Source: Alphaproteobacteria bacterium (GTDB taxonomy: Bacteria > Pseudomonadota > Alphaproteobacteria > Bin65). Taken from it: a stretch of 64,000 nt of DNA. The position numbers and the translations under genes are program-made. The notes under the pieces were generated by a model. That model did no database searches, was not told where the DNA came from, and saw nothing but the letters and a program-made list of their open reading frames with translations. The stretch is taken from assembly GCA_022819985.1 (NCBI GenBank), contig JAJEGH010000008.1, positions 1-64,000 on the forward strand, in the 5' to 3' direction. Below, piece after piece: positions 1-64,000 of the stretch (positions are counted from its first letter, which is position 1; each line of letters opens with the position of its first letter).

Positions 1-217
1 GCCCGGCTGCCGGCAACGCCGCGTCCAGCGCGTCGAACCCGGTCCGCCAGGGCCGCGGCGCCTCGCCGGCAACCGCCCCGCCGGCAACCGTCGCAACGCT
101 CCCGGCGCGCGGCGAACGCCGCTCCAGCGCCGCGATGCGCCGGCGCAGCGCCGCCAGGCCCAGGGCGGCGTCCGAAGCGGCATCCGGAGCGGCGGACGAA
201 AAAGGGGCGGAGATCAT
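1..217 (-). CDS. imuA: ImuA-like SOS mutagenesis protein, 5' part only
   Basis: The frame is open from ATG at 217 to the left edge (72 codons). It begins MISAPFSSAAPDAA and carries LRRRIAALERR, then TGFDALDAALPAAG at about residues 57-71, the pattern that opens the RecA-like ImuA (SulA-related) proteins. ImuA normally works with ImuB and DnaE2 in error-prone translesion synthesis. The start codon sits five bases from a perfect alphaproteobacterial LexA box, as expected for an imuA-imuB-dnaE2 cassette. The Walker motifs and partner genes lie beyond the window, so the family call rests on the short N-terminus plus the operator. Confidence 0.6.
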   Translation of the reverse strand, partial: MISAPFSSAAPDAASDAALGLAALRRRIAALERRSPRAGSVATVAGGAVAGEAPRPWRTGFDALDAALPAAG

Positions 218-221
218 TATT

Positions 222-236
222 GTTCTTTATTTGTTC
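222..236. promoter_or_regulatory. LexA box (GTTC-N7-GTTC)
   Basis: GTTC (222-225), seven AT-rich bases, then GTTC (233-236) is an exact match to the alphaproteobacterial SOS operator. It lies just upstream of the imuA-like ATG (217), and the next gene (EamA) points the same way with its stop at 275, so the box most plausibly controls the imuA-like gene. Confidence 0.75.
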
Positions 237-274
237 TTGATACGGTATGTCAAGGGGCACGGGCGGCCGGCGGT

Positions 275-1210
275 CTATACCGCCGGCGCCGCAGGTCCGC
301 GGTTCGCGACCAGGATGCCGCTGACGATCAGCGCCGTGCCAGCCACATGATAGAGGGCGATCTCCTCGGACAGGATCGTTACGGCGAAGACGGCGCCGAA
401 GACCGGGATCAGATAGAGGAACAGGCTGCCGCCGGCAGCGCCGACCCGGCGGATGCCGTAGTTCCACAGGACATAGGCGCCGGCCGTCCCGCCCACGCCG
501 ACATAGAGGATGCCGTAGACCGCTTCCGCGGTCGGCACGAACCGCCCGCCATACGCCAGTTCGACGGCCGCCATCGGCGCCAGGCCGAGCACCGAGACCG
601 CCGCGATGGCCGCCAGCCCGGTGAGCGGCGGCAGGGCGCTGTTCCAGCTGCGGATGCCGATGGTGTAGAGGCCCCAGAGGAACATGGCGCCGGCGATCCA
701 CAGGTCGCCCTCGACGAACTCCAGGCCGGTCAGGCGCTGCCAGCTGCCGTGGGCGACCACGACGACCAGGCCGACCAGGGCGATGGCGATGCCGGCAATC
801 CGGCCCGCCGTGCTGCGTTCGCCGACGCCCGCCAGGGACAGCAGCACGATGTAGATCGGCACCGAGGCGTTGAGCAGCGCGCCGTTGATCGCCGTCGTCG
901 TCTGGGTGCCGCGGAAGATCATGTAGTTGAAGAAGATCGCGCCGACGGCGGAGAGCAGCGCGATCGTGCGCCATTCCGTGCGCAGCGCGGCCCGGTGCCG
1001 CCACAGCGACGCCGCCAGGAGCGGCAGCAGGACCGCCCCCGCCGCCGCCCAGCGGGAAAACGCCATGACGGCGGGCGACACGTCCTGGTACGAGCCGCGC
1101 GCCGCGGTCCAGGTGCCGCCCCAGAAGGCCGCCGCGGCGGTCAGCGCGATATAGGGCGCTGCCCGGGCGAGCCAGCCGGCGCCGGCACCGGCGCCCGGGT
1201 CAGCCGGCAT
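275..1210 (-). CDS. EamA/DMT-family transporter
   Basis: 311-residue integral membrane protein with about ten hydrophobic segments in two repeated halves, the usual size for EamA (drug/metabolite transporter) permeases. The first half shows AAAAFWGGTWTAARG and MAFSRWAAAGAVLLPLL; the second shows GIRRVGAAGGSLFLYLIPVFG and a C-terminal GTALIVSGILVANRG, both common EamA signatures. The substrate cannot be read from the sequence; relatives export amino acids and other metabolites. It follows frmA on the same strand after a 34-bp gap and may be cotranscribed with it. Confidence 0.85.
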   Translation of the reverse strand: MPADPGAGAGAGWLARAAPYIALTAAAAFWGGTWTAARGSYQDVSPAVMAFSRWAAAGAVLLPLLAASLWRHRAALRTEWRTIALLSAVGAIFFNYMIFRGTQTTTAINGALLNASVPIYIVLLSLAGVGERSTAGRIAGIAIALVGLVVVVAHGSWQRLTGLEFVEGDLWIAGAMFLWGLYTIGIRSWNSALPPLTGLAAIAAVSVLGLAPMAAVELAYGGRFVPTAEAVYGILYVGVGGTAGAYVLWNYGIRRVGAAGGSLFLYLIPVFGAVFAVTILSEEIALYHVAGTALIVSGILVANRGPAAPAV

Positions 1211-1244
1211 GGCCGGTCCCGGCGGCCGATCTGGGCGGCCGGCC

Positions 1245-2357
<1,113 letters not shown>

Positions 2358-2500
2358 GACGCGTCCTCCCCGGGTTCCCCTGCGCCGCCAGCGCGCTGGC
2401 GGCCGGTGCGCCGCCCTTGCCGATTCCTGTTCCCGTGCTACACGGAGGGGGCGTTCTATACAACCGTTCTCCATCGGGCATTCGCAGACAGGGTCCCGCC

Positions 2501-4090
2501 ATGCGCGACATCCAGTTTCCCGGCCGATCCGTCGTCCACGGCGTCAACGGCGCCGCGGCGACCTCCACCCCCCTCGCCACGCTGACCGCCCTCGACATCC
2601 TGCGCGCCGGCGGCAACGCGGTCGACGCGGCGATCGCGGCCTGTGCCGTGCAATGCGTGGCCGAGCCCATGAGCACCGGTATCGGCGGCGACTGTTTCAT
2701 GCTCTACCAGAAGGGCGGCGAGGGGCCGGTCGCCGGCTTCAACGGCTCGGGCTGGTCGCCGGCCGGGATCACGGTCGATTCCCTGCTGGAGCGCGGCATC
2801 GGCCAGATCGATCCCGACGGCGTCGAATCGGTCACGGTGCCTGGCGCGGTCGACGCCTGGTGCGCAATCCTCGACGCCCACGGCACCATGGGCATCGACC
2901 GGGTGCTCCAGCCGGCCATCGCCTGCGCCGAGGACGGCTTTACCGTCGGCGAGGTGACCCGGCGGCTGTGGACCGGCCGGCTCGACGGCCTGCGCGGCAA
3001 CGAAGCCGCTTCGGCGCTCTATCTGAAAGACGGCGAACCGCCCGCGGCCGGCGACATATGGCACTCGCCGGCGCTGGGCCGGACGCTGCGCGCGATCGCC
3101 GAGCGCGGGCGCGACGGCTTCTATGCCGGGCCGGTGCTCGACGCGATGCTGGCCGCGCTGAAGACCGCCGGCGGCGTCCACACGGAGGAGGATTTCGCCG
3201 GCCAGCGCCTTGAGCCGGTCGCCCCGCTCGAATCCGGCTATCGCGGCCGGACCGTGCTGGAGATTCCGCCCAACGGCGGCGGCATCACCGCGCAGATCAT
3301 GCTCAACATCCTGGAAGGTTTCGACCTGGCCGGCCTGGACCCGGTCGGCGCGGAGCGGCTGCATCTGGAGATGGAGGCCCAGCGCCTCGCCTACACCCAG
3401 CGCGATGCCTTTATCGGCGATCCGCGCCATAGCGGCGTGCCGGTCGAGCGGTTGCTGTCCGACGAATTCGCCGCCGGCCTGCGCAGCCGGATCCGACGCG
3501 ACCGGGCGATGGACGCGCTGCCGCCCGTCGAGATGCCGCAGCACAGGGATACGGTCTATCTGACTGTCGTGGACCGGGACCTCAACTGCGTCAGCCTGAT
3601 CAATTCGGTCTACTGGAGCTTCGGCAGCTGCATCGCCTCGGAGGAGACCGGGGTGGTGTTCCAGAACCGGGGCGCGGGTTTCTTCGTCGCGCCGGGCCAT
3701 CCCAACTGCGTCGGCCCGCGCAAGCGGCCGCTGCACACGATCATCCCGGGCATGGTGCTGAACGGCGGCAGGTGCGAACTGGCCTTCGGCGTGATGGGCG
3801 GCCCCTTCCAGCCGGTCGGCCAGGCCCATATCGTCACCAGTCTCTGGGATTTCGACATGGACATTCAGCAGGCCATCGACTGCCCGCGCGTGTTCCACGA
3901 TGGCGGCGCGATTATCGCCGAGCGCGGGGTGCCGGAGGCCGCCGTCGCCGGCCTGCGCGCCCTCGGCCACGCGGTCGTGCCGGCCGAAAGCCCCCACGGC
4001 GGCGGCCAGGGCATCCTGATCGACCGGGAGCGCGGCGTCCTTTCCGCCGGCTCCGACCCGCGGCGCGACGGCTGCGCGCTGGGCTATTGA
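2501..4090 (+). CDS. Gamma-glutamyltransferase family protein
   Basis: 529-residue Ntn-hydrolase precursor of the gamma-glutamyltranspeptidase family, which cleaves itself before a Thr to make large and small subunits. The predicted nucleophile is Thr351 in [10 protein letters not shown], matching the TTHYSVVD position of classic enzymes. The N-terminus has the family [13 protein letters not shown] and STGIGGDCF motifs. No secretion signal is seen, and the small subunit has [12 protein letters not shown] instead of the usual GSPGGSRI, so this is one of the cytoplasmic GGT-like or acylase-like branches rather than a classic periplasmic GGT. Start 2501 ([10 protein letters not shown]) is preferred to the upstream 2417. 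It is divergent from frmA, so a glutathione link is possible but inferred. Confidence 0.85.
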
Positions 4091-4192
4091 GGCGGATTTC
4101 CGGTTTGGCGGATCCCGAAGGGCCGGCTCGAAGCGCCCCTCCCGACGGGCCGGCGGCGGCAGGCCGGGCATGACCGCCGAAGGCACGGAAAC

Positions 4193-5575
4193 GTGCCACT
4201 GGATGGGCCGGTGGACGAGCCGGTGAGCGAGCCGATCCCGCCCGAACCCCCGAAACATGGCGGCCCGGAACATGGCGGTGAAATCCGCACCGGCACCGCG
4301 GGGCTGCTGATCGTGCTCGCCGCGGCGTTCACGGTCAGCCAGTTCTACCGCACCGCGCCGGCGGTGATCGGGCCGGAGCTGCGCAGCGGGCTGGCGCTCA
4401 GCCCCGCTCAGCTCGGCCTTGCCGCCGGCGCCTTCTTCATCGCCTTCTCGCTGATGCATGTGCCGATCGGCGTGCTGCTCGACCGCTACGGCCCGCGCCG
4501 GGTCATGGCGGCGATGCTGACGATCGCCAGCGCCGGCGCCGCCCTGTTCTCCCAGGCCGGCGGCGCGATCGGCCTGGTCGCGGCGCAATTGCTGATCGGC
4601 GCCGGCTGTTCGGCCATGTTCGTCGGCGGCCTCGTCGTGGTTTCCCAGCGCTTCCCGCCGGCCCGCTTCGGCGGCCTCGCCGCCCTGCTGACCTCGGTGA
4701 GCGGCGTCGGCATGATCGTCTCCGGCACGCCCTTCGCCGCGCTCGCCGAGGCGGTCGGCTGGCGCACCGGCTTCCTGATCGCCGCGGCAGTCTCTCTGGC
4801 GCTCGCCGTCGTCATTTTCCGGGCGGTGCCGCGGCGCGGCGAGCGGCAGCCGGAGCAGGCGGCCGAGTCCTTCCTGCGCTCGGTGCTCGACCTCGGACGC
4901 ATCTTCCGCCACGGGCCGGTCTGGGGCGTGATCGCGCTCGCCATGGTGTCCTATCCCTCGGTCATCGCCGTGCGCGGCTTCTGGGGCGGGCCCTACCTGG
5001 CCGACGTGCACGATGCCGGCACGATCGAGCGCGGCGATATCCTGCTCGTCATGAGCGTCGCCACCATCGTGGGCGCGGGCCTTTATGCCCTGTTCGAGCG
5101 ACGCACGACCCTGCGCATGCCCTTCGTCTACCTGGCGGCCGGGGCGAGCGCCCTGGGCTTCTGGCTGCTGGCGCTGGCGCCGGTCTCGTCGTCTTTCCAG
5201 GCGGCGCTGCTCTTCGTCCTGATCGGCACGTTCAGCTTTGGCTCGATCCTGCTGCTCGCCCTGGCGCGCGACATGTTCCCGGACCGGCTGACCGGCCGAG
5301 CCATCACTTCGGTCAACTTCACATCGTTCCTGGGCGCCGGGCTGATGCAGGTTATTCCCGGCATCGCGCTCGGCCTGTGGCCCGCGGTCGACGGCCACCC
5401 GCCGGCCGAGGCCTACCGGGTCGTGTTCGCCGGCATCGGCGCCGTCCTGCTGGTTGCGTCGGCGGTTTTCACCCTGGTGCTGCGCCGGCGGATCGCCGGC
5501 GGCTGGCGGGAATGGCTTGCGCAGCGGGCCGAAGCGCGACATGACAACGGCGCCGGAGAACGGCGGACCGACTGA
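4193..5575 (+). CDS. MFS transporter
   Basis: 460-residue major facilitator with twelve predicted membrane segments. The loop after segment 2 holds GVLLDRYGPRRVMAA, the MFS motif-A pattern, and segment 1 has TVSQFYRTAPAVIGPEL, seen in nitrate/nitrite-porter-like and other small MFS subfamilies. Substrate unknown. The start is uncertain: GTG at 4193 opens a hydrophilic Pro/Glu-rich leader of about 30 residues, and no in-frame ATG lies close to the first membrane helix. It follows the GGT-like gene by about 100 bp on the same strand. Confidence 0.85.
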   Translation: MPLDGPVDEPVSEPIPPEPPKHGGPEHGGEIRTGTAGLLIVLAAAFTVSQFYRTAPAVIGPELRSGLALSPAQLGLAAGAFFIAFSLMHVPIGVLLDRYGPRRVMAAMLTIASAGAALFSQAGGAIGLVAAQLLIGAGCSAMFVGGLVVVSQRFPPARFGGLAALLTSVSGVGMIVSGTPFAALAEAVGWRTGFLIAAAVSLALAVVIFRAVPRRGERQPEQAAESFLRSVLDLGRIFRHGPVWGVIALAMVSYPSVIAVRGFWGGPYLADVHDAGTIERGDILLVMSVATIVGAGLYALFERRTTLRMPFVYLAAGASALGFWLLALAPVSSSFQAALLFVLIGTFSFGSILLLALARDMFPDRLTGRAITSVNFTSFLGAGLMQVIPGIALGLWPAVDGHPPAEAYRVVFAGIGAVLLVASAVFTLVLRRRIAGGWREWLAQRAEARHDNGAGERRTD

Positions 5576-5598
5576 CGGAACCTGGAGGAGCGCGGGCG

Positions 5599-6012
5599 AT
5601 GGCCTACTGGCTGGTGAAATCCGAACCGGGCGAATGGTCGTGGGACGACCATGTGCGCGACGGCGTCGCCGAATGGGACGGCGTGCGCAACCATCAGGCC
5701 GCGAACAACCTGCGCGCCATGAAGATCGGCGACCGCGCCTTCTTCTACCATTCGGTGAACGAGAAGCGGATCGTCGGCGTGCTCGAAGTGGTGCGCGAAT
5801 TCTATCCCGACCCGACCGACCCCTCGGGCCGCTTCGACATGGTCGATTTCAAGGCGCTGTTCCCGGTCAAGCGCCCGGTGACGCTGGCCGAGATCAAGGC
5901 CGAGCCGGCGCTGGCCGACTTCGCCCTGGTGCGCCACTCGCGGCTTTCCGTGATGCCGGTAAGCGACGAGCACTGGCGGCTGCTGTGCGAGATGGCGGAG
6001 ACGGAGGGGTGA
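5599..6012 (+). CDS. EVE domain-containing protein
   Basis: 137-residue single-domain protein. MAYWLVKSEPGEWSWDDH, GVRNHQAANNLRAMKIGD and RAFFYHS are hallmarks of the EVE/thymocyte-nuclear-protein-1 fold, a PUA-like module that binds modified bases. Its cellular role in bacteria is unsettled. A GGAGGA ribosome site sits just upstream of the ATG and the gene begins 23 bp after the MFS stop, so the two are probably cotranscribed. Confidence 0.9.
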   Translation: MAYWLVKSEPGEWSWDDHVRDGVAEWDGVRNHQAANNLRAMKIGDRAFFYHSVNEKRIVGVLEVVREFYPDPTDPSGRFDMVDFKALFPVKRPVTLAEIKAEPALADFALVRHSRLSVMPVSDEHWRLLCEMAETEG

Positions 6013-6040
6013 GGGGGAGGCGTAGCAAGGCTGCTTTCGG

Positions 6041-6062
6041 TCCGTGGAACTTGACCCACGGA
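6041..6062. repeat. Short inverted repeat upstream of AbrB/PIN operon
   Basis: TCCGTGG (6041-6047) pairs with CCACGGA (6056-6062) across an 8-base loop. It lies between the EVE stop and the perfect operator palindrome, and could be a second operator or a weak terminator hairpin. Confidence 0.4.
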
Positions 6063-6070
6063 ACCTTTCA

Positions 6071-6097
6071 GAGTAGGAATTTACAAAATTCCTACTC
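6071..6097. promoter_or_regulatory. Perfect 12-bp inverted repeat, probable toxin-antitoxin operator
   Basis: GAGTAGGAATTT (6071-6082), ACA, then its exact reverse complement (6086-6097). It ends 14 bp before the AbrB antitoxin ATG. AbrB/MazE-type antitoxins usually repress their own promoters through such palindromes. Confidence 0.65.
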
Positions 6098-6111
6098 TTT
6101 GCAGGCCCGCC

Positions 6112-6405
6112 ATGTCCCTGGTCACCGTAAAACCGAAGTTCCAAGTCACGATCCCCGCAAAGTTGCGTAAAGGGCTCGATCTGCGCGAGGGCGACCTCAT
6201 GGAAGCCACCGTTGTGGACGACGGCATCCTCTTGCGCCCCAAGCAGGTGGTGGACCGAAACGCAGCCGCCGAGCGGGTTGCCGCCGTCCTCGCGAGGATC
6301 GAGCCTCCGCCTGAGGATGCCGGTCGTACCGAGGACGAAATCATGGAAGACATCCTCGCCGACATCGCCGCCGCCCGCAAGGAACGCCGCGCCCGTAAAG
6401 CATGA
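6112..6405 (+). CDS. AbrB/MazE/SpoVT-family antitoxin
   Basis: 97-residue protein with an N-terminal swapped-hairpin AbrB DNA-binding domain (VTVKPKFQVTIPAKLRKGL at about residues 4-22, then LREGDLMEATVVDDGILLRPK). The charged C-terminal tail (EDEIMEDILADIAAARKERR) is the likely toxin-neutralising segment. It overlaps the PIN gene by ATGA, the usual antitoxin-toxin coupling, and is preceded by a perfect 12-bp inverted repeat. Confidence 0.85.
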   Translation: MSLVTVKPKFQVTIPAKLRKGLDLREGDLMEATVVDDGILLRPKQVVDRNAAAERVAAVLARIEPPPEDAGRTEDEIMEDILADIAAARKERRARKA

Positions 6406-6794
6406 GGGTCGTTATCGATTGCAACATCCTCGTTTCCGCGGCCCGGTCCGGAGGCGTGTGCGCCAAGGTTGTCACCGACGCGATTCACGGCCACGAGATT
6501 GTGCTTTCCAAATCGATTGTCGAAGAATATCTGGCGGTCGCGGAACGGCCGGCCCACGCCGGCTACCGTGACGCCATGCTGTCCCTGGTTGCGGAGCTTG
6601 AGCGGGTGGCCGCGTTCGTGGAGCCGGCGGATACTGTGTTCGGTCTCCGAGATCCCGATGATGAAATCTATTTGGCAACCGCAATGGCTGGCGGCGCGGC
6701 CCTGGTAACCGGCAACAGCAGGGACTTTACCGAACCGCGATACGGTCCGGTCAAGGTCTTCTCCCCGCGCTCTTTTATTGATCGAACGGATTGA
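6402..6794 (+). CDS. PIN-domain toxin (putative ribonuclease)
   Basis: 130-residue PIN protein. Acidic active-site residues appear in MRVVIDCNILVSAARSGG (Asp6), the Glu pair of SIVEEYLAV, and RDPDDEIYLATA; PIN toxins cleave RNA using these with Mg2+/Mn2+. The pattern DCNILVSA...DPDDE...TGNSRDF is that of the toxins paired with AbrB-type antitoxins, as here (4-bp overlap with the upstream gene). It looks full length and active. Confidence 0.85.
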   Translation: MRVVIDCNILVSAARSGGVCAKVVTDAIHGHEIVLSKSIVEEYLAVAERPAHAGYRDAMLSLVAELERVAAFVEPADTVFGLRDPDDEIYLATAMAGGAALVTGNSRDFTEPRYGPVKVFSPRSFIDRTD

Positions 6795-6826
6795 CAATGG
6801 CGAGGCCGTCGACCGGCGGCCGGACC

Positions 6827-7177
6827 TCAAACGCCCCGGCAACGGTGGGTTTTTCCCAGCGCGCGGAGGACGACGCGCGCGGCCGGCCGGGCCCGATCCT
6901 CGGGCGCGCGGCGCAGATGCAGCAGCACGGCGATGGAGAGTTCCGCAATGCTGGCTCCCGGCCGGGGGCAGACGAGGGGCAACCGGCCGTACAGCCCGGC
7001 CGAGGCCCGGTGCCCCGCCAGGACGCCGGCCACATAAGCGTGCAGTATCGGAATCGGAATGCCGATCAGGTCGTCGGCAGTCCTGAACGGCCCATCGCTT
7101 CGCGCCGGTCCGGCCGCCGCGGCGAGCGCGGACACGGCAAAGAGCGCTGCCGCAAGAGCGTTTCCCGATCGCTTCAT
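6827..7177 (-). CDS. Small secreted protein with Rap1a/Tai-like domain
   Basis: 116 residues. The N-terminus is a signal peptide (MKRSGNALAAALFAVSALAAA, predicted cleavage after ARS or earlier). The C-terminal half, CPRPGASIAELSIAVLLHL then RPAARVVLRALGKTHRC, matches the two-cysteine pattern of the Rap1a/Tai domain, named for periplasmic immunity proteins of type VI secretion amidase effectors but also found in many stand-alone proteins. No effector gene is adjacent, so the role is unknown. It lies between toxin-antitoxin pairs, convergent with the PIN toxin to its left. Confidence 0.6.
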   Translation of the reverse strand: MKRSGNALAAALFAVSALAAAAGPARSDGPFRTADDLIGIPIPILHAYVAGVLAGHRASAGLYGRLPLVCPRPGASIAELSIAVLLHLRRAPEDRARPAARVVLRALGKTHRCRGV

Positions 7178-7281
7178 GGTTCTGCTCCCGAATTGAACGC
7201 CGGCTTCCGCCCCTCCCGCCGCGCCGTCATGCCGCTTCCCGACAGGCGCCGGAGGTCTCCGCGCCGTGCCCGGCCGCCCGG

Positions 7282-7743
7282 CTACGCGCCATGGGGCGGC
7301 CCATGGGACTGCAGGGCGATTCCGGCGCCGGCCGGTACGCCGAGCTGCCGTCCCGCCTCGATCAGCTGCCGGTCCAGGCTGTACAGTGCTGCCGCACCCC
7401 GGTTCGCGGCGATGGCCAGATGCAGCGCGTCGCCGGCCCTCAGGCCAGTCTCGAAACGGCCGAGAAAGGCCCTGGCAAGATCGAAATCGGCCCGGCCCGG
7501 CAGCAGGACGGCGAAGGACTCGCCGATCATGGTCTCGAACCGGGCGTCGGCGGCGCGCGCCGCATCCGCGCTCAGCCCGCCCATGCGCACCTCGCGGGCG
7601 AGCAGCGAGGAAAACTCGACGCGGGTCCAGTGGCTGACCGCCAGTTCGTCCGGCGGCAGCGTTTCCAGGAAGCCGGCGACACGTTCGCTCGCGGCTTCAG
7701 ACAGGATAAGGGGCGCGACGAAGCTGGTATCGAAATGGCGCAT
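7282..7743 (-). CDS. vapC: PIN-domain toxin, VapC-like
   Basis: 153-residue PIN ribonuclease-type toxin. Active-site acids are in MRHFDTSFVAPLILSE (Asp5), the Glu of RVEFSSLLAREV, and GLRAGDALHLAIA (Asp). The last acidic position is SLDRQLIEAG. It follows a Phd-type antitoxin by 15 bp on the same strand, making a complete module. Confidence 0.85.
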   Translation of the reverse strand: MRHFDTSFVAPLILSEAASERVAGFLETLPPDELAVSHWTRVEFSSLLAREVRMGGLSADAARAADARFETMIGESFAVLLPGRADFDLARAFLGRFETGLRAGDALHLAIAANRGAAALYSLDRQLIEAGRQLGVPAGAGIALQSHGPPHGA

Positions 7744-7758
7744 GCCGGAGCGCCTCGC

Positions 7759-8055
<297 letters not shown>

Positions 8056-8058
<3 letters not shown>

Positions 8059-8217
8059 GATAATAGCACGGTCCGACCGTTCATGCCACTGCCGTGCGGC
8101 CATACCATTGCGCGGAATCGAGCCGTACCGGAACGGACTGCGATGAAACGGGCCGGCTCCCGCATCGGGTTCGCCCAGCAGGATCGCCATCAGGGCCGAG
8201 GTATCGACGGCGATCAT
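8056..8217 (-). pseudogene. Truncated PIN toxin remnant
   Basis: Begins as a normal PIN toxin (MIAVDTSALMAILLGEPDA), with the first catalytic Asp at residue 5, and overlaps the upstream antitoxin stop by ATGA. After about 19 residues the similarity ends and the frame runs through unrelated sequence to a stop 53 residues from the start. The three downstream acidic active-site regions are absent, so no toxin activity is expected. The break falls right beside the operator of the next module, which suggests a deletion joined here. Confidence 0.7.
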
Positions 8218-8471
8218 GCCGGCAGACCGTCGTCGTCGTAGAGGAAGTCCTGGCTGCGGGCGGCGCCCGGACCCTCGACCGTTTTTTCCGCGGCGGCGGT
8301 CTGCACGGCGGCGATGGCTGCGCGCCGCTCGGCGGCGGTCGGCCGCTGTTCGACCGGGGCCAGCCTGACCGTGGCGCGCCCGTGCCGGGTCAGCACGACC
8401 TCCTCGCCCGCCTCGGCGCGGCGCACGAGTTCGGTCAATTGCCCTTTCGCCTGTGTCACGGAGACCTGCAT
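8214..8471 (-). CDS. Phd/YefM-type antitoxin (orphaned)
   Basis: 85 residues. VSVTQAKGQLTELVRRAEAG and EEVVLTRHGRATVRLAPVEQ are the Phd DNA-binding core; the C-terminus ends in an acidic DFLYDDDGLPA segment like those that bind PIN toxins. The antitoxin is intact but the toxin encoded behind it is a stub. Retained antitoxins of this type can act as repressors or anti-toxins against related modules, here possibly the neighbour at 7282-8028. Confidence 0.8.
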   Translation of the reverse strand: MQVSVTQAKGQLTELVRRAEAGEEVVLTRHGRATVRLAPVEQRPTAAERRAAIAAVQTAAAEKTVEGPGAARSQDFLYDDDGLPA

Positions 8472-8512
8472 CGGTCCGATGTCCCTCTCGAAGGCGGATA
8501 GCGCTCAATACA

Positions 8513-8530
8513 GACCATTATATGGACCAT
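8513..8530. promoter_or_regulatory. Direct hexamer repeat, candidate operator of the second Phd antitoxin
   Basis: GACCAT at 8513-8518 and 8525-8530, start to start 12 bp, upstream of the antitoxin ATG at 8471. Same core and period as the repeat at 8041-8058 but in opposite orientation. Confidence 0.5.
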
Positions 8531-8688
8531 AACAATGCTGCCCGGGCGCAAAGATGCCCGCAACATGCCGACGATCGCCCGGCCTAATCGCCTGCCGCAA
8601 GGCGGCTCCCCCTGTGCAAAGCCGCGCCGGCGCGATAGAACAGGGCGGGAGGGGACGCGGCTTCGGCCGGTAGATTTGAGGCAGGACA

Positions 8689-10635
<1,947 letters not shown>

Positions 10636-10941
10636 TCAAATCCGTCCATAGGACCTAGAATGGTCGCATTCACCAGCTTTTTTTGCCCAATGGGGCGACG
10701 GGACGGCCCTCCCCGCAAGATGCTGCTGTCGTGCAGGCGGCGACGCCAATGTCTCCGGGCGCGAGGCACAAATGTCTTGCGAATCAGGACGACCGGGATT
10801 CAGGACACGTCATCTAGGACGTAATTTCCATACGCATAGAATAAGAGCGGCCCCAGGCTCCCGTGCCTCCCCCTTCCGTTTGCAATCCGCGCGCACCCAT
10901 CCCTACATTCATGGCAGATGCACGCCGTTGAAGGGTCAAAT
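10636..10941. other. Intergenic region downstream of acs
   Basis: No gene seen. A T7 run follows CAGC at about 10677, a possible weak end for acs. Several loosely repeated AGGAC/AGGACG words lie near 10786-10822. Nothing firm can be assigned. Confidence 0.4.
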
Positions 10942-11442
10942 ATGATGAAGTCGGTACGCAAGAAGGACGAGGCCGCGCAATCCCTGCGCATGAACGAGAA
11001 GAAATGGTCCAAGCCGCTCATGGACGCTGGCTGGACCGCGATTCCCGCCGTCATCATCGAGCGGCAGGCCGCCCTCGGTCTCGACGCGCTTGACGTGAAC
11101 ATTCTGCTGCACTTAGCGAACCACTGGTGGACCGCGGACAACAAGCCCCACCCGGCCAAGAACACCATCGCCAAGGCCGTCGGCGTCCATCCCCGCACGG
11201 TTCAGCGACACATCGCCAGGATGGAGGCAGCAGGATTCATTCGCCGCGAGGAACGTCGGATTCCCGGTAAGGGCAGCCGGACTAATCTCTATCACTTCGA
11301 CGGCCTGATCGCCGAGGCCAAGCCCTTTGCCGAAGAGAAGCTGGCGGAGCGCCGGCGGCGAGAGCAAGACGACAAGGCTCGGCCGGGCCGCAAGGGGCGT
11401 CCCCGCCTGACTGTGGTCGGCGGTTCCGACGACGAGGATTGA
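10942..11442 (+). CDS. Helix-turn-helix DNA-binding protein
   Basis: About 166 residues. The middle, LDVNILLHLANHWW, then KNTIAKAVGVHPRTVQRHI and RMEAAGFIRREERR, is a winged helix-turn-helix (HTH_36-type, as in plasmid/phage replication initiators and accessory regulators). The tail is strongly basic then acidic (RRRREQDDKARPGRKGRPR...DDED). Tandem ATGs at 10942 and 10945 follow GAAGGG and are favoured over ATG at 10918. It stands alone next to a tRNA-like gene, a common position for mobile-element leftovers. Target unknown. Confidence 0.75.
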   Translation: MMKSVRKKDEAAQSLRMNEKKWSKPLMDAGWTAIPAVIIERQAALGLDALDVNILLHLANHWWTADNKPHPAKNTIAKAVGVHPRTVQRHIARMEAAGFIRREERRIPGKGSRTNLYHFDGLIAEAKPFAEEKLAERRRREQDDKARPGRKGRPRLTVVGGSDDED

Positions 11443-11449
11443 GAGTAAC

Positions 11450-11555
11450 AGCGGCGTAGCTCAATCGGATAGAGCCCCCGCATTCGACGGAAATCAGCGT
11501 GACAACTGAAAGTACGGGTGGGGAGACGCGGGTTCAAGTCCCGCCGCCGCTCCCA
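11450..11555 (+). tRNA. tRNA-like gene with oversized anticodon arm (possible tRNA-Arg with insertion)
   Basis: A near-complete cloverleaf can be folded. Acceptor AGCGGCG (11450-11456) pairs fully with CGCCGCT (11545-11551), followed by C and an encoded CCA (11553-11555). The D arm is GCTC/GAGC (11459-11462/11472-11475) and the T arm GCGGG-TTCAAGT-CCCGC (11528-11544). The anticodon stem is best drawn as CCCGC (11477-11481) with GTGGG (11518-11522), leaving a five-base variable loop. The loop between is 36 bases instead of 7, an excess of 29. Its 5' side reads ATTCGAC, which would present anticodon UCG (Arg). Either a very small intron, a decayed gene, or a non-standard tRNA. Confidence 0.45.
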
Positions 11556-11607
11556 ACTCCTTGCTGACCGCCACCGCCCGCCCGCAGTCGGCGCCGTCCT
11601 GCCGGCG

Positions 11608-12315
11608 TCATCCGCCCAGATAGGCGCGGCGGACGTGGTCGTTTTCGTGCAGGTCGCCGGCCGGGCCTTCGAGGGCCACGGCGCCGGTTTCGAGGACGTA
11701 GGCGTATTGCGCCAGCAGCAGCGCCATCTCGGCATTCTGCTCGACCAGGACGACCGGCGTGCCCCGGGCCGAGATGTCGGTCACGATCCGGGCGATCTCC
11801 TGCACCATGACCGGCGACAGGCCCATCGACGGCTCGTCGAGCAGCAGCACCCGCGGCGCGCTCATCAGCGCCCGGCCGATCGCCAGCATCTGCTGTTCGC
11901 CGCCGGACATGGAGCGCGCCCATTGCCGGCGCCGCTCGGCCAGGCGCGGGAAGCGTGCGAAAACGTCGGCCAGCGACGCCTCGATTTCCGCCTTGTCGGT
12001 GCGCAGGAAGGCGCCGGTGCGCAGGTTCTCCTCGACCGTCAGGTCCGGGAACACCCGCCGCCCTTCCGGAACGTGGGCGATGCCGCGGCGCACGATCTCC
12101 TCCGGCGGCCGGCCGTCGATCCGTGCATCGTCGAAATGGATCTCGCCCCGGGTCAGCGGTTCGAGACCGGAGATCGCCCGCAGGGTCGTCGTCTTGCCGG
12201 CACCGTTCGCCCCGATGATGGTGACGATGCCGCCGGCCGGCACCGCCATCGAGACGCCCTTGAGCGCGGCGACCTTCTGATAGCGCACCTCGATATCGCG
12301 GAGTTCAAGCAGCAT
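11608..12315 (-). CDS. livF: Branched-chain-amino-acid-type ABC transporter ATP-binding protein LivF
   Basis: About 235 residues from [13 protein letters not shown]; an in-frame ATG at 12339 would add eight residues. Walker [15 protein letters not shown], signature SGGEQQMLAIGRALM, Walker B VLLLDEPSMGLSP, and the H-loop region VVLVEQNAEMAL, where LivF proteins carry Q in place of the usual loop His. The YILETG-like end (YVLETGAVALEGP) is diagnostic of LivF over LivG. It is last in a five-gene HAAT transporter operon and overlaps the livG end by 11 bases. Confidence 0.92.
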   Translation of the reverse strand: MLLELRDIEVRYQKVAALKGVSMAVPAGGIVTIIGANGAGKTTTLRAISGLEPLTRGEIHFDDARIDGRPPEEIVRRGIAHVPEGRRVFPDLTVEENLRTGAFLRTDKAEIEASLADVFARFPRLAERRRQWARSMSGGEQQMLAIGRALMSAPRVLLLDEPSMGLSPVMVQEIARIVTDISARGTPVVLVEQNAEMALLLAQYAYVLETGAVALEGPAGDLHENDHVRRAYLGG

Positions 12316-13144
12316 CGCCCGCCCCGTTCGCTCCGCCATTGGGCGATCCGCCGTTGCCCGACCCGCCGTTACCCGTGGCCGAGCCGAGATAGGCCTCGAT
12401 CACCGCGGGATCGTTGCGCACCTCGTCGGGCGCGCCCTCGACCAGCAGGGCGCCGAAATTCATCACCGTGATGATGTCGCACAGATTCATCACCGCCTGC
12501 ATGTCGTGCTCGACCAGCATGACGGTGACGCCGTCGTCGCGGATGCGCCGGACCAGCTCCATCATGCGCCGGGTCTCTTCCGGGTTCATGCCGGTGAAGG
12601 GCTCGTCGAGCAGCAGCACCTTCGGCTCCGCCGCCAGGGCGACCGCCATGCCGAGCATGCGCTGATGGCCGTGGGGCAGGTTGGAGACCGGCTCGTCCGC
12701 CAGATCCTCCAGGCCGAAGAACGCCAGAGCGTCCCGCGCCCTGGCGTCGGCCTCGGCCTCCGAGGCGCGGTCGGCGCCGAGCAGGCGGCTCAGGAAGCCC
12801 GACCGGGCGCCGAGATGGCGGCCGACCCGCGCATTGTCCAGCACCGAGAATTCCTGGAACAGCGTCGAGCCCTGGAAGGTGCGCACCAGCCCCATCGCGG
12901 CAAGCGCGCTGGTCTTGCGGCCGGAAATGTCCCGACCGCGATAGAGCACCTGCCCGGCCGTCGGCGCATAGAAGCCGCTGATCACGTTGAAGGTCGTGGT
13001 CTTGCCGGCGCCGTTCGGCCCGATCAGGCCGTGGATCGCGCCTTCGCGCACCGCGAAGCTGAAATCGTCGACCGCCACGAGACCGCCGAACCGGCGGGTC
13101 AACCCGCGCGCTTCGAGGATCGGAAGGCCGTCCGGCGCGTTCAT
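12305..13144 (-). CDS. livG: Branched-chain-amino-acid-type ABC transporter ATP-binding protein LivG
   Basis: 279 residues. Walker [18 protein letters not shown], family block [19 protein letters not shown], Walker [16 protein letters not shown] and [16 protein letters not shown] identify LivG. The C-terminus carries a Gly/Asn-rich tail ([14 protein letters not shown]) not normally present, apparently from short tandem duplication. Overlaps livM by four bases (ATGA-type coupling). Confidence 0.92.
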
Positions 13145-14178
13145 GCCGCTTCGCCTCCGGCCGCGGCCGGCCCGCCCCTCCGGCGCTGCAGCCAGGCCCG
13201 CAGGCGCGGCCCGAGGCTTTCCAGGCCGTCCGGCAGGTAGAGGACCGACAGGATCAGGATGGCGCCGTAGATCAGCGGCCGGGCCGTATCCAGGCCCAGG
13301 CCGCGCAGGACCATCTCGTTGATCACGGTCAGCACGACGACGCCGAGGATCGGGCCGTGGAAGGTCGCGGTGCCGCCGACGATGGCCCAGACCAGGACGT
13401 AGACCATCTGGTCGACGCTGAAACGGGTCGGGTTCACCGCCCCGACATAGTGGGCGTAGAGGCCGCCGGCGATCCCGGCGAAGAAGGAGGCGATGACGAA
13501 GGCCAGCGTGCGGTAGCGGAAGGTGTCGACGCCGACGGATTCGGCCAGCCTGTCCTGCCAGTGGATGGCGTGGAATGTCAGCCCGATGCGCGAGCGCTCG
13601 ATCCGGTAGAGTACGAACAGGGAGGCCGAAACGACGACCAGCGCGAGGAAGTAGTAGTTGACCGGTTCGTAGAAATCGATCGAGAGGAAACCGGTGTCGA
13701 TGTCCGGAAAGGCGTCGATCCGCTTCAGTCCCTTGGGGCCGCCGAACGGGTCGGTAAAGCGTTTCCAGATCAGGCGGATGATCTCACCGGCGGCGAAGGA
13801 GCCGATCAGGAAATAAAAGCCCTTCATCCGGAACAGCGGGAAACTCAGGATGGCGGCGGTCCCGGCCGCCATGCAGCCGCCGATCAGCAGGGAGAGCGGC
13901 ACCGGCACGCCGAGCCGCTTGGCGAGCAGCGCGCTGGCATAGGCCCCGACGCCCATGATGACGACATGGCCGAGCGACCATTCGCCGGTCAGCGTGAGCA
14001 GCCGGTAGCTAGAGACCAACAACACGTTGATGACCAGCAGGACGGCGATCTCCTGCTGGGAATAGCTCAGCAGGTAGGGCAGGACCGCCAGTGCCGCGAA
14101 CAGGAAGACCAACCGCAACCGCCCGAAACTCCGCCGGACGGGGCCGTCCGCCGGCGCTGCGACCGCCGGGTCAGGCAC
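13141..14178 (-). CDS. livM: Branched-chain-amino-acid-type ABC transporter permease LivM
   Basis: 345-residue inner-membrane permease with eight or more hydrophobic segments. [23 protein letters not shown] near residue 65 is the conserved LivM/LivH loop around the first periplasmic turn, and [21 protein letters not shown] is the conserved C-terminal coupling region. The segment [20 protein letters not shown] matches the LivM EAA-like loop. It couples translationally with livG and with livH (8-bp overlap). Confidence 0.92.
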
Positions 14179-15034
14179 GTTCCTTCGCTCCGAACAGACC
14201 GGTCGGCCGCACCACCAGTACGGCGAGCATCAGGGCAAGGCCGACGATGTTGGCGATCACCCCGTCGAAGAAGGTCGTGACGAACGTGTGGACGAAGGCG
14301 TAGAGCACCGCCGCGATCACCGCGCCTTCCAGACTCCCGATACCGCCGACGATGATGATGATGAAGGCGGTGACGATGATCGAATGGCCGATATAGGGCG
14401 TCGGGCTGACCAGCGGCGCGGTCAGCGCCCCGGCAACCCCGGCAAGCGCGGCGCCGATGAACATGGCGATGCGCGCGGTCTGGTTCATCGAGATGCCCTG
14501 AAGGGAGGCAGCTTCGGCATCCTGGGCGCAGGCGCGCAGCGCCCAGCCGAATTTCGAGCGCTTGAGGAAGGTCCACAGGGCGGCCAGCAGCAGGATGGCG
14601 ACGACGATCACGAACAGCCGCTGATAGGTCAGGATCGCGCCGAAGATCTCGATCTTGCCGTGGGTCGAGGGCGGAACATGACCCATGCGCCGGCCGAAGC
14701 CGAACACGGCGAGCGTCTGCAGGATGAGCAGGAAGCCGATCGACGCGATCAGGCCGCCGAGCGGATTCTTCCGCAGCGGGCGGAACAGCGCCCGCTCCAT
14801 CAGCAGGCCGACGATTCCGACGAAGATCAGGCCGCCTGCGACCGAAAGCAGAAAAGGGAATTTCTCCTGGGCGTAGAGGAAGACGACGCAATAGGCGCCG
14901 GCCATATAGAGCTCGCCGTGGGCGAAGTTGATCACGCCCATGACGCCGAAAATCATGACCAGCCCGACGGCGATCAACGCCATATAGCTGGCGGCATACA
15001 TGGCGTTGATGGCGGTCTGCCACAGCAGGTCCAT
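14171..15034 (-). CDS. livH: Branched-chain-amino-acid-type ABC transporter permease LivH
   Basis: 287-residue permease. VMIFGVMGVINFAHGELYMAGAY, GWALRACAQDAEAASLQGI and IIVGGIGSLEGAVIAAVL are conserved LivH landmarks (pore segment, EAA-type loop, C-terminal segment). Partner of LivM in the HAAT transporter. It lies 110 bp after the binding-protein gene, separated by a strong hairpin, an arrangement that commonly gives more binding protein than permease. Confidence 0.92.
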   Translation of the reverse strand: MDLLWQTAINAMYAASYMALIAVGLVMIFGVMGVINFAHGELYMAGAYCVVFLYAQEKFPFLLSVAGGLIFVGIVGLLMERALFRPLRKNPLGGLIASIGFLLILQTLAVFGFGRRMGHVPPSTHGKIEIFGAILTYQRLFVIVVAILLLAALWTFLKRSKFGWALRACAQDAEAASLQGISMNQTARIAMFIGAALAGVAGALTAPLVSPTPYIGHSIIVTAFIIIIVGGIGSLEGAVIAAVLYAFVHTFVTTFFDGVIANIVGLALMLAVLVVRPTGLFGAKERA

Positions 15035-15069
15035 CGCCGGGCCTCAACGGCAGGAGCGGGAAAACGAAA

Positions 15070-15096
15070 CCGGGGCCGGGCAGAGCCCGGCCCCGG
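15070..15096 (-). terminator. Perfect 12-bp hairpin between binding protein and livH
   Basis: CCGGGGCCGGGC (15070-15081), AGA, then its exact complement (15085-15096). Read on the minus strand it is followed by TTTCGTTTTCCC, a T-rich tract. It could be a partial terminator or a 3' stabiliser for the upstream binding-protein message. Confidence 0.65.
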
Positions 15097-15144
15097 CCGC
15101 AAATGTTAGCACAGCGGGTGCGCCATGCGGAACGCAGCGATTTA

Positions 15145-16452
15145 TCAGCGCTGATTCCACATCTGGCCCAGAGCCGTCATGTGCTTGATCATCAGCTTGC
15201 TGTGCTTGTCCCACCAGGCGGGAATCGACTTGAAGGCCTTGATTTTGGCCTTGCCGCCCTCGATCACCACCACCGGCCAGTTGCCGACCAGGGCGTTGTC
15301 GATGCCGAACAGCTCCTTGCCCCACCATTTGGCGTCGCCGAAGGCGTGCTTGCCGGTGCCGCCGGCCTTCATCGCTTTCAGGACGGGCCCCGGCTCGGCG
15401 CTGCCGGCCTTGGCTGCCGCGTCCGCCCACAGGTCCATGATCGAGGCATATTCCCACGAAACGGCGCTCCACTCCTTGGCGCCGAAACGCTTGGCGTATT
15501 CGGCGTAGAACTCGTTGGGATTCACGAAGTTCACTTCCTTGGCGTTCAGCGCCGGATCGTCGAAATCCGGGAACTGGAAGACGAAGCCTTCCATGAAGTC
15601 CTTCGACGTCTTCTCGACGATCTTCTGGTAGAAGTCGGCGGTGCAGGAGATGATCTGGCCCTTGTAACCCTGCTGGAACGCCTGTTCGCACAGCGGATGG
15701 ACATAGTCGGCGTAGCAGGTGTCCAGGCACAGGATGTCCGGCTTCTTGGCGAGCAGCTTGGTCATCACCGGCGCGAAGTCCGTCGTCGCCGGATCGAAGA
15801 ACAGCGGCGCGTCGACCATCTTGATGCCGGCCGCCTCGAAGGCCGCCAGGTAGGTCGCCACCGAAGGCTTGCCGAGGGCATCGTCCTGGGCGCAGATCGC
15901 GGCGGTCTTGAGATTCTTCTTGTTCTCCGCCAGCCATTCGACGCCAGTGACGTTATAGATCGGATGCACCTCGCACGGCGCCACGAGGGTCTTCGTGTCC
16001 GGCGTCAGATCGCTCGGCAGCAGCGTCGAGAACAGCATGCCCTCGCGCGCTGCGATCTTCTCCACGCCCGGCCAAGTGTCGCCGCCCAGCATCATGATGA
16101 ACTTGACGCCGTCTTCCTTGATCAGCTTGGTCGCGCCGGTCCGCGCCTTGCCGGCATCGTATTCGTTGTCGTAGCCGACGAACTCGATCTTGTGCGACTT
16201 GCCGCCGATCTTCACGCCGCCCTTGGCGTTGACCCAGTCCGCCCAGATCAGGCAGCCGTCCAGGCCGGGCTTGCCCCAGGCGGAGACCGGGCCGGTCAGC
16301 GGCGCCAGGAAGCCGATCTTGATGGTATCGGCGGCGGCGAAGGAAACGCGCGACAGGCCGGTGCCGGTCGCCGCGAGCGCGGCGCCGGACGCGGCCGTGG
16401 TGCCGAGGAATTTCCGCCTGCTCAGTTTGCGGTCGAGTGTCTTGCGCATCAT
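15145..16452 (-). CDS. ABC transporter substrate-binding protein, HAAT family, Tat-exported
   Basis: 435-residue periplasmic binding protein (LivK/urea/amide group, Peripla_BP_6 fold). The start at 16452 (MMRKTLDRK) has GGGAGG upstream and precedes a twin-arginine signal, KLSRRKFLGTTAASGAALAA. Mature part opens DTIKIGFLAPLTGPVSAWG, typical of HAAT receptors. The ligand is not readable; divergence from tmm and shared ATTGGT boxes suggest a methylated amine or breakdown amide rather than Leu/Ile/Val. First gene of the transporter operon. Confidence 0.9.
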   Translation of the reverse strand: MMRKTLDRKLSRRKFLGTTAASGAALAATGTGLSRVSFAAADTIKIGFLAPLTGPVSAWGKPGLDGCLIWADWVNAKGGVKIGGKSHKIEFVGYDNEYDAGKARTGATKLIKEDGVKFIMMLGGDTWPGVEKIAAREGMLFSTLLPSDLTPDTKTLVAPCEVHPIYNVTGVEWLAENKKNLKTAAICAQDDALGKPSVATYLAAFEAAGIKMVDAPLFFDPATTDFAPVMTKLLAKKPDILCLDTCYADYVHPLCEQAFQQGYKGQIISCTADFYQKIVEKTSKDFMEGFVFQFPDFDDPALNAKEVNFVNPNEFYAEYAKRFGAKEWSAVSWEYASIMDLWADAAAKAGSAEPGPVLKAMKAGGTGKHAFGDAKWWGKELFGIDNALVGNWPVVVIEGGKAKIKAFKSIPAWWDKHSKLMIKHMTALGQMWNQR

Positions 16453-16587
16453 GCCAGCCTCCCTGCGTTGTTGCGCGCGCCGCGGCTCACCATGGCCGGA
16501 GGCGCTTCTCGAGGGCCGGACGGCGGACAAACGGCGTGCCGAACGGCCTTCGGAACCGTAACCGCAGGGCATTTCGACAGAGCGAAA

Positions 16588-16603
16588 ACCAATTTTAACC
16601 AAT
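16588..16603. promoter_or_regulatory. ATTGGT-box array A (two copies, 10-bp period)
   Basis: ACCAAT at 16588-16593 and 16598-16603, i.e. ATTGGT reading toward the ABC transporter operon, 136 bp from its first ATG. Exactly one helical turn apart. Confidence 0.65.
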
Positions 16604-16768
16604 TCGCCCGATTTATCGTCGAACCGATCGCGGCTACGGTCGTTCTGTACAGCATGACAAAATGGTGGCTTAATGCAAGCGAAATATGCCTTATTGTCGG
16701 CAAGGCGGGCGAAAGGACCAGAGTTTGCCCGAACGGAAGGCCCGAACCGGCAAATAAAGCGTGATCGG

Positions 16769-16794
16769 ATTGGTATATATTGGTAAAGATTGGT
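16769..16794. promoter_or_regulatory. ATTGGT-box array B (three copies, 10-bp period)
   Basis: ATTGGT at 16769-16774, 16779-16784 and 16789-16794, perfectly phased, 67 bp upstream of the tmm ATG. TATATAT overlaps the gap between copies 1 and 2, so the array may overlap promoter elements. Confidence 0.75.
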
Positions 16795-16861
16795 TCGGAC
16801 GCTGAGTCCAATCTTGGAACGGGAGCGGCGCTTCGGCTATACCGAACTGCCGGAAAGGACG

Positions 16862-18217
16862 ATGAGTGAGACCATGGGCAAGCGAGTTGCAGTGATCGGC
16901 GCGGGACCGAGCGGCCTCGCCCAGTTGAGGGCGTTCCAGTCGGCGAAGGCCGGCGGCGCGGAAATTCCGGAGATCGTCTGCTACGAGAAGCAGGACGACT
17001 GGGGCGGCCTGTGGAACTACACCTGGCGCACCGGCACGGACGAATTCGGCGAACCGGTCCATTGCTCGATGTACCGCTATCTGTGGTCCAACGGGCCCAA
17101 GGAAGGGCTGGAATTCGCCGACTATTCCTTCGAGGCGCATTTCGGCAAGCAGATCGCCTCCTATCCGCCGCGCGAAGTCCTGTTCGACTATATCGAAGGC
17201 CGGGTGAAGAAGGCGGGTGTGCGCGACTGGATCCGCTTCCGCACGCCGGTCCGGCGGGTCGACTTCGACGATTCGACCGGCCTGTTCGCGGTTACGGCCC
17301 ACGATCTGGCAAACGATGTGGAGAGTACCGAAAGCTTCGACCATGTCGTCGTGGCGACGGGCCATTTCTCGACTCCGAACGTGCCGCATTTCGACGGCCT
17401 CGACCGGTTCAACGGCCGGGTCCTGCACGCCCACGATTTCCGCGACGCCGTCGAGTTCAAGGACAAGGACATCCTGATCATCGGCACCAGCTATTCGGCC
17501 GAGGATATCGGCTCCCAATGCTGGAAATACGGCTGCAAATCCGTCACGGTCAGCCACCGCACCGCGGCCATGGGCTACGACTGGCCCGACAACTGGAAGG
17601 AAGTGCCGCTGCTCCAGAAGGTCGAGGGCAACACCTGCACCTTCAAGGACGGCTCGACCGCCGATGTCGACGCCATCATCCTGTGCACCGGCTATCTGCA
17701 CCACTTCCCCTTCATGGCGCCGGAATTGTGTCTGAAAACCGCCAACCGGCTGGCGGCGGCCGACCTCTACAAGGGCGTCGTCTGGGTCGACAATCCGAAG
17801 CTGTTCTATCTGGGCATGCAGGACCAGTGGTACACCTTCAACATGTTCGACGGACAAGCCTGGTACGTCCGCGACGTCATCATGGACCGGATCGAGGTAC
17901 CGGACCGGGAAGCCCGTGCAGCGGACGTCGCCGATCGCGAAGCCAGGGAAGACGCAATCGAGGACGATTACGGCGCGATCCGCTACCAGGGCGATTACGT
18001 CAAGGAACTGATTGCGGAGACCGACTATCCCAGCTTCGACGTCGACGGCGCCAACGAAGCCTTCTTCCAGTGGAAGAAGCACAAGAAGCAGAACATCATG
18101 ACCTTCCGCGACAACTGCTACAGGTCGGTCATGACCGGCTCCATGGCTCCGGTCCACCATACGCCGTGGGTCGAAGCGATGGACGATTCGATGGCGAGCT
18201 ATCTTCTGAACGAATAG
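16862..18217 (+). CDS. tmm: Trimethylamine monooxygenase (bacterial FMO)
   Basis: 451-residue flavin monooxygenase converting trimethylamine to trimethylamine N-oxide with NADPH and O2. FAD motif [14 protein letters not shown] near the N-terminus, [17 protein letters not shown] and [13 protein letters not shown] as in characterised Tmm, the FMO fingerprint [19 protein letters not shown] motif [12 protein letters not shown], and [12 protein letters not shown]. The C-terminal [20 protein letters not shown] also matches Tmm closely. Start 16862 (MSETMGKRV) follows GGAAAGG. It leads a run of TMA-degradation genes and has a three-copy ATTGGT array upstream. Confidence 0.95.
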
Positions 18218-18237
18218 CGCCGCCGGATCGTCCGGAC

Positions 18238-18972
18238 ATGGGCGACGCGACCATCCAGTGGGAGTGGGAGGCCTTCTCCGCCGCCGCGCTCGAAGCCTAT
18301 CGGGCGGCGCAGCGCGAGGAGGCCGTCCACCTCTGGCGGCGTGCCGGCGCGCTGGCGCAGCAATTCCCATCGGGCGACCCGCGCCGGGCCGCGAGCGACA
18401 ACAACGCCGCGCTCGCCCTGCTGATCGACCAGGACCACGAGGGCGCCGCCGCGGCCCTGACCTCGGCGCTCGACGCCTGGGAAGGGGCGCTGGACTGGAC
18501 CGGCGCCATGGCGGTATCGCCGGTGGCTCGCAGTTCGCTGTTCCACCAGCGCCTCGAGCAGCGTCATGTCGAGACCTATGGCGACGTCCGCCGCGCGCGG
18601 CACCGCGCATTCCTGACCGGCGCGGTCGCACTGACCCGCTTCAACCTCGGGATAGCCCGGCTCTTCCTCGACGAGGACGAGGCGGCCGGCCGGCTGCTCG
18701 AAACCGCGCTCGAAGAACGGGAGCGCGCCTTCGGCCCGAACAATCCGGAGGTCGCCGAGATCGCCAGGGTGCTCTCCGGCAGCGCCGACGCCGCCGAGGA
18801 CGACGAGCGGATGGCGCGGTTCGACGGCAAGATCCGGACCGTCGCCGAAAACCGCGCGATCGATGTCCTGGACGCCTGGCGCAAGGACCGGCCGCACGAA
18901 ATGACCGACACCCGCCGCCTGCTCGCCGCAGCCTACCTCACGGCGATCGTCCACGAGCGGGATTTCATGTAG
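18238..18972 (+). CDS. TPR-like protein of unknown function in the TMA cluster
   Basis: 244-residue soluble, almost all-helical protein; no signal or membrane segment. Helix pairs such as ALEAYRAAQREEAVHLWRRA, NNAALALLIDQDHEGAAAAL and FNLGIARLFLDEDEAAGRLL resemble tetratricopeptide repeats. It starts 20 bp after the tmm stop, so it is very probably cotranscribed with tmm, but no function is known to me. It could be a scaffold or assembly helper for Tmm/Tdm; that is guesswork from position. Confidence 0.75.
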   Translation: MGDATIQWEWEAFSAAALEAYRAAQREEAVHLWRRAGALAQQFPSGDPRRAASDNNAALALLIDQDHEGAAAALTSALDAWEGALDWTGAMAVSPVARSSLFHQRLEQRHVETYGDVRRARHRAFLTGAVALTRFNLGIARLFLDEDEAAGRLLETALEERERAFGPNNPEVAEIARVLSGSADAAEDDERMARFDGKIRTVAENRAIDVLDAWRKDRPHEMTDTRRLLAAAYLTAIVHERDFM

Positions 18973-19120
18973 CGGGACACCGCCTCCTTCGCCGCCGGTT
19001 TCGTCGTCCTCCCTCCATTTCGCCGCTGCCGTTCTGCCTCCATCCTGTCCGCGTCCGCCGACCCGGCCATGACGGCGATGCCGGGATTCGAGAAGTTCAT
19101 ATGCTGTCGTATGGCGTCGA

Positions 19121-19136
19121 ACCAATCACAACCAAT
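19121..19136. promoter_or_regulatory. ATTGGT-box array C (two copies, 10-bp period)
   Basis: ACCAAT at 19121-19126 and 19131-19136, the reverse-strand form of the box, 100 bp upstream of array D. Confidence 0.65.
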
Positions 19137-19220
19137 CGTGCGCATTGTTTGCCGTCCTGCCTCGGTCGTTCAGGCCAAAGGCGGGCTATCGGCCGAATTT
19201 TAAGGAAAATGACAGTGAAA

Positions 19221-19246
19221 AATGGTCGATAATGGTTCGCAATGGT
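19221..19246. promoter_or_regulatory. ATTGGT-box array D, AATGGT variant (three copies, 10-bp period)
   Basis: AATGGT at 19221-19226, 19231-19236 and 19241-19246, exactly phased and pointing to tdm. One base differs from the commoner ATTGGT, which may mark a weaker site. Confidence 0.65.
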
Positions 19247-19420
19247 ATCGTCGGGTCGGGTCTTGGGGCGGTGCGCCGTTTCCCGACGAGGGAAAATGTC
19301 GTAGCTTAACCGCGCCGCTTCGGGGCGGCCGATCGGAACGAAGGATTTTGGACGCCAGGATCGCCTGCCGGAGCGTCCGGCGACTGTATGACGGGAACGC
19401 AGGAAGGTGTTGGGGCCGGA

Positions 19421-21790
19421 ATGACCGACGGGACACGCAATCCGACACTCGCGCAGCAGCCCTCGAAGGCCGGCCCCGTGCTGCTCCCCGGTATGCCGAC
19501 GTTGGGCTTCGGGATCGAGCGCTACGTCGCCGAGGGCGGCGCGGCGACCGTCATTTCGCTGGAACCGGGCGATGCCGTCACGGTTCGCGACCGGGAAGGG
19601 CGGCAGGCCGCCGAGTTGTCGGCGTTTGCCCCGACCGGCTCGACGGACACGGAAGCCCTGGGCGATGCCGCGAACGGGACAGCCGAAGGCCTCAAGGCGA
19701 TCCTCGGCGCCGATAGCGAGTCCGCCCGTTCGCTGGCGGGCAGCCTGCAACGGCGCGGCCTCGATATCGCCGCGGCCCGCTCGATCGACGTCCTTGGCGG
19801 CGACTCGCGCCCCGGCGACGAGGCGACGTTCACCGCCGAGCGCCCGCTGGTCTGCTTCGTGGCTGCGCCCGGCGGCCCGATGCGCGCCGACCGGCAGGAT
19901 GCGCCGACGCCGGTCGAGATTTTCATCGCCAGGGCGAACCCGGTTATGCCCGAAGAACACCCGGCGCCGGAGCCGCTCGCCGACCCGCGCATAGACCTGC
20001 GCGTCGCCGCCCGCACGGCCGAGGCTTACGAGGTCAAGGCCGGCGAATTCATCCAGATCATCGACGTGCAGGGCCGGGAGTGTTCGGATTTCCAGGCTTT
20101 CACCGCGGCCGGCCTCGACAAGGGGCGGGAACTCTGCCTCGATGCGACGGCGACCCGCACCCTGATGGGCAACGCCTACCCGGCGCCGGGGCTGCTGTCG
20201 AAATGCTACGATCCGGAACTGCAGCCCATGGTCGAGGTGGTGCGCGACACCTGCGGCCGGCACGACAGCTTCCTCTTCGCCTGCACGGCGAAATACTACG
20301 ACGACATGGGCTATCCCGGCCATGTCAACTGCACAGACAATTTCAACGGGGCGCTGGCGCCGTTCGGGATCGCGCCGCGGCGCGGCTGGATGGCGCTCAA
20401 CTTCTTCTTCAATACCGGGTTCGAGGCCGACCGGGCCGTCTTCGACAATCCCTGGTCGCGGCCGGGCGACTATGTGCTGCTGCAGGCGCTGACCGACCTG
20501 GTCTGCGTCTCGTCGGCCTGCCCGGACGATATCGACGGCGCCAACGGCTGGAACCCGACCGACATCCATGTGCGGGTCTACCCGCGCGAGAACGTGTTTT
20601 CCAAAGCGGTGGCCACGCGCATGACTCCCGACGCCGATCCGAAACTCACGCAGGAAACCGGTTTCCACAGCCGGTTTGCCGAGCACACGAGAAACTTCAC
20701 CGAATACAACGGCTACTGGCTCGCCAACAGCTTCACCAACCGCGGCGCGCTCGACGAATACTGGGCCTGCCGGGAACGGGCCGTCGTCATGGACCTGTCG
20801 CCCCTGCGCAAGTTCGAGGTCCTGGGGCCGGACGCCGAGCAGTTGCTGCAGTGGACGCTCACCCGGAACATAAGGCGGCTGGCGACCGGCCAGGTGGTCT
20901 ATTCCGCCATGTGCTACGAGACCGGCGGCATGGTCGACGACGGCACCGCCTTCCGCCTCGGCGACGACAATTTCCGCTGGGTCGGCGGCTGCGACTATGG
21001 CGGCGAATGGATGCGCGAGCAGGCCGCCAAGCTCGGCCTGAACGCCTGGGTCCGGTCTTCGACCGACCAGCTGCACAACGTCGCCGTCCAGGGGCCGAAA
21101 AGCCGGGACATTCTCACGGAGGTCGTATGGACGCCGCCCGTGCAACCGTCCATCGGGGAGATGGGCTGGTTCCGCTTCGCGATCGGCCGGATCGGCGATC
21201 ATGACGGCATCCCGGTCGTCGTCTCGCGCACCGGCTATACCGGCGAGCTGGGCTATGAGGTGTGGTGCCATCCGCGCGACGCCGGCGCGGTGTGGGACGC
21301 CATCTGGCAGGCCGGCGCGCCGCACGGCCTCTCGCCCTTCGGCCTCGAGGCGCTGGACATGGTGCGGATCGAGGCCGGGCTGATCTTCGCCGGCTATGAG
21401 TTCGACGATCAGACAGACCCGTTCGAGGCCGGCATCGGATTTACCGTAGCGCTGAAGACCAAGAACGAGGATTTCATGGGCCGCGAAGCCCTGGTCCGGC
21501 GCAAGGAAACGCCCCGGCACAGGCTGGTCGGCCTGGAGCTGGACGGCCGGGAGGCGGCGGCCCACGGCGATTGCGTGCATATCGGCCGCGCCCAGGTCGG
21601 CACCGTGACCAGCGGCATGCGCTCGCCCATCCTGCGCAAGAACATCGCCCTGTGCCGGATGGACGTGACCGCGTCGGAGGAGGGTACGGCCGTCGAGGTC
21701 GGCAAGCTGGACGGCCACCAGAAGCGGATTCCGGCGAAGGTGGTGCCGTTCCCCTTCTACGACCCGACCAAATCCCGCGTGCGGGCCTGA
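19421..21790 (+). CDS. tdm: Trimethylamine-N-oxide demethylase (aldolase)
   Basis: About 789 residues. It splits TMAO into dimethylamine and formaldehyde, the latter handed to tetrahydrofolate. Layout: an N-terminal DUF1989-like copy without the metal cysteines (VTVRDREGRQAAELSAFAP), the zinc-binding DUF1989 domain (IIDVQGRECSDFQAF, EVVRDTCGRHDSF, GHVNCTDNF, giving three candidate Cys ligands), then a GcvT-like folate domain (NRGALDEYW, DLSPLRKFEVLGPDAEQLL, SRTGYTGELGYEVW, FGLEALDMVRIEAG). This order is that of Tdm from Methylocella. Start 19421 is preferred; 19388 is possible. Confidence 0.93.
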   Translation: MTDGTRNPTLAQQPSKAGPVLLPGMPTLGFGIERYVAEGGAATVISLEPGDAVTVRDREGRQAAELSAFAPTGSTDTEALGDAANGTAEGLKAILGADSESARSLAGSLQRRGLDIAAARSIDVLGGDSRPGDEATFTAERPLVCFVAAPGGPMRADRQDAPTPVEIFIARANPVMPEEHPAPEPLADPRIDLRVAARTAEAYEVKAGEFIQIIDVQGRECSDFQAFTAAGLDKGRELCLDATATRTLMGNAYPAPGLLSKCYDPELQPMVEVVRDTCGRHDSFLFACTAKYYDDMGYPGHVNCTDNFNGALAPFGIAPRRGWMALNFFFNTGFEADRAVFDNPWSRPGDYVLLQALTDLVCVSSACPDDIDGANGWNPTDIHVRVYPRENVFSKAVATRMTPDADPKLTQETGFHSRFAEHTRNFTEYNGYWLANSFTNRGALDEYWACRERAVVMDLSPLRKFEVLGPDAEQLLQWTLTRNIRRLATGQVVYSAMCYETGGMVDDGTAFRLGDDNFRWVGGCDYGGEWMREQAAKLGLNAWVRSSTDQLHNVAVQGPKSRDILTEVVWTPPVQPSIGEMGWFRFAIGRIGDHDGIPVVVSRTGYTGELGYEVWCHPRDAGAVWDAIWQAGAPHGLSPFGLEALDMVRIEAGLIFAGYEFDDQTDPFEAGIGFTVALKTKNEDFMGREALVRRKETPRHRLVGLELDGREAAAHGDCVHIGRAQVGTVTSGMRSPILRKNIALCRMDVTASEEGTAVEVGKLDGHQKRIPAKVVPFPFYDPTKSRVRA

Positions 21791-21826
21791 TCCGAACCGC
21801 CGGCGCCCGGCCGTCAGGAACTTCCG

Positions 21827-22675
21827 ATGTCAAAGACATTCACCGCCGCCTGCGTGCAGAACAACGCCTCGACGGACGTCGATTTCAATATCGAAACGGC
21901 GCTGCGGCTGGCGAAACGGGCGGCCGACGCCGGCGCCGACCTGATCTGCACGCCGGAATATTTCTCCGGCCTGCGCACCGAGAACGGCTTTTTCCATCCC
22001 GCGGCCTTTCCGGAGGCCGAACATCCGGTCCTGCCGGCCTTCGCCGCCGCCGCGCGGGAGTGGAACGTCTGGTTCCTGCTCGGTTCGCTCGGCGTGCACA
22101 ACCCGGACGGCCGCATCTCCAACCGCTCCTACGTCATCGGCAGCGATGGCGGCATCGTCGCGCGCTACGACAAGATCCACATGTTCGACGTCGTGCTCGA
22201 TTCCGGCCCGTATACCGAATCGGCGACCATCGCGCCGGGCGACCGCTCGGTGGTCGCGCCGACGCCGTGGGGCGGCCTCGGCCTCTCGATCTGCTACGAC
22301 CTGCGCTTCGCCGCGCTCTACCGCCGGCTCACCCAGAACGGCGCGACACTGCTGGCGGCGCCGGCCGCCTTCACGAAGGTCACGGGCGAGGCGCACTGGC
22401 ATGTGCTCAACCGCGCCCGGGCCATCGAGCACGGCTGCTACATGATCTCGCCCTGCCAGTATGGCGGGATCGAAGGCGGCGGCGCCTGCTTCGGCCATTC
22501 GCTGATCGTCGATCCCTGGGGCGCCGTGCTGGCCGACGGCGGCGACGGCGAGGGCGTCGTCCTGGCCGAGATCGATCCTGCCAAGGTGGCCGAAGCGCGG
22601 GCGAAGATTCCAGCGCTGGACCACGACCGGCCGATAACGCCGGAAGCGCCGGTCAGCGCGATGGCGGCTGAATAG
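21827..22675 (+). CDS. Carbon-nitrogen hydrolase (nitrilase superfamily)
   Basis: 282 residues with the Glu-Lys-Cys triad of nitrilase-type amidases: Glu in ICTPEYFSG, Lys in ARYDKIHMFDV and Cys in LSICYDLRF. GRISNRSYVI and HVLNRARAIEHGCY are typical of the Nit/omega-amidase branch that hydrolyses amides of dicarboxylic acids or deaminated glutathione. It starts 36 bp after tdm. In this setting a substrate such as a glutamyl-amide or a formamide is conceivable, but only by context. Convergent with the GntR gene. Confidence 0.85.
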   Translation: MSKTFTAACVQNNASTDVDFNIETALRLAKRAADAGADLICTPEYFSGLRTENGFFHPAAFPEAEHPVLPAFAAAAREWNVWFLLGSLGVHNPDGRISNRSYVIGSDGGIVARYDKIHMFDVVLDSGPYTESATIAPGDRSVVAPTPWGGLGLSICYDLRFAALYRRLTQNGATLLAAPAAFTKVTGEAHWHVLNRARAIEHGCYMISPCQYGGIEGGGACFGHSLIVDPWGAVLADGGDGEGVVLAEIDPAKVAEARAKIPALDHDRPITPEAPVSAMAAE

Positions 22676-22696
22676 AGGCCGGCGGCAGGAGGTATC

Positions 22697-23437
22697 CTAA
22701 ACCGCCGCGGCGCCCATCAGGTCCTGGCGCGCCTTTTCCAGATGGTCGTTGATCTGTTTGACCGCGGCGGCGATGTCGCGGCGCCGGATCGCCTCGAACA
22801 GCGCGCGGTGCTGCCGGTTGTATTCGTCGATCTCTTCCGGCGACAGGATCTTGATCTTCATCGCGTCCCACTGGTCGTGGCCGCGCACCGCGTTGATCTG
22901 CTGATACAGGTGCAGCAGCAGCGGATTCCGGGAACTCCTGGCGAGCCAATCGTGGAACATGCTGTCGTGGCGGGAAAAGGCGTCCTTGTCGTTCCGGCAC
23001 CGTTCGAGATCGTCCAGAATCGATTCCAGCATCTTGATCTCGGTGGCCGTGGCATGAAGTACCGCCAGGCGGGTCATGTGCGGCTCGACGGCCAGGCGCG
23101 CCTCGATCAATTCCAGCGGGCTGACCCGGCTGACGATGTCGTGCGCCGCGTCGATCGAAAGGTCGTCGTATTTGACGAACGTGCCGCTGCCGACCCGGCG
23201 CTCGATCAGGCCTTCGCTTTCCAGATTGAACAGGACCTTGCGGATGGTGCTGCGCGCGGTGTCGAAGCGCTCCGCCAGCTCCCGCTCGGCCGGCAGCTGA
23301 TCGCCGTTGACGTAGCTTCCGCCGCGAATCGCTTCGCGCAGCCGGGCCGTAATCTGCCCGACATGGCGCCCGCCCTCGCCGAGGCGCGCGCTCGCAGCCG
23401 GCCTGGTCTCCCTTGCATCCGTGCCCGTGGAATCCAC
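22697..23437 (-). CDS. GntR/FCD (FadR-type) transcriptional regulator
   Basis: 246 residues. N-terminal winged helix: QITARLREAIRGGSYVNGD, QLPAERELAERFDTARSTI, ESEGLIERRVGSGTFVKYDD. The C-terminal FCD domain shows EARLAVEPHMTRLAVLHAT and SMFHDWLARSSRNPLL with the acidic and His residues that bind metal and a carboxylate ligand; REIDEYNRQHRALFEAI-like helix follows. It is divergent from gmaS and has ATTGGT array E just upstream of its own ATG, so it is the best local candidate regulator of the methylamine genes and perhaps of itself. Confidence 0.92.
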   Translation of the reverse strand: MDSTGTDARETRPAASARLGEGGRHVGQITARLREAIRGGSYVNGDQLPAERELAERFDTARSTIRKVLFNLESEGLIERRVGSGTFVKYDDLSIDAAHDIVSRVSPLELIEARLAVEPHMTRLAVLHATATEIKMLESILDDLERCRNDKDAFSRHDSMFHDWLARSSRNPLLLHLYQQINAVRGHDQWDAMKIKILSPEEIDEYNRQHRALFEAIRRRDIAAAVKQINDHLEKARQDLMGAAAV

Positions 23438-23480
23438 AGCGGCACCCTCCGAAAATCCACGCGTCCTGCCGTCTTAACTC

Positions 23481-23516
23481 AATTGGTCGATATTGGCAAA
23501 ATTGGTTTGCAATTGG
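23481..23516. promoter_or_regulatory. ATTGGT-box array E (four copies)
   Basis: ATTGGT at 23481-23486, ATTGGC at 23491-23496, ATTGGT at 23500-23505 and 23511-23516: spacing 10, 9 and 11 bp. It lies 44 bp from the regulator's ATG. Confidence 0.75.
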
Positions 23517-23657
23517 TCCTGCAAAGGTGCAAAGTAGCGACCGTTCAGTCACACTGGATCGCGGGATGCAAGCCGGTTGCGCAACCGAATTAGCGCAGAT
23601 ATCCTTATTCTTCGGCACTGGATATCGGGCGCGGTATCGACCGATCAGGTTCAGTGT

Positions 23658-23673
23658 AATGGTTCGTATTGGT
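23658..23673. promoter_or_regulatory. ATTGGT-box array F (two copies, 10-bp period)
   Basis: AATGGT at 23658-23663 and ATTGGT at 23668-23673, pointing toward and 65 bp from the gmaS ATG. Confidence 0.65.
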
Positions 23674-23738
23674 CACGTCAATTGTCAGGAAGGCGTGGCT
23701 GGCGCGCGAGGTAAAGCGCAGCTGAGGGGGACAGCGAC

Positions 23739-25208
23739 ATGATGGATATCGAAGCCTTTGTGCAAGAGGACGGCCGGGACGAGCTGGTCAAGCAGGTGCG
23801 CAGCAAGATCGACGAGCTGGGAATCCAGTATCTCTACATGCAGTTCGTGTCGATCACCGGCCGGATCTGCGGCAAGGGCATCCCGGCGGACCACTGGGAA
23901 CTGGTCGCCGAGCGCGGCTTCCAGCTGGTCTACGGCGCGACCGTCAACCTGTTTCTCAACCGTCACGGCGAATATCTCGGCTACGGCCCGCACGAGAAGG
24001 AACTGGTCGGCATCCCGGAGCCGGAGACCTTCTGCCAGCTGCCCTGGGACAAGCGGGTCGCCCGCGTCTGGTGCACCCTGTTCCGCAACCGGGAGGAGCG
24101 CGAGGAGCCGGGCGCCTTCCTGACCTCCGATTGCCGCGGCAACCTGCGGCGCATCCACGAGCAGTTCCGGAAGGACCATAACGGCCTGCATCTGCGCCAC
24201 GGCACCGAGCCGGAGATGATGTGGCTGAAGCGCGGCGAGGACGGCAAGCCGGACGGCGGCTTCTCCAATCCCTACTGCTACCACATCGACCAGTTCGAGA
24301 GCCTGCGCCCGGTCTTCCTGCGCGTGATCGAATATTCCCGCGCCATGGGCCTGGACATGATCCAGGGCGACCATGAGGACGCGCCGGGCCAGCTCGAACT
24401 GAACTTCACCTTCGACGACGCGCTCAGGACCGCCGACCGGCTGACGACCTACCGCCAGATCTGCGCCCAGGTCGCCCGGGAGAACAACCTGATCGCCTGT
24501 TTCATGTCCAAGCCGTTCATGGGCGTGTCGGCCTCGGGCTGCCACCACAACATCTCGCTGTGGCGCGGCGGGCAGGAGGAGCTGAATACGCTCGGCAACG
24601 ATCCGCTGCCCGGCATGGAAGGCAACTACATGTATCTGAAGGGCGGCGAGAACACCTTCATGCCGGATACCGACGATCCGCAACTGCCCGGCAAGATCGG
24701 CCTGCAGGTGGTCGGCGGGATCGTGAAGCATCTCGGCGCGCTGACCGCCATCGGCGCCTCGACGGTCAACTCCTACCGCCGGCTGTGGGACACCGGCTTC
24801 TGGGCGCCGGTCTTCGCCGACTGGGGCTATCAGAACCGGACGACGGGCCTGCGCATTTCCGCGCCGGGCCGCTTCGAATACCGCTCGGTGGATTCGATGG
24901 TGAACCCCCACCTGATGGCCGGCGCCATCCTCAAGGCGGCCGACGACGGCATCACCAACGACATCGATCCGGGCCCGCCGGAAGACCGCAACATCTACGA
25001 GGCAATGGAAGCGGGCAAGCTGGTCAAGAAGCTGCCCATGACGCTGGGCGACTCGCTCGACGCTCTCGCCAACGACGAGGTAATCAAGTCCTCGATGCCC
25101 GGCGAGATGTACCGCCTGTACGAGGAGTACAAGCGGGACGAGTGGGAGCGTTTCCTGCACACCACCACCGAGTGGGACATGGAGACCTATCTGGATTGCC
25201 TGCCCTAG
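23739..25208 (+). CDS. gmaS: Gamma-glutamylmethylamide synthetase
   Basis: 489-residue glutamine-synthetase-fold enzyme that ligates methylamine to glutamate with ATP, the first step of the N-methylglutamate pathway. GS-type landmarks: HGTEPEMMW, GDHEDAPGQLELNFTF, GCHHNISLW and TGLRISAPGRFEYRSVD. Its position directly before the MgsABC genes and within a TMA cluster distinguishes it from ordinary GlnA, whose motifs (for example MHVHQS, RIPM) are absent or altered. ATTGGT array F precedes it. Confidence 0.92.
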   Translation: MMDIEAFVQEDGRDELVKQVRSKIDELGIQYLYMQFVSITGRICGKGIPADHWELVAERGFQLVYGATVNLFLNRHGEYLGYGPHEKELVGIPEPETFCQLPWDKRVARVWCTLFRNREEREEPGAFLTSDCRGNLRRIHEQFRKDHNGLHLRHGTEPEMMWLKRGEDGKPDGGFSNPYCYHIDQFESLRPVFLRVIEYSRAMGLDMIQGDHEDAPGQLELNFTFDDALRTADRLTTYRQICAQVARENNLIACFMSKPFMGVSASGCHHNISLWRGGQEELNTLGNDPLPGMEGNYMYLKGGENTFMPDTDDPQLPGKIGLQVVGGIVKHLGALTAIGASTVNSYRRLWDTGFWAPVFADWGYQNRTTGLRISAPGRFEYRSVDSMVNPHLMAGAILKAADDGITNDIDPGPPEDRNIYEAMEAGKLVKKLPMTLGDSLDALANDEVIKSSMPGEMYRLYEEYKRDEWERFLHTTTEWDMETYLDCLP

Positions 25209-25305
25209 GCGGCGTTCGACGGGCAGTGTTTCTTGGGCGGCGTTTCAGGGGGAGGTCCCGGCCTCCCGCGTTCGACAACCCGGTATCTGACAGGAGAGAC
25301 AGGCC

Positions 25306-26241
25306 ATGTGCGGCATTGCCGGACTGATCTATCGCGACGGCGCCCGCAACATCGGCGCCGAAATGACCGCCATGCTGCAGGCGCTGAAGCACCGCGGCCC
25401 GGATTCGACCGGCTTCGCCATGTACGGCGCGCCCGGGCCGAACGAATACATCATGCGCTTCAAGGTCGCCGAAAAGGAAGACCTGGGCGGCGGCACCAAA
25501 ATCCACCGGGCGATCGTCGAGCGCAAGGCGGCGGTCGACGCGGTGCTCAAGGAGCTCGGCGTGACCGTGCTCGAACTGGCCGAGCCGACGGAATACGCCA
25601 ACCGCTACCGCATTTCCTACGACGGGGACCTGAAGACGCTGGCCGACCAGATCGAGGAGGTCGAGGGCGCGGAGATCCTGTCGATCGGCAACGCCCTGGA
25701 GCTGATCAAGGATCTGGGCGACGCCGCCGACGTATCCGGCACCTACAGCCTGGGCGGCTTTACCGGCACCCACGGCATCGGCCATACGCGGATGGCCACG
25801 GAATCCGATGTCGATATCCGTTCGGCGCACCCCTACTGGGCCTATCCCTACAACGACATCGCGGTCGTCCATAACGGCCAGATCACCAACTACTGGCTGA
25901 TGCGCCGGCAACTGGAGCGCGAGGGCCAGCGTTTCGTCAGCGACTGCGATTCGGAACTTCTTGCGGTGTATACGGCGGTCAATCTCGAAAAGGGCGTGAC
26001 CCTCGAAGACTCGCTCCGCCGGTCGATCGACGAGATCGACGGGGTGTTCACCTACCTGATCACGACCGGCAACGAACTCGGCATGGCCAAGGACACCATG
26101 GCCGCCAAGCCGATGGTGCTCTACGAGGCGGACGACCTGGTGGCGCTGGCTTCCGAAGAGGTCGCCATCCGGGCCATCATCCCCCACGAGATCGACACGA
26201 CCGATCCCTACGACGAGGAGGTCCGGGTATGGCAGGCGTAG
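25306..26241 (+). CDS. mgsA: N-methylglutamate synthase subunit A (class II glutamine amidotransferase domain)
   Basis: 311-residue Ntn amidotransferase. The catalytic Cys follows the initiator Met (MCGIAGLIYRDG), with LKHRGPDSTGFAMYG and GIGHTRMATESDVD for the substrate pocket. In N-methylglutamate synthase this subunit processes gamma-glutamylmethylamide, releasing the methylamine group for transfer to 2-oxoglutarate. The gene begins 97 bp after gmaS and its 3' end overlaps mgsB by 13 bp. Without the gmaS context it would be called GltB-like. Confidence 0.9.
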   Translation: MCGIAGLIYRDGARNIGAEMTAMLQALKHRGPDSTGFAMYGAPGPNEYIMRFKVAEKEDLGGGTKIHRAIVERKAAVDAVLKELGVTVLELAEPTEYANRYRISYDGDLKTLADQIEEVEGAEILSIGNALELIKDLGDAADVSGTYSLGGFTGTHGIGHTRMATESDVDIRSAHPYWAYPYNDIAVVHNGQITNYWLMRRQLEREGQRFVSDCDSELLAVYTAVNLEKGVTLEDSLRRSIDEIDGVFTYLITTGNELGMAKDTMAAKPMVLYEADDLVALASEEVAIRAIIPHEIDTTDPYDEEVRVWQA

Positions 26242-27071
26242 GCGAGTCCGTCTCGACCCAGATGGGGATGCATACCGAGCCCCTCACGGGCCGGGACATC
26301 AAGACCAAGTTCACGCTCGAGAACGAAGGCGGCTTCGGCTACCACTTCGCGCGGGATGTCGATTTCAACCGGCGCGCCGAGATCGATTGCGCCGACCTGG
26401 AACCGACGGAGATCAACGGCAAAATTCGCGACCTGATGGATTCAGGCCACGGTTCCATCGTGCTCCGGAATCCGGGCGCCAAACATTCGCTGGTCGTCGG
26501 CATCCTCAACCGGATGAACATCATCGTCGACGGCAGCCTCGGCTATTTCGGCTGCGGCCTGCTCGACGGCCCGACGGTGCGGATTTCCGGCCGCGTCGGC
26601 TGGTCGTTCGGCGAGAACATGATGGCCGGCGTCTGCGTGGTCGAGAAGAATGCCGGCTCGACCTTCGGCGCCGCGCTGCGCGGCGGCGACCTGGTGTGCA
26701 AGGGTTCGGTCGGCTCGCGCACCGGGATCGACCAGAAGGGCGGCACCATCGTCGTCGGCGGCGACACCGGCGCCTTTTCCGGCTTCATGATGCAGCGCGG
26801 CCGCATGGTCGTGTGCGGCAACGCCGGCAAGAATCTCGGCGATTCCATGTATGACGGCACGATCTTTATCGGCGGCGAAATCCAGGACCTGGGCGTCGAT
26901 GCGGTCCCGGCCGACCTGACCGATCTCGACCGCGCCTGGCTGACCCGCAAGCTGACCATGTACGAACTGCTGCCCGGGAAAGGCGTCGACCATTTCACCA
27001 AGATCGTCGCCGGCAAGCAGCTGTGGAGCTACGACAATCTCGAACCGACGGAGAAGAAGCTGGTCCTCTAG
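26229..27071 (+). CDS. mgsB: N-methylglutamate synthase subunit B (GXGXG domain)
   Basis: 280 residues forming the glutamate-synthase C-terminal beta-helix (GXGXG) domain: repeated turns such as GYFGCGLLDGPTVRISGRVG, GSRTGIDQKGGTIVVGGDTG and GRMVVCGNAGKNLGDSMYDG. The domain acts structurally and in channelling within the synthase. Overlap with mgsA indicates tight translational coupling. Confidence 0.9.
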   Translation: MAGVGESVSTQMGMHTEPLTGRDIKTKFTLENEGGFGYHFARDVDFNRRAEIDCADLEPTEINGKIRDLMDSGHGSIVLRNPGAKHSLVVGILNRMNIIVDGSLGYFGCGLLDGPTVRISGRVGWSFGENMMAGVCVVEKNAGSTFGAALRGGDLVCKGSVGSRTGIDQKGGTIVVGGDTGAFSGFMMQRGRMVVCGNAGKNLGDSMYDGTIFIGGEIQDLGVDAVPADLTDLDRAWLTRKLTMYELLPGKGVDHFTKIVAGKQLWSYDNLEPTEKKLVL

Positions 27072-27118
27072 GGCCGCCCCGCTTTAGCGCCTCCGTCGAA
27101 CCGAAGAAAGAAACCGAC

Positions 27119-28495
27119 ATGCTGGACGATCCGATCCCGGGTGGCGAAGGCCACTCAAAGCTGGAAGTCGAGGAGAAATACATCCTCGGCAAGAGCCAGA
27201 TCTTCACGCCGGAAGTCATCAACGACATCCATGTGAAATCGGAGCTCGGCCGCTACCGGATGCGCGGCTTCTCGATCTTCAAGAAGATCCCGCACTGGGA
27301 CGACCTGACCTTCCTGCCCGGCACGCTGACCCGCTTCGTCATCGAGGGCTATCGCGAGAAATGCCTTACCAGGACGGTGATCGGGCCGCGCGCCAAACGG
27401 CCGCTGGAGTTGGAGATCCCGATCTACATCACGGGCATGAGCTTCGGTGCCCTGTCGTTCGAGGCCAAGACGGCACTCGCCCGCGGCGCGACCATGGCCG
27501 GCACGGCGACCTGCTCCGGCGAAGGCGGCATGATCCCGGACGAGCGGCGCTATTCGTCCAAGTGGTTCTACCAGTGCATCCAGTCGCGCTACGGCTTCAA
27601 TCCGCACCATCTGCTGCTGGCAGACGGCTGCGAATTCTTCATCGGCCAGGGCTGCAAGGTCGGCCTGGGCGGCCATCTGATGGGCCAGAAGGTGACCGAC
27701 CAGGTCGCCGAGATGCGCTCGCTGCCCGCCGGCATCGACCAGCGCTCGCCGGCCCGCCATCCCGACTGGCTGGGGCCGGACGATCTGGCGCTCAAGATTC
27801 TCGAAATCCGCGAGGCGACCGACGGGCAGATCCCGATTCAGCTCAAGCTGGGCGCCGCGCGGGTCTACGACGACGTTCGCATGGCGGTAAAGTGCGATCC
27901 GGACTCGATCTATATCGACGGCATGGAGGGCGGCACCGGCGCCGGCCCGCATCTGGCGACCGAAGAAACCGGCGTGCCGGGCATGGCCGCCATCCGCCAG
28001 GCCCGCCGCGCCATCGACGACCTCGGCAAGCGGGGCGAAATCTCGCTGGTCTACGCCGGCGGCATCCGCAACGGCGGCGACGTTGCCAAGGCACTGGCCC
28101 TCGGCGCCGACGCCATCGCCATCGGCCACTCGGCGATGATGGCGCTGAACTGCAACAAGGACATTCCGGAAGCCGATTTCCCCTCGGAAATGGGGGTCCA
28201 GGCCGGTGCCTGCTATCACTGCCACACCGGCCGCTGCCCGGTCGGCGTCGCGACCCAGGATCCGCTGCTGCGCAAGCGCCTGAATCCGGACGAGGCGGCG
28301 GAGCGGGTCTACAACTTCCTGCACACGCTGACCATGGAAGCGCAGATGATGGCGCGCGCCTGCGGCAAGACCAACATCCACAGCCTGGAGCCGGAAGACC
28401 TGGCCGCGCTCACCATGGAAGCCTCGGCGATCGCGCAGGTCCCGCTGGCCGGCACCGACTTCACGGTCGGCGTCGACGACTATCACCACATTTAG
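27119..28495 (+). CDS. mgsC: N-methylglutamate synthase subunit C (FMN / Fe-S glutamate synthase domain)
   Basis: 458-residue TIM-barrel flavoprotein where the imine of 2-oxoglutarate and methylamine would be reduced. It shows ITGMSFGALSFEAKTALARG, IYIDGMEGGTGAGPHLATEE (FMN phosphate region) and the cluster-binding CYHCHTGRCPVGVATQ, matching glutamate synthase central/FMN domains with a [3Fe-4S] cluster. Start 27119 (MLDDPIPGG) follows AAGAAAG; an upstream frame to 27023 is not needed. It is followed by a small unknown gene 17 bp downstream. Confidence 0.93.
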   Translation: MLDDPIPGGEGHSKLEVEEKYILGKSQIFTPEVINDIHVKSELGRYRMRGFSIFKKIPHWDDLTFLPGTLTRFVIEGYREKCLTRTVIGPRAKRPLELEIPIYITGMSFGALSFEAKTALARGATMAGTATCSGEGGMIPDERRYSSKWFYQCIQSRYGFNPHHLLLADGCEFFIGQGCKVGLGGHLMGQKVTDQVAEMRSLPAGIDQRSPARHPDWLGPDDLALKILEIREATDGQIPIQLKLGAARVYDDVRMAVKCDPDSIYIDGMEGGTGAGPHLATEETGVPGMAAIRQARRAIDDLGKRGEISLVYAGGIRNGGDVAKALALGADAIAIGHSAMMALNCNKDIPEADFPSEMGVQAGACYHCHTGRCPVGVATQDPLLRKRLNPDEAAERVYNFLHTLTMEAQMMARACGKTNIHSLEPEDLAALTMEASAIAQVPLAGTDFTVGVDDYHHI

Positions 28496-28512
28496 AGAGG
28501 AGGGCGCGCAAG

Positions 28513-28923
28513 ATGGCCGGAACCGGATACAAGGGCGCCCGGATCGACGATGTCGATCATTTCCTCAAGGGCGGCGGCATCGATTCGGAACGCGAGCAGA
28601 CCATCGGGCAGCACATCGGCTATCGCTACGATGTCAACCTGCTGCCCGACTATGGGAAGCTGACCCCGTTCCTGAAGGATTATCTCGAATTCATGGGCTG
28701 GGACGACCTGAACTGGCTCGAGGACGTCCATATGGGCTACGACGACGGCCAGGCCGCGGTGTTCGACCGCAACATCAACGGCTGGGTCGCGATCCCCGAA
28801 GACATGGAACTGCCGGACAATCAGCAGGACCGGGACATGATCGCCCGGGAAATGCTGATCAAGTTCCAGATGTCGCCCGACCACCCGCTGGTCGACCTGT
28901 ACCAGGCCTACCGCAAGTTCTAG
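28513..28923 (+). CDS. Small conserved-looking acidic protein in the mgs operon, function unknown
   Basis: 136 residues, soluble, acidic. It begins [20 protein letters not shown] and has aromatic-rich stretches ([20 protein letters not shown]) and an ordered C-terminus ([14 protein letters not shown]). AGAGAGGAGG just upstream is a strong ribosome site and the spacing to mgsC is 17 bp, so it is translated as part of the operon. I do not recognise the family. It could be an extra synthase subunit or an assembly factor; nothing in the sequence proves either. Confidence 0.75.
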
Positions 28924-29002
28924 CGTCCCGACCGCCGCCGGACCGCCGCCCGGCCCGTCCGGGTTGCCGGCGCGCGGCGGTTTCTTTCACAGAGGCAGCG
29001 CA

Positions 29003-30679
29003 ATGACCGTCAAATCCGACATCGAGATCGCCCGCGAGGCTTCCCTTCGGCCGATTACGGCGATCGGCGAAAGGCTCGACATCCCGGCGGACAGCCTGCT
29101 GCAATACGGGCCGCACAAGGCGAAACTGTCCTACGACTTCATCCGCTCGTTGCAGGACCGGCCGGACGGCAGGCTGATCCTGGTCACCGCGATCACGCCG
29201 ACGCCGGCCGGCGAAGGCAAGACGACCACGACGGTCGGCCTCGGCGACGGGCTGAACCGGATCGGCAAGCGGGCGACCGTGTGCCTGCGCGAGCCGTCGC
29301 TCGGGCCCTGCTTCGGCATGAAGGGCGGCGCGGCCGGCGGCGGCTATGCCCAGGTCGTGCCGATGGAGGATATCAACCTCCATTTCACCGGCGACTTTCA
29401 CGCCATCGGCATCGCCCACAACCTGCTCGCGGCGATGGTCGACAACCACATCTACTGGGGCAACAAGGCCGGCCTGGACACCCGCCGCATCGCCTTCCGC
29501 CGGGTCGTGGACATGAACGACCGGGCGTTGCGCCAGATAACCGCCTCCCTCGGCGGCGTCGCCAACGGCTTCGCCCGGGAGGACGGGTTCGACATCACGG
29601 TCGCGTCCGAAATCATGGCGATCTTCTGCCTGGCGACGGACCTGGACGACCTGACCGAGCGCATCGGCAACATCGTCGTCGGCTATACGCGCAGCCGGGA
29701 GCCAGTGCGCGCGGCGGACATCAAGGCGGCGCCGGCGATGGCCGTGCTGCTGAAAGACGCGCTGATGCCGAATATCGTCCAGACACTGGAGAACAATCCC
29801 GCCTTCATTCACGGCGGGCCGTTCGCCAACATCGCCCACGGCTGCAACTCGGTAACGGCGACGACGACGGCGCTCAAGCTGGCCGACTATGTCGTAACCG
29901 AGGCCGGCTTCGGCGCCGACCTGGGCGCGGAGAAATTCTTCAACATCAAGTGCCGCAAGGCCGGGCTGGCGCCGGACGCCGTGGTCCTGGTCGCCACGGT
30001 GCGGGCCTTGAAGATGCACGGCGGCGTGGCGCGGGACGACCTCGGCGCGGAAAATGTCGATGCCGTGCGCGCCGGCTGCTCGAACCTCGCCCGGCATATC
30101 GAGAATATCGAGAAGTTCGGCGTCCGGCCGGTGGTCGCGATCAACCGGTTCGTCGCCGATACCGAAGCCGAACTGGACGCCGTGCGCGAAACGGCAGGCG
30201 GCCTGGGCGCGCAGGCCATCGTCGCCTCCCACTGGGCGGACGGCGGCGCCGGCACCGAAGACCTGGCGCGGGCCGTGGTCGACATCTGCGACAGCGGCGA
30301 GTCCCGCTTCCGCCCGCTCTACGGCGACGACGTTCCGCTGCTCGGCAAGATCGAGACGGTGGCGAAGGAGATTTACCGCGCCGCCGAAGTGACCGCCGAC
30401 GCGAAGGTGCGCAACCAGCTCAGGGACTGGGAGGACGGCGGCTACGGCGATTTCCCCGTGTGCATGGCCAAAACACAATACAGCTTCTCGACCGATCCGG
30501 CGCTGAAAGGCGCGCCGGAGGGTCACGCGGTCAACATCCGCGAGGTCCGCCTGTCGGCCGGCGCCGGCTTCATCGTGGCGATCGCCGGCGACATCATGAC
30601 CATGCCCGGCCTGCCCCGCGTCCCCGCCGCCGAAGCCATCCATCTCGACGAAAACGGCCAGGTGCAGGGCCTGTTCTAG
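29003..30679 (+). CDS. fhs: Formate-tetrahydrofolate ligase
   Basis: 558-residue enzyme joining formate to tetrahydrofolate with ATP, or running in reverse in C1 oxidation. The P-loop [20 protein letters not shown] (about residues 61-80) and [20 protein letters not shown] are signature motifs, as are [15 protein letters not shown] and the C-terminal [16 protein letters not shown]. It ends the methylamine gene run 79 bp after the small unknown gene and provides the folate link for methyl groups released by Tdm and downstream steps. Confidence 0.96.
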
Positions 30680-30700
30680 AACGGCGCTTCGACCCTTCGA

Positions 30701-30754
30701 CCCTTCGATACGCCCCGGCCCTTCGGTACGCCCCGGCCCTTCGGTACGCCCCGG
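30701..30754. repeat. Three tandem 18-bp repeats
   Basis: CCCTTCGATACGCCCCGG at 30701-30718, then CCCTTCGGTACGCCCCGG at 30719-30736 and 30737-30754. The unit is the arm of the larger palindromic element that follows. Confidence 0.85.
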
Positions 30755-30921
30755 CCTGACGGCCGGGGCTACTCAGGATGAGGAAGAGGGGTGCGTTAAG
30801 GTATTCGAACCCCCAACACCTTCCTCATCCCGAGTAGGCGCGTCAGCGCCGTATCGAGGGGCCGGGCAAGCCGCGTCAGCAGCCTGTCCTGAGCTTGTCG
30901 AAGGGCCGTATCGAGGGGGCG
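30755..30921. repeat. REP/BIME-like composite palindrome, copy 1
   Basis: CCCCGGCC-TGAC-GGCCGGGG hairpin at its left end, then ACTCAGGATGAGGAAG mirrored by CTTCCTCATCCCGAGT (one mismatch), then AGCCTGTCCTGAGCTTGTCG and GGGCCGTATCGAGG. The same blocks recur at 56359-56550, and a fragment at about 34549-34572, so this is a dispersed element. It may act as the 3' end for fhs and the SDR gene. Confidence 0.8.
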
Positions 30922-30929
30922 CTGCGCAC

Positions 30930-31787
30930 TCAGGCCCGGCCGCGCGCGGCCCCCGATTTCGCCTGGAGAGCCGCACCCTCGAAGGCCGCTTCCATGCCCC
31001 GGCTCATGCTGCTCGACCCGGTCAGCACGGTGCCGCCGTCGACCGGGATGTTGCCGCCGGTGATGTAGGCGGCCATCGGCGAGGCGAGGAACAGGGCCGC
31101 GTCGCCGACCTCGGATTTCAGGCCGAAGCGCTTCATCGGCGTCATCTCGGCAGCGGCCCGCTTGGCTGCGTCGGTCGGCGCGAGGCGCTCCATGCCCTCG
31201 GTGCCCTCGATCGGGCCGGGGACGATGGTGTTGACCCGCACGCCCATCGGCGCCCACTCCAGGGCGAGGCCGCGGCACAGCATGTCGAGCCCCGCCTTGG
31301 CGGCGCAGACATGGGTCTGGAAGGCGTAGGCGTGGATCGCCTGGGGTGCCGAGATGGCGATGCAGGACGCGCCCGGCCTCGCCAGACGGTCGAAACCGGC
31401 GCGGAAGACGTTGTAGCTGCCGTTCAGGTCGATATCGACCACCGTCCGGAAGCCGTTGGCCGACATGCCGAGCGCCGGCGCGACGAAGTTGCCGGCCTGC
31501 CCGGCGATCAGGGTGTGGATCGGCCCGTTCCGGGCGGCGGCCTCCTTCAACGCGCCGTCGATCTGGGCATAGTCGCGCACATCGGCCGGCGTGCCGAACA
31601 CGTCGCCGCCATGGGCCTTCAACTCACCGACGGCGCCCTCGACCCGCTCCGCCGAGCGGCTGCAGATCGACAGTTTCGCGCCGAATTCGGCGAAGCGGTG
31701 GGCGATCCCCAGGTTGATGCCGCTCGATCCGCCGGCGATGAAAACATGGGTATCGCGGAAATCGGCGTCGGAAAGCAGGACAGGCAT
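30930..31787 (-). CDS. SDR-family oxidoreductase
   Basis: 285-residue short-chain dehydrogenase. The cofactor loop is AGGSSGINLGIAHRF, followed by CSRSAERV for NADP(H) preference. The usual Tyr-x3-Lys is replaced by a segment ending HVCAAKAGLDML, as in peroxisomal-type 2,4-dienoyl-CoA reductases, to which the overall sequence (GGNIPVDGGTVLTGSSSM end) is closest. Acting on an enoyl-type CoA ester is plausible but not proved. The start at 31787 gives MPVLLSDADF; further upstream is repeat DNA. Confidence 0.88.
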   Translation of the reverse strand: MPVLLSDADFRDTHVFIAGGSSGINLGIAHRFAEFGAKLSICSRSAERVEGAVGELKAHGGDVFGTPADVRDYAQIDGALKEAAARNGPIHTLIAGQAGNFVAPALGMSANGFRTVVDIDLNGSYNVFRAGFDRLARPGASCIAISAPQAIHAYAFQTHVCAAKAGLDMLCRGLALEWAPMGVRVNTIVPGPIEGTEGMERLAPTDAAKRAAAEMTPMKRFGLKSEVGDAALFLASPMAAYITGGNIPVDGGTVLTGSSSMSRGMEAAFEGAALQAKSGAARGRA

Positions 31788-32217
31788 GGCGGGGGCCTTT
31801 CGGGGTGCGGGTTCGGGGATTTCGTGGCCGGCACCATACCGCCGTCGGGCGGACGGGGACCAGACGGCGCTACGGCGGCCGGCCGCGCGCCCTCCGTCAT
31901 TCCGACCGGAGCGTAACCCCCCAACCGTCATTTCGACCGAGCGAAGCGAGCGGAATCCGGCCGGCGACGGGGGCCGGCCGGAGGCGCAGCCCTGTGGCGT
32001 CGATGGAGCGTTCTCCAGATTTCTCCACTCCGCCCCGGCCGGGGGCCGGGGCTCCGGTCGAAATGACGGGAGGGGGCGATAAGTATGCGGGCGGTTCTTC
32101 TTTCGCGGAGCAATCCTCTGAAGCGGGGAAAGAATCGCCTGCGGTGTGAAGGCGAATGCCGCCCGCGCGGCAGGATTTCGCTTTCTCCCGGCGCCGTTTG
32201 CCGCCATCACGGGCGCC
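31788..32217. other. Intergenic region with dispersed inverted repeat
   Basis: 430 bp between divergent genes, no convincing gene. Mostly occupied by the inverted-repeat element at 31925-32069; promoters for both neighbours should lie at its edges. Confidence 0.6.
31925..32069. repeat. Dispersed repeat bounded by perfect 15-bp inverted repeats
   Basis: CCGTCATTTCGACCG (31925-31939) is exactly inverted at 32055-32069. The left arm continues GAGCGAAGCGAGCGGAATCC, a word I know as a common dispersed palindromic repeat in GC-rich genomes. No transposase inside, so it is a non-autonomous element or repeat pair. Confidence 0.7.
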
Positions 32218-34323
32218 ATGCCGGAATCCGCGACCTCATCCCTGCTGCCGATCCTGCGCCCGGAGTCTGTCGCCGTGATCGGGGCGTCGGACACGCCGTC
32301 GCGCATCGGCGGCCGGCCGATCCATTCGATGAAGGCCATGGGCTATGCCGGCCGGATCCATCCGGTGAATCCGCGGCGCGAGACCGTGCAGGGGCTGCCG
32401 GCCTTCGCCTCGATCCGCGACGTGCCGGAGCCGGTCGATTGCGCGCTCGTCGCCGTCCCGGCCGCCATCGCCGTCGGGGCGATCCGGGACTGCGCCGATT
32501 GCGGCGTGAAGTCCGCCGTCGTCTTCACCTCCGGCTTCGCCGAGCAGGGCGAAGACGGCGCGGCGGCGCAAGCGGAGATCGCCCGGATCGCGCGGGACAG
32601 CGGCATGCGCATCGTCGGGCCGAACTGCCTCGGCGTCTTCGCCATGGACAGCGGCTGGTACGGCACCTTCACCAACGCGCCGGCGATGATCGAACGGCCG
32701 CCCGGCCCGGTCGGCATCGTCAGCCAGAGCGGCGCCTACGGCTCCCACGTCCTGATCGTGGCGCAGAGGCGCGGCGTCGGTGCGAACTACTGGGTGACGA
32801 CCGGCAACGAATGCGATGTGGAAATCGGCGAGGTCATCGATTTCTTCGTCGAATCGCCGGAGGTCGAAATCGTCGTCGCCTATGCCGAGGGAATCCGCGA
32901 CGCCGCGCGGCTGCGGCAGGCGCTGGGCAAGGCGCGCGGCGCCCGCAAGCCGGTCGTCTTCATGAAGGTCGGCCGGACCGGCGAGGGCGCCCGGGCGGCG
33001 GCGAGCCACACCGCCAGCCTGGCCGGCAGCGACGCCGTCTACGAGGCGCTGTTCCGGCAATACGGCGTCTACCGGGCCGGCACGACGGAAGAGCTGGTCG
33101 ACATCGCCTACGCCTGCCAGTACGGCAGCTACCCGGCGGGCCGACGGGTCAGCCTGCAGACCATCTCCGGGGGCGTCGGCGTCCAGATGGCCGACGATGC
33201 CGTGCGCTACGGCCTGGAGGTCGCGCCCCTGCCGCCGCCGGTGCAGAAGAAGCTGAAGGCGCTGATCCCCTTCGCCGGCACCCATAACCCGGTCGATTTC
33301 ACCGCCCAGGCCCTGAACGAGCCGGACCTGATGCTGGAGAATATCGGCCTGACGATCGAGGAGGCGGATTACGACAGCCATATCGTCTTCATGACCACGG
33401 TGCCGGCGACGCCCTTCATGAAAGAACCGTGCGCCGAACTGTTCCGCACGGTGCGCGAGCGCTGGCCCGAAGAACCGATGATCATGAGCCTGGTCGGCGG
33501 CCGCGACGTCGTCGAGGCATACGAGAAGCTCGGCTACCCGGTCTTCGAGGATCCGTCGCTCGCGGTCCGGGCGCTGGCGGCGCTGACCCGGTTCGGCGAA
33601 GCGTTCGGCCGGGGCGCCGGGCGTTCGCCGCCGGAGCCGCCGGCAGGAATGCTGCCGGCGCCCGCCGCGCCGGCCGGCGAGCGCGACGCTCTGGCGCTCC
33701 TGGCGAGCGCCGGGATTCCGGTGGTGCGCGCAGGCCTGGCGGCGACGCCGGACGAGGCGGTCGCCGCCGCCGCGGCGCTCGGCGGGCCGTGCGCGCTCAA
33801 GATCGCCTCGCCCGACATCCTGCACAAGACGGAGATCGGCGGCGTCCTGCTGAATGTCGAGGGCGACGCGGCGGTGGCCGACGGCGCCCGCACCCTGCTG
33901 CGCCGCGCCGCCGAGCGGAAGCCGGAAGCCCGGATCGACGGCGTGCTGGTGAGCGAAATGGCGGCGGGCGGCGTCGAGACCGTGCTCGGCGCGGTCTGCG
34001 ACCCGGTGTTCGGACCGGCGGTCATGTTCGGCCTGGGCGGCGTGTTCGTCGAGACGCTGAAAGATGTCAGCTTCCGCCTCGCGCCGTTCGGCGTCGACGA
34101 AGCGCACCGCATGATCGGCGAAATCCGCGGCCGGGCCGTGCTCGACGGCATGCGCGGCGCGCCGCCCGCCGATCTCGACGCGCTCGCCGATGCGCTCGCC
34201 CGCCTGTCCGTATTCGCCGCCGCCAACGCCGGGCGGATCGAAAGCGTCGACATCAACCCCTTCGTCGCCCTGCCGGAGGGCGGCGCGGCGGCCGACGCCC
34301 TGATCGTGCCGCGGACGGGCTGA
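32218..34323 (+). CDS. Acetate-CoA ligase family protein (ADP-forming acyl-CoA synthetase)
   Basis: 701 residues. N-terminal CoA-binding Rossmann domain (LRPESVAVIGASDTPSRIGG), succinyl-CoA-ligase-like domain (PVGIVSQSGAYGS; SHTASLAGSDAVYEAL with the probable phosphohistidine), then a C-terminal ATP-grasp domain (PCALKIASPDILHKTEIGG, MFGLGGVFVETLKDVSFR, ESVDINPF). This is the fused alpha-beta arrangement of NDP-forming acyl-CoA synthetases. The carboxylate is unknown. Start 32218 (MPESATSS) is preferred over the in-frame ATG at 32146. Confidence 0.92.
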   Translation: MPESATSSLLPILRPESVAVIGASDTPSRIGGRPIHSMKAMGYAGRIHPVNPRRETVQGLPAFASIRDVPEPVDCALVAVPAAIAVGAIRDCADCGVKSAVVFTSGFAEQGEDGAAAQAEIARIARDSGMRIVGPNCLGVFAMDSGWYGTFTNAPAMIERPPGPVGIVSQSGAYGSHVLIVAQRRGVGANYWVTTGNECDVEIGEVIDFFVESPEVEIVVAYAEGIRDAARLRQALGKARGARKPVVFMKVGRTGEGARAAASHTASLAGSDAVYEALFRQYGVYRAGTTEELVDIAYACQYGSYPAGRRVSLQTISGGVGVQMADDAVRYGLEVAPLPPPVQKKLKALIPFAGTHNPVDFTAQALNEPDLMLENIGLTIEEADYDSHIVFMTTVPATPFMKEPCAELFRTVRERWPEEPMIMSLVGGRDVVEAYEKLGYPVFEDPSLAVRALAALTRFGEAFGRGAGRSPPEPPAGMLPAPAAPAGERDALALLASAGIPVVRAGLAATPDEAVAAAAALGGPCALKIASPDILHKTEIGGVLLNVEGDAAVADGARTLLRRAAERKPEARIDGVLVSEMAAGGVETVLGAVCDPVFGPAVMFGLGGVFVETLKDVSFRLAPFGVDEAHRMIGEIRGRAVLDGMRGAPPADLDALADALARLSVFAAANAGRIESVDINPFVALPEGGAAADALIVPRTG

Positions 34324-34790
34324 GAACCGCCCCTGAGCGCCACCCGGGCCGGCGGCGCGGAATGGGGCGCGGAATGGGGTGCGTAAAAATATTTTCTGAA
34401 ATTCAGTATTTTTCCTTGACTTTCGTAATTTTGTTCCCTATATGTGTTTTATCAACACCCGAAATGCGCCCGACGCACCCCCACCTGGCCTTCCCTCTGA
34501 AGAGGGGGAGGTATCCCCGGTGAGCCTTCCCCCGCTTCAGCGGGATCGCCTGTCCTGAGCGAAGTCGAAGGGATGGGGTGTCTGTCTGCCCGCCCGCCAT
34601 TTGCCCGGCATGTACCCGCTGGCCGGAGCAATTAAGGAAATATTGCCTGTCGAAGCGTCAAAAAATAAAATACAGACCGGTCTGTCTAAATTGGCATAGG
34701 GCGTGAAAACGGCAGAAAACCGGGAAAATGGCGGCAACGGCGGAGGAGAATACTGAAATGGCCGATCAAAAACCGCAAGCCGCGGACGGG
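34324..34790. other. AT-rich intergenic region with repeat fragments
   Basis: 467 bp without a supportable gene. Segments near 34385-34450 and 34630-34690 are far more AT-rich than surroundings. It contains a fragment of the dispersed repeat (CCTGTCCTGAGC near 34549), a TCTGAAGAGGGGGAGG...CCTTCCCCCGCTTCAG pair, and the palindrome at 34672. It looks like decayed accessory DNA. Confidence 0.5.
34672..34685. promoter_or_regulatory. Perfect 14-bp palindrome, TetR-type operator candidate
   Basis: ACAGACCGGTCTGT is a perfect palindrome of the type bound by many TetR-family repressors. It sits in AT-rich sequence but no intact gene faces it within about 100 bp. Confidence 0.4.
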
Positions 34791-35264
34791 TCAGGCGTAG
34801 CGCACCTTCATGATCTCGTAGGCCCTTGAGCCGCCGGGCGCGGTGACCTCGATGGAGTCGCCGGTTTCCTTGCCGATCATCGCCCGGGCGAGCGGCGAGG
34901 TGAGCGAGAGCAGGCCCTGGCCGATGTCGCCCTCGTCTTCGCCGACGATCTGGTAGGTGCTTTCCTCGTCGGTGTCCTCGTCGGCCAGCGTGACGGTGGC
35001 GCCGAAGCGCACGACGTCGCCGGACAGGCTGCGCGGGTCGATCACCTGGGCGCGCCGGACCTTGTCCTCCAGTTCGATCAGCCGGCCCTCGATGAACGCC
35101 TGGCGCTCCTTGGCGGCGTGATATTCGGCATTCTCGGAAAGATCGCCGTGGGTGCGCGCCTCTTCCAGCGCGTTAATGACGGCCGGGCGCTCCACCGACC
35201 TCAGCCGTCTCATTTCCTCCTGGAGCATGCCGTAGCCACGCTCTGTCATCGGAACCTTATCCAT
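34791..35264 (-). CDS. greA: Transcription elongation factor GreA
   Basis: 157-residue cleavage factor that rescues backtracked RNA polymerase. N-terminal coiled coil: MTERGYGMLQEEMRRLRSVERP and the acidic tip region THGDLSENAEYHAAKERQAF, whose DLSENAEYHAAKE is the GreA signature. The C-terminal FKBP-like domain includes LTSPLARAMIGKETGD. Normal length. It lies after carAB on the same strand, separated by a hairpin. Confidence 0.96.
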   Translation of the reverse strand: MDKVPMTERGYGMLQEEMRRLRSVERPAVINALEEARTHGDLSENAEYHAAKERQAFIEGRLIELEDKVRRAQVIDPRSLSGDVVRFGATVTLADEDTDEESTYQIVGEDEGDIGQGLLSLTSPLARAMIGKETGDSIEVTAPGGSRAYEIMKVRYA

Positions 35265-35323
35265 CGGGCCGACCGTTCTTCGTCAAGGGATGCAGGCGCG
35301 CGACCGGCAACAAATTTCTTCAT

Positions 35324-35348
35324 CGGCGCCCCGGTAAAGGGGGCGCCG
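35324..35348 (-). terminator. 9-bp hairpin between carB and greA
   Basis: CGGCGCCCC (35324-35332) pairs exactly with GGGGCGCCG (35340-35348) around a 7-base loop. On the minus strand it follows the carB stop and leads into GATGAAGAAATTTGTT, so it is a plausible though not classic terminator. Confidence 0.45.
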
Positions 35349-35383
35349 GGGGAGGTTGCGCACGCGCGCGCCTTGGCGGGTTC

Positions 35384-38641
<3,258 letters not shown>

Positions 38642-39928
38642 CTACGCCAGTCCCGCTCCCGCCATGTCCGCCACGAAGCGCTCGAACAGGTACTGGCTGT
38701 CCTGGGGGCCGGGGCTGGCTTCCGGGTGGTACTGTACGCTGAAGACCGGTTTGCCCTCGACCTTCAGGCCCTCGCAGCCGCCGTCGAACAGGGATTGGTG
38801 GGTCATGGCAACGCCGGCGGGCAGGCTTGCTGCATCGACCTCGAAGCCGTGGTTCTGGCTGGTGATCTCGACCTTGCCGGTCTCCAGGTCCTTGACCGGG
38901 TGATTCGCGCCGCGGTGGCCGTGATGCATCTTGCGCGTCTGCGCGCCGAGCGCCAGGGCAAGCATCTGGTGGCCGAGGCAGATGCCGAAGACCGGCAGAT
39001 CGAACTTCAGCAGCTGCCGGATCACCGGCACGGCATAGGCGCCGGTCGCCGCCGGATCGCCCGGCCCGTTGGACAGGAACACGCCGTCCGGCGCGTGGCG
39101 CAGAATGTCCTCGGCGCTCGCCGTTGCGGGCACGACCGTGACCCGGCAGCCGAGCGCGGCCAGACTGCGCAGGATGTTGCGCTTGGCGCCGAAATCCATC
39201 GCGACGACGTGGAAGCGCGGCGTCTCCTGCCGGCCGTAGCCCTCGCCCCACGCCCAGCCGGTCTCGTTCCAGTCGTAGGTCTGGGTGCAGGAGACCTGCT
39301 TGGCGAGGTCCATGCCCTCCAGCCCCGGCCAGGCCTGGGCGTTGTCGATCAGGTCGCCGACCGGAAAGTCGCCGGCCGGGTCGTGGCGCAGCACGGCATT
39401 CGCCGCGCCGCCGTCGCGCAGCCGCCGGGTCAGGCGCCTCGTGTCGACGCCGGCGACCGCCGGCAGATCGTGGTTCTTCAGCCAGCCGTCGAGATGCTGC
39501 GCGCTGCGGTAGTTGGACGGCTCGGTGATGTCGGCGCGGAACACGCCGCCCAGCGCCGCCGGGGTCGTCGTCTCGATATCCTCGGCATTGGTGCCGACGT
39601 TGCCGATATGCGGGAAGGTGAAGGCGATGATCTGGGCGGCGTAGGACGGGTCGGTGAGGATTTCCTGGTAGCCGGTGAGCGACGTGTTGAAACACAATTC
39701 GCCCAGCACCGTCTTCGCCGCGCCGGCCCCGCGGCCCCAGAATACGCTGCCGTCGTCCAGGAACAGGCCGGCGGTCGCCCATTCGGGACGGGACGGGACG
39801 GGCCCATCCGGACCGGGCCGATCCGGGCCGGGCCGATCCGGGCCGGGCGGGGCCGCATCAATCGTTGCCGCAGGCCCTTCGGGCGGGTCCGCAGCCGCGT
39901 CGGGCGATGGGGACGCCTGCATCGACAA
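38642..39928 (-). CDS. carA: Carbamoyl-phosphate synthase small subunit
   Basis: 428-residue glutamine amidotransferase partner of CarB. Catalytic Cys in VFGICLGHQMLALAL, His/Glu in VQYHPEASPGP, and the conserved N-terminal DGSVFWGRGAGAAKTVLGE and VGTNAED-like region. The first ~48 residues are an unusual Pro-rich leader with PGPDRPGPDRPGPDGP, produced by 15-bp tandem repeats in the DNA; most CarA proteins start close to the DGSVF motif. A later start cannot be excluded but no good ATG is available. Confidence 0.95.
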   Translation of the reverse strand: MSMQASPSPDAAADPPEGPAATIDAAPPGPDRPGPDRPGPDGPVPSRPEWATAGLFLDDGSVFWGRGAGAAKTVLGELCFNTSLTGYQEILTDPSYAAQIIAFTFPHIGNVGTNAEDIETTTPAALGGVFRADITEPSNYRSAQHLDGWLKNHDLPAVAGVDTRRLTRRLRDGGAANAVLRHDPAGDFPVGDLIDNAQAWPGLEGMDLAKQVSCTQTYDWNETGWAWGEGYGRQETPRFHVVAMDFGAKRNILRSLAALGCRVTVVPATASAEDILRHAPDGVFLSNGPGDPAATGAYAVPVIRQLLKFDLPVFGICLGHQMLALALGAQTRKMHHGHRGANHPVKDLETGKVEITSQNHGFEVDAASLPAGVAMTHQSLFDGGCEGLKVEGKPVFSVQYHPEASPGPQDSQYLFERFVADMAGAGLA

Positions 39929-40304
39929 TCCGTTGTCTGGGGCCGTTGTCTGAGGCCGTTTTGCCGGCCGTGGCGGTTGGAAAGGGCCGGCCCGAAGCGT
40001 CCCGGGCGGCGGGCGTTAGGTAGGAAGGGACCGGCTTGCCGGTCAAGCGCAGGCGCTTACATACCCGCATTCGGGCCGGGCCGCATTTCGTCACAGCGGG
40101 CCATTGGAACAAGGCCCGGAACAAGGATGGAATCCGGGATCGGGCGCCGGCGGAATATCCACAGCCGGCATCCGCTCCATTGACTCCGGAGGCCTGTCGA
40201 TGGCATTTCTACGCCCTCTTGACGCGCCGGCGGAGATTGCCGGCGCGCCCGGCATCGGGTTTGGGATGGGCTCTTCGTAACGGGCCGGGACTGGAGACGG
40301 ACAG
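39929..40304. other. Divergent intergenic region carA / yqeY
   Basis: 376 bp with no gene seen. It contains the 9-bp hairpin at 40223-40247 in the likely yqeY leader; promoters for both directions are expected here but no consensus is obvious. Confidence 0.4.
40223..40247. repeat. 9-bp inverted repeat in the yqeY leader
   Basis: CGCGCCGGC (40223-40231), loop GGAGATT, GCCGGCGCG (40239-40247), 57 bp before the yqeY ATG. Role unknown. Confidence 0.5.
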
Positions 40305-40775
40305 ATGGCCGACGCCATGCTGCGCGACCGCATCAAGGCCGAACTCAAAGCAGCGATGAAGGCGAGGGAACAGCGGAAAACCGCAACCCTGCGCCTGATT
40401 TCGGCCGCGCTGAAGGACCGGGACATCGCCGCCCGCGGCAAGGGCGTGCACGACGGCATCGACGAGACCCAGATTCTCGGCATGCTGCAAACCATGGTGA
40501 AGCAGCGCGAGGAGAGCATCGGCCATTACGAGCAGGGCGGCCGGCTCGAACTGGCCGAGCAGGAACGCGAGGAGATCGCGATCATCACCGGCTTCCTGCC
40601 GCCGCGCCTCGACGAGGCCGCGATGGAGGACGCCGTCGGCTCGGTCATGGCCGAACTCGGCGCGGACTCGATCAAGGATATGGGCCGCACCATGGCCGCG
40701 CTGCGCGAGCGCTACGCCGGCCAGATGGATTTCGGCAAGGCGAGCGCGCTGGTAAAATCGCGCCTGGCGCTGTAG
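40305..40775 (+). CDS. yqeY: GatB/YqeY domain-containing protein
   Basis: 156 residues, mainly helical. It begins MADAMLRDRIKAELKAAMKA and has RDIAARGKG, ILGMLQTMVKQREESI and YEQGGRLELAEQEREEI, then the YqeY tail domain ending GQMDFGKASALVKSRLA. Related to the C-terminal domain of GatB but with no amidotransferase partner here. Such genes often sit before dnaG-rpoD, as seen in this window. Confidence 0.92.
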   Translation: MADAMLRDRIKAELKAAMKAREQRKTATLRLISAALKDRDIAARGKGVHDGIDETQILGMLQTMVKQREESIGHYEQGGRLELAEQEREEIAIITGFLPPRLDEAAMEDAVGSVMAELGADSIKDMGRTMAALRERYAGQMDFGKASALVKSRLAL

Positions 40776-40879
40776 CCGCCGCCCCGGACGGCATCGAACT
40801 CCCGCCGGGAACTCCTGCCGGCACCGGAATTCCGAATCGCGGCAAGACGGCCGCCGCTGCATCGTGTTATTCTCGCGGG

Positions 40880-42676
40880 ATGGCGATCACCCCCCAATTC
40901 CTCGACGAACTGCGCAGCCGGGTGCCGGTGTCGGACGTTGTCGGGAAGCGGGTGAAGCTGGCCAGGAAGGGGCGCGAATTCACCGGCCTGTGCCCGTTCC
41001 ACAACGAGAAGACGCCGTCCTTCACCGTCAACGACGACAAGGCCTTCTACCACTGTTTCGGTTGCGGGGCGCATGGCGACGTCATCCGCTTCGTTACCGA
41101 GACCGAGGGCCTGACCTTCCCCGAAGCAGTCGGGAAGCTGGCCGGCATGGCCGGCATGGAAGTGCCGCGGGCGACGCCGGAGGAACGCCAGCGCGCAGAG
41201 CGGGCGAAGAGCCTTCAGGAGGCGTGCGACGCCGCGCTGCGCTTCTTCCGCCGGCGGCTCGAGGGGCCGGACGGGGCGGCGGCGCTGGCCTATTTGCAGC
41301 GGCGCGGCCTGAAGCCGGAAACCATCGAGGCGTTCGGGCTCGGCTGGGCGCCGGAGGGGCGGAGCGCGCTGAAACAGGCGCTGACCGGCGAAGGCTTTCC
41401 GGAAGCCATGCTGGTCGAAGCCGGCCTGCTGATAAAACCGGAGGACGGCGGCGAGAGCTATGACCGCTTCCGCGGCCGGGTGATCTTCCCGATCGCCGAC
41501 CGGCGCGGCCGAGCGATCGCCTTCGGCGGCCGCGCGCTGGGCGATATCCAGCCGAAATACCTCAATTCCCCGGAGACCCCGCTGTTCAACAAGGGCCGGC
41601 TGCTCTATGCGCTGGACAAGGCGCGGCAGGCGGTGCGCGACGGTTCGGACGTTATCGTCACCGAAGGCTACACGGACGTGATCGCGCTCCACCAGGCCGG
41701 CTTCGGCGGCGCCGTCGCGCCGCTCGGCACGGCGCTCACCGAAAGCCAGATCGAGGAGCTGTGGCGCCTCGCGCCGGAGCCGGTGCTGTGCTTCGACGGC
41801 GACGAGGCCGGCCGCCGCGCCGCCGGGCGGGCGCTCGACCGGCTGCTGCCCCGCCTGGTTCCCGGCAGGACGGCGCGCTTCGTTTTCCTGCCGGAGGGCG
41901 AGGATCCGGATTCCTTCGTCAGCCTGTCCGGGCCGGACGCCTTCGGCCGCCTCGTCGAACGCGCGATCCCCGTTTCCGAGGCCCTGTGGCGGCGCGTGGC
42001 GGGAACGCAGACGATCGACTCGCCCGAATTCGCGCTGATCGTGCGGAAGAATATCGAAGCGGCCGTCGCGCAGATGGCCGAACGGGACACGCAGTTCTAC
42101 TACCGGGCGTTCCTCAACAAGCGGCTGTCCTCATTGATCTGGGAGAACCGGGGCAGGAAGCGCAAGGCAAACCTTGTCGAAATGAAATCCGACATCGTTC
42201 CGGAAGAGAATATTGCAAACAAGCAGAAGGCCCTCGTCGCCGCGCTGATCAACCATCCGCATCTCATCCGGAGCCACGGGGAGCGGCTCGTCGAGGCGGA
42301 ATACGTTTCGCCCGAACTGGCCGGTGTGCTCATGGACGCCATCGCGCTGTACGGCGACTCGGAAGGCATGGAGGCCGACGATCTGAAAGAACGGCTGCGG
42401 GCGAAGGGACACGGCGATCTGGTCGGGAAAATCTGCAGCCGGAAAATCTATGAGGTCGCGCGTTTCGCCGATCCGGCCTTCGATCCGGCGTCTGTCGAAC
42501 CGGGCTTCGCAGACGCGCTGCGGCAGTTGGAGCGGAACTTCGCGGCGGCGGAGTTGCAGCAGCGGCTGAAACGCGGCCTGTATCGCGAGGACGATGCGGA
42601 ATTCGCCCGGCTGACCGAGTTCGCCGCCGACATTGCGAGCCGGGCAACCGCCGCGGACGAGGCCGAGCCGGGGTAA
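40880..42676 (+). CDS. dnaG: DNA primase
   Basis: 598-residue replicative primase. The N-terminal zinc-binding domain has GLCPFHNEKTPSF and YHCFGCGAHGD (CHCC ligands). The TOPRIM core shows DVIVTEGYTDVIALHQAGF with the catalytic Glu and VLCFDGDEAGRRAA with DxD, preceded by GRVIFPIADRRGRAIAFGGR. The C-terminal helicase-binding region (from about residue 430) is less conserved. Second gene of the macromolecular-synthesis cluster; 104 bp after yqeY. Confidence 0.97.
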   Translation: MAITPQFLDELRSRVPVSDVVGKRVKLARKGREFTGLCPFHNEKTPSFTVNDDKAFYHCFGCGAHGDVIRFVTETEGLTFPEAVGKLAGMAGMEVPRATPEERQRAERAKSLQEACDAALRFFRRRLEGPDGAAALAYLQRRGLKPETIEAFGLGWAPEGRSALKQALTGEGFPEAMLVEAGLLIKPEDGGESYDRFRGRVIFPIADRRGRAIAFGGRALGDIQPKYLNSPETPLFNKGRLLYALDKARQAVRDGSDVIVTEGYTDVIALHQAGFGGAVAPLGTALTESQIEELWRLAPEPVLCFDGDEAGRRAAGRALDRLLPRLVPGRTARFVFLPEGEDPDSFVSLSGPDAFGRLVERAIPVSEALWRRVAGTQTIDSPEFALIVRKNIEAAVAQMAERDTQFYYRAFLNKRLSSLIWENRGRKRKANLVEMKSDIVPEENIANKQKALVAALINHPHLIRSHGERLVEAEYVSPELAGVLMDAIALYGDSEGMEADDLKERLRAKGHGDLVGKICSRKIYEVARFADPAFDPASVEPGFADALRQLERNFAAAELQQRLKRGLYREDDAEFARLTEFAADIASRATAADEAEPG

Positions 42677-42764
42677 CGCGGCCCCCATGCCTTGCCGCGG
42701 GCTTGTTGTCCGCGGGAAGGGGGCTATATCTCGGCGAGTCGCATGGGCGCGTCCGGGACTGCCG

Positions 42765-42803
42765 GTCCGGATTTCAGGTCCGGGTTTCAGGTTCGGGTTT
42801 CAG
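42765..42803. repeat. Three tandem 13-bp repeats upstream of rpoD
   Basis: GTCCGGATTTCAG (42765-42777), GTCCGGGTTTCAG (42778-42790), GTTCGGGTTTCAG (42791-42803). They lie in the 275-bp gap between dnaG and rpoD, about 150 bp before the rpoD ATG, so a regulatory role is possible. Confidence 0.8.
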
Positions 42804-42951
42804 GCCGGGACGCTTCGGGGAAAAGGCGACGTTTGCGGGAGGCGCGCGGGACGGTCCGGCGATATGGCGCCGGCTCTGCGGAAACCGCAACGGATAATCG
42901 ATTCGTGCGCGCCGGAGCGCCCGCGCCGCGCGAAGCTGGGGACGGAGCTAC

Positions 42952-45291
<2,340 letters not shown>

Positions 45292-45344
45292 ATATTTGGG
45301 CACTAAAGTAATTGCGATTAACGGAATCTGTTGTGAGTAAAGAA

Positions 45345-46445
45345 ATGCGATTTGCGACACAAGTAATATTCCGCAGAATCACCGGAGCTGATTTTTTCAA
45401 TATTTACAAAGCTCCCGGCACCGACGCTCGCGGCGGCGGCCAATCTTACATCGATATCGACACTTCTGGGATATCACTTAACTCGTGGTACGACCTCTTT
45501 AGCCCCGTTGTACCTGAAATGAAGACAAATAATTTCCCGGCGTGGACAGTAAAAGTTGCAAGTATTGGGCTAGGCATGGAGCAAGAAGTCACGATTGGAC
45601 AACGCCGACAAACGAGCGTCAGCATCAGGTCTCAAAAATTACTTAGCCGCCGCTCAAATCGAATACATTCGTGGCACCCACAACATGGGGGATTCCCCGC
45701 ACCCGTAAATCCTCCCAATTCTAGTCACGACACGGAAGTCAAACTACTAATCGATGGCCTTGTCGTGTATTTTGTTCGAGACAATACAGGCAAAATCTGG
45801 GCAGGATGGTTCAAGCAAAATACTCCAAAGTCAAATTGGGTTGTTGATAAGAGACTTCGGCAAATGTTCGATGCAAGCAGAGGTGAAGGCAATATTGAAT
45901 TAGAACCGGGTATTCCTTTCGACACAACCAACAGCGATTGGCCGTTTCAAAAAACGCCAAAATCTAACGACTCATCCAAGAAAAAGAATACTTACGCAGC
46001 AAAATCGAAAGTAAGCGAAGAAAAGGGATTGTCTGCTTTCTTTGACGACGACGTAACGGATGGCGCCGAACCAAAGGTGCAAGAGGCGATTCGAAAAATT
46101 CGAAAGAGAAATACAAAGGCCGTGAAAAAATTGAAAAGTCTATATAACGGTAAGTGTCAAATTACCGGAAAGAAATATGTGTTCAAAAAGGCCGATGGAA
46201 CGCCATATGTTGAAGCACATCATCTTGTTCCGTTGGGCGTAGGAGGGGCTGATTCGCCTGCTAATTTGATTATAATTAGTGCACATATGCATCGAATGCT
46301 ACACTACGCTACTGTGTCGACCATTGATTTGACAAAAATAAAAGAAAACAAACTCAATATAAAAATTAACGGCAAATCACACACAGTCACTTGGCATCCA
46401 AAACACGCGGAGTTAGTGTCCAGAATTTCGACCAAAAAATACTAA
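45345..46445 (+). CDS. HNH endonuclease, candidate restriction enzyme
   Basis: About 366 residues from ATG 45345 (GTG 45333 and TTG 45312 are alternatives). The C-terminal HNH nuclease shows NGKCQITGKKYVF, then YVEAHHLVPLGVGGADSP, NLIIISAHMHRMLHY. There is no CxxC zinc knuckle. The N-terminal ~230 residues (ITGADFFNIYKAPGTDARGG...) match no family I recognise and probably read the DNA site. Strongly AT-rich, unlike flanking genes, so acquired. It converges on the adenine methyltransferase gene with a 4-bp overlap at the 3' ends, which supports a restriction role. Confidence 0.8.
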   Translation: MRFATQVIFRRITGADFFNIYKAPGTDARGGGQSYIDIDTSGISLNSWYDLFSPVVPEMKTNNFPAWTVKVASIGLGMEQEVTIGQRRQTSVSIRSQKLLSRRSNRIHSWHPQHGGFPAPVNPPNSSHDTEVKLLIDGLVVYFVRDNTGKIWAGWFKQNTPKSNWVVDKRLRQMFDASRGEGNIELEPGIPFDTTNSDWPFQKTPKSNDSSKKKNTYAAKSKVSEEKGLSAFFDDDVTDGAEPKVQEAIRKIRKRNTKAVKKLKSLYNGKCQITGKKYVFKKADGTPYVEAHHLVPLGVGGADSPANLIIISAHMHRMLHYATVSTIDLTKIKENKLNIKINGKSHTVTWHPKHAELVSRISTKKY

Positions 46446-47473
46446 TGCTTCTTCAAAATAAACAAGTATTCGTTTAGAAAGCGCTTGAGCGGACTATTGT
46501 TGCTTCGAAAACGCTGAAATGGCAGCGCAATAGTTGACACTGAACCAAACACTGAAAGAAGGTTCTCCAAATTTTCTTTCTGCAAAAGACCATCTTCGCT
46601 GTAACTGATAGCAAATTTATCGCAATTCATTTCCGAAATAATTTTATTAAACGAATCTTTAATTCTTGTTTTTGTGCAAAAATTTGAATACTGATCCCGC
46701 CACGGTCGTAGACCGCTTATTCCAACTGCCTCTGGCTCATCACCGCGCGCGACGGTTTCGATGATGTGGTAATTTGCAGCATATTGCCGTTTCATATATG
46801 GAGGATCGATGTAGCAGAGATCGGCCTCAATTTGTGGCGCTACATCTTCTGCCCTACCTTGAATGACAGTGTGATCAGTACTAAATCCGCGGATAAAATT
46901 TGTCGGCTCCAGTCGCAATCTATTGAGAGCACCATTACTCCACTTCGAGCGGAAATGTCCATATGTTCCTGCTATATTGGCGACCCGGTTTATCGCTAAT
47001 ATCAGATCATGGCGTAATAATGAATTTTCTTTCTCAGAAATTTTCCCAGAAGTGTACCAGGAATTAATTTTGCTGTTTATCGCATCGATCAATGCGGCAT
47101 TCTCTGCTGTAAAATACATTCTAGGCGGACTGCCAGAGAGTGGCCTTCCCGCTGGCGAGTATTCTCGAAAGAAAAATAAGGAGGTTGGTGGCAGTGTTTC
47201 CAGATATGCCAGCACATCAAAATAGCTTCCGATCTGAAGTTGTTCAAAACCTGGGGCTTCGCTAAACTGTAGTCGAACTCTTGCATGATGCGCCGCGTAA
47301 GTCATTAAATCAACGGCGATAACTTTAAATCCCGCTGTACGAAGGGCTTCCGACACACTTGCTGTGCCACACATTAAGTCGACGACAGTACCACCAGATG
47401 GCGCAAGCGCTTTCAGTTGGTTCAAAATCGCGGGTAAAAGCCGTGTCTTATTTCCGATATATCGGTATGACAT
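46442..47473 (-). CDS. DNA adenine methyltransferase, D12 class
   Basis: 343-residue N6-adenine methylase. Motif X YRYIGNKTRLLPAILNQL at the start, motif I VVDLMCGTASVSEALRTAGF (AdoMet), and motif IV CYIDPPYMKRQYAANYH (DPPY). This alpha/D12 order is that of Dam-like and type II methylases. The target site cannot be read. It lies 2 bp after the second methylase gene, so the pair is an operon facing the HNH gene. Confidence 0.9.
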   Translation of the reverse strand: MSYRYIGNKTRLLPAILNQLKALAPSGGTVVDLMCGTASVSEALRTAGFKVIAVDLMTYAAHHARVRLQFSEAPGFEQLQIGSYFDVLAYLETLPPTSLFFFREYSPAGRPLSGSPPRMYFTAENAALIDAINSKINSWYTSGKISEKENSLLRHDLILAINRVANIAGTYGHFRSKWSNGALNRLRLEPTNFIRGFSTDHTVIQGRAEDVAPQIEADLCYIDPPYMKRQYAANYHIIETVARGDEPEAVGISGLRPWRDQYSNFCTKTRIKDSFNKIISEMNCDKFAISYSEDGLLQKENLENLLSVFGSVSTIALPFQRFRSNNSPLKRFLNEYLFILKKH

Positions 47474-47475
47474 GG

Positions 47476-49176
47476 TTACACGATAATTGGCTTCAACATT
47501 GTAGGAGAGCTAAGCCTAAGCGTTCGAATAGGCTCAAGAGCTTGGGCATCATCTAGCACCTTCAATACCCAATCGCAATCAGACTCGTCAAGCCCGAATA
47601 GTCCGGCAACCAACCGTTCAACAAAAAGGTCTGCGTCAAGAGTGGATGATGCCGCACGTTGTTTTACCGCTTTCGCAATGGCGATGGCTTGATTCCATTG
47701 CCATGTATTTTCTTGAATGTTCGGAACCGGCAATTCTGAAATAATGCGCTGAGTCAAATAGGGGTGTGAGCGCCACTCATTTTCTCCTCGCTTCTTAAGA
47801 TGATATGCCAACATTACTCTCGAACACAAAACGCCAAGAAAATAGTCGAGCAAAAACACCGGAGCGTTAGCACGTTTCATTCGATATAGAAACACTACCT
47901 GATTCGTCAGTGCTCCGGACTCATCGATTGCGGCCTTAATGCCCACTCCCGTTTTTCTTACGAGAATTTTCCGATGACTAAATGTGCTTTCCGATTTGTA
48001 ATTTATACCATCGACATCTGCACGGATCAAGCGTGAAGGTGTCGCCAAGTATCTGTCCACATCTTCTCCAACGATTAATGGCTTCCAATTACTCGATACG
48101 CGCCCATCTTTGACTACAATTGAATCGGCCTTAGCCGTCTCAGAAAAGAAACGGTGATTGCATGAAGGGCAATACACCAACCTAACGCTCTTCGGCTGAG
48201 GTTGAGCCTTTGAGCAGTTCGGGCAATAGATAACATTACCAGACTTGGACAATTCTACACCGCGGCTGGATGTCAGCCAGCCCGTCCAACCATCAACATG
48301 TCGCTCAATAAGAGAAATTCTTGGCGTTTCGTTCTCGGAAAGATCGATATCAAACCGTTTGTGTAGATCATTTTGAAAGCGGCTTTGATATACAAAATGG
48401 ACTAGTGCTTTTTCCGCATCCTCAAATGTATGGCTACCGTCTTGGATTGAATTTCTCCAATTTTTGTTCAATCGCATACAACCAACCTTGGTATATTGAT
48501 CTGGAGGAGAATTCTCGATCGCTAAGACGACCGTGCCGCGATACACGTTATCAAAAAAGCCTTCTCCTAACCGAGCAATAAGGCGAAGCCTAACTTTAGA
48601 GCACAGTAATGCTCGAAGTGGTTTGTGCTCCGGCTGGAAGATAGAATCCGGCACTATCAGAACAATTCCACCCCCTCTACGCGTTATCTTTAATGCCAAT
48701 TCAATGAAAATTTCAAAACTGTCGAATTGGCCTTGAGCCAGTGTGAAGCCCAACCCTCTAAGTTCAGCAGGGGATTGATTGAGGTGGGCGCCCCACGGCG
48801 GATTCGCTATAACTCCTATCGGTTCCCTACCATCGAGGAGACGTGCCCACCCGTCCAAAATGTCTGGTTCGTCGTTCGGCTGAAGAGCATCACCGCATAT
48901 AAGATTTGCAGCTCCCTCAAGATTATCAGAAGCCTTCCTTATTGCATCTACGTCAAAGTCCAACCCAGTCAAACTATATCTTCTGGACGATTTTCGTACA
49001 ACCTGAAGAAGAGCTCCGTCGCCGCAAGCTGGATCCACAATATTCCCTTCATCAAACTGGGAAAGTAGTTTGAACAAGAGTGAGCCAGCCCATTCAGATA
49101 GTACTGGAGGGGTATAAAACGCTCCCAAATTTGCAGCGTGCGTAACGACTTTTCTCTTTTTTCTTCTCATGCTCAT
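47476..49176 (-). CDS. N6-adenine DNA methyltransferase, gamma (TaqI-like) class
   Basis: About 566 residues from MSMRRKKRKVV; an upstream ATG at 49248 would add a poor leader. Motif I NIVDPACGDGALLQVV, motif IV IGVIANPPWGAHLN. The C-terminal half is a target-recognition region with a four-Cys zinc ribbon (CPNCSKAQ and YCPSCNHRF) and GGGIVLIVPDSIF earlier. FYTPPVLSEWA before motif I is typical of the family. Two methylases of different class with one nuclease suggests an asymmetric recognition sequence, one enzyme per strand. Confidence 0.88.
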   Translation of the reverse strand: MSMRRKKRKVVTHAANLGAFYTPPVLSEWAGSLLFKLLSQFDEGNIVDPACGDGALLQVVRKSSRRYSLTGLDFDVDAIRKASDNLEGAANLICGDALQPNDEPDILDGWARLLDGREPIGVIANPPWGAHLNQSPAELRGLGFTLAQGQFDSFEIFIELALKITRRGGGIVLIVPDSIFQPEHKPLRALLCSKVRLRLIARLGEGFFDNVYRGTVVLAIENSPPDQYTKVGCMRLNKNWRNSIQDGSHTFEDAEKALVHFVYQSRFQNDLHKRFDIDLSENETPRISLIERHVDGWTGWLTSSRGVELSKSGNVIYCPNCSKAQPQPKSVRLVYCPSCNHRFFSETAKADSIVVKDGRVSSNWKPLIVGEDVDRYLATPSRLIRADVDGINYKSESTFSHRKILVRKTGVGIKAAIDESGALTNQVVFLYRMKRANAPVFLLDYFLGVLCSRVMLAYHLKKRGENEWRSHPYLTQRIISELPVPNIQENTWQWNQAIAIAKAVKQRAASSTLDADLFVERLVAGLFGLDESDCDWVLKVLDDAQALEPIRTLRLSSPTMLKPIIV

Positions 49177-49375
49177 AGCGTAAAGCAGCAGTGCGACAGG
49201 TTCGACTTTGTAAGCACCAAGGCACCGCGCCCGACGGTGTCGGAACAAAAACGGAATAATTCAAGCTGACCGCCATCGTCAACCCCAAATCGAACTGGTG
49301 GTGCCGCCGATGTTGGCTCCGCTCGCCGGTTGGCGTATTGCTGTCGCGTGACGGAACGCGGCGAAGGAGGGCGCC

Positions 49376-50425
49376 ATGATGCAGGAGCGGATCGAGGCGA
49401 AGTGGATCCGGGCGTTCGAGACCGTGTTCGGCCTGTGCGCGGTCGAACCCGGCGATGCGGTCGCCATTCTGTCGGAGAGCCAGTCGCGCGGCATCAACGT
49501 GCAGCTCGCCGAACTGGCGCTGAGCGCGATGGGCGCGCGGCCCTTCCATATCGTGCTGCCGACGCCGCCGCAGTCCGCCCCCGTGCCGGTGCGCTCGACC
49601 GGGGCAAGCGACGCGGTGCAGGGGCTCGCGCCGGCGATCGAGGCGCTCGGCGCGTCGGCCCTGTTCGTCGACTGCACCGTCGAGGGCATGCTGCACGCGC
49701 CGGAACTGCCGGAAATCCTCGGCAAGGGCGCGCGCGGCCTGATGATCTCCAACGAGCATCCCGAAGCCCTGGAGCGGCTGGCGCCCGACGCCGACCTCGA
49801 AGGCCGGGTCAAGACCGGGATCAAGATGCTGCGCGCGGCCTCGGAAATGCGCGTTGTTTCGGACGCCGGGACCGACCTTACGATCCGCGTGGCGGGCGCG
49901 GCGGCGGGCGGCGGCTGGGGCTTCACGAAACGGCCCGGCACCATGACCCACTGGCCCGGCGGCCTGTGCCTGTGCTTCCCGGCGTCCGGCAGCGTGAACG
50001 GGCGGCTGGTGCTCGACCGGGGCGACGTCAACCTGACGCTCAAGCGCTATATGGAAGCGCCGGTGACGCTGACCATCGAGGACGATTACGTCACCGACAT
50101 CGCCGGCGACAATCTCGATGCCGACCTGTTCCGCGCCTATATCGAAGCCTGGGGCGACCGCGAGGCCTATGCCGTCAGCCATGTCGGCTGGGGCATGAAC
50201 CCGGCGGCGCGCTGGGAATCGATGGCGCTCTACGACAAGACGGATTTCAACGGCACGGAGCTGCGCGCCTTCGCCGGCAATTTCCTCTATTCGACCGGGG
50301 CGAACGAAGTGGCGGGGCGGCACACCCTCGGCCATTTCGACCTGCCGCTGCGCCACTGCACGGTAATGCTGGACGGCCGGACGGTCGTCGACCGGGGTGT
50401 TTTGCAGGGCGACCTCGCTGCATGA
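49376..50425 (+). CDS. NicX-like 2,5-dihydroxypyridine 5,6-dioxygenase family protein
   Basis: 349-residue metallo-protein of the M29-aminopeptidase-like fold that includes NicX, which opens the 2,5-dihydroxypyridine ring using Fe(II) and O2. Close matches to NicX blocks as I recall them: THWPGGLCLCFP, SHVGWGMNPAARW, RAFAGNFLYSTGANEVAG and GHFDLPLRH; the His of SHVGWG and the His/Asp of GHFD correspond to the NicX iron ligands. Whether the substrate is dihydroxypyridine or another ring is unknown. ATG overlap (ATGA) with the next gene shows coupling. Confidence 0.82.
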   Translation: MMQERIEAKWIRAFETVFGLCAVEPGDAVAILSESQSRGINVQLAELALSAMGARPFHIVLPTPPQSAPVPVRSTGASDAVQGLAPAIEALGASALFVDCTVEGMLHAPELPEILGKGARGLMISNEHPEALERLAPDADLEGRVKTGIKMLRAASEMRVVSDAGTDLTIRVAGAAAGGGWGFTKRPGTMTHWPGGLCLCFPASGSVNGRLVLDRGDVNLTLKRYMEAPVTLTIEDDYVTDIAGDNLDADLFRAYIEAWGDREAYAVSHVGWGMNPAARWESMALYDKTDFNGTELRAFAGNFLYSTGANEVAGRHTLGHFDLPLRHCTVMLDGRTVVDRGVLQGDLAA

Positions 50426-51234
50426 ATGGACCGCCGCCAGCGGACGTTCCGTGCTTCATCGAGGCCGGGGCGGGCCCGGACACCGCGCTTTTCCTGCACG
50501 GTATCGGCGGCGACTCCGGCAGCTTCGCCGACAACCTGCCGGCGCTGCCGAAGGGTTGGCGTGGCCTCGCTTGGGACGCGCCGGGCTACGGCGCTTCCGC
50601 GCCGTTGGCGGAGATGACCTTCGAAACCCTCGCCGCCGCGGCGGTCCGCCTGCTCGATGCGCAAAACGTCCGGCGCGCCGTCATCGTCGGCCATTCCATG
50701 GGCGGCATGATCGCCCAGGAAATCGCTGCCCGCTATCCGGAGCGCGTCCTGGGGCTGGTCCTGTTCGCCACCAGCGCCTCGTTCGGCGGGCGCGATGCGC
50801 TCTTCCGTATGAAATTCCTCGCCGACCGTCTCGCGCCGCTCGACCGGGGATTGACGCCGGGAGATATCGCCCGGCCGCTGGTCCCGAGCCTGTTCGGCCC
50901 CGAGCCGCCGCCCGGGGCGCTGGAGCGCGCCGTCGCGGGCATGGCGGCGTTGTCTTCGGCCACCTATCGCCAGGCGCTCAACTGCATCGTCCATTTCGAC
51001 CGCAAGGACGACCTGACGCGCATCGCCTGCCCGGTCCTGGCGCTCGCCGCCGAACACGACAGGCTGGCCCCGCCGCGCACCATGGAGCGGATGGCGCAGG
51101 CAATCCCGGATGCGCGCTACCGCTGCCTGGCGGGGGCGGGCCATCTTGCCAACCTGGAAGACCCCGCGGCGTTCGACGCCGAAATCGGCGCATTCCTGGA
51201 AGAGATTTCCCGGCCGGGGCCGGAGCCCGAATAG
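50422..51234 (+). CDS. Alpha/beta hydrolase
   Basis: 270 residues. Oxyanion motif FLHGIGGDSGSF, nucleophile elbow VGHSMGGMIAQE (Ser), acid in LALAAEHDRLAPP (Asp) and catalytic His in LAGAGHLANLEDP. In nicotinate degradation a similar hydrolase (NicD) deformylates the NicX product, so a matched role is plausible here, but general esterases look alike. Starts inside the NicX-like stop codon. Confidence 0.88.
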   Translation: MNGPPPADVPCFIEAGAGPDTALFLHGIGGDSGSFADNLPALPKGWRGLAWDAPGYGASAPLAEMTFETLAAAAVRLLDAQNVRRAVIVGHSMGGMIAQEIAARYPERVLGLVLFATSASFGGRDALFRMKFLADRLAPLDRGLTPGDIARPLVPSLFGPEPPPGALERAVAGMAALSSATYRQALNCIVHFDRKDDLTRIACPVLALAAEHDRLAPPRTMERMAQAIPDARYRCLAGAGHLANLEDPAAFDAEIGAFLEEISRPGPEPE

Positions 51235-51243
51235 GAAAGCTGC

Positions 51244-52485
51244 ATGACCGCTGCGCTCATGGATATCCACGGGGCGGACGCGACCGCCCGGCAGAAGGAG
51301 CTGATCGGCCGTATCCGCGAACTGGGGCGCGACCGGTTCCGGCCGCGCGCCGCCGATCTGGACGCGCGCAACCTCTTTCCGTTCGAGAACTACGCCGATC
51401 TCCGGGAGGCCGGCTTCCTGGCCGTGACGATTCCCGAAACCCATGGCGGCATGGGCGCCGACTACCGAACCTATGCTCTGATCTCCGCCGAACTGGGCCG
51501 CTGGTGCCCGGCCACCGCGCTCACCTTCAACATGCACGCCAGCACGCTGCTGTGGGCATCGCGCCTGGCGGACGAACTTGACATGCCGGACGATGTGCGC
51601 GCCGAGCACAATATCCGGCGCGCCGCACTGTTCCGCCGCGTCGTCGAGGAGGGCATGCTGTTCGCCCAGCCGTTTTCCGAGCCGGACAGCGCTGCCGCTG
51701 CGGGCAAGGCGGCCTTCGGCACGACGGCGCGGCCGGTCGAGGGCGGCTACCGGGTCGACGGCATCAAGCATTTCGCCTCGCTCTCCGGCGCGGCGAGCCA
51801 TTACGGCCTGGTCTGCACGCTGCAGCAGGAAGGCGTCGAGTCGATCCCGCAGAACACCATGTTCTTGGCCGTGCCGGCCGATGCCGAGGGCGTGACACTC
51901 TTCGGCGAATGGGACGTGATGGGCATGCGGCCGACCGACAGCCGCTCGCTGAAGTTCGACAATGTCTTCGTGCCCGACGAACTGACCATGCTGCCGCACG
52001 GCCTCTACTACCAGGCCGCGCTCAACTGGCCGCACATGTTCATGACCCTGACGCCGACCTATCTCGGCCTCGCCCATGCCGCCTTCCAGTTCACCGTGGA
52101 CTATCTGCGCGGCGAGGTCGCCGGCGCGCCGCCCGCCGGACCGGCCCGGCACAGCCCGGCCAAACAGCTCGCGGTGGCGGAGATGCGCCTCAAGCTGGAG
52201 CAGGCGACGGCCCTGTTCCGGCGCGCGATCGGCGAGGCGCGCCTGCGCCCGACCAAGGAAGACAGGCTGCGCGCCTACGCCACCCAGTTCACCGTCATGG
52301 AATACGCCAACGACATCGCCCGGCTCGGCCTGCGCACCTGCGGCGGCCGGGCGATCTTCAAGAATTTCGATATCGAGCGCTGGTACCGCGACAGCCGCTG
52401 CGGGTCGCTGATGCTGCCCTGGACGGCGGAAATCTGCCTCGAGCGGCTGGGCAGGGAAAGCCTGTTCGAACGCGGCGAACGGTGA
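51244..52485 (+). CDS. Acyl-CoA dehydrogenase family protein
   Basis: 413-residue flavoprotein with N-terminal helical (GFLAVTIPETHGGMGADYRT), middle beta (LFAQPFSEPDSA, EGGYRVDGIKHFASLSGA) and C-terminal helical domains (TCGGRAIFKNFDIERWYRDS). The domain order is standard. The C-terminal pattern RWYRDSRCGSLMLPWTAE replaces the usual RDARI..IYEGT, so the substrate or even the reaction may be unusual. It starts 9 bp after the hydrolase and overlaps the ligase gene by one base. Confidence 0.88.
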   Translation: MTAALMDIHGADATARQKELIGRIRELGRDRFRPRAADLDARNLFPFENYADLREAGFLAVTIPETHGGMGADYRTYALISAELGRWCPATALTFNMHASTLLWASRLADELDMPDDVRAEHNIRRAALFRRVVEEGMLFAQPFSEPDSAAAAGKAAFGTTARPVEGGYRVDGIKHFASLSGAASHYGLVCTLQQEGVESIPQNTMFLAVPADAEGVTLFGEWDVMGMRPTDSRSLKFDNVFVPDELTMLPHGLYYQAALNWPHMFMTLTPTYLGLAHAAFQFTVDYLRGEVAGAPPAGPARHSPAKQLAVAEMRLKLEQATALFRRAIGEARLRPTKEDRLRAYATQFTVMEYANDIARLGLRTCGGRAIFKNFDIERWYRDSRCGSLMLPWTAEICLERLGRESLFERGER

Positions 52486-54062
52486 TGGCCCGGAAGCGGG
52501 TTTTCAAACCGGCAGGACGCAGCCAGACCGACATTTCCGGCTGGATCGCGCAGCGCGCCGGCTGGGCGCCGGACGATACCGCAATCCGGTTCGAGGGGAC
52601 GGACATTTCCTATGCCGCGCTGGAGGACCGGATCGGCAGGACCGCCGGGGCGCTCGCCGGCGAGTTGGGAGTCGCCGAAGGAGACCGGGTGGCGCATCTC
52701 GGTCTCAACGCGCCGGAGACGATCGAGCTGCTGTTCGCCAGCGCCCGCATCGACGCCATCTTCGTGCCGCTGAACAACCGGCTGACGATCGAGGAACATC
52801 TGTGGCAGTTGCAGGACTGCGGCGCGAAGGTTCTGTTCGTCGAGCCGGACTATTTCGACCACGCCGCCAAGCTTGCCGCGGCGCTGCCGGGACTGCGCCT
52901 GGCGACCTGTGGCGGCGCCGACCCGCGATGGTCGGGTCTGGAGCGGCTGCGCGAAGCAGCGGACCCTTGTCCGCCGTCGCTGTGCACCGACCTGCGCCGC
53001 CCGGCGAAGATCGTCTACACCTCGGGCACGACCGGCCGGCCCAAGGGCGCGGTGCTGTCCCAGGAAGCGCTGTTCTATACGGCGCTGAACGGCCAGTCGG
53101 TTTTCGAGTTCGTCCGGGCCGACCGTATCCTGACGGCGATCCCGCTGTTCCATGTCGGCGGTATGAACATCCAGACCCTGCCCGGCCTGCGCGCCGGCGC
53201 GACGGTCCTGCTCCATCGCCGCTTCGATCCGGCCGCGGTCCTGAAGGCGCTGGCCGGGGACCGGCCGACCCTGCTCGCCATCGTGCCGGCCATGGCGCGC
53301 GCCCTGTTCGCCCTGCCGGATTTCGCCGATGCCGACCTTTCGGGCCTGCGCTGCGTGTGCATGGGATCGTCCTCGGTGCCGCCCGCCCTGTTCGCGCCGT
53401 GGCACGCCCGCGGCCTGCCGGTGAACCAGGTCTACGGCCTGACCGAGAGCGGGCCGACTGCGGTGGCCCTGCCGATCGCCGACGGCTTCGCGCGCAGCGC
53501 CTCGGCCGGCAAACCGGTCCTGCATTGCGAAGCGAGGGTCGTCTCCGACGACAGCGGCCGGAAGGCGGCGCCCGGCGAGATGGGCGAGATCTGGCTGCGC
53601 GGCCCCAACCTGATAACGGAATACTGGGGCGACCCGCAAGCGACCGCCGAAGCCTTTACCGATAACGGCTGGTTCCGAACCGGCGATCTCGGCCGGGTCG
53701 ACCCCGACGGCTACTTCTTTGTCGAGGATCGCAAGACGGACATGATCGTCTCGGGCGGCGAAAATATCTATCCGGCGGAGCTGGAGCGGGTCCTTGCCGA
53801 AGCGGACGATCTGGCCGAGTTCGCCGTGATCGGCCGGCCGGATGAGAAATGGGGCGAAACCCCGGTCTGCATCGCCGTGCCGAAGCCGGGTTCGGCGGTC
53901 ACCGGGGAATCGGTCCTGGCATTGTTCGACGGCCGGCTGGCACGCTACAAGCGTCCGCGCGCGGTCGTCCTGACGGCCGGCCCGCTGCCGCGGACGCCGC
54001 TCGGCAAGGTCCGCAAGTTCGAACTGCGCCAGGCGTTGCTCGAAGGCCGGCTCGGCGGGTAA
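52485..54062 (+). CDS. AMP-dependent acyl-CoA synthetase/ligase
   Basis: 525 residues. A3 motif IVYTSGTTGRPKGAVLSQ, A5 NQVYGLTESGPTA, A7/A8 WFRTGDLGRVDPDGYFFVEDRKTDMIVSGGE split across residues ~390-425, and the catalytic lysine near the end in PLGKVRKFELRQ. A carboxylate activated here would feed the acyl-CoA dehydrogenase encoded just before it. Substrate unknown; the operon hints at an aromatic or ring-derived acid. Confidence 0.92.
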   Translation: MARKRVFKPAGRSQTDISGWIAQRAGWAPDDTAIRFEGTDISYAALEDRIGRTAGALAGELGVAEGDRVAHLGLNAPETIELLFASARIDAIFVPLNNRLTIEEHLWQLQDCGAKVLFVEPDYFDHAAKLAAALPGLRLATCGGADPRWSGLERLREAADPCPPSLCTDLRRPAKIVYTSGTTGRPKGAVLSQEALFYTALNGQSVFEFVRADRILTAIPLFHVGGMNIQTLPGLRAGATVLLHRRFDPAAVLKALAGDRPTLLAIVPAMARALFALPDFADADLSGLRCVCMGSSSVPPALFAPWHARGLPVNQVYGLTESGPTAVALPIADGFARSASAGKPVLHCEARVVSDDSGRKAAPGEMGEIWLRGPNLITEYWGDPQATAEAFTDNGWFRTGDLGRVDPDGYFFVEDRKTDMIVSGGENIYPAELERVLAEADDLAEFAVIGRPDEKWGETPVCIAVPKPGSAVTGESVLALFDGRLARYKRPRAVVLTAGPLPRTPLGKVRKFELRQALLEGRLGG

Positions 54063-54069
54063 GGCCGCC

Positions 54070-55107
54070 CTACGCCGCCGCCTTCAACGCGCCTTGGTCG
54101 ATCATCGCTTCGGCGATCTGGATGGTGTTGAGCGCGGCGCCCTTGCGCAGGTTGTCGGAGACGACCCACAGGGCGAGGCCGTGGGGCACGGACGGGTCCT
54201 TGCGGATGCGGCTGACATAGACCTTGTCCTCGCCGGCGCATTCGACCGGCGTGACATAGCCCTCGTCGGCCCGGTAGTCGATCACCGAGACGCCGGGCGC
54301 CGCCGCCAGCGCCTCGCGGGCTTCGTCCTCGCCGAGCGCGCCTTCGAACTCCAGATGCACCGCTTCGGCATGGCCGATGAACACGGGCACGCGCACGCAG
54401 GTCGCGATCATGCCGATGGCCGGGTCGAGAATCTTCTTCGTCTCGTTGACCATCTTCCACTCCTCCTTCGTCGAGCCGTCGTCCATGAAGGCGTCGATAT
54501 GGGGAATGACGTTGAAGGCGATCTGCTTGGTGAATTTCGCCTTGTCCACGCCGCCGCCGGCGTAGATGTTGCGCGTCTGCTCGAACAGCTCGTCCATGCC
54601 CGCCTTGCCGGCGCCGGAAACCGACTGGTAGGTCGCCACCGACACCCGCCGGATCCGCGCCGCGTCGTGCAGCGGCTTGAGCGCGACGACGAGCTGGATG
54701 GTCGAACAGTTCGGGTTGGCGATAATGTTGCGCCGGTCGTTGCCCGCCATGTAGCCGGCAAGCGCGTCGCCGTTCACCTCCGGCACCACCAGCGGCACGT
54801 CGTCGTCCATGCGGAACTGGCTGGTGTTGTCGATCACCAGGCAGCCCGCGGCCCCGGCCCGGGGCGCGTATTCCTTCGAAACCTTCGCACCGGGCGACGA
54901 AAAGGCGATGTCGACGCCGGCGAAATCGAAGGTGGCGAGGTTCTTCACCTCCAGCGTCCGGCCGTTGAAATCGATCGGCTCGCCTTCCGAACGCGGCGAG
55001 GCGAGCGGGATCACCTCGTCGGCCGGGAACTTCCGTTCGGCCAGCAGGTCGAGCATTTCCCGGCCGACACTACCGGTCGCGCCGACCACGGCTACGCGAT
55101 AGCCCAT
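54070..55107 (-). CDS. asd: Aspartate-semialdehyde dehydrogenase
   Basis: 345-residue NADP enzyme of the aspartate family pathway (lysine/DAP, threonine, methionine). Cofactor motif VVGATGSVGREML, catalytic Cys in IANPNCSTIQLV, and SVSGAGKAGMDEL; the catalytic His region FIGHAEAVHLEF is present. Normal length. It is convergent with the acyl-CoA ligase, 7 bp from its stop. Confidence 0.95.
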   Translation of the reverse strand: MGYRVAVVGATGSVGREMLDLLAERKFPADEVIPLASPRSEGEPIDFNGRTLEVKNLATFDFAGVDIAFSSPGAKVSKEYAPRAGAAGCLVIDNTSQFRMDDDVPLVVPEVNGDALAGYMAGNDRRNIIANPNCSTIQLVVALKPLHDAARIRRVSVATYQSVSGAGKAGMDELFEQTRNIYAGGGVDKAKFTKQIAFNVIPHIDAFMDDGSTKEEWKMVNETKKILDPAIGMIATCVRVPVFIGHAEAVHLEFEGALGEDEAREALAAAPGVSVIDYRADEGYVTPVECAGEDKVYVSRIRKDPSVPHGLALWVVSDNLRKGAALNTIQIAEAMIDQGALKAAA

Positions 55108-55234
55108 TCTTCTCGCTCCATTTTCGGGCGGAACCGGCGCTTGAATTGGCGAACCGTCCGCCGCACTTCAAGATAACCTCATGCCGCGTGCAGCGGGATG
55201 GATTGCTGCTGTCGCGAACCGGAAGGCTAAGACG

Positions 55235-55594
55235 ATGGCCGATACGCCCGATACGGCAACTTCAGGCGACAGGATCGCCACCTACGGGGAATTCTGGCCC
55301 TTCTACCTGGGCGAACACCGCAAGCCGCGGACCCGCCATCTGCACTATTTCGGCACCTCGCTCGCCATCGCCGCCGTGATCGTCGCCCTGGCGAGTCAGA
55401 CCTGGTGGCTGCTCGCCGCCGCCGTGTTCTGCGGCTATTTCTTCGCCTGGATCGGCCATTTCTTCGTCGAGAAGAACCGGCCGGCGACCTTCACCTACCC
55501 CGTCTGGTCCCTGTTCAGCGATTTCCGGATGCTGTGGCGCTGGGCGACCGGCCGCTTGGCCGGCGATTACGAGCGCTACGGCATTCCGCAATAG
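55235..55594 (+). CDS. Mpo1-like / DUF962 membrane protein
   Basis: 119 residues. FWPFYLGEHRKPRTRHLHYFGT and FAWIGHFFVEKNRPATFTYP are the DUF962 signatures, with His residues that in yeast Mpo1 belong to an Fe-dependent fatty-acid alpha-dioxygenase. One or two central membrane helices (AIAAVIVALASQTWWLLAAAV). Start 55235 follows GGAAGG. Divergent from asd. Confidence 0.9.
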   Translation: MADTPDTATSGDRIATYGEFWPFYLGEHRKPRTRHLHYFGTSLAIAAVIVALASQTWWLLAAAVFCGYFFAWIGHFFVEKNRPATFTYPVWSLFSDFRMLWRWATGRLAGDYERYGIPQ

Positions 55595-55649
55595 GCCCTG
55601 TCAGGCCGGCCGGGCCCCCGCCCGCTTTTTCCGCCTTCCTGAACGCAAA

Positions 55650-55683
55650 GCGGCCTCCCGCGGTTCTCACCGCGGGAAGCCGC
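55650..55683 (-). terminator. Strong hairpin downstream of the small secreted protein gene
   Basis: GCGGC-C-TCCCGCGG (55650-55663), loop TTCTCA, CCGCGGGA-A-GCCGC (55670-55683): 13 pairs with one mismatch. On the minus strand it is followed by TTTGCGTTCAGG and lies about 55 bp after the small gene's stop. Confidence 0.55.
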
Positions 55684-55737
55684 CTGTCGACTTTCGGCGC
55701 TCGTCCCGCGGCGCGTGTCCGCGGGGCGGGCGCGGAC

Positions 55738-55902
55738 CTATTCCTGTTCGGCGGTCGTCGTGTTGGTCACGACCGTCTGCTCGACCTTCGGTTTATCGCT
55801 CTGGGCCATGCCGGCCATCGGGCAGGCGAAGGCCGCACCGGCCGTGCCGAGCACGAAACCGGCGATCGAGAGCCCGAGGGCGGCGGTCTTGAGAATGCTC
55901 AT
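55738..55902 (-). CDS. Small secreted peptide, function unknown
   Basis: 54 codons with a strong ribosome site (GGGGAGGA six bases before ATG). It opens as a signal peptide, MSILKTAALGLSIAGFVLG, then AGAAFACPMAGMAQSD; the Cys after AAFA could be a lipoprotein-like or free residue, though AAFAC is not a perfect lipobox. The polar tail ends TTTAEQE. I do not recognise a family. A strong hairpin follows its stop, which supports a real transcript. Confidence 0.6.
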   Translation of the reverse strand: MSILKTAALGLSIAGFVLGTAGAAFACPMAGMAQSDKPKVEQTVVTNTTTAEQE

Positions 55903-56020
55903 GGGAATCCTCCCCACATAGGCTTCACAGTATATGCTATCCTGATCCTATAACGACCGCCGGTTCCGGTCAACGCGGATCGTTTGCGCGCTGCGCCGGG
56001 ACGAGACAAGGGAGTGCGCC

Positions 56021-56356
56021 ATGATCTGCGCCGTCGTCCGCTACCGGCTGCCGCCGTCCATCGACCGGGCGGCCTGCCGCGACCATCACGAAAAGATCGC
56101 GCCCGGCTTCCGCGACGTGCCAGGCCTGCACAGCAAGCATTTCATCTGCGCCGACAACGGCATCGCCGGCGGCGTCTACCAGTGGGAAAGCCGCGAGGCC
56201 GCCGAGGCCTTCTATTCCGGGCCGTGGCGCGACGGCATCGTCGAGCGCTACGGCATGGAGCCGGAGATCGAGTTCTTTTCCGTCTTCTGCGTCACCGACA
56301 ATGTGGCGGGCGAGGTCCGGGTACTCGAGCCGGCCCCGGCTATCGCGGCGGAATAG
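56021..56356 (+). CDS. YdhR-like / dimeric alpha-beta barrel monooxygenase-like protein
   Basis: 111 residues with the ferredoxin-like dimeric alpha+beta barrel pattern of YdhR and ABM-type proteins: MICAVVRYRLPPSID at the first strand, KIAPGFRDVPGLHSKHFIC, and GVYQWESREAAEAFYSGPW. Such proteins are often called monooxygenases but many lack shown activity. It stands alone with a REP-like repeat right after the stop. Confidence 0.78.
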   Translation: MICAVVRYRLPPSIDRAACRDHHEKIAPGFRDVPGLHSKHFICADNGIAGGVYQWESREAAEAFYSGPWRDGIVERYGMEPEIEFFSVFCVTDNVAGEVRVLEPAPAIAAE

Positions 56357-56358
56357 CC

Positions 56359-56550
56359 GCCCTTCGATACGCCCCGGCCTGGCGGCCGGGGCTACTCAGG
56401 ATGAGGAAGAGGGAGGGGTGTTGAGCTTTCGAACCCCCGACAACCTCCTCATCCCGAGTAGGCGCGCCAGTAGCCTGTCCTGAGCTTGTCGAAGGGCCGT
56501 ATCGAGAGCCTGCCCTGGGCGAAGCCGAAGGGGGGCCCGTATCGAGGGAC
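56359..56550. repeat. REP/BIME-like composite palindrome, copy 2
   Basis: Same blocks as at 30701-30921: CCCTTCGATACGCCCCGG, hairpin CCCCGGCC-TGGC-GGCCGGGG, ACTCAGGATGAGGAAG mirrored by CTCCTCATCCCGAGT, AGCCTGTCCTGAGCTTGTCG, and GGGCCGTATCGAG. It fills the gap between convergent genes. Confidence 0.8.
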
Positions 56551-56560
56551 CGACCGGCGC

Positions 56561-57184
56561 TTACTCCCCCTTCGTTTTCTCCCGCTTGAGGTCGCCGAAC
56601 GGGCCGCCGTCGGTGGAATAGCGCTGGATCAGCGGCAGCTGCGACAGGGCGAAGACGATGGTGATCGGCATGTTGCCGAACACCTTGAAGGAAACCCAGA
56701 AGCTCTCGGTCTGGGTGCGCCAGACGATCTCGTTCAGCACGGCCATGAAGACGAAGAAACAGGCCCAGCGGAAGGACAGCTTGAACCAACCCTCGTCGGT
56801 CAGCTGAAACACCGGGCCGAACAGGTATTTCAGGAAGGCGCGGCCGAACATCAGGCCGGCGAACAGGGTGAAGGCGAACAGGCCGTTCACGATGGTCGGC
56901 TTCATCTTGATGAAGGTGTCGTCCTGCAGGATCAGCGTGAGGCCGCCGAAGATTACCACGACCACTGTCGTGACCAGCGGCATCAGCGGCACGCGCCGCT
57001 CCAGCCTGATCGAGAAGACAAGCGAGACCAGCATCGCCGGGATGAAGGCGGCGGTCGCCACCATCAGGTCCCAGACGAAATAGCAGACGAAGAAGGCGCC
57101 GAGCGGACCGAACTCGATCAGCGTCCGGGTCAGCGGGTTGACCGTCGATTTCTCCGACGGATCGGCGGCGAATTTCAGCTTCAT
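56561..57184 (-). CDS. yciB: Inner membrane-spanning protein YciB (septation protein A family)
   Basis: 207 residues with five or six membrane helices. PLTRTLIEFGPLGAFFVCYF, FGGLTLILQDDTFIKMKPT and VLNEIVWRTQTESFWVSFK are characteristic. Role in cell envelope or division is suggested for homologues but not settled. It overlaps ftsY by four bases (ATGA), so the genes are translationally coupled. Confidence 0.95.
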   Translation of the reverse strand: MKLKFAADPSEKSTVNPLTRTLIEFGPLGAFFVCYFVWDLMVATAAFIPAMLVSLVFSIRLERRVPLMPLVTTVVVVIFGGLTLILQDDTFIKMKPTIVNGLFAFTLFAGLMFGRAFLKYLFGPVFQLTDEGWFKLSFRWACFFVFMAVLNEIVWRTQTESFWVSFKVFGNMPITIVFALSQLPLIQRYSTDGGPFGDLKREKTKGE

Positions 57185-58227
57185 GCGGCGCCGTCCCGGT
57201 TTTCGTCCGTGCCCGGAGCAAGGCCCATCAGGCTGCGCGCATAGTCCTGCGCCGCGAAGGGGCGCATGTCCTCGGCGCTTTCGCCGACCCCCACGGCGTG
57301 GACGGGCAGGCCGAATTTCTCGGCCAGAGAGACGACCACCCCGCCGCGCGCCGTGCCGTCCAGCTTGGTGACGATCAGGCCGGTCACGTCCGCCATGTCG
57401 CGGAACGCCTCGACCTGGCTGTGGGCGTTCTGGCCGACCGTGGCATCGAGCACCAGCAGCACGTCGTGAGGGGCGCGCTCGTCGATCTTGCGCAGCACGC
57501 GCACGATCTTCGCCAGTTCGTCCATCAGTTCCTTCTTGTTCTGCAGGCGGCCGGCGGTGTCGATCAGCAGCAGGTCGCAGCCGCCTTCCTGCGCCTGTTT
57601 CAGCGCGTCGAAGGCGAGGCCCGCAGCATCGGCGCCGGGATCGCGCGCCACGATCGCGCTATCGGTGCGCTCGGCCCAGATCCTGAGCTGGTCGATCGCC
57701 GCCGCCCGGAAGGTGTCGCCGGCCGCCATCGTCACGGTCAGGCCGGCGTCGCGCTGGTTGCGCGCGAGCTTGCCGATGGTCGTCGTCTTGCCGCTGCCGT
57801 TGACGCCGACGACGAGCACGACATGGGGTCGGTTGGCCGGATCGACCGCGAGCGGCCGGGCGACCGGCTCCAGAATGGCGCCGATGTCACCGGCGAATTC
57901 GGTACGGATTTCCGCCTCCGACAATTCCTGGTCGAAGCGGCGTTTGCCCAGTTCGGCGACCAGCCGGGCCGCCGTCGAAGGGCCGAGATCGGCGGTGATC
58001 AGGATGTCCTCAAGCTCTTCGAGCGTATCGTCGTCGAGCCGCCGCCGGCCGCCGCCGACAAGACCGGAAATACCCTCGGCCAGCCGCGACGACGACCTGC
58101 CCAGCCCGTCGCGCAGCCGAGTCAGCCAGCCGCGTTTTTGCGCCGGCCCCGTTGCGCCATCCGTTTCGGCCGATTCCTGCTCCGCCGTGGGTGCGGGCGC
58201 GTCCTTGCCGCGGCGGAACCAGGCCAT
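57181..58227 (-). CDS. ftsY: Signal recognition particle receptor FtsY
   Basis: 348-residue SRP receptor GTPase. The N domain (LEELEDILITADLGPSTAARL) is followed by the G domain: VVGVNGSGKTTTIGKLA (G1), GDTFRAAAIDQL, LLIDTAGRLQNKKEL and VTKLDGTARGGVVVS. The acidic A domain is very short (~30 residues), as in many alphaproteobacteria. Start 58227 (MAWFRRGKD) overlaps the mtaB stop by one base. Confidence 0.96.
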   Translation of the reverse strand: MAWFRRGKDAPAPTAEQESAETDGATGPAQKRGWLTRLRDGLGRSSSRLAEGISGLVGGGRRRLDDDTLEELEDILITADLGPSTAARLVAELGKRRFDQELSEAEIRTEFAGDIGAILEPVARPLAVDPANRPHVVLVVGVNGSGKTTTIGKLARNQRDAGLTVTMAAGDTFRAAAIDQLRIWAERTDSAIVARDPGADAAGLAFDALKQAQEGGCDLLLIDTAGRLQNKKELMDELAKIVRVLRKIDERAPHDVLLVLDATVGQNAHSQVEAFRDMADVTGLIVTKLDGTARGGVVVSLAEKFGLPVHAVGVGESAEDMRPFAAQDYARSLMGLAPGTDENRDGAA

Positions 58228-59513
58228 CAGGCGACTCTCCCGCAGGCCGCCCCTGTCGGCGCGGCGAACAGTGCATCGGAATCTGCGCCTGTGACACGCA
58301 TCGGGACGACGCTGCCGGCCGGGATGCCGCCGCCAAATGCGGCGCCGTCGAAGCGGACGGCCGCGTAGTGTTCGCTCCGGCCACGGCCTTCGCCTTCGAT
58401 CAGCGCGGCAATCTCGCGCCCGGTCTGCGTGGCCAGCCAGTGCCGCAGCGCATCCGCGCCCCGCGCCCGCAGCCGGGCCGCGCGGTCCTTGCGCACCGGC
58501 TTCGGCACAGACGGCATCTTTGCCGCCGGTGTGCCGGGCCGCTCGGAATAGGGAAAGACGTGCAGGAAAACGAGGCCGCAGTCCCCGACCAGGTCCAGAG
58601 TCCGCCGGAACATGTCCTCCGTCTCGGTCGGGAACCCGGCGATCAGGTCGGCGCCGAGCGCGATATCGGGGCGGAGATCGCGCACCCGCCGGCAGAAATC
58701 GACCGCCTGCCGCCGGCTGTGCCGCCGCTTCATGCGCTTGAGGATCAGGTCGTCGCCGGCCTGCAGGCTGAGATGCAGGTGCGGCATCAGCCGCTCCTCT
58801 TCGGCGATCAGACGCAGCAGCGTATCGTCGACCTCGGCGCAATCCAGCGAGGTCAGGCGCAGGCGCGGAAGCTCCGGCACGGCGGCGAGCAGGCGCTCTA
58901 CCATCTGCCCCAGCAACGGCGAACCCGGCAGGTCGGCGCCGTAGGCCGTGATGTCCACCCCGGTCAGCACGATCTCGCGATAGCCGGTTTCGACCAGCGT
59001 GCGGACCTGTTCCAGGATCGGGCCGAGCGCGGCCGAGCGGCTGTTGCCGCGGCCGTAGGGGATGACGCAGAAGGTGCAGCGATGGTCGCAGCCGTTCTGG
59101 ACCTGGATATAGGCCCTAGCGCGGCCATCGAAGCCGCCGGCTAGGTGGCTCGCCGTCTCGCGCACCGCCATGATGTCGTTGACCTGCACGGGTGCGTCGT
59201 TCGCCGGCAGGAAACTGGCCGGGTCCATCTTCTCGACGTTGCCGACGACGCGGTCGACCTCCGGCATCGCGGCCCAGGCGCCGGGGTCGATCTGCGCCGC
59301 GCAGCCGGTCACGATAATGCGGGCGTCCGGCCGCTGCCGCCGCACCCGGCGCACCGCCTGGCGGGCCTGCCGCTCGGCCTCGGCGGTCACCGCGCAGGTA
59401 TTCACGATCACCGTATCGTCCAGCCCGGCCGCATGTCCGGCGATCACCGACGACTCGGCGGCGTTCAGCCGACAACCGAAGGTCACCACCTGCGGTTCCG
59501 CCCGTCCCGTCAT
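58227..59513 (-). CDS. mtaB: tRNA t6A37 methylthiotransferase MtaB
   Basis: 428-residue radical-SAM enzyme adding a methylthio group to t6A37 in ANN-decoding tRNAs. N-terminal cluster Cys in TFGCRLN, VNTCAVT and VTGCAAQ; radical-SAM cluster GCDHRCTFCVIPYGRG (Cx3Cx2C); HLHLSLQAGDDLILKRMKRR is typical, and a C-terminal TRAM domain follows. Start 59513 overlaps the dapF stop (ATGA). Confidence 0.94.
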   Translation of the reverse strand: MTGRAEPQVVTFGCRLNAAESSVIAGHAAGLDDTVIVNTCAVTAEAERQARQAVRRVRRQRPDARIIVTGCAAQIDPGAWAAMPEVDRVVGNVEKMDPASFLPANDAPVQVNDIMAVRETASHLAGGFDGRARAYIQVQNGCDHRCTFCVIPYGRGNSRSAALGPILEQVRTLVETGYREIVLTGVDITAYGADLPGSPLLGQMVERLLAAVPELPRLRLTSLDCAEVDDTLLRLIAEEERLMPHLHLSLQAGDDLILKRMKRRHSRRQAVDFCRRVRDLRPDIALGADLIAGFPTETEDMFRRTLDLVGDCGLVFLHVFPYSERPGTPAAKMPSVPKPVRKDRAARLRARGADALRHWLATQTGREIAALIEGEGRGRSEHYAAVRFDGAAFGGGIPAGSVVPMRVTGADSDALFAAPTGAACGRVA

Positions 59514-60364
59514 GCCAGCACGCCCCGGAAGCTGGTCGCAGTCGGGCCGGACATCAGGACATGGTCGTCCTCGGCCCAGTCGATGTGCAGTTCTCCGCCG
59601 TCGACCTCGACCGTCACCCTGCGGTCCGTCAGGCCTCTTCGCACCCCGGCGACGGCCGCCGCGCAGGCGCCGGAGCCGCACGCCTGGGTCAGCCCCGCGC
59701 CGCGCTCCCACACACGCAGGCGAAGCCGGTCGCGGCCCTTCACCTGGGCGATGCCGATATTGGCCCGCTCCGGGAACAGGCGGTGGCGCTCCAGCCTAGG
59801 GCCGATCCGCTCCACGGGCACTGCAGCCACATCCTCGACGAAGAAGACGGCGTGGGGGTTGCCCATGCCGACTCCGACCGGATCGCAGAGCGTACCTTCC
59901 GCAATGCCGAGATGCAGCGTGTCCCGGTCCTCCGACAACGGGATGCCTCGCCAGTCGAGCGCCGGCCGGCCCATATCCACTGCGACCGTGCCGTCGCCGT
60001 TGCGCAGGCAATCGAGCACGCCGGCGACGCTCTCGAAGGAGATTTCGGCGCTGCCGGTCTCGTCCATCAGCAGGGCAGCGGCGCAGCGGGTGCCGTTGCC
60101 GCAGGCGCCGGAGTCCGAGCCGTCGCTGTTCAGGAAGAGCAATCCGTAGTCCGCCAGCCCGGTCGACGGCGGCGTAATCAGGATAAGCTGGTCGCAGCCG
60201 ACGCCCCGGTGCCGGTCGGCGATCCGCGCCGCGGTCCGGGCGCAGGGCGCCGCCGTGCCGTCCCGCAGGTCGAGCATCACGAAGTCGTTGCCCGCGCCGT
60301 GCATCTTGACGAAGGGAAAGCCGGCGGGCCGGAAGGCGGGCCCGGTCTGGTCGGTCTCGCTCAT
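59510..60364 (-). CDS. dapF: Diaminopimelate epimerase
   Basis: 284 residues, cofactor-free two-Cys epimerase making meso-DAP from LL-DAP for lysine and cell wall. VKMHGAGNDFVMLD at the start and the two catalytic Cys regions DSGACGNGTRCAA and LTQACGSGACAAA. Start 60364 (MSETDQTGP) is preferred to an upstream in-frame ATG. First gene of the minus-strand cluster dapF-mtaB-ftsY-yciB. Confidence 0.96.
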   Translation of the reverse strand: MSETDQTGPAFRPAGFPFVKMHGAGNDFVMLDLRDGTAAPCARTAARIADRHRGVGCDQLILITPPSTGLADYGLLFLNSDGSDSGACGNGTRCAAALLMDETGSAEISFESVAGVLDCLRNGDGTVAVDMGRPALDWRGIPLSEDRDTLHLGIAEGTLCDPVGVGMGNPHAVFFVEDVAAVPVERIGPRLERHRLFPERANIGIAQVKGRDRLRLRVWERGAGLTQACGSGACAAAVAGVRRGLTDRRVTVEVDGGELHIDWAEDDHVLMSGPTATSFRGVLA

Positions 60365-60527
60365 GGCTGGGGAGATATGGTGTTTCCGCCGCCCCTGTCC
60401 ACGCGGCACAGTGTTTGAGGAGAACGGCGCCTGCTGCGGCGTTTGCCGGCTTGACCGGCCGCCGGCGCCCGCCTACATCGCGCCCGGAATTCAGCGCCGA
60501 AACGCCCATGGCGCTCCCGAGGGGGCC

Positions 60528-60557
60528 CGCCCGTCTGCGAAGGTTCGCACACGGGCG
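60528..60557 (+). promoter_or_regulatory. Hairpin in the ffh leader
   Basis: CGCCCGT (60528-60534) pairs with ACGGGCG (60551-60557), with an inner GCGA/TCGC stem and small internal loop. It ends 49 bp before the ffh ATG. Could fold in the leader RNA; no function known. Confidence 0.45.
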
Positions 60558-60606
60558 CGTTTTGCATTGGGCAGGACGGTGCGGGAGCAGCGGACACCGG
60601 ACGCGC

Positions 60607-62085
60607 ATGTTCGACAGCCTGACGAGCAGACTGGGCGACGTTTTCGACAAGCTGACCCGCCGCGGGTCGCTGGGCGAAGCGGACGTCACGGCGGCGCTGC
60701 GCGAGGTCCGGGTCGCTCTGCTGGAGGCCGATGTCGCGCTGCCCGTCGTCCGGGATTTCATCGATCGGGTGAAAGAACGCGCCGTCGGCGCCGAAGTGCT
60801 CCGGAGCGTCACGCCGGGCCAGCATGTCGTCAAGATCGTCAACGACGAACTGGTCGAGACCCTGGGTCGCGAGGTCGAGGAAATCGATCTGCGGACCCAG
60901 CCGCCGGCCGTTCTGCTGCTGGTCGGCTTGCAGGGCTCGGGCAAGACGACGACCGCCGCCAAGATCGGCAAATACCTCACCGAGAAAGAGCGCAAGCGCG
61001 TGCTGATGGCCTCGCTCGACACGCGGCGGCCGGCGGCGCAGGAACAATTGCGCGTGCTCGGCGAGCAGGCGCAGGTGGCGACGCTGCCGGTCGTCATGGG
61101 CGAGCCGCCGGAAGCGATCGCCCGGCGCGCCTTCCAGACCGGCAAGCTGGAAGCCTGGGACGTCGTCATCCTCGATACCGCCGGCCGACTGCATATCGAC
61201 GACGAACTGATGGAGGAGGTCGCCGCGGTCGGCAAGGCGACGAACCCGGTCGAGACCCTGCTGGTCGCCGACGCGATGACCGGCCAGGACGCCGTCACAG
61301 TCGCGAAGGCCTTTGACGAGCAGGTCGGCATCACCGGCATCGTGCTGACCCGGATCGACGGCGACGCGCGCGGTGGTGCGGCGCTGTCGATGCGCGCGGT
61401 CACCGGCAAGCCGATCAAGCTGATGGGCACCGGCGAGAAGCTGGACGGACTCGAACCCTTCCACCCCGACCGGATCGCGAGCCGCATCCTCGGCATGGGC
61501 GACGTCGTCAGCCTGGTCGAGAAGGCGGCCGACACCATCGAGCAGGAAGAGGCCGAAAGGCTCGCCCGGAAGATTCAGAAAGGCAGCCTCGATCTCGAGG
61601 ACATGCTCGGCCAGCTCCGCCAGCTCAAGAATATGGGCGGGCTCGGCTCCCTGATGAACCTGCTGCCGGGCGTCGCCCGGGCAAAAAAGCAGATGGCCGC
61701 CGCCAACGTCGACGAGAAGACGATCGGCCGGCAGGAGGCGATCATCCTGTCGATGACGGTGAAGGAGCGGCGCAGCCCGCAGATCATCCACGCCTCGCGC
61801 AAGAAGCGCATCGCGGCCGGCTCCGGCGTGACGGTGCAGGACGTCAACAAGCTGCTGAAACAGTGGCAGGAAATGAACAAGGTGATGAAGCGCATGAAGA
61901 AGATGGGGAAGAAAGGCCGGCTGCCCGATCTCTCCCAGCTTCAGGACGGCGCCCTGCCCGGCGACATGCAGCTTCCCGGGCTCGGTGGTGGGCCTCTGGG
62001 CGGCGGCCCCTTGGGCGGCGGCTCCGGTCTGCCCGGCGGTCTCGCCAACCTGCCGCCCGGCTTCGGCAAGCGGCGCGTGAAATAG
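60607..62085 (+). CDS. ffh: Signal recognition particle protein Ffh
   Basis: 492-residue SRP54 GTPase. N domain ([20 protein letters not shown]), G domain with [43 protein letters not shown] and [13 protein letters not shown], then the Met-rich M domain that binds 4.5S RNA and signal peptides ([27 protein letters not shown]). It ends with a Gly/Pro/Leu-rich tail containing [12 protein letters not shown]. Start 60607 gives the normal [13 protein letters not shown] beginning. Confidence 0.97.
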
Positions 62086-62131
62086 CGCAAACCCAAGAGC
62101 ACCTCAGAACGGAACCAAAGAGAACACTCGC

Positions 62132-62578
62132 ATGTCCCTACGCATCAGATTGGCCCGGGGCGGGGCAAAAAAGCGCCCGTTTTACCGGATTGTCGTGGCC
62201 GATTCGCGGATGCCGCGCGACGGCCGCTTCATCGAGCGCGTCGGTTCCTACAATCCGATGCTGCCGAAGGACCATCCGGACCGGGTCGTCCTGAAGGAGG
62301 AGCGGGTCCGGCACTGGCTCGGCGTCGGCGCCCTGCCGTCGGATCGCGTGTCGCGGTTCCTGGGCACCGCCGGTCTCGCGGCTCAGCGCGCGGCGCCGGT
62401 CCAGACGAAGAAACATCTGCCGGGCGAGAAGACGCTGGAGCGGCGTCGCGAGCGCGAGGAGAAAAGGAAGGCCGGAGCGGCGGCCAAGGCGGAAGCGAAA
62501 GCCGAGGCTGCGGTTGAAGCCGAAGCTGCAGTTGAAGCCGAGGCCGAAGCTGATGTCGAAGCAGAGGCTGAAGGCTGA
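62132..62578 (+). CDS. rpsP: 30S ribosomal protein S16
   Basis: 148 residues. Core [35 protein letters not shown] and [17 protein letters not shown] are classic bS16. After about residue 90 there is a Lys/Glu/Ala-rich extension ending in an AEAE repeat, a feature of several alphaproteobacterial S16 proteins. Begins the rpsP-rimM-trmD-rplS cluster, 46 bp after ffh. Confidence 0.97.
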
Positions 62579-62609
62579 AACGGCGGCGCTGCCGCCGGTC
62601 CGGCCGGTC

Positions 62610-63158
62610 ATGTCGGAGCGCAGGATGGTCTGTATCGGAGCGGTTGCCGGGGCGCACGGCGTGCGCGGCAACGTGAGGATCAAGCCGTTCACGGACGCGC
62701 CGGAGGACGTCGCCGCCTACGGGCCGGTGACCGACGCCGAGGGCGCACGCGCCTTCGACCTGACACTGGTCGGCGAATCCGGCGGCACGATCATTGCGCG
62801 CCTGAGCGGCATCGAGGACCGCGACGCGGCCGAAGCGCTCAAGGGCCTCCGCCTCCATGTCCCGCGCGGACGCCTGCCGGCGCCGGCGGAGGACGAATTC
62901 TACCACGCCGACCTGATCGGCCTGCGCGTCGTCGATTCGGAGGGCCGCGCTGCCGGAACCGTCCACGCGCTTTACGATTTCGGCGCCGGCGACGTGATCG
63001 AAATCCGCCGGCCGTCCCGTCCGCCGGTCCTGCTGCCCTTTACCCGGGCGGTCGTCCCCGAAATCGACCTGTCTGCGGGCGAAGTGATCGTAGATGCCGC
63101 GCATCTGGCGGAAGCCGGCGCGGCACCGGCGCCGGCGGGCAGGGAGGACGACCGGTGA
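62610..63158 (+). CDS. rimM: 16S rRNA processing protein RimM
   Basis: 182-residue 30S assembly factor that binds S19. [21 protein letters not shown] opens the N-terminal barrel and [20 protein letters not shown] the PRC-type C-terminal domain, ending [15 protein letters not shown]. The start at 62610 (MSERRMV) is used; an upstream in-frame ATG at 62514 lies inside the rpsP tail. Its stop overlaps the trmD GTG start. Confidence 0.94.
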
Positions 63159-63886
63159 ACGGGCGCACCGCCCCCTGGTCGGCCACCGTGCTGACCCTGT
63201 TCCCGGAGATGTTTCCGGGCTGCCTGGGCCATTCGCTGGCGGGCAAGGCACTGGACGACGGCCTGTGGTCGCTGGAAGCCGTGGACATCCGGGATTTCGC
63301 GCGCGACAGGCACGCCACGGTGGACGATACGCCCTTCGGCGGCGGGCCGGGCATGGTGATGCGGGCCGACATCGTCGATGCGGCGCTGCGTTCGCTGGAT
63401 ACCGGACCGGCGGACAGCCGACCGCGCATCTTCCTGTCGCCGCGCGGCGCACCGCTGACCCAGCGGCGGGCGCGCGAAATGGCGGCGGGACCCGGCGCGA
63501 TTGTCCTGTGCGGACGCTACGAGGGGGTCGACCAGCGGGCGATCGAGGCCAACGGCCTGGAGGAAATGAGCATCGGCGACTATGTCCTGTCCGGCGGCGA
63601 GCCGGCGGCGGCGGTGCTGATCGACGCCTGCGTGCGGCTGCTGCCCGGCGTGGTCGGCGACGCAAGATCGCTGGCGGAGGAGAGTTTCGAACGGGGACTG
63701 CTGGAGCATCCCCATTACACGCGACCGCAGACCTGGAACGGCATGACGGTGCCGGAAGTGCTGCTGTCGGGACATCACGCGCGGGTCGCCGAATGGCGGT
63801 TGGCGCAGGCTGAGGAAATCACCCGGTTGCGCCGGCCCGACCTGTGGGCCCGATATGCCGGGCAGCAACCGGGGAAAGGCGTGTAG
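63155..63886 (+). CDS. trmD: tRNA (guanine37-N1)-methyltransferase TrmD
   Basis: 243-residue SPOUT methylase making m1G37. [41 protein letters not shown] and [11 protein letters not shown] include the knotted AdoMet site. GTG start overlaps the rimM stop as GTGA; the next upstream in-frame start is not available, so the GTG is well supported. Confidence 0.96.
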
Positions 63887-63890
63887 GCCC

Positions 63891-64000
63891 ATGAACATCA
63901 TTCAGGAAATCGAACAGGAGCATCTCGCCGGAATTGCCGGGGACAAGGAGATCCCGGATTTCAGCCCCGGCGACACGGTGCGGGTCAATGTGCGGGTCGT
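63891..64000 (+). CDS. rplS: 50S ribosomal protein L19, 5' part
   Basis: ATG four bases after the trmD stop. The 36 codons before the right edge read [15 protein letters not shown] then [15 protein letters not shown], the normal bL19 beginning. The rest lies outside the window. Confidence 0.93.

What the first reader, a model, noticed from the sequence alone, without database searches (positions are those of the whole stretch)
11450..11555. tRNA-like gene with 29 extra bases in the anticodon loop
Acceptor, D and T arms, T-loop TTCAAGT and encoded CCA all look healthy, yet the anticodon loop is 36 bases. Known bacterial tRNA introns are self-splicing group I elements of a few hundred bases, so a 29-base insert would be new if functional. 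The 5' side offers anticodon UCG (Arg). The insert holds only a weak TCAG/CTGA stem. It may instead be a dead tRNA copy left by an integrating element.
Basis: partly seen in the sequence, partly recalled or inferred. Interest (0 to 1): 0.65.

Follow-up and report, generated by a model that had tools for sequence, protein, structure and literature searches.

The report
tRNA-shaped RNA with hairpin replacing anticodon
This is not a broken tRNA gene. It belongs to a previously undescribed family of tRNA-shaped RNAs, found mostly on bacterial plasmids right after a small DNA-binding-protein gene, in which the part that reads the genetic code is replaced by a conserved bulged hairpin.

Summary
Window 11450-11555 is a complete tRNA body (Rfam RF00005, 46.7 bits, the window's only hit) with a 38-nt segment where a 7-nt anticodon loop belongs. 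It is neither a dead copy nor a plausible spliced tRNA. Sixteen copies, fifteen outside the window, were found on plasmids and chromosomes of Alpha- and Gammaproteobacteria, plus one divergent copy on a betaproteobacterial plasmid. They share one architecture: normal acceptor, D and T arms; a 5-7 bp anticodon stem; a 5-nt bulge NKCKA (mostly UUCUA/UUCGA); then an inner hairpin. The arms covary (96.5% of cells paired; 67 double-change cells against 17.5 in shuffles). In 12 of 17 copies the RNA starts -2 to 12 nt after the stop codon of a small HTH gene. In sister loci the same HTH gene is instead followed by a PemK/MazF toxin, an Abi-like protein or an unknown protein. In the window the pair forms an accessory islet. 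Best reading: a mobile two-part cassette whose second part is a non-decoding tRNA-mimic RNA, probably processed by host tRNA enzymes, acting as a regulatory or effector RNA. The molecular target is not shown. IMG/VR contigs also hold many tRNA bodies with enlarged anticodon arms.

The parts
10918..11442 (+). small HTH_36 (winged-helix, RepO/DnaD-like) protein gene; start could also be the ATG at 10942; stop codon ends 7 nt before the tRNA-like RNA
   Evidence: ORF; Pfam HTH_36 2.6e-9; PHROG 'replication initiation O-like' 4.7e-11; homologues on 338 plasmid records
11450..11555 (+). tRNA-like RNA, whole element including encoded CCA
   Evidence: Rfam RF00005 46.7 bits; family model R2 96.6 bits (as L092)
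11450..11456 (+). acceptor stem 5' strand, pairs with 11545-11551
   Evidence: sequence; 98.2% of cells paired, 6 of 7 pairs with double changes in the family
11459..11475 (+). D arm (GCTC-AATCGGATA-GAGC)
   Evidence: sequence; near-invariant in the family
11476..11480 (+). outer anticodon-stem 5' strand CCCCG, pairs with 11519-11523 TGGGG
   Evidence: 5 of 5 pairs with double changes in the family
11481..11487 (+). CATTCGA: family position of the two stem-extending bases (not both paired in this copy) and the 5-nt bulge TTCGA (family consensus NKCKA)
   Evidence: alignment A4; folds
11488..11516 (+). inner hairpin: CG...CG, GAAA opposite AAGTA (bulged-G / loop-E-like), TCAG/CTGA, apical loop CGTGACAA
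   Evidence: sequence; inner helix covaries, 4 of 4 pairs with double changes; the GAAA/RAGTA motif also in L076, L079, L243
11517..11518 (+). conserved GG opposite the bulge region
   Evidence: GG in 14 of 16 copies
11528..11544 (+). T arm (GCGGG-TTCAAGT-CCCGC)
   Evidence: sequence; 100% of cells paired in the family
11552..11555 (+). C73 and encoded CCA
   Evidence: sequence; 3' ends of the other copies tabulated
10634..11572 (.). accessory islet between the acetyl-CoA synthetase gene and the livF-like gene
   Evidence: related genome G002 aligns at 94-95% on both sides but has a different gene (Pfam NOV_C) in between

Best explanation
A mobile two-part cassette: a small HTH DNA-binding protein gene followed directly by a non-decoding tRNA-mimic RNA. 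The two are probably one transcript, and host RNase P and the 3'/CCA machinery cut out a stable RNA of about 106 nt. It keeps the tRNA acceptor, elbow and T arm, but in place of an anticodon it presents a long hairpin with a conserved 5-nt bulge (UUCUA/UUCGA). It is unlikely to act as an ordinary adaptor. It most likely works by binding a protein, either the HTH protein or a tRNA-binding host factor, as a regulatory or effector RNA in the slot that sister cassettes fill with a toxin or Abi-like protein. Shown: conserved structure, covariation, linkage to the HTH gene, accessory location. Inferred: co-transcription, processing, protein binding, effector role.
For: Sixteen copies share one structure: 96.5% of 430 cells paired, 18 of 27 pairs and 67 cells with double changes against 17.5 cells in shuffles, 0/500 shuffles as high, slid versions 38-54% paired. 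The inner hairpin alone has double changes in 4 of 4 pairs. In 12 of 17 copies (divergent L090 included) the RNA starts -2 to 12 nt after the HTH or HTH-like stop. The HTH proteins form one family, and HTH identity tracks RNA identity (Mantel r 0.46, p about 0.014, n 9). Copies occur on plasmids of Bradyrhizobium, Caulobacter, Methylosinus, Sinorhizobium, Xanthobacter, Acidisoma, Methylocaldum and Spongiibacter. Phenylobacterium carries two in tandem. Sister loci have PemK/MazF or an Abi_2/PD-T4-5-like protein after the same HTH gene. The acs-liv spot holds a NOV_C gene in a relative.
Against: No expression data. Four copies (L081, L244, L246, L266) have no intact recognised HTH gene upstream, so the RNA may not need it. 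The window copy's arm alone folds no better than shuffles (z -0.22). No pairing between the arm and the HTH leader was found. CCA and discriminator vary, which leaves the 3'-end function open.
Confidence: 0.6

Rival explanations
1. RNA effector (toxin or immunity) version of the above: the HTH protein represses or neutralises a tRNA-mimic that jams translation or titrates a tRNA-binding enzyme, giving plasmid addiction or abortive infection.
For: The same HTH gene is followed by PemK/MazF in sphingomonads and by an Abi_2/PD-T4-5-like protein in Agrobacterium and Shinella plasmids; AbiTii lies directly downstream of the Caulobacter copy; chromosomal spot shared with a NOV_C gene.
Against: No toxicity data; some copies lack an intact HTH gene (L244, L246, L266); the unknown proteins that follow HTH in L086 and L089 have no Pfam or PADLOC match.
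Confidence: 0.3
2. 3'-UTR element: the tRNA fold recruits RNase P to cut the HTH mRNA at its stop codon, so it sets mRNA stability or couples HTH translation to processing; the RNA itself does nothing further.
For: Distance to the stop codon is always -2 to 12 nt where an HTH gene is present, inside a terminating ribosome's footprint.
Against: Does not explain the conserved bulged hairpin, the tandem copies in Phenylobacterium, or copies without an HTH gene.
Confidence: 0.15
3. Functional tRNA whose ~31-nt insert is spliced out by an unknown route.
For: A 7-nt stretch (NNNNCKA) precedes the inner hairpin in nearly all copies, so precise excision would restore a 7-nt loop; several copies keep U33.
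Against: Position 37 would be U in about half the copies; U33 is A in the window and not kept in some others; the would-be anticodon varies; C73 fits no usual Arg tRNA; the insert covaries as structure; the geometry is not bulge-helix-bulge and far too small for a group I intron; the Arg set is complete without it.
Confidence: 0.05
4. Dead tRNA copy or attachment-site remnant.
For: Lies in an accessory islet.
Against: Covarying stems in 16 copies in two classes, plus a divergent copy in Betaproteobacteria; conserved D and T loops; no flanking repeats; no uninterrupted version found.
Confidence: 0.03

Closest known systems
tRNA (Rfam RF00005)
   Same: acceptor, D and T arms, T loop, encoded CCA, cmscan score above the gathering cut-off
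   Different: anticodon loop replaced by a bulged hairpin; no fixed anticodon; discriminator mostly C; next to an HTH gene on mobile elements
Engineered tRNA scaffolds (RNA inserted in the anticodon arm; own knowledge)
   Same: foreign hairpin carried in place of the anticodon loop of an otherwise normal tRNA, relying on host processing and stability
   Different: natural, conserved and covarying
Bacterial Y RNA (YrlA) and tmRNA (own knowledge)
   Same: non-decoding or specialised RNAs that mimic tRNA
   Different: different topology: termini here are at a normal acceptor stem with a normal D stem; no Rfam hit to either
Allo-tRNAs with unusual cloverleaves (own knowledge)
   Same: odd tRNAs in Proteobacteria, some on mobile elements
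   Different: their anticodon loop is normal; the oddity is in the acceptor/T arms
Toxin-antitoxin and Abi cassettes on plasmids
   Same: small HTH gene followed by a short effector-like unit; homologous HTH genes sit before PemK/MazF and an Abi_2-like protein
   Different: second unit here is an RNA; no toxicity shown

Membership tests
elongator tRNA | acceptor, D and T arms with canonical T loop | tested here: met
elongator tRNA | 7-nt anticodon loop with U33, purine 37 and one anticodon | tested here: not met
   38-nt segment; NNNNCKA strand with variable anticodon positions
elongator tRNA | aminoacylation and use by ribosomes | not testable with these tools
   C73 in most copies and no fixed anticodon argue against it
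tRNA with group I or bulge-helix-bulge intron | self-splicing core of a few hundred nt, or BHB motif | tested here: not met
   insert about 31 nt; no Rfam intron hit; folds show a 5+0 bulge, not 3-nt bulge / 4-bp helix / 3-nt bulge
tmRNA | tag reading frame, pseudoknots, Rfam/ARAGORN match | tested here: not met
bacterial Y RNA | match to a Y RNA family in Rfam; Ro-binding stem at the termini | tested here: not met
   no Rfam hit; termini form the acceptor stem
tRNA pseudogene / att remnant | decayed stems, flanking repeats, intact original elsewhere | tested here: not met
   stems intact and covarying; no repeats; no close uninterrupted tRNA in relatives
toxin-antitoxin cassette | toxic second component neutralised by the first | not testable with these tools
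   only synteny with PemK/MazF and Abi-like genes

The most novel reading that the evidence does not exclude
A class of mobile cassettes in which an HTH protein controls a toxic or immune tRNA-mimic RNA: an RNA effector that enters the tRNA pathway and acts through a bulged hairpin in place of the anticodon, related in idea to the many enlarged-anticodon tRNA bodies in IMG/VR contigs.
Probability: 0.3. Interest if true: 0.88.

Novelty: new variant of a known kind. Interest (0 to 1): 0.72.

Why it matters
It shows that evolution has used the tRNA fold as a carrier for an inserted structured hairpin, as engineers do, on plasmids and other mobile elements. Annotation pipelines probably label these as ordinary or odd tRNAs: in most of the RefSeq plasmid loci the locus tags skip one number at the element (seen; the plasmid gene table omits RNA genes), so a functional RNA family may have been overlooked. 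If the RNA is an effector, it would be a new way for mobile elements to interfere with tRNA biology, and directly testable.

Tried and rejected
Pairing of the arm with the HTH leader: no signal, z from -1.3 to 1.6. Other Rfam families: only tRNA above cut-off. Model R1 in 289 alphaproteobacterial genomes mostly returned normal tRNAs and added one copy, in G119; patterns were more selective. Exact family motif in IMG/VR: none. Ten literature searches found no description; subscription papers and preprints are not held. Rhizobium H114 first looked like an ordinary tRNA match but is a family member with a short inner hairpin (L266). Bordetella phage H179 is an ordinary tRNA. PemK and MazF site motifs (UAC, ACA) occur in the bulge region of many copies but not in the window; dropped as speculation. 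The tRNA body contributes much of the model score, so weak model hits without the long arm were not counted.

Full report
Observation. Window 11450-11555 (+) is a tRNA body: acceptor AGCGGCG/CGCCGCT, D arm, T arm with TTCAAGT, C73 and CCA. Rfam gives RF00005 at 46.7 bits, the only RNA hit in the window. ARAGORN finds it only when introns are allowed, as Arg(tcg). With a 5-bp anticodon stem (11476-11480/11519-11523) the enclosed segment is 38 nt. The genome has 46 tRNA hits and already holds Arg TCT, CCG, CCT and ACG tRNAs, so the element is not needed for decoding.

Neighbourhood. The gene 10918-11442 ends 7 nt upstream and encodes a small HTH_36 protein related to RepO/DnaD-type winged-helix proteins. 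Both lie in an islet (about 10634-11572) between an acetyl-CoA synthetase gene and a livF-like gene. In related genome G002 both flanks align at 94-95%, but the middle holds a NOV_C-domain gene, so this is a variable accessory spot. No repeats flank it.

Relatives. A distant blastn of the RNA alone against 72,556 plasmids hit, at the same place after homologous HTH genes, plasmids of Bradyrhizobium elkanii, Caulobacter, Methylosinus, Sinorhizobium meliloti (pRm1132f) and Xanthobacter. It also hit Acidisoma, whose upstream gene is annotated only as hypothetical. A second query added the gammaproteobacteria Methylocaldum and Spongiibacter. The genome collection added Phenylobacterium J367 with two tandem copies. 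Scans of genomes added G119, G466, G512 and G685 (loci L243-L246), and a further query added Rhizobium CB3060. A divergent copy with two hairpins follows the HTH gene of a Paraburkholderia plasmid (L090). Rates are low: 4 of 398 Pseudomonadota and 2 of 385 Alphaproteobacteria genomes by exact patterns, each count including the window's own genome. No phage record in INPHARED covers most of the element.

Structure. Individual folds show, in most copies, a 7-bp stem, a 5-nt bulge on the 5' strand and an inner helix. Read as alignment, the arm is CCCTG-Y-U-[NKCKA]-CAUA...UAUG-GG-CAGGG. In alignment A4 (16 copies, 27 pairs), 96.5% of cells pair, 67 cells have double changes (shuffles 17.5), the covariation score is 0.538 (shuffles 0.220), 0 of 500 shuffles reach any measure, and slid partners pair in 38-54%. 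A4 and A2 were fitted to the structure, which favours it. But the outer and inner arm helices have 5 of 7 and 4 of 4 pairs with double changes, and the unfitted MAFFT alignment A1 already showed the same columns. Four copies, the window included, have GAAA opposite RAGTA in the inner hairpin, a bulged-G/loop-E-like motif. The window copy forms the arm but weakly (z -0.22).

Not a spliced tRNA. Removing the inner hairpin and GG would leave the 7-nt strand as the loop. That strand ends in CKA in nearly all copies, so position 37 is G or U, the anticodon positions vary, and U33 is lost in the window and some others. C73 occurs in most copies. The insert is structured and conserved, which an intron would not require, and no known bacterial intron type fits.

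Linkage. Where an HTH or HTH-like gene is present, the RNA starts -2 to 12 nt after its stop codon (12 copies; in L245 the upstream gene is a more distant HTH/DnaD_N-like ORF; in S. meliloti the HTH gene matches only in two pieces). L246 keeps only what looks like the HTH C-terminus. L081, L244 and L266 lack a recognised HTH gene; the second Phenylobacterium copy follows the first. HTH identity and RNA identity correlate (r 0.46, p about 0.014, nine pairs). The HTH gene also exists without the RNA: before PemK/MazF in sphingomonads (overlapping start), before an Abi_2/PD-T4-5-like protein in Agrobacterium and Shinella plasmids, or before an unknown family (L027, L086, L089). Model R2 finds no RNA there. 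Directly downstream of the RNA in Caulobacter is an AbiTii protein and in Bradyrhizobium a DUF6998/mREase_II-like protein.

Mechanism. Shown: a conserved, covarying, non-canonical tRNA-like RNA in mobile or accessory cassettes, tightly linked to an HTH gene. Inferred: one transcript, cut by RNase P and host 3' processing (normal acceptor, elbow and CCA make this likely), giving a stable RNA whose bulged hairpin is a binding site. The most likely role is an RNA partner or effector of the HTH cassette; whether it is toxic, regulatory or protective cannot be decided from sequence. No pairing to the HTH leader was found.

Known or new. Rfam sees it only as tRNA. In most RefSeq plasmid loci one locus-tag number is skipped at the element, suggesting it is already auto-annotated there as a tRNA. 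No description was found in the open-access library. It works like a natural tRNA scaffold, but it fails the anticodon-loop test of tRNA membership and matches neither tmRNA nor Y RNA.

Noticed in passing
Few follow an ORF closely, so they look like a separate, diverse phage set.
   Followed up: partly
L128, L133, L166, L167, L193, L194, L196, L200, L216, L231, L236: A subset of these phage tRNA-like genes shares a hairpin followed by an ACAGCAA-like motif inside the arm, often before a normal-looking small loop; possibly an insert on the 5' side of the anticodon stem.
   Followed up: no
window 6112-8471: Two toxin-antitoxin pairs and a third antitoxin-like ORF close together: MazE-like antitoxin plus PIN (6112-6794), PIN plus a Phd-like ORF (7282-8028), and another Phd-like ORF (8214-8471; the Phd-like calls are by eye).
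   Followed up: partly
L084 911-1129 and 3665-3883: Vibrio vulnificus plasmid p93U204, which carries an HTH homologue, has two PAGEV RNAs (Rfam RF03037, about 120 bits).
   Followed up: no
L262 3467-4324: In related genome G002 the acs-liv spot holds a single NOV_C (NO VEIN C-terminal domain) gene instead of the HTH-RNA cassette.
   Followed up: yes
L027 3444-3986, L086 3537-4067, L089 3505-4029: Proteins of about 175-180 aa without Pfam, PHROG or PADLOC match directly follow the HTH gene in Acidovorax, Methylobacterium and Roseinatronobacter; possibly one unknown effector family.
   Followed up: partly
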